A DNA stretch of 14,957 nucleotides, taken from positions 1 to 14,957 of the forward strand of contig VBJR01000091.1 in NCBI GenBank assembly GCA_005880175.1, read 5' to 3'. Position numbers and translations under genes: made by a program. Positions 1 to 14,957 of the stretch are shown in pieces. Position 1 is the first letter of the stretch. The number at the start of each line of letters is the position of its first letter. The notes beneath the pieces were generated by a model. The model made no database searches. It was not told the DNA's origin and worked only from the letters and a program-made list of their open reading frames with translations. This DNA comes from Chloroflexota bacterium. Lineage in GTDB: Bacteria > Chloroflexota > Dormibacteria > Dormibacterales > Dormibacteraceae.

Positions 1-32
1 CCTCGGTGTCCACGGCTGGCTGCAAGTCTCCT

Positions 33-641
33 CTACTCGGCCGTCCCGGCGGCGGGGAGGTCCTCCTCGCGGCCGACCAGCATCAGCTTGGGCTTGGCCC
101 AGACCTCGAGCAGGAAGCCGTCGCCGGCGGCCAGCCGGGCGGCCAGCTCCTGGCGCGGGTACGCCATCGCGTTGACCTCGCGGCCCAGCTCGCGCTCAGC
201 CTCGGCGAGCTGCCGCGACAGGGCGAAGCGCGAGACGTCGCCGACCACGAAGACGTCCAGGTCGCTGGCCAGCGTGTCCTGGGCGCGCGCGGCGGAGCCG
301 AACACGAACGCGACCTCGACCTCGGGCGGCCCCAGCCCGGCCAGCGCGCGGCGCAGCGCCTCGGCGGGGCCGGCAAGCTTGGAGAGGAGCGTCTTGATCT
401 CGGGGAAGATCGGCGAGTCCACCTGGATGCGGTAGACGAACTGCCGGCCGACCTGCTCGCGGTCGACCAGGCCGGTCACCACGGCGCGCTGGAGGGCCCG
501 GAACGTGCTGTCGTGGCTGGCGCCGATCTGGGCCTCGAGCTCGCCGGCGGTGAAGCGGCGGTCGGGCTCGGCGGCCAGGGCGGCCAGCAGGCGGGGCAGG
601 GTCTCGGAGCCGAACAGGGCCTGGGCGACCGAGGTGGGCAC
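33..641 (-). CDS. Winged-helix / nucleotidyltransferase-fold protein, likely autoregulator
   Basis: A 202-aa protein with two parts. Residues about 8-75 look like an ArsR/MarR-type winged helix (LEAQIGASHDSTFRALQ recognition region, then GLVDREQVGRQFVYRI as the wing). Residues about 105-195 are a minimal nucleotidyltransferase fold, with G115-S116, ten residues, then D127-L-D129, the pattern that binds NTP and metal. The C-terminus (EVWAKPKLMLVG) resembles other HTH-nucleotidyltransferase proteins of Archaea and Chloroflexota as I recall them. The third acidic residue of the fold is not evident: the expected strand reads EVNAMAY. I chose the GTG at 641 because the protein similarity starts there and a -10-like TACACT ends 7 nt upstream; the frame stays open to 809, but that part looks non-coding and covers the operator. 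Such fusions are often annotated as antitoxin-like or transcriptional regulators. DNA binding is inferred from the HTH; enzyme activity is uncertain. Confidence 0.82.
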   Translation of the reverse strand: MPTSVAQALFGSETLPRLLAALAAEPDRRFTAGELEAQIGASHDSTFRALQRAVVTGLVDREQVGRQFVYRIQVDSPIFPEIKTLLSKLAGPAEALRRALAGLGPPEVEVAFVFGSAARAQDTLASDLDVFVVGDVSRFALSRQLAEAERELGREVNAMAYPRQELAARLAAGDGFLLEVWAKPKLMLVGREEDLPAAGTAE

Positions 642-648
642 GGCCGGC

Positions 649-654
649 AGTGTA
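649..654 (-). promoter_or_regulatory. -10-like hexamer of the winged-helix/nucleotidyltransferase gene
   Basis: On the minus strand this reads TACACT, one mismatch from TATAAT in the weaker positions, and lies 7 nt before the GTG at 641. That spacing would put the transcription start on or next to the start codon, giving a leaderless mRNA. No convincing -35 is seen; the expected place is occupied by the inverted-repeat operator. Assigned on spacing and sequence only. Confidence 0.4.
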
Positions 655-662
655 CCGCACGA

Positions 663-698
663 GTCGGATTTGCCGACGAGTGAGTCGGAGAAACCGAC
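663..698. promoter_or_regulatory. Composite operator A: two GTCGG-N5-CCGAC dyads, 21 bp apart
   Basis: Two inverted repeats stand in tandem: GTCGG-ATTTG-CCGAC at 663-677 and GTCGG-AGAAA-CCGAC at 684-698. The second extends to 7-bp arms, GAGTCGG and CCGACTC, at 682-700. Six bases separate them and the centres (670 and 691) are 21 bp apart, about two helical turns. The block lies just upstream of the minus-strand start at 641 and about 220 bp upstream of the plus-strand gene at 918. The same arrangement recurs at 2149-2184 before the NYN gene. This looks like a site for two cooperating regulator dimers; the HTH protein encoded next to it is the obvious candidate, though that is inference. Confidence 0.75.
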
Positions 699-917
699 TC
701 TGATGAAGTGGCGGGACCGGCGTGCCGTACGCCGATCCCGCTGAGAGGGGGAGGATGCCGAACTTCCGGACCGGCGGTCTGATCCGGGACTCGCCGGTGC
801 TTGGGCCACCTCCAGGCTGTGTACCCACGCTGGACGTTACGGCCAGCCCGCGAGAGTGGGCGCATGGCGAGCGACCGGCCATAGACAAGTCCCTCGACAC
901 GCCTATCCTGGAGCCCG

Positions 918-1133
918 ATGCTCCAGCGCTGGGAGGCCCTGCCGCCCTCCGTCCAGGCCGCGATCGTGTTCCCGCCCCTGGCGGTCGTGCTGTTCCTGCT
1001 CAACCTGACGGGGTTCAACCAGCCCCTGTGGCGGTCGATCCTCTACGGGCTGATCGAGGCGGCCCCGTTCACGGCCCTGGTCCTGATCGCGACGGCGAAC
1101 GAGCGCCGCAAGCGCTCGGGCGGGGGCGGCTAG
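918..1133 (+). CDS. Small membrane protein, two predicted transmembrane helices
   Basis: A 71-aa protein with no family I recognise. Two hydrophobic stretches are visible, about residues 13-31 (VQAAIVFPPLAVVLFLLNL) and 37-58 (PLWRSILYGLIEAAPFTALVLI), followed by a basic, glycine-rich tail (ERRKRSGGGG). By the positive-inside rule the C-terminus should be cytoplasmic. GGAG sits four bases before the ATG, and a -10-like TATCCT at 903-908 lies slightly further up. The gene converges on the NYN gene: both stop codons lie in a shared CTAG at 1130-1133. The 276-bp gap upstream (642-917) holds operator A near its left end and otherwise nothing I can identify. Coding status rests on the membrane pattern and RBS, so a chance reading frame cannot be fully excluded. 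Confidence 0.6.
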   Translation: MLQRWEALPPSVQAAIVFPPLAVVLFLLNLTGFNQPLWRSILYGLIEAAPFTALVLIATANERRKRSGGGG

Positions 1134-2098
1134 CCCGCCTGGGCGCGGGACGACGCGCTGCGGCGGAACTCCTCCCAGAAGCCGCTGCGCACGATCGGCT
1201 TGAGCTCCGGGCGCTCCCACAGGTAGCCGACCCGCTGCTCGGCGTGGCGCAGCAGCCGGACGTCCAGGTCGCGGGGGACCTGCCAGCCCGTGATCTTGAG
1301 CAGGCGCTCGATGTCGAGCGGCGTGGCCTCCAGCAGCAGCTCGCGCGCGAAGTCGCGGCCCGCCTCCGCCGCCCGCTCCTCGAACGCGGCGACCTCGGCG
1401 CTGGTCTGCCGCAGCAGCGCCTCCACCGAGTCCGCGCCGTCGCCCCCGTGCGCCGCCCGCGCGAACGCCGCCAGCATGCCCGGGTCGTACCCGCCGCGGG
1501 CGGGCTCGGGCCGGGCCGCTCCGGGCGCCTCGTCGCGGGCCGGGACCGCCGGCGCCGGCCGCTCCCGTGCCGGCTCCAGCAGGCGGAAGTGGCTGCGCCA
1601 GAACTCCTCGGGCAGCACCCGGTGCTCGTCCGACTGCTGCATGAGCAGCCGGCTCTGGTTGACGCCCGGCACCCCGAGCACCGTGACCCGGACGCCGTGG
1701 TCCTGGGCCTCGGCCACACCCTCGCAGATGTCCTCGTCGCCGGCCAGCAGGTACGCCGCCACCATCGCGTGGTCGCGCGCGAGCACGATCAGGTCGCGGA
1801 CCAGGCGGCTGTCCACGCCCTTCTGCTCGCCGCGGACCAGGCGGCCGAGGCGGAGCCGCACGCCGGGCAGGTCCGCCACCGTCAGCTGGTCGTGCTCCGG
1901 CTGGCCGCTCATGCTCGCGTCGTACCAGTACGTGCGCAGGAGCGGCACGCCACAGTCGCCCGATGCCTGTGCCTCGAGGCTGCGCACGAGCTGCCCATAA
2001 TCGCAGCTCACGAGGTGCCGCCCGGCCGAGCCCGCCAGCAGCTCGGCGACCGACGCCACCACGTACCCCACATCGACGAAGATCGCGTACCGGTCCAC
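1130..2098 (-). CDS. NYN-domain (LabA/DUF88-like) putative ribonuclease
   Basis: A 322-aa protein whose first 165 residues or so form a NYN domain, the PIN-like nuclease fold of the LabA/DUF88 group. Candidate metal-binding acidic residues are D9 in FVDVGY, D96 in KGVDSRLVRDL, D102, and D121/D123 in LLAGDEDICEGV. The FVD-V-GY motif departs from the commoner FIDGxN form, so activity is likely but not certain. After a proline- and alanine-rich linker (about 175-210) the C-terminal 110 residues are helical and unassigned (ATPLDIERLLKITGWQVP, LKPIVRSGFWEEF); they could bind a partner or RNA. The start is the GTG at 2098, right before the conserved N-terminal strand. Operator B lies 51-86 bp upstream, which suggests shared control with the gene at 33-641. 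The RNA substrate is unknown. Confidence 0.8.
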   Translation of the reverse strand: MDRYAIFVDVGYVVASVAELLAGSAGRHLVSCDYGQLVRSLEAQASGDCGVPLLRTYWYDASMSGQPEHDQLTVADLPGVRLRLGRLVRGEQKGVDSRLVRDLIVLARDHAMVAAYLLAGDEDICEGVAEAQDHGVRVTVLGVPGVNQSRLLMQQSDEHRVLPEEFWRSHFRLLEPARERPAPAVPARDEAPGAARPEPARGGYDPGMLAAFARAAHGGDGADSVEALLRQTSAEVAAFEERAAEAGRDFARELLLEATPLDIERLLKITGWQVPRDLDVRLLRHAEQRVGYLWERPELKPIVRSGFWEEFRRSASSRAQAG

Positions 2099-2148
2099 AG
2101 GCCTGCCCGCACCGATTGTCGCACGGGACCTCCGCGGCCGGCCCGTCA

Positions 2149-2184
2149 GTCGGTAATGCCGATCACCTAGTCGGTTATGCCGAC
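2149..2184. promoter_or_regulatory. Composite operator B: same two-dyad arrangement upstream of the NYN gene
   Basis: GTCGG-TAATG-CCGAT at 2149-2163 and GTCGG-TTATG-CCGAC at 2170-2184 are separated by six bases, with centres at 2156 and 2177. The 21-bp spacing and six-base linker are exactly those of operator A; only the five-base spacers and the linker sequence differ. The right dyad overlaps the stop codon of the nitroreductase gene (2175-2177), while the whole block lies upstream of the NYN start at 2098. A -10-like GACAAT is at 2115-2120 on the minus strand. The conserved arms with divergent spacers indicate selection for protein binding. Confidence 0.75.
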
Positions 2185-2810
2185 TCCGACGCGCGCAGCG
2201 GTTCGCCGTCGAACCGCTCCCGCGTCGCGAACTCCTCCACCGGCCGGCGCCGCAGCCGCGACGGGTGCGGCTCGGCCGGCCAGCCCACGCCCAGGTGCGC
2301 CGCCAGCGCGTACTCGGCCGGGATGCCCAGCAGCTCGGCCACCTCGGCTTCGACCGGGACGAGCACCGTGCTCAGCGTGGTGCCCAGGCCCTCCGCGCGG
2401 AGCGCCAGCGCGACGTTGTGCACGAACGGGTAGATGGACGCGCCCGCGACGACCCGCGAGGCGTCGAGCGGCGCGATCGTGGTGACCAGCGCCGCCCGCT
2501 CGACCAGGACGATCAGGTGCACCGGCACCTCGTCGAGGTGCTCCGCGTAGTCGTCGGCGGGGCTCGGCCCCCGGCCCATGCGCCGGAACACCGGCTGGTG
2601 GTACTCGGACCAGCTGCGCAGGTACAGGTCGCGCAGCCGCCGCCGCGTCGCCTCCTCGCGCACGACGACGACGCGCCAGCCCTGGCGGTTGCCGCCGCTG
2701 GGCGCGAACCGGGCGGAGTCGAGGACGCGGTAGAGCACCGCGTCCGGCACGGGGTCGGGGCGGAATCGGCGGATGCTCGCCGCGCCGCGCATGACGTCGG
2801 TCAGTTCCAT
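2175..2810 (-). CDS. Nitroreductase-family FMN oxidoreductase
   Basis: A 211-aa protein matching the nitroreductase fold, which uses FMN and NAD(P)H to reduce nitro compounds, quinones or similar acceptors in the cytoplasm. The N-terminal signature is clear: ASIRRFRPDPVPDAVLYRVLDSARFAPSGGNRQGWRVVVV carries the Arg/Ser residues that contact FMN phosphate (shown here as separate pieces IRRF and PSGGNRQGWR, residues about 12-48). The C-terminal part includes an EGLGTTLSTV segment and GIPAEYALAAHLGVGWP, also typical. Length is normal. I chose the ATG at 2810 because the family similarity begins there; the open frame reaches 2918. The physiological substrate cannot be told from sequence. It lies upstream of the NYN gene on the same strand, but operator B at its 3' end suggests separate transcription. 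It is divergent from the PadR gene, with a 95-bp gap. Confidence 0.85.
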   Translation of the reverse strand: MELTDVMRGAASIRRFRPDPVPDAVLYRVLDSARFAPSGGNRQGWRVVVVREEATRRRLRDLYLRSWSEYHQPVFRRMGRGPSPADDYAEHLDEVPVHLIVLVERAALVTTIAPLDASRVVAGASIYPFVHNVALALRAEGLGTTLSTVLVPVEAEVAELLGIPAEYALAAHLGVGWPAEPHPSRLRRRPVEEFATRERFDGEPLRASESA

Positions 2811-2869
2811 GGCAGACCAACGTACGGTGGGAGCCCGGATCGACAGCGCCGGGGCGATCGGACCACGGG

Positions 2870-2897
2870 TTGCGGCTATAGCGACCGTTGGTATATC
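2870..2897 (+). promoter_or_regulatory. Promoter of the PadR operon, probably leaderless
   Basis: TTGCGG at 2870-2875 and TATATC at 2892-2897 are separated by 16 bp and resemble a sigma-70 type -35/-10 pair. The ATG at 2906 starts eight bases after the -10, so transcription would begin at or within two bases of the start codon. ACCGTTGGT at 2883-2891 lies between the boxes and is nearly repeated in inverted form (ACCAACGTACGGT at 2817-2829); these could be PadR contact sites, but the match is imperfect. Confidence 0.5.
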
Positions 2898-2905
2898 GTG
2901 CGGCG

Positions 2906-3235
2906 ATGCAACGTCCACCGAACGAGCTGGCGGGGCTGGGCCGGTTCGAGGAGGCGGCCGTCCTGATCCTCACCAGCCTGCTCCCCGGGCCCCGGCACGG
3001 CTACGCGATCATCAAGGACGTCCGCGAGGTCTCCGGGCTGGTCCTCGGCCCGGGCACCCTGTACGCCGCGCTGTCGCGGCTCGAGGCGCTGGGCCTGGTC
3101 GAGGCCCTGCCTCCCGAGGACCGGCGCCGGCCGTACCGGATCACCGGCGCCGGCATCTCCCTCGCCCGCGACCGGCTGGAACGCATGCGGGCCGTCGCGC
3201 GGACCGGCCTGAACCGCCTGGAGACGCAGTCGTGA
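2906..3235 (+). CDS. PadR-family transcriptional regulator
   Basis: A 109-aa protein of the short PadR class. The winged helix is plain: EEAAVLILTSLLPGPRHGYAI (shown in part), then a recognition region with GPGTLYAALSRLEALGLVE, and the wing DRRRPYRITGAG. PadR proteins usually repress a neighbouring transporter or membrane protein gene and often themselves. The ATG at 2906 is preferred since it follows the -10 by eight bases and starts at the expected N-terminus. Its stop overlaps the GTG of the next gene in a GTGA, so translation is probably coupled. The ligand is unknown. Confidence 0.87.
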   Translation: MQRPPNELAGLGRFEEAAVLILTSLLPGPRHGYAIIKDVREVSGLVLGPGTLYAALSRLEALGLVEALPPEDRRRPYRITGAGISLARDRLERMRAVARTGLNRLETQS

Positions 3236-4200
3236 AGCGGCTGCTGCTGCTCTACCCGCGGCCCTGGCGCGAGCGGTACCAGTCGGAGATGGAGGTGGTG
3301 CTGGAGGGCATGCCGTTCAACCTCCGTGCCGCGCTCGACCTGGTCGCCTGCGCCGCCGATGCCCACCTGCACCCGGTCCGCGCCCTGCGCGGGCGCATCC
3401 CGCTCCTGCTCCAGGTCGCGCTGCTGCTCGGCGTGGGCCTCCTGGTGCTCCCGGCGCTCGAGCAGGTGCTCGAGCGGGTGGCCCGGATTCCGACCGCCGG
3501 GCTCGCGTACAGCCTGGTGCCCTTCGCCCTCCCGCTCCTCGCCGCCGTCCTGGGCTGGCGCGCCGGCTGGGGCCTGGCGGCGTGGTTCTTCGGGCTGGTG
3601 ACGGTCCACCTGGCGGTGAGCAACGGTCAGCTGCTCTCGCTGCTGGTCTTCTACGGGGGGCGCGCCCTGGAGCCGCTGCGGGAGACGGCCGCCGGCTGGC
3701 ATCCCGGCTGGTTCCGCCTCCTGTGGCCGGCCAGTGCCGCCCTGGTCGTGGCGCTCGGCGCGGTCGCGGCGCTCGTCCTTCGCCGTCTGGGCACGGCCTG
3801 GCCAATCGGTCTCGGCATCGGGATGGCGCTGGTCGTGACGGGCGACCTCTGGATCTTCTACGAGTTCCAGAGCCCCATCTGGTCGTACCTGCCTCCGCGC
3901 CCGGGCTGGTTCCGGCTGATGTGGCTCGTCACCCCCGCGCAGGTGCTGGCCTGGGGCGCGCTCACGGCGGCGCTCCTGCGCCGGGCCGGCCTGCCCTGGT
4001 GGGCCGGCCTGGTCGCCGGGACCGTCCTCTGGTGGCTGCTCGGCAGCTCCAAGCTCGCGCCTGCGTACCCCATCGGAGCAATCAGCAACCCGTACCTCCA
4101 GCTGTGGCAGGTGCCGGAGCTGACGTGGGCGATCGTGATCGCCGTCCTGACCGCCACGCGGGCCGGCGGGCCGGCGCCCCGCGAGGCGGCGCGGTGTTGA
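3232..4200 (+). CDS. Polytopic membrane protein paired with PadR
   Basis: A 322-aa integral membrane protein. The first 25 residues (VKRLLLLYPRPWRERYQSEM and on) match the short amphipathic leader LLRLYPRxWRERY seen at the start of many membrane proteins encoded next to PadR genes in actinobacteria and Chloroflexota. After a soluble stretch, roughly seven or eight hydrophobic segments follow from residue 58 onward (for example IPLLLQVALLLGVGLLVLPA and WPASAALVVALGAVAALVL). No catalytic motif or ATPase partner is visible. The start GTG at 3232 overlaps the PadR stop by 4 nt. The end overlaps the next gene. Most likely the main target of the PadR regulator; the function is not known. Confidence 0.75.
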   Translation: MKRLLLLYPRPWRERYQSEMEVVLEGMPFNLRAALDLVACAADAHLHPVRALRGRIPLLLQVALLLGVGLLVLPALEQVLERVARIPTAGLAYSLVPFALPLLAAVLGWRAGWGLAAWFFGLVTVHLAVSNGQLLSLLVFYGGRALEPLRETAAGWHPGWFRLLWPASAALVVALGAVAALVLRRLGTAWPIGLGIGMALVVTGDLWIFYEFQSPIWSYLPPRPGWFRLMWLVTPAQVLAWGALTAALLRRAGLPWWAGLVAGTVLWWLLGSSKLAPAYPIGAISNPYLQLWQVPELTWAIVIAVLTATRAGGPAPREAARC

Positions 4201-5274
4201 CCCGCCGCGGCGTCGCCGCCGGCGCCTGGGCCGGCCTCCTCGCCGGCGCGTCCTTCGTGGCCGGCATCGCGGGGAACCAGGGCAGCCCCACGCTCGGCGG
4301 CCTGTTCAACGACTTCTCTGACTACTGGGCCGCCGCCCGGACCCTCGACCTGGGCGGCGACCGGCTACTCGTACCCCCTGCTGCTGGCCGAGGTGGCGCG
4401 CCCGCTCGGCCTGCTCCCGCCGCTGCTCGCCGGCGCCCTCTTCACGGCCGGCAGCCTGGTGGGCCTGGCGCTCGCGGTCGCGCTGCTGCTCTCGCCGCTC
4501 CGCCGGGCGTCCTGGCTGGAGGTGGCGGCGCTCGCGACCGCCGCCGGGCTGTTCGCGCCGGTCCGCGGCACGCTGTACTTCGGCCAGGTCAACCTGGTCC
4601 TGCTGCCGCTGCTGGCGCTGGCGTTCCTCCGGGTCGGCCGGCCGGCGGCGCTGGCGGTCGCGGCCGCCGTGAAGCTGTTCCCGGCCGCCGCCGCGCTGGC
4701 GTTCGCCGTCGAGGGCCGGCGCGGCGTCCGCGCGCTGCTCGCCACACTGGCCGCGTCGGTCGCGCTGGCCGCCGGCCCGAACCTGGTGACCGGGCGCTGG
4801 TCGTACGGCGGCAACCTGGTCGCGCTGTTCGAGCCCGACCCGTACTGGACCAACCAGTCGGTCAACGGCTGGCTGAGCCGGGTCCTGCCGGCGGGCGCGC
4901 CCGAGACGGCGCTGATGGTCGTGGCGTGCGCGGCGCTCGGCGCCCTGGCCGTGGCCGTGGCCGCGCGGCAGCGGCACGGGTGGCCGGGGGCGTACGCGGT
5001 CCTGCTCTGCTACAGCGTGGTCGCCGCGCCGAAGAACTCGCTCTGGAACTACGCGCCGCTGCTCGTGGTGATCGTGTTCACGTGGTCGCTGGTGCGGAGC
5101 CGGCCGCTGGCGCTGGCCCTGCTGGCGCTCTCCTGGGTGCTCATCAACGGCCCGACGGGCTGGCTCGGCGGCCTGCCGCTGGCGGGCGCGCTCCTGCTCG
5201 GCGGCCTCCTGGGCTGGGCGCTGCTCCTGCCCGCGCGCGAGCCGGAGCCCGCGCGCGAGCACGCCATCGCCTGA
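4194..5274 (+). pseudogene. GT87/DUF2029-like membrane glycosyltransferase, frameshifted
   Basis: A polyprenyl-phosphate-sugar-dependent mannosyltransferase-like protein (GT87, DUF2029). The N-terminal part is read from 4194 in one frame and gives NDFSDYWAAARTLDLGGD, the usual first loop with the catalytic-site Asp. From 4363 the frame changes and gives GYSYPLLLAEVARPLGLLPP, the usual continuation, then about nine hydrophobic segments, GQVNLVLLPLLALAF, KLFPAAAALAFAVEGRR, and the PYWTNQSVNGWLSR loop to the stop at 5272-5274. The break lies at 4360-4364 (around gaccggc) and equals one extra base or a loss of 2+3k bases. Combined length is about 359 residues, slightly short. The start may be GTG 4194 or TTG 4197, both overlapping the upstream stop. 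It would act at the membrane on cell-envelope glycolipids or glycans. It may be intact in the organism if the shift is an assembly error. Confidence 0.72.
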
Positions 5275-5286
5275 GCCGCCGGGCGC

Positions 5287-6231
5287 CTACGCCTGGGCGC
5301 TCCAGAGCACCGCGGCGCGCAGCGCCACGATGCCGACCAGGACCAGGATCGCCGCCGCGGTGCCGGACGCGCGGACACGCTCCACCGCGGCGGCACCGCC
5401 CGCGCCGGCCACCAGGCCGCTGCCGCCCAGCCGGGCGGCCACCGGGGGCACCAGGCTCAGGAGGACGATCGCCCAGAGCACGACCCAGGGCACGGCCAGC
5501 GCGCGGGCGAGCTGGCCCGCGACGGCCAGCGTCACCACCAGCGCGACCAGGAACGCGACCTCCAGGATCGAGAAGTAGCCGTCGGCGTCCTGGATCACGC
5601 CGTCGCTGGCCGCGGCCCCCGGGCGCCACCTCGTGGCCAGCGTCACCAGGGCGGCCGCGCCGCCGAGGCCGGACGCCAGGAACAGGCCGCCCAGCGCGTA
5701 CGTGTCGCTCCAGACCGGCTGGTTGGACACGCTCAGCAGGACGCCCGTGTAGCCGGCCACGAACAGGGCGAACACCGTGCCGATCACGTTCACCACCCGG
5801 CCCAGCGGGCCGCCCAGCACGCGGGCGACGAACCCGCTGAGCGGGTACGGGTAGCGGCGGTCGAGCGCCACGACCTCGAGGAACGTCAGCGTCGCGAACA
5901 CGCCGAACACGAGCAGGCCCCACGCCCCGAGCGACATGGGCGACCAGTACTTGAAGCTCAGCGCCGGCCCGGCCGCGCCCGTGTCGATCAGCATGTGCCA
6001 GAAGCGCAGCGGGTGCCCCAGGTCGATCGTGAGCAGGATCGGGCACGCGATGGTCAGAGGGAGCGCCAGCAGGAAGCACAGGCGCGCCGCCGGCTCGTCC
6101 GACGGCCGGCCCCAGAGCCGCAGCATCGTGCCCAGCGTGTAGCAGCCGCCGGCCAGGCCGGCCAGCAGGAAGTAGGCCAGGATGTACCAGCGCCATTCCG
6201 CCGGCTGCGTGTAGTGGACCGCGAGCAGCAT
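5287..6231 (-). CDS. nrfD: NrfD/PsrC-type membrane subunit of formate dehydrogenase
   Basis: A 314-aa protein with about eight transmembrane helices, matching the NrfD/PsrC family, which exchanges electrons with the quinone pool without haem. Family marks include WRWYILAYFLLAGLAGGCYTLG near the N-terminus, then LTIDLGHPLRFWHML, KYWSPMSLGAWGLLVFG and AGYTGVLLSVSNQPVW. The ATG at 6229-6231 overlaps the fdhB stop by one base (TGATG), indicating translational coupling. Placed last in the fdh operon, it is the expected membrane anchor for FdhB, in the role that cytochrome b556 FdnI fills in the E. coli enzyme. The nearby glycosyltransferase converges on it, with a gap of only 12 bp. Confidence 0.85.
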   Translation of the reverse strand: MLLAVHYTQPAEWRWYILAYFLLAGLAGGCYTLGTMLRLWGRPSDEPAARLCFLLALPLTIACPILLTIDLGHPLRFWHMLIDTGAAGPALSFKYWSPMSLGAWGLLVFGVFATLTFLEVVALDRRYPYPLSGFVARVLGGPLGRVVNVIGTVFALFVAGYTGVLLSVSNQPVWSDTYALGGLFLASGLGGAAALVTLATRWRPGAAASDGVIQDADGYFSILEVAFLVALVVTLAVAGQLARALAVPWVVLWAIVLLSLVPPVAARLGGSGLVAGAGGAAAVERVRASGTAAAILVLVGIVALRAAVLWSAQA

Positions 6232-7093
6232 CAGGCCTCACCTCCTCCGCCGCCGGCCACCGTCCGCTCCGGCTCCGACTCGGGCTCCGGCGCCGGGCTG
6301 CCCTCGGGCTGCTCCCGCCGCCGGCGGAACGCGAGCAGGCCGCCGAGCACCGCCAGCGCCCCCGCGACCAGCACGCCGACGTACCCGCCGATGTCGTTCC
6401 GGCTCGGCAGCTGGGCGCTCTCCCCGGTCGGCAGGCCGTACACCTCGGGCTTGTCCATGAGGAGGAAGAACGAGTTCAGGCCGCCGTAGACCTGGTTCGG
6501 GTCGCGCCCGTACAGCGCTCGTCGAGCTCGCCGAACTGGATCGAGTCCGTCGGGCACGCCTTGGCGCACGCCGGCGTCATGTCGTTCTGCAGCCGGTCGT
6601 AGCAGAGCGTGCACTTGCGGGCCGTCCCGGTCTTCTCGCTGAAGCCGATCACGCCGTACGGGCAGGCCGCGATGCAGTTGCGGCAGCCGTTGCACGTGTC
6701 CTGCTGGATGAAGACGGTGTCGAACTCGGTCCGGATGATCGCGTTGGTCGGGCAGACCTCGGCACACGACGCCTGCTGGCAGTGCTTGCAGACGTCGGAC
6801 ATCATCAGCCAGGCCTGGCCGTCGCCGGCCGTCGTCGCGGCCGTCAGGCGGTCGCCCTCGATGAACTTCACGTGCCGCCAGTTCTCGGCGTCCAGCTTGC
6901 CGGTGTTGTCGAAGCTGTCGGCCAGGAACGCCGGCGGGTTGCCCGTGAGCTCGTTCCACTCCTTGCAGGCGACCTCGCAGGCCTTGCAGCCGATGCACAC
7001 GCTCGTGTCGGTGAAGAACCCCACCCGCGGCTGCGCCTCGTCTCCGTAGGAGCCGGGCCAGGCGTGGGTCTCGAGCTCGAAGAGGTCAGCCAT
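6231..7093 (-). pseudogene. fdhB: Formate dehydrogenase iron-sulfur subunit, frameshifted near the C-terminus
   Basis: Electron-transfer subunit that links FdhG to the membrane subunit. From the ATG at 7093 (GGAGAG eight bases upstream) the first 193 residues carry all 16 cysteines for four [4Fe-4S] clusters: C33/36/39/43, C102/105/110/114, C134/137/140/144 and C161/164/176/180. After QFGELDE the frame changes near 6515-6525. The second frame continues with LYGRDPNQVYGGLNSFFLLMD, KPEVYGLP and one transmembrane helix (IGGYVGVLVAGALAVLGGLL), then a charged tail to the stop at 6231. Family members normally have a linker of roughly twenty residues between the QFGE and LYG motifs; here it is nearly absent. 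So the lesion is a deletion of 3k+1 bases rather than a single miscall. As written, the protein would lose its membrane anchor. It overlaps the upstream fdhG remnant by 8 nt. Confidence 0.85.
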
Positions 7094-7385
7094 CGCGATG
7101 GCTCTCCACCAGCTCGCGGGCGGCGGCGCCGCGCGGGCGCCGGCCGGGACGGATGTCGCAGGTCGCGGCCTTGTACTCGCCGATGTGCACGTTCGAGTCC
7201 ATCGCCACACCCAGCAGATCGTTGGCCGCGTCGCCGGTGCTGTACCCCATGCCGCCCCAGTGGTAGGGCAGGCCGACCTGGTGGATGATCCTGCCCTCCA
7301 CCCGCAGGGGCGGGATCCGTTCGGTGACGAGAACCCGCGCCTCCACGGCGGCGCGCGACGTCACGATCGTCGCCCAGCCGCCGCT
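7086..7385 (-). pseudogene. 3' remnant of a second formate dehydrogenase alpha-subunit gene
   Basis: About 100 residues ending at the TGA at 7086-7088 match the C-terminal molybdopterin-dinucleotide-binding end of FdnG-type alpha subunits: GWATIVTSRAAVEARVLVT, IPPLRVEGRIIHQVGLPYHW, GGMGYSTGDAANDLLGVAMD and NVHIGEYKAATCDIRPGRRP. The intact fdhG upstream has its own, clearly different, C-terminus (QVGIPIHWGF, LANALTPFVGDANARTPEFKA), so this is not a displaced piece of it. The remnant overlaps the fdhB start by 8 nt, as expected for a native fdhG-fdhB junction. Its 5' side is cut at about 7380-7445, where fdhE sequence begins in another frame. Either a deletion fused two fdh loci or the assembly joined them. 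Not functional as it stands. Confidence 0.75.
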
Positions 7386-7849
7386 CCACCCTCCTCGCTT
7401 CGCGGGGGGTACCCGGGGGTGCGGATTTCGTGGGGTGGGTCGCCGGGACACAGCACGGCCAGGCCCTCCGGGTCCATCGCTTCCAGCACCGGCGCGCACG
7501 CGGCGCGGGCCAGGTAGCGGTCCACGAGCGACTGCTCGGCGCCGCGCAGCCAGCGCCCGATCACGTCGTCGAGGTCGGCGGAGTGGAAGCGCGCGACCGC
7601 GCTCTCCGCCAGCTTGACCGGCCCCGCGGCCACCGTCACGTCGATCACCTTCGGCAGCAGCTCGCGGGCCAGGCCCGCCGCCGCCCCGGGCGGCGCGCCG
7701 GCCGCCGCCGCGAAGGCCGGCTCCTGCACGTCGAGCAGCGCCAGGTACAGCGTCAGCACCTCGGCCGCGAAGGGGTGGCGCTCCCGCAGCTGCGCGGCGC
7801 GCCGCCTCCGGTCGGGCCAGGGTGAGCGGGTCGCGTCCACCTGCGCCAT
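7361..7849 (-). CDS. fdhE: FdhE-like formate dehydrogenase accessory protein, 3'-truncated
   Basis: A 162-aa protein (from ATG 7849; GTG 7852 is also possible) resembling the N-terminal half of FdhE, which is needed for maturation of selenocysteine formate dehydrogenases. Seen: QLRERHPFAAEVLTLYLALLDVQ (in pieces), then LPKVIDVTVAAGPVKLAE and SLVDRYLARAACAPVLEAM. Family members are about twice this length and carry several CxxC motifs in a rubredoxin-like C-terminal half. Here similarity ends around LCPGDPP at about 7435-7450, then the frame runs through low-complexity sequence to the stop at 7361. The metal-binding half is therefore missing. The start overlaps the fdhG stop (GTGATG), so the gene is translationally coupled to fdhG. 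Probably inactive, unless the truncation is an assembly artefact. Confidence 0.68.
   Translation of the reverse strand: MAQVDATRSPWPDRRRRAAQLRERHPFAAEVLTLYLALLDVQEPAFAAAAGAPPGAAAGLARELLPKVIDVTVAAGPVKLAESAVARFHSADLDDVIGRWLRGAEQSLVDRYLARAACAPVLEAMDPEGLAVLCPGDPPHEIRTPGYPPRSEEGGAAAGRRS
7386..7438. repeat. GC-rich inverted-repeat element at the fdhE/fdhG-remnant junction
   Basis: CCACCC at 7386-7391 and GGGTGG at 7433-7438 are inverted arms around a GC-rich middle that contains the palindrome GGGTACCC at 7407-7414 (approximate) and a run of six G. Neither flanking protein family explains this stretch; the residues it encodes in both frames are low-complexity. It sits precisely where fdhE stops resembling its family and the second fdhG begins. 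It may be a copy of an interspersed repeat; only one copy is present in this window. Confidence 0.4.
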
Positions 7850-10800
7850 CACATCTTCTCGACGTTCACGAGGAACGCCTTGAACTCGGGCGTGCGGGCG
7901 TTCGCGTCGCCGACGAACGGCGTCAGCGCGTTGGCCAGCCAGTGGTCGCCCTTGTTGATGCCGACGAAGCCCCAGTGGATGGGGATGCCGACCTGGTAGA
8001 CCTTCTTACCGCCGACCGTGATCGGTCCCAGCCGCTTGGTGACCAGCGCCAGCACCTCCAGCTTGCCCCGCTGGGAGCGCACCCGGACCTTGTCGCCGCT
8101 CTTGATGCCCAGCGACTGGCCGAGCTCGAACGGGATCTCCACGAACGGGTCCGGCTGCAGCCCGACCAGCAGCGGCACGTGCTGCGTGACGTAGTGCTCG
8201 TGCTCGGTGAGCCGGTAGCTGGTCGCGACGTACGGGAAGTCCTGCACCGTGCCGAACCGGCTCGGCCGGCCCGCGGCCTGGTCGTACAGGAACGCGACCG
8301 GGTCCGCCGAGTTGGCGGGGTGGAGCGGGTTGGGGATGGGCGACTCGATCGGCTCGTAGTGCTCGGCGAACGGCCCGTCCACCATCGAGTTGGAGAACAG
8401 GCGACCCGTGCCCTCGCCGTTCATGATGAACGGCAGGTACGCGGCGGGGTCGGCAGGGTTCATCGTCGGCGGGTAGTCGGGCACGTCGCCGACCCAGGTG
8501 GTGCCGTTCCACTTGATGCCCGCGCGGGTCGGGTCCCACGGCTGGCCGGTCAGGTCGGCGGACGCCCGGTTGTACAGCACGCGCCGGTTGAGCGGCCAGC
8601 TCCACGCCCAGTTGGGATAGAACCCCATCCCGGTCGGGTCGTTCTTGGCCGGGTCGCGGACGCCGTCGCGGCGCCTGGACAGGTTGGCCGTGGCGCGGCC
8701 GGCCGCGGTCGGGGCCGACGGGTCCGGGTAGCTGCCGGTGTAGATCCAGTCGCCGGCCGTCGTCGTGCCGTCGTCCTTCAGGTTCGCGAACGTGGCCATG
8801 CGCTTGCCGGTCGTCAGGTCGAACCCGTTGATCTCCTGCGCGATCTCGTCCAGCTGCGGCTTGAGCTGGTCCTGGTACTTCATCTGGAGCGTGAGCACCG
8901 GGTCGGGGAACTTGCCGCCCTTGGCCTGGTACAGCTTCTTGATCCGGTCGAACAGGTCGGCCAGCACCCAGTGGTCGTGGCGCGAGTTGCCCTGGGGCTG
9001 GAGCACCTGGTCCTTCCACTGCATCCAGCGGCCGCTGTTCACGAAGGAGCCGTCCTTCTCGATCCAGTGGGTGGTCGGCAGCATGAAGACCTCGGTGTCG
9101 ATCTGCGTGGGATCGAGGCCGGGCGCGTGCCAGAACTCGGAGCTGGTGGTCGGGAACGGGTCCATCACGACCAGCCACTTCAGCTTGGTCAGCGCCGTCA
9201 GCACCTGGTTGCTGTCCGGCCCGATGCTGGTGGCCGTCATCCCCGAGAGGATGATCCCCTGCATCTTGCCCCGCAGCGCCTGGTCGTAGATCGTGATCCA
9301 GGACGCGTTGGAGGCCGGCTTGGGGACGAAGTCGAACGCGAACTCGTTGTCCTTCGTCGCGGCGTCGCCGTACCACCCCTTCAGCAGGCTGACCATGAAC
9401 TTCCGGTAGTTGATGCCGAATAAGTTCCAGGAGTTCGGGTGGGTCTTCTTGGCCGCCGACTGCGCGACGTAGTCGTCCAGGTTCTTCTGGCCCGGCGCCG
9501 GGATCTTCAGGTAGCCGGGCAGGATCTCCCACGAGATCGCGTGGTCGGTGTTGGCCTGGATGTTGGCGTGGCCGCGCTCGGCGTTCATGCCCCCGCCCGG
9601 CATGCCGATGTTGCCGAGCAGGAGCTGGAGCTGCGCGCCGGACCGGATCAGCTGGCCGCCCGTCGTGTGGTGGGTGAGGCCGACCGCGTACACGATCGAC
9701 ATCACCTTGTCGGGCCGGCCCATCTCGCCCACCAGGGCGGCGACCTGCAGGAACTGCTCCTTCCGGATGCCGGTGATGCTCTCGACGACGTCGGGCGTGT
9801 ACCGCGAGTAGTGCTCCTTCATGAGCTGGAACACCGTGCGCGGGTCCTGCAGCGTGGGGTCGGTCCTCGCGTACCCGGTCGCCGGGTCCGTGTCGTAGTT
9901 CCAGGTGGACGTGTCGTACGTCCGCTTGGTGGCGTCGTAGCCGCTGAACAGGCCGTCCTTGAAGCCGTAGCCGTCCTTCACGATCCACGCGGCGTTGGTG
10001 AAGTTGGCGACGTAGTCCTTCTGGTGCAGGTCGTTCTGGAGGACGTAGTTGATCAGGCCGCCGAAGTACGCCACGTCCGTGCCGACGCGGATGCGCAGGT
10101 ACCGGTCGGCCACGGCCGAGGTGCGGGTGAAGCGCGGGTCCGCGTGGACGATCTTCGCGCCGCGGTCCTGCTTGGCGCGCATGAACCACTGGAAGCCGAC
10201 GGGATGGGCCTCAGCGGGGTTGGCGCCGTTGATCAGGATCAGGTCGGCGTTCTTGAGGTCCCGCCAATGGTTGGTCATGGCCCCGCGTCCGAAGGTGGCC
10301 GCCAAACTGACGACCGTGGGGCCGTGTCAAACGCGGGCCTGTTGTTCCAGGTGGATCAGGCCCAGGCCGCGCATCACCTTCGCGGCGAGGTAGCCTTCCT
10401 CGCTGCTGAACGCGGCGCCGCCCGCGAAGGCGACGCCCTCGGTGCGGTTCACCGTGTTCCCGTTCGCGTCGGTGGTGACGAAGCTGCTGTCCCGGGCGTC
10501 CTTGACGCGCTGCGCGAGCATGTTCAGCGCGTCGTCCCAGCTGATCTTCTTCCAGGACCTGGACTTCGGCGCCCGGTACAGCACGTCCTCGACGCGGTTG
10601 GCGGACGTCGCCAGCTGCATCGCGCTGGCGCCCTTCGGGCACAGCCGGCCCTCGTTCACCGGGCTGTCCGGGTCGCCCTCGATCTGGAGGAGCTTGCCGG
10701 CGTCGTTGGTGTACGCGAGGATCGAGCAGCCCACCGCGCAGTACGGGCACACCGAGTGCGATTCGCGAGCCCCGGCGATGCGCAGGCTCTGCTTGACCTC

Positions 10801-10899
10801 GTACGCCTGCGCGAGGTCGAACCCAAGAGCCGAGAGACCGACGCCGCCGGCGCCCGCCGCTCCGATCTTGAGAAAGTCACGTCGGCTGATGGCAGACAC
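7849..10899 (-). CDS. fdhG: Formate dehydrogenase major subunit with selenocysteine (TGA-Sec191)
   Basis: A 1016-aa molybdopterin enzyme that oxidises formate to CO2, nearly identical in length to E. coli FdnG (1015 aa). An in-frame TGA at 10327-10329 interrupts the frame and fits exactly the family position NQARV-Sec-HGPT: here EQQARV-Sec191-H192-GPTVVSLAATFGRGAMTNHW. Both flanks are conserved and in one frame, so this is recoding and not a lesion. The N-terminus has a twin-arginine signal (ISRRDFLKIGAAGAG), so export by Tat is expected. C51, C54, C58 and C87 bind the [4Fe-4S] cluster. The GTG at 10899 is chosen as start because GAGGGGGGG lies nine bases upstream and the signal peptide begins there; an ATG at 10974 in frame would cover the promoter. 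First gene of the operon and overlapping fdhE. SelA, SelB and tRNA-Sec must be encoded elsewhere. Confidence 0.95.
10297..10329 (-). promoter_or_regulatory. Selenocysteine TGA with bacterial SECIS-like hairpin in fdhG
   Basis: On the mRNA strand, TGA (10329-10327) is followed after 11 nt by a 7-bp stem, GGUCGUC (10315-10309) with GGCGGCC (10303-10297), closed by the five-base loop AGUUU. Two of the seven pairs are G-U. The 11-nt distance equals that in the E. coli fdhF element as I recall it (CACGGCCCAUC before GGUUGC), and the loop contains G and U as SelB recognition sites do. The hairpin also encodes conserved protein residues, as is usual for bacterial SECIS. Confidence 0.85.
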
Positions 10900-10944
10900 A
10901 GCCCGATTCCCCCCCCTCAGTGGATCGATCTGAAACGCGGTTCG

Positions 10945-10974
10945 AGCGTACGGCCCACGAGAGTTCGCCGTCAA
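10945..10974 (-). promoter_or_regulatory. Promoter of the fdh operon
   Basis: On the minus strand TTGACG (10974-10969) and TACGCT (10950-10945) are separated by 18 bp, a fair -35/-10 pair. Transcription would begin near 10938, leaving a leader of about 40 nt that includes the GAGGGGGGG ribosome binding site. The -35 box lies 16 bp from the divergent GTG start at 10991, so the two promoters overlap and may interfere or share regulation. No known regulator site is recognised. Confidence 0.5.
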
Positions 10975-10978
10975 CTCG

Positions 10979-10984
10979 TATCTT
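10979..10984 (+). promoter_or_regulatory. -10-like hexamer of the DUF6457-like gene
   Basis: TATCTT lies six bases before the GTG at 10991, again suggesting leaderless transcription. No clear -35 is found at 16-18 bp upstream. Assigned on spacing only. Confidence 0.35.
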
Positions 10985-10990
10985 CACCCG

Positions 10991-11275
10991 GTGAACAGCT
11001 TCTTCGACGAGCTGGGCGGCCGCTTCTCGAGCGCCGCGGAGCGGCGCGGATTCGCGGTGGAGGCGCCGGCACTGGATCCGGCGGTGGCGCGGGAGCTGCT
11101 GGAGCTGGCGCGCGTGGCGGCGCACACGCAGGAGCGCCGGTACGCGCCGCTGGCGTCGTTCATGGCCGGCGTGGCGGCGGAGCGGCTGCGCCAGGCGGGC
11201 GGGCCGTCGTCGCCGGAGGCGGTGGCGGACCTGCTGCGCGAGGTCCGCGCGGAGCTGGAAGCGGAAGCGGAGTAG
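10991..11275 (+). CDS. DUF6457-like small protein, likely linked to molybdenum cofactor use
   Basis: A 94-aa soluble, acidic protein. The segment ARELLELARVAAHTQERRYA with PLASFMAGVAAERL matches my recollection of the DUF6457 pattern (LDLAR-VAH-x-x-ER-x-x-APL-x-x-F-x-AG). That domain is often found alone or fused to MobA near formate dehydrogenase and molybdenum cofactor genes in actinobacteria and Chloroflexota. No catalytic residues are evident. It is transcribed divergently from fdhG with 91 bp between the starts, fitting a role in cofactor supply or maturation. The start is the GTG at 10991 next to the -10-like TATCTT; no ribosome binding site is seen. The family assignment is by eye and moderate. 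Confidence 0.62.
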   Translation: MNSFFDELGGRFSSAAERRGFAVEAPALDPAVARELLELARVAAHTQERRYAPLASFMAGVAAERLRQAGGPSSPEAVADLLREVRAELEAEAE

Positions 11276-11276
11276 A

Positions 11277-11298
11277 GCCGGAGGGGCCGCTCCGCGGC
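11277..11298. terminator. Possible bidirectional terminator hairpin between convergent genes
   Basis: GGAG (11280-11283) pairs with CTCC (11290-11293) around the loop GGGCCG, and GCC (11277-11279) pairs with GGC (11296-11298) after a two-base bulge. It fills the 24-bp gap between the stop at 11275 and the convergent stop at 11300. There is no T-run, as is common in GC-rich genomes. Confidence 0.4.
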
Positions 11299-11299
11299 G

Positions 11300-11857
11300 T
11301 CAGGTCCTCACACAGATCAGCGGGAGCGGGAGCAGGCAGGTCGGGGTCGGGCTCGGCGTCGGGGTGGGCGCCGGCGGCGGGGGCGGCGGCAGCACGGGCG
11401 GCACCGACACCTGGATCGTGATGCCCCCGCCAGACTGCGTCGGCGCCGGTGTGGGCGCTCCGCCCGGCGCCGCGGGCGGGGCGGCCGGCTGGCCACCGGC
11501 ATTCGGCGTCGGCGACGGGCTGGGCGACCCTGAGCCGGACGGCAGCGGACGGCCGGCCGGGCCGGCGCCCGGGACGGCGCCCGGCGTCCCCGAAGGCGGG
11601 GCCGTCGGCGCCGGCGTGACCACCGACGGCCGCCCGAGCACGCCCGACAGCACCGTGCTGCCCACCGACGGCTGGAGCAGCAGGGCCACGCCGACGCCGA
11701 GCAGGAACGCGACCACGACCGCGGCCGCCATCCGGAGCCGCCGCGGCTGGCGGTCCGAGCGCGGGATGAAGCGGGCCGGCAGGCGCGGCTCGCGCGCGTC
11801 CAGCCGCTCGCGGACGAGCGCCGCCAGCTCCGGGTCGATCCGGGTCATGTCAGGCAC
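11300..11857 (-). CDS. Single-pass membrane protein with proline-rich tail, possible anti-sigma
   Basis: A 185-aa protein. Residues 1-40 are cytoplasmic and charged (IDPELAALVRERLDAREPRL), residues about 42-62 are one transmembrane helix (MAAAVVVAFLLGVGVALLLQ), and the remaining 120 residues are rich in Pro, Gly, Ser and Thr with TPTPSPTPT-type runs, ending LPLPLICVRT. It directly follows the ECF sigma gene, where an anti-sigma factor is expected, and its topology fits. No HxxxCxxC zinc anti-sigma motif is present, so the role is inferred from position. The GTG at 11857 (overlapping the sigma gene by 8 nt, GAGGG upstream) and ATG at 11848 are both plausible starts. The low-complexity tail could span the wall. 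Confidence 0.6.
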   Translation of the reverse strand: MPDMTRIDPELAALVRERLDAREPRLPARFIPRSDRQPRRLRMAAAVVVAFLLGVGVALLLQPSVGSTVLSGVLGRPSVVTPAPTAPPSGTPGAVPGAGPAGRPLPSGSGSPSPSPTPNAGGQPAAPPAAPGGAPTPAPTQSGGGITIQVSVPPVLPPPPPPAPTPTPSPTPTCLLPLPLICVRT

Positions 11858-12302
11858 TCGCTTCGTCCCTCGCCCGGGTGGCGGCCGCGGCCGGCTGCTC
11901 CAGTGCCGCCCGCATCACCTGCTGCGCCAGCGCCAGCCGGGAGGCGACCGTGCCGGACGGCACGCCGAGCGCCGCGGCCACCTCCTGGCGGGTCAGGCCG
12001 GAGTAGTACGTCAGGACGACCACCACGCGCAGCTTCGGGCTCAGCGCGGACAGCGCGACGTCGGCCAGCTGGCGGTTCTCGACGCGCTCCATCCCGCCCG
12101 AGTCCGAGTCGGCGCTGAACAGGCGCGTGGGCAGCAGCCGGGCCAGCCGCTGCCGGCGGAGCCAGCTCATCGCAGCGTTCATCGCGATCCGGTACAGCCA
12201 TGCGCCAACTTCCTCGTCGGTGCCACGGTACCCCGAACGCGAGCGCCAGGCGCGCTCGAACGTCTCCTGCGTCAGGTCCTCGGCGGCCGCATCGTCGAAC
12301 AC
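11850..12302 (-). pseudogene. ECF-type RNA polymerase sigma factor, 5'-truncated
   Basis: The visible 150 residues match the ECF sigma-70 family from region 2.2 onward: AAAEDLTQETFERAWRSRSG (residues 5-24), GAWLYRIAMNAAMSWLRRQRL for regions 2.3-2.4, and ALSPKLRVVVVLTYYSGLTR followed by EVAAALGVPSGTVASRLALA for the sigma-4 helix-turn-helix. Region 2.1, some 25 residues that normally precede LAEDL, is missing. Upstream in frame there are about ten unrelated codons and then TGA. A GTG at 12302 has AAGGGG nearby and could in principle start a shortened protein, but the loss of region 2.1 argues for truncation or an assembly joint near 12303-12330. It overlaps the downstream membrane protein. The 111 bp between it and the MarR gene hold no clear promoter. 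Confidence 0.75.
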
Positions 12303-12413
12303 GACGCCCCTTCGACGGGCTGCGCGTTGTCATGGCGAGGAGAAAGAGGTAGTGCGTCGTTCCGTCAGCGCCGGCAGGGCGCCATCCAGCTGATCACCGG
12401 GCAAGCGACCCGT

Positions 12414-12851
12414 ATGGCGACGGAGCCCAGAACGCCACTGGGCGTCCTGTTGAGCGCGGCGGAGCGCGCACTGGCCGCGGACCTCGAGGAGGGCCTGCGG
12501 TCGGCCGGCTACCACGACCTCCGGGCGGCCCACGCCCAGGTCTTCGCCGCCATCGACGCCCAGGGCTCGCGCCTGACCGACCTGGCCGGCCGGGCGGGCA
12601 TGACCAAGCAGGCGATGGGCGAGCTGGTCCGCTACCTGGAGCAGCACGACTATCTGCACGTCGAGCCGGACAGCCGCGACCGCCGGGCCAAGCTCATCCG
12701 CCCGACCGCCCGCGGCTGGAGCGCCCACCAGGCCAGCATCGCGCTGCTGGTGGAGACCGATCGCCGGCTGTCGGAGCGTCTCGGCGATCAGGGCCTCCGC
12801 GACCTGCGCTCGCACCTCGCACGCATCGGCCACGGCGACTCCACGCCCTGA
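12414..12851 (+). CDS. MarR-family transcriptional regulator
   Basis: A 145-aa protein with MarR layout: helical dimerisation segments at both ends and a central winged helix. The helix-turn-helix is LTDLAGRAGMTKQAMGELVR (residues about 57-76), followed by LEQHDYLHVEPD and the wing signature DSRDRRAKLIRPTARG (residues about 84-99). Such proteins usually repress neighbouring efflux, stress or catabolic genes and are released by small phenolic ligands. The ATG at 12414 is chosen because the domain begins there; no strong ribosome binding site precedes it. Its possible target is not obvious: the divergent neighbour is the truncated sigma gene, and the gene downstream is convergent. Confidence 0.85.
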   Translation: MATEPRTPLGVLLSAAERALAADLEEGLRSAGYHDLRAAHAQVFAAIDAQGSRLTDLAGRAGMTKQAMGELVRYLEQHDYLHVEPDSRDRRAKLIRPTARGWSAHQASIALLVETDRRLSERLGDQGLRDLRSHLARIGHGDSTP

Positions 12852-12896
12852 CCGCCGCTGAGCGCCGGCGGCAACCGCCCGTCTGTCAGTGGGCGG
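12852..12896. terminator. Two tandem hairpins between convergent genes
   Basis: CCGCCG (12852-12857) pairs with CGGCGG (12866-12871), and CCGCCC (12875-12880) pairs with GGGCGG (12891-12896), the latter spanning the stop codon of the LysM-CHAP gene. They fill the 34-bp gap between the two convergent genes and could end transcription from both sides. No T-run is present. Confidence 0.4.
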
Positions 12897-13887
12897 GCGG
12901 GTAGATGAACCCGATCAGCGGCACTGACCCGGGCCGCACCAGGCGCTGGTCGATCACGCCCCAGCCCACGTAGTTCATCTCCGAGACCCACCACGAGCCG
13001 TCGGCGTTGATCGACTCGACGTAGGCGACGTGGCCGAACACCTTGCTCTCCCACGTCACCATCACGGCGCCGGGCCGCGGTGTCGTGCCGACCTGCCATC
13101 CGGCCGCCTGCGCGTTCGTATACCAGGTCCACGCGTCGCCATGCCAGGGGATGTTCACCTTCGTGGCGACGTAGAACGTGCACTGGCCGAACGGGAAGTG
13201 CGGCGAGTACGGCCCCTCGCTGCCGCCGACCTTGATCGTGTAGACGCCGCGGCTGCCCACGGCGGCGGGCAGCGTGGAGTCGGCGGTCGGCGTGATGACG
13301 GACCCACGGCCCGCCGGCAGGACCAGCATGCGGCCGTTCGTCAGGTCGGTCTGCGGGTTGCGCAGGTAGTTGAAGTCGACGATCGACTCCGGGTCCACGT
13401 GCCAGACGGCCGCCAGCGCCTGGATGGTGTCGCCGGTGCGGGCCTGGACGACGACGCCGGCGATCGGCGGCACCAGGAGCACGTCGCCGGTGCGCGGCTG
13501 GGCCGCGGTGCCCAGGTGGGGGTTGGACCACCGGAGCTCGTCCACCGTCACGTTGAACCTGGTGGCGATCGACTTGAGGCTGTCGTCCTTGAGCACGGTG
13601 TAGCTGATCGGGTCGTGCTGCACGGGCACGGCCGTGGGCATGGCCATCGGCTTGAGGACCACCCCGTTGCGACCGAGGGCGACGTCCTGGACCTGGCCGC
13701 CCTGCGTCATCGTCTGGGCGAGCGGGTTCGCCACGCCCAGCCGTAACAGGCTCCCCGGAATACCGCGATTCACCGACGAGTAGGAGGCGAGACCGATGGC
13801 GACGATCAGCACGACGGCATGCGTCGCCAATCTCGTGAGCCGGTTCGCGGCTACCCCCCTTGCGTCGAACCGTGACGGAGTCAGCAA
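12886..13887 (-). CDS. Secreted LysM-CHAP peptidoglycan hydrolase
   Basis: A 333-aa exported protein. A basic N-terminus and a hydrophobic helix at residues about 22-36 (THAVVLIVAIGLASY) form a signal or anchor. Two LysM peptidoglycan-binding repeats follow: residues 95-140 (YTVLKDDSLKSIATRFNVTV and on) and 146-191 (ARTGDTIQALAAVWHVDPES and on). The C-terminal CHAP domain, about 228-330, has the nucleophile Cys236 in FGQCTFYVA and His286 in FGHVAYVES. CHAP enzymes cut peptide or amide bonds in peptidoglycan, so a role in wall remodelling or cell separation is likely. The TTG at 13887 begins the frame; a TTG further in, before ATHAVV, is an alternative start. It is divergent from the BcsB-like gene. 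Confidence 0.87.
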   Translation of the reverse strand: MLTPSRFDARGVAANRLTRLATHAVVLIVAIGLASYSSVNRGIPGSLLRLGVANPLAQTMTQGGQVQDVALGRNGVVLKPMAMPTAVPVQHDPISYTVLKDDSLKSIATRFNVTVDELRWSNPHLGTAAQPRTGDVLLVPPIAGVVVQARTGDTIQALAAVWHVDPESIVDFNYLRNPQTDLTNGRMLVLPAGRGSVITPTADSTLPAAVGSRGVYTIKVGGSEGPYSPHFPFGQCTFYVATKVNIPWHGDAWTWYTNAQAAGWQVGTTPRPGAVMVTWESKVFGHVAYVESINADGSWWVSEMNYVGWGVIDQRLVRPGSVPLIGFIYPPAH

Positions 13888-13947
13888 TTCAGACCGCGGG
13901 TCAGGCTAGCAATCCTCGAGAGCGTGCGTCAACGGCGAACACCTGAT

Positions 13948-14044
13948 CGCAGCCCCGGTTTTGGCCCAGGAATGGCCTTGGACAGCCCTCGGGGAGAGGC
14001 GGACCATTGACCGCCTATGGCTGCGGGGTCCCTTCCGGGACCCC
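13948..14044 (+). other. Hairpin-rich leader upstream of the bcsB-like gene
   Basis: Three nested or adjacent pairings are seen in the 194-bp divergent gap: CGCAGCC (13948-13954) with GGCTGCG (14019-14025); inside it AGGCGG (13997-14002) with CCGCCT (14011-14016); and directly after it the perfect 8-bp hairpin GGGGTCCC-TTCC-GGGACCCC (14025-14044). The outer stem and the last hairpin share one base, G14025. The layout resembles a multi-stem aptamer followed by a terminator-like hairpin, but I could not match it to the c-di-GMP or c-di-AMP riboswitch consensus. It could equally be chance in GC-rich sequence. Confidence 0.35.
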
Positions 14045-14081
14045 ACGTGAGGCGCCTCGTGGCGCGGGGGAACGTGAAGAC

Positions 14082-14957
14082 ATGGCCGGGGTCCCCTCGA
14101 GGGGGTCGTTCGTTCGCTGCCTGACCGCGGGCGTGTTCCTGGCGGGGACGTGCGCGTGGGCTGCGGCAGCGCCGCCAGCCCGGGCGGCGGCGTTCGTCGA
14201 GTCGGCGCAGGAGGTCACGCTGCGGGCGCTCGGAGCGCCTGGCGTTGACGCATCCGGGAGCGCCGTCACCCTGGCCGTGGCTTTCCCGCCGCCCGCCGGC
14301 CCGCTGGCCCCGGCGGGCAGCTTCGCGCGCCTCTTCTTCGCGCACAGTCCCGGCGCCTCGTCGGTCACCTTGGTCGTGAACGGCCGGCCGCTGACCACGG
14401 TGGGCCTGAGCGACGCCACCGCCGGCGGCGGGGTGTTAGAGGTCCGGGTGCCCCCCGCGACCCTCCACCGCGACCGGCCCAACGTGCTGGACGCGCGCTT
14501 CGTCCTGCGGCCCTCCGGCGGGGGCTCGGCCGGCCCGTTCGCGCGTCTGGGTCCGCAGACCCTGATGCACTACCAGCTCTTCGTACCCCCGGGCGAAGAG
14601 CCGCCCTCCCTTCTGGAGGCCTTCCCGTTTCCGCTGGTGCGTGGCGGCACGCCGGCCCGTCTGGGGCTGGTGCTGCCGTCCGCGCCCTCGGACTCCGACC
14701 TGGCCGTCGCCCTCCGCCTGGTCGCCGACACCGGCCGCCGCGCCGGCGGCGGGGTGGCGCCAGAGGTGGTCACGGCCGGCGCGGAGGGGTGGCTGCGATC
14801 GAGCGGCGTGCCCGCCCTGCTGGTCGGTCCGCTGGGCCGCCTGCCGCTGGCGGCCGCCGTGCTCCGCGGGGCGGGGTTCTCCCCGGCCCTGGGCCCCGCG
14901 GGCGAGTCGGTCGGCCGGGACGACGGCCTGCTGGTGCGGGCCCGGTCGCCGTGGGAC
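14082..14957 (+). CDS. BcsB-like cellulose synthase periplasmic subunit, partial at 3' end
   Basis: The frame is open for 292 codons from the ATG at 14082 to the window edge, without a stop. A signal peptide is clear at residues about 8-35 (FVRCLTAGVFLAGTCAWAAA, cleavage near PARAAA). The mature part follows the BcsB layout: ALTVAFPPPAGPLAP-like strand, FFAHSPGASSVTLVVNGRPL, then LHRDRPNVLDARFVLRP, LGPQTLMHYQLFVPP, and later LVGPLGRLPLAAAVLRGAGF and DDGLLVRARSPW. BcsB proteins hold the exported glucan outside the membrane beside the BcsA synthase; in many Gram-positive-like lineages they accompany other exopolysaccharide synthases. The rest, including the C-terminal membrane helix, and any bcsA lie beyond the window. 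No strong ribosome binding site is seen. Confidence 0.72.
   Translation, partial: MAGVPSRGSFVRCLTAGVFLAGTCAWAAAAPPARAAAFVESAQEVTLRALGAPGVDASGSAVTLAVAFPPPAGPLAPAGSFARLFFAHSPGASSVTLVVNGRPLTTVGLSDATAGGGVLEVRVPPATLHRDRPNVLDARFVLRPSGGGSAGPFARLGPQTLMHYQLFVPPGEEPPSLLEAFPFPLVRGGTPARLGLVLPSAPSDSDLAVALRLVADTGRRAGGGVAPEVVTAGAEGWLRSSGVPALLVGPLGRLPLAAAVLRGAGFSPALGPAGESVGRDDGLLVRARSPWD

Follow-up and report, generated by a model that had tools for sequence, protein, structure and literature searches.

A double-dyad operator before a probable HTH-fused HEPN/MNT antitoxin gene and a linked NYN nuclease gene: a predicted small regulon in Dormibacteraceae

In a stretch of 14,957 nucleotides from a member of the Dormibacteraceae (Chloroflexota; contig VBJR01000091.1), called here the window, two genes on the minus strand are each preceded by a pair of palindromes with a common half-site and a common spacing. 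One gene encodes an HTH-nucleotidyltransferase (HTH-NTase) and the other a NYN-domain protein. The best explanation, which we consider probable, is that the HTH-NTase is the HTH-fused antitoxin of a HEPN/MNT module, acts as an autorepressor through the double dyad, and also controls the linked NYN gene as part of one regulon. The palindromes, which lie two helical turns apart, would each be occupied by one dimer of the protein, and in the bound state the promoter of the module would be shut. The matching operator before the gene of the NYN nuclease would provide a second target in this lineage, and the HEPN/MNT pair and the nuclease would together make up one small regulon. The system would respond to a trigger: HEPN might remove the MNT protein from the DNA, for example, or the antitoxin might be lost.

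The twin sites and the HEPN/MNT module

Operator 1 (663-698) consists of two GTCGG-N5-CCGAC dyads (663-677 and 684-698) and is located 5' of the HTH-NTase gene, 21 bp upstream of its GTG at 641. Operator 2 (2149-2184), with dyads at 2149-2163 and 2170-2184, lies 50 bp 5' of the NYN start codon (GTG at 2098); it shares bases with the stop codon of the nitroreductase gene that comes before. Their sequences are GTCGG-ATTTG-CCGAC-GAGTGA-GTCGG-AGAAA-CCGAC and GTCGG-TAATG-CCGAT-CACCTA-GTCGG-TTATG-CCGAC, respectively, and in both the dyad centers are 21 bp apart. Inspection of the sequence bears out the coordinates and spacing given in the initial annotation, which had also called the sites identical; with 19 of 20 half-site positions in agreement, one C changed to T and different spacers, the word is a little strong. 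The spacers and linker agree at only 5 of 16 positions, and the 40-bp flanks at 7/40 and 14/40. A recent duplication is unlikely, since the half-sites match while the spacers, linker and flanks differ. When one more base is read outward, the half-site becomes AGTCGG in six of the eight copies. The dyad centers are A+T rich (16 of 20 positions over both operators) in a window of 73% GC. When up to three mismatches were allowed, the two operators were the only places in the window to match the composite site (shuffle mean 0.08), and the composite was found in none of 3000 windows simulated with an order-2 Markov model. Single dyads are less rare: with at most one mismatch the window has eight, four of them within the operators, against a shuffle mean of 3.17 and a largest shuffled count of 8.

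The HTH-NTase (33..641, minus strand; 202 aa, GTG start) comprises a winged HTH and an MNT domain with the GSX10DXD motif (GSAARAQDTLASDLD, residue 115). It matches the PADLOC model PDC-M05A (PDLC04368) at 2e-48 over the full length, with residues 3-196 of the protein on 4-196 of the 201 model positions. The HTH part scores 29.3 bits with MarR_2 (cut-off 27), and in the MNT part NTP_transf_2 is above its cut-off and Polbeta just below; the equivalog cut-off of NCBIfam MntA is missed (23.5 vs 60 bits). The AlphaFold model has a mean pLDDT of 92.8. The best 50 Foldseek matches are partial (largest query TM-score 0.39): the MNT part matches the MNT antitoxins 8xeo, 7bxo and 1no5, and the HTH part matches MarR and ArsR proteins; RbkR (5trd) is also among the partial matches. 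A winged HTH together with a dyad operator 5' of its own gene are features that the HTH-NTase shares with autorepressors of the MarR/ArsR winged-HTH kind. Three of the four matches with an organism name come from Candidatus Dormibacteraeota and one from Terriglobales. The probable role of the protein is that of the antitoxin in a pair with HEPN, of either the toxin-antitoxin or the phage-defence type, and the module is best read as a HEPN/MNT whose MNT bears a winged helix.

The predicted partner, PDC-M05B, is cut by the window edge, and what would be its first codons (GTG GAC ACC GAG; 1..13, minus strand) follow an AGGAG at 28-32. In a chimeric homologue of the HTH-NTase (P0106), the polypeptide runs on into a protein beginning VDAE; orthologues begin VDAE or MDAE, and the GTG of the window is the probable start of the HEPN partner. 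With the P0106 tail as query, nine proteins were found, and all five that were scanned match PDC-M05B (1e-8 to 2e-6); the Pfam HEPN model is seen in only two of these five, below threshold in both. One HEPN cluster and one NTase cluster have contigs of equal size (2566). The class I HEPN motif RX4HXY is absent from all nine partner homologues; RREIAYD takes its place in seven, and eight have an RX6H string elsewhere (RPGGxxAH), so that RNase activity has not necessarily been lost. The lack of RX4HXY fits the class II HEPN/MNT pairs as given in the available text of PMC7641770, and such HEPN proteins may employ a histidine elsewhere (PMC3710099, from the part of the text available).

Further along the window, a gene for a formate dehydrogenase alpha subunit (7849-10974, minus strand) has an in-frame TGA at residue 216, in the context ARV-U-HGPT, which is probably read as selenocysteine; no Rfam model matches the window at its gathering score. 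The end of an ORF at 7086-7499 (minus strand), VHQVGLPYHWGGMGY, resembles the C terminus of a formate dehydrogenase alpha subunit, which would be the second in the window, and the ORF stands before an iron-sulfur subunit gene.

The double dyad and its relation to the HTH domain in relatives

A genome-contig scan gave 354 loci with relatives of the HTH-NTase, of which the best 80, 30-44% identical to it and from many phyla, formed a first set that holds several near-duplicates (for example L006/L009 and L051/L059). The 200 bp 5' of each gene were scored for two dyads of a common half-site at a spacing of 13-45 bp, a score of at least 10/12 being taken as high. Of these best 80, 34 have a high-scoring double dyad, and the spacing is 21 bp in 34/34; with one shuffle per locus, none of the 80 reached the score. 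A stricter script flagged 26 of the same 80 (0.4% of shuffles), 24 of them at 21 bp and L061 at 42 bp; L032 was rejected as an artefact of masked bases. A second set consisted of 30 Chloroflexota loci, from matches in 30 of 400 genomes, and here 13 scored high, 12 at 21 bp and one at 23 bp; in this set L089 coincides with L051, and L099-L101 have one operator in common. Among 400 other ORFs, 11 have a high score in their upstream region, none of them at 21 bp. The remaining loci, 46 of the best 80 and 17 of the 30, are below threshold, and as many loci are close kin, none of these counts is one of independent cases. An ORF follows the gene in 75 of the best 80 loci and matches PDC-M05B in 55 of the 70 scanned. 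At L015, L061, L062 and L067 the operator extends to three or more dyads, again in steps of 21 bp, and L048 has a second dyad pair close by.

The operator could also be read in protein form, in homologues whose annotated start is so early that the upstream DNA is translated. Twelve proteins have at least 24 residues ahead of the anchor; five were left aside, P0085 as truncated and matched internally and P0112, P0115, P0116 and P0119 as distant homologues. In all seven close ones with an intact N-terminus (P0016, P0037, P0043, P0048, P0075, P0087 and P0106) the dyads are present as VGxAD/VGxPD-like pairs, the reading of GTCGGnnnnnCCGAC, seven residues (21 nt) apart. One dyad of P0016 is imperfect, and P0087 has VWxSQ, that is, another half-site at an unchanged period. 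The general picture that emerges is that a 21-bp double dyad before the HTH-NTase gene is common to many distant relatives, and the motif whose absence before orthologues would have spoken against the initial annotation is present for this gene.

The half-sites covary with the protein. Half-site distance correlates with recognition-helix distance after removal of NTase-domain distance (partial Mantel r 0.50; p 0.0002, the floor of 5000 permutations; 50 rows, namely 49 loci and the window), and the reverse partial correlation is 0.155. The remainder of the HTH domain is no less well correlated with the half-sites than the recognition helix (0.60 vs 0.57), and the covariation therefore points at the HTH domain and not at single residues. 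Examples of paired helices and half-sites are xGxGAVQREL with ACCC, TSAGTLHKEL with GTAGC and, in the window, ASHDSTFRALQ with AGTCGG.

The position of the predicted promoter is also informative. In 20 of 49 loci (22 of 49 by a slightly different rule), the best sigma-70 -10 box is at +6 from the center of dyad 1, and in seven of 49 it is at +9; in 60 shuffles, no single offset was reached more than five times. The -10 position and the half-site are not independent, since the TAC at the half-site end contributes to TACAAT. A -10 box at +6 puts dyad 1 within the -35/-10 spacer and dyad 2 on the start region, as for an autorepressor. In the window, no -10 box is found between the dyads of operator 1. 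A weak candidate promoter recognized by eye, TCGGCA-16-TACACT (649..676, minus strand), ends 7 nt before the GTG and, if it is a promoter, may place operator 1 on the -35; a promoter scan of the window returned no promoter on the strand of the HTH-NTase gene, this one included. The initial annotation had the HTH protein repressing both itself and the NYN gene. As to the first part, relatives have the double dyad at 21 bp, its half-sites covary with the HTH domain, and the -10 box tends to fall between the two dyads; autoregulation of the HTH-NTase through the predicted operator is strongly supported by these sequence comparisons. The second part is likely, on the evidence that follows.

The NYN gene and the alternatives

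The NYN-domain protein (1130..2098, minus strand; 322 aa, GTG start) has its NYN domain at about 1-173 (PF01936, 36.1 bits; cut-off 24.2) and a helical C-terminal domain at 206-321. Acidic residues D60, D96, D102, D121, E122 and D123 are invariant in 36 sequences and D9 is nearly so; the best fold match, 2qip, carries the title "unknown function". The protein is a predicted RNA-cutting nuclease. Two of its three closest matches with an organism name are from Dormibacteraeota and one is from Eisenbacteria. Between the NTase and NYN genes, a small predicted membrane protein is encoded at 918-1133 (plus strand), convergent with the NYN gene, and the ends of the two genes overlap by a few bases.

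In relatives the two genes appear to travel together. Eleven NTase and NYN clusters, from part of both lists, have longest contigs of pairwise equal size (2711 to 108,747), compared to a mean of 0.5 and a maximum of 4 in a control with jittered sizes; shared contigs of this kind speak for linkage of the two genes and not for the presence of an operator. One NYN homologue with an early start, P0144, begins M-P-T, as ATGCCGAC would read, which is one weak hint only. From the window's own site and the contig linkage, control of the NYN gene by the HTH-NTase is likely.

Further targets were sought in the genomes of relatives. Of 25 genomes, 12 have an ACCC/GGGT composite with at most one mismatch, and in 11 of these 12 it coincides with the NTase operator; the reversed pattern used as control was found at five places in four genomes. 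The looser GNAGC pattern matched in 21 of 21 genomes, the control being higher in 13 and lower in eight (five of these Legionella, with a control of 0). No convincing second target of the regulator emerged across the 25 genomes. The extra places G010:C8 and G418:C49 are GC-rich with one mismatch and were taken as chance; that in L048 is a neighboring dyad pair, and that in L056 is a relic of an NTase start. At L056, a second double-dyad operator (2275-2308) is followed by a broken copy of the first 23 NTase codons, 1.2 kb before the intact gene. NYN genes beside the module in other phyla were considered at L081 and L082 and rejected, as the NYN genes are on other contigs than the NTase. On a Thermoleophilia contig (L001), a distant NYN/LabA-like ORF at 2893-3558 (plus strand) is directly 5' of an HTH-NTase gene and has no operator of its own. 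Control of the NYN gene, if real, would then be restricted to this lineage.

The HTH-NTase could instead control its own operon only, with operator 2 either the remnant of a former copy of the module promoter or a site of which the NYN gene makes no use. The broken NTase start of L056 is a precedent for such a remnant, the 25 genomes of relatives offered no convincing second target, and there is no clear promoter 3' of operator 2. A decaying copy would not, however, preserve half-sites at 19 of 20 positions between flanks that cannot be aligned, and the NTase and NYN genes remain linked in relatives; we regard this account as rather unlikely. Lower still do we place activation, whether at both sites or at one of the two promoters with repression at the other. 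It would suit an operator 1 that is mostly upstream of TACACT, the window's only -10-like sequence there, and an operator 2 situated 50 bp ahead of the NYN start, but the tendency of the -10 box to fall between the dyads in relatives favors occlusion.

That another regulator acts on both sites is very improbable. A global regulator might do so, or the PadR-family protein encoded at 2888-3235, about 700 bp away from operator 2; the PadR gene, however, has no composite site upstream, and the layout tracks the HTH-NTase over many phyla, the half-sites varying together with its HTH domain. An origin by chance or as a mobile repeat can hardly be entertained and was rejected: a viral contig does have an exact composite at an unrelated position, but the simulations and shuffles gave next to none, the IMG/VR collection has a single stretch with the composite, and the 21-bp spacing is conserved in the HTH-NTase family. 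The viral copy (L113, 669-704), the only exact one in IMG/VR, lies between transposase- and ATPase-like genes of a Mu-like element and was taken as chance; no relative of the HTH-NTase protein was found on viral contigs. Autorepression with shared control of the NYN gene is thus the reading that we prefer. We can also picture, as a speculative and doubtful extension of it, a three-part conflict system in which the HEPN protein without RX4HXY would be a nucleotidylated sensor that lifts the HTH-MNT protein off the DNA, both promoters would open, and the NYN protein would be the RNase effector. If this were true, the 21-bp double dyad would be a general transcriptional switch of HTH-fused HEPN/MNT modules.

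Comparison with known systems

Several known systems share parts of this arrangement. In the AbiE toxin-antitoxin system, the winged-HTH antitoxin AbiEi represses its own transcription by binding to two inverted repeats, and the module also includes a nucleotidyltransferase, which is encoded by a separate toxin gene. In the window, by contrast, a single protein combines HTH and NTase, and its predicted partner is a HEPN protein. RbkR (5trd), a riboflavin kinase with a winged HTH, is alike in the fusion of a winged HTH to a nucleotide-using enzyme; it differs in enzyme fold and is not known to have a HEPN or NYN partner.

The initial annotation knew of no described system built from an HTH-nucleotidyltransferase and a NYN protein. 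This does not hold for the core, because the HTH-NTase belongs to PDC-M05A and thus to a candidate HEPN/NTase pair that is already known, as its NTase member; the predicted HEPN partner was overlooked since the window stops within what would be its first codons. PDC-M05 is a PADLOC candidate defence pair of NTase M05A and HEPN M05B, whose antiviral role is called unconfirmed in the available part of its description (PMC12988326). The likeness extends to a full-length M05A match, an expected M05B-like neighbor and the same gene order in relatives. The difference is that no operator is mentioned in the available text of that source (PMC12988326), and that the window adds a second operator before the NYN gene. 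In the type VII HepT/MntA systems of class II, as far as the accessible text goes, an MNT with GSX10DXD is likewise paired with a HEPN protein that lacks RX4HXY and has a conserved tyrosine, the MNT gene being first (PMC7641770). MntA, however, is described there as a minimal NTase, whereas the protein of the window adds an N-terminal winged HTH and an operator; promoter, operator, palindromes and autoregulation go unmentioned in that paper (PMC7641770). Operator, palindromes and autoregulation likewise go unmentioned in the Legionella HEPN-MNT paper. According to the available portion of a 2009 survey (PMC2701414), the antitoxin of MNT/HEPN pairs is unlikely to regulate transcription, and a DNA-binding component may be supplied in trans.

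The titles and abstracts of the open-access papers searched yielded no operator for an HTH-fused HEPN/MNT and no link to NYN. The module is known as a candidate kind; relative to that literature, the rule for the operator appears new, and so does the proposal that a NYN gene is under shared control. The HTH-fused HEPN/MNT would thus have a readable operator code, one that is directly testable and by which regulons may be found from sequence, and that code would tie a second predicted nuclease, the NYN protein, to the switch.
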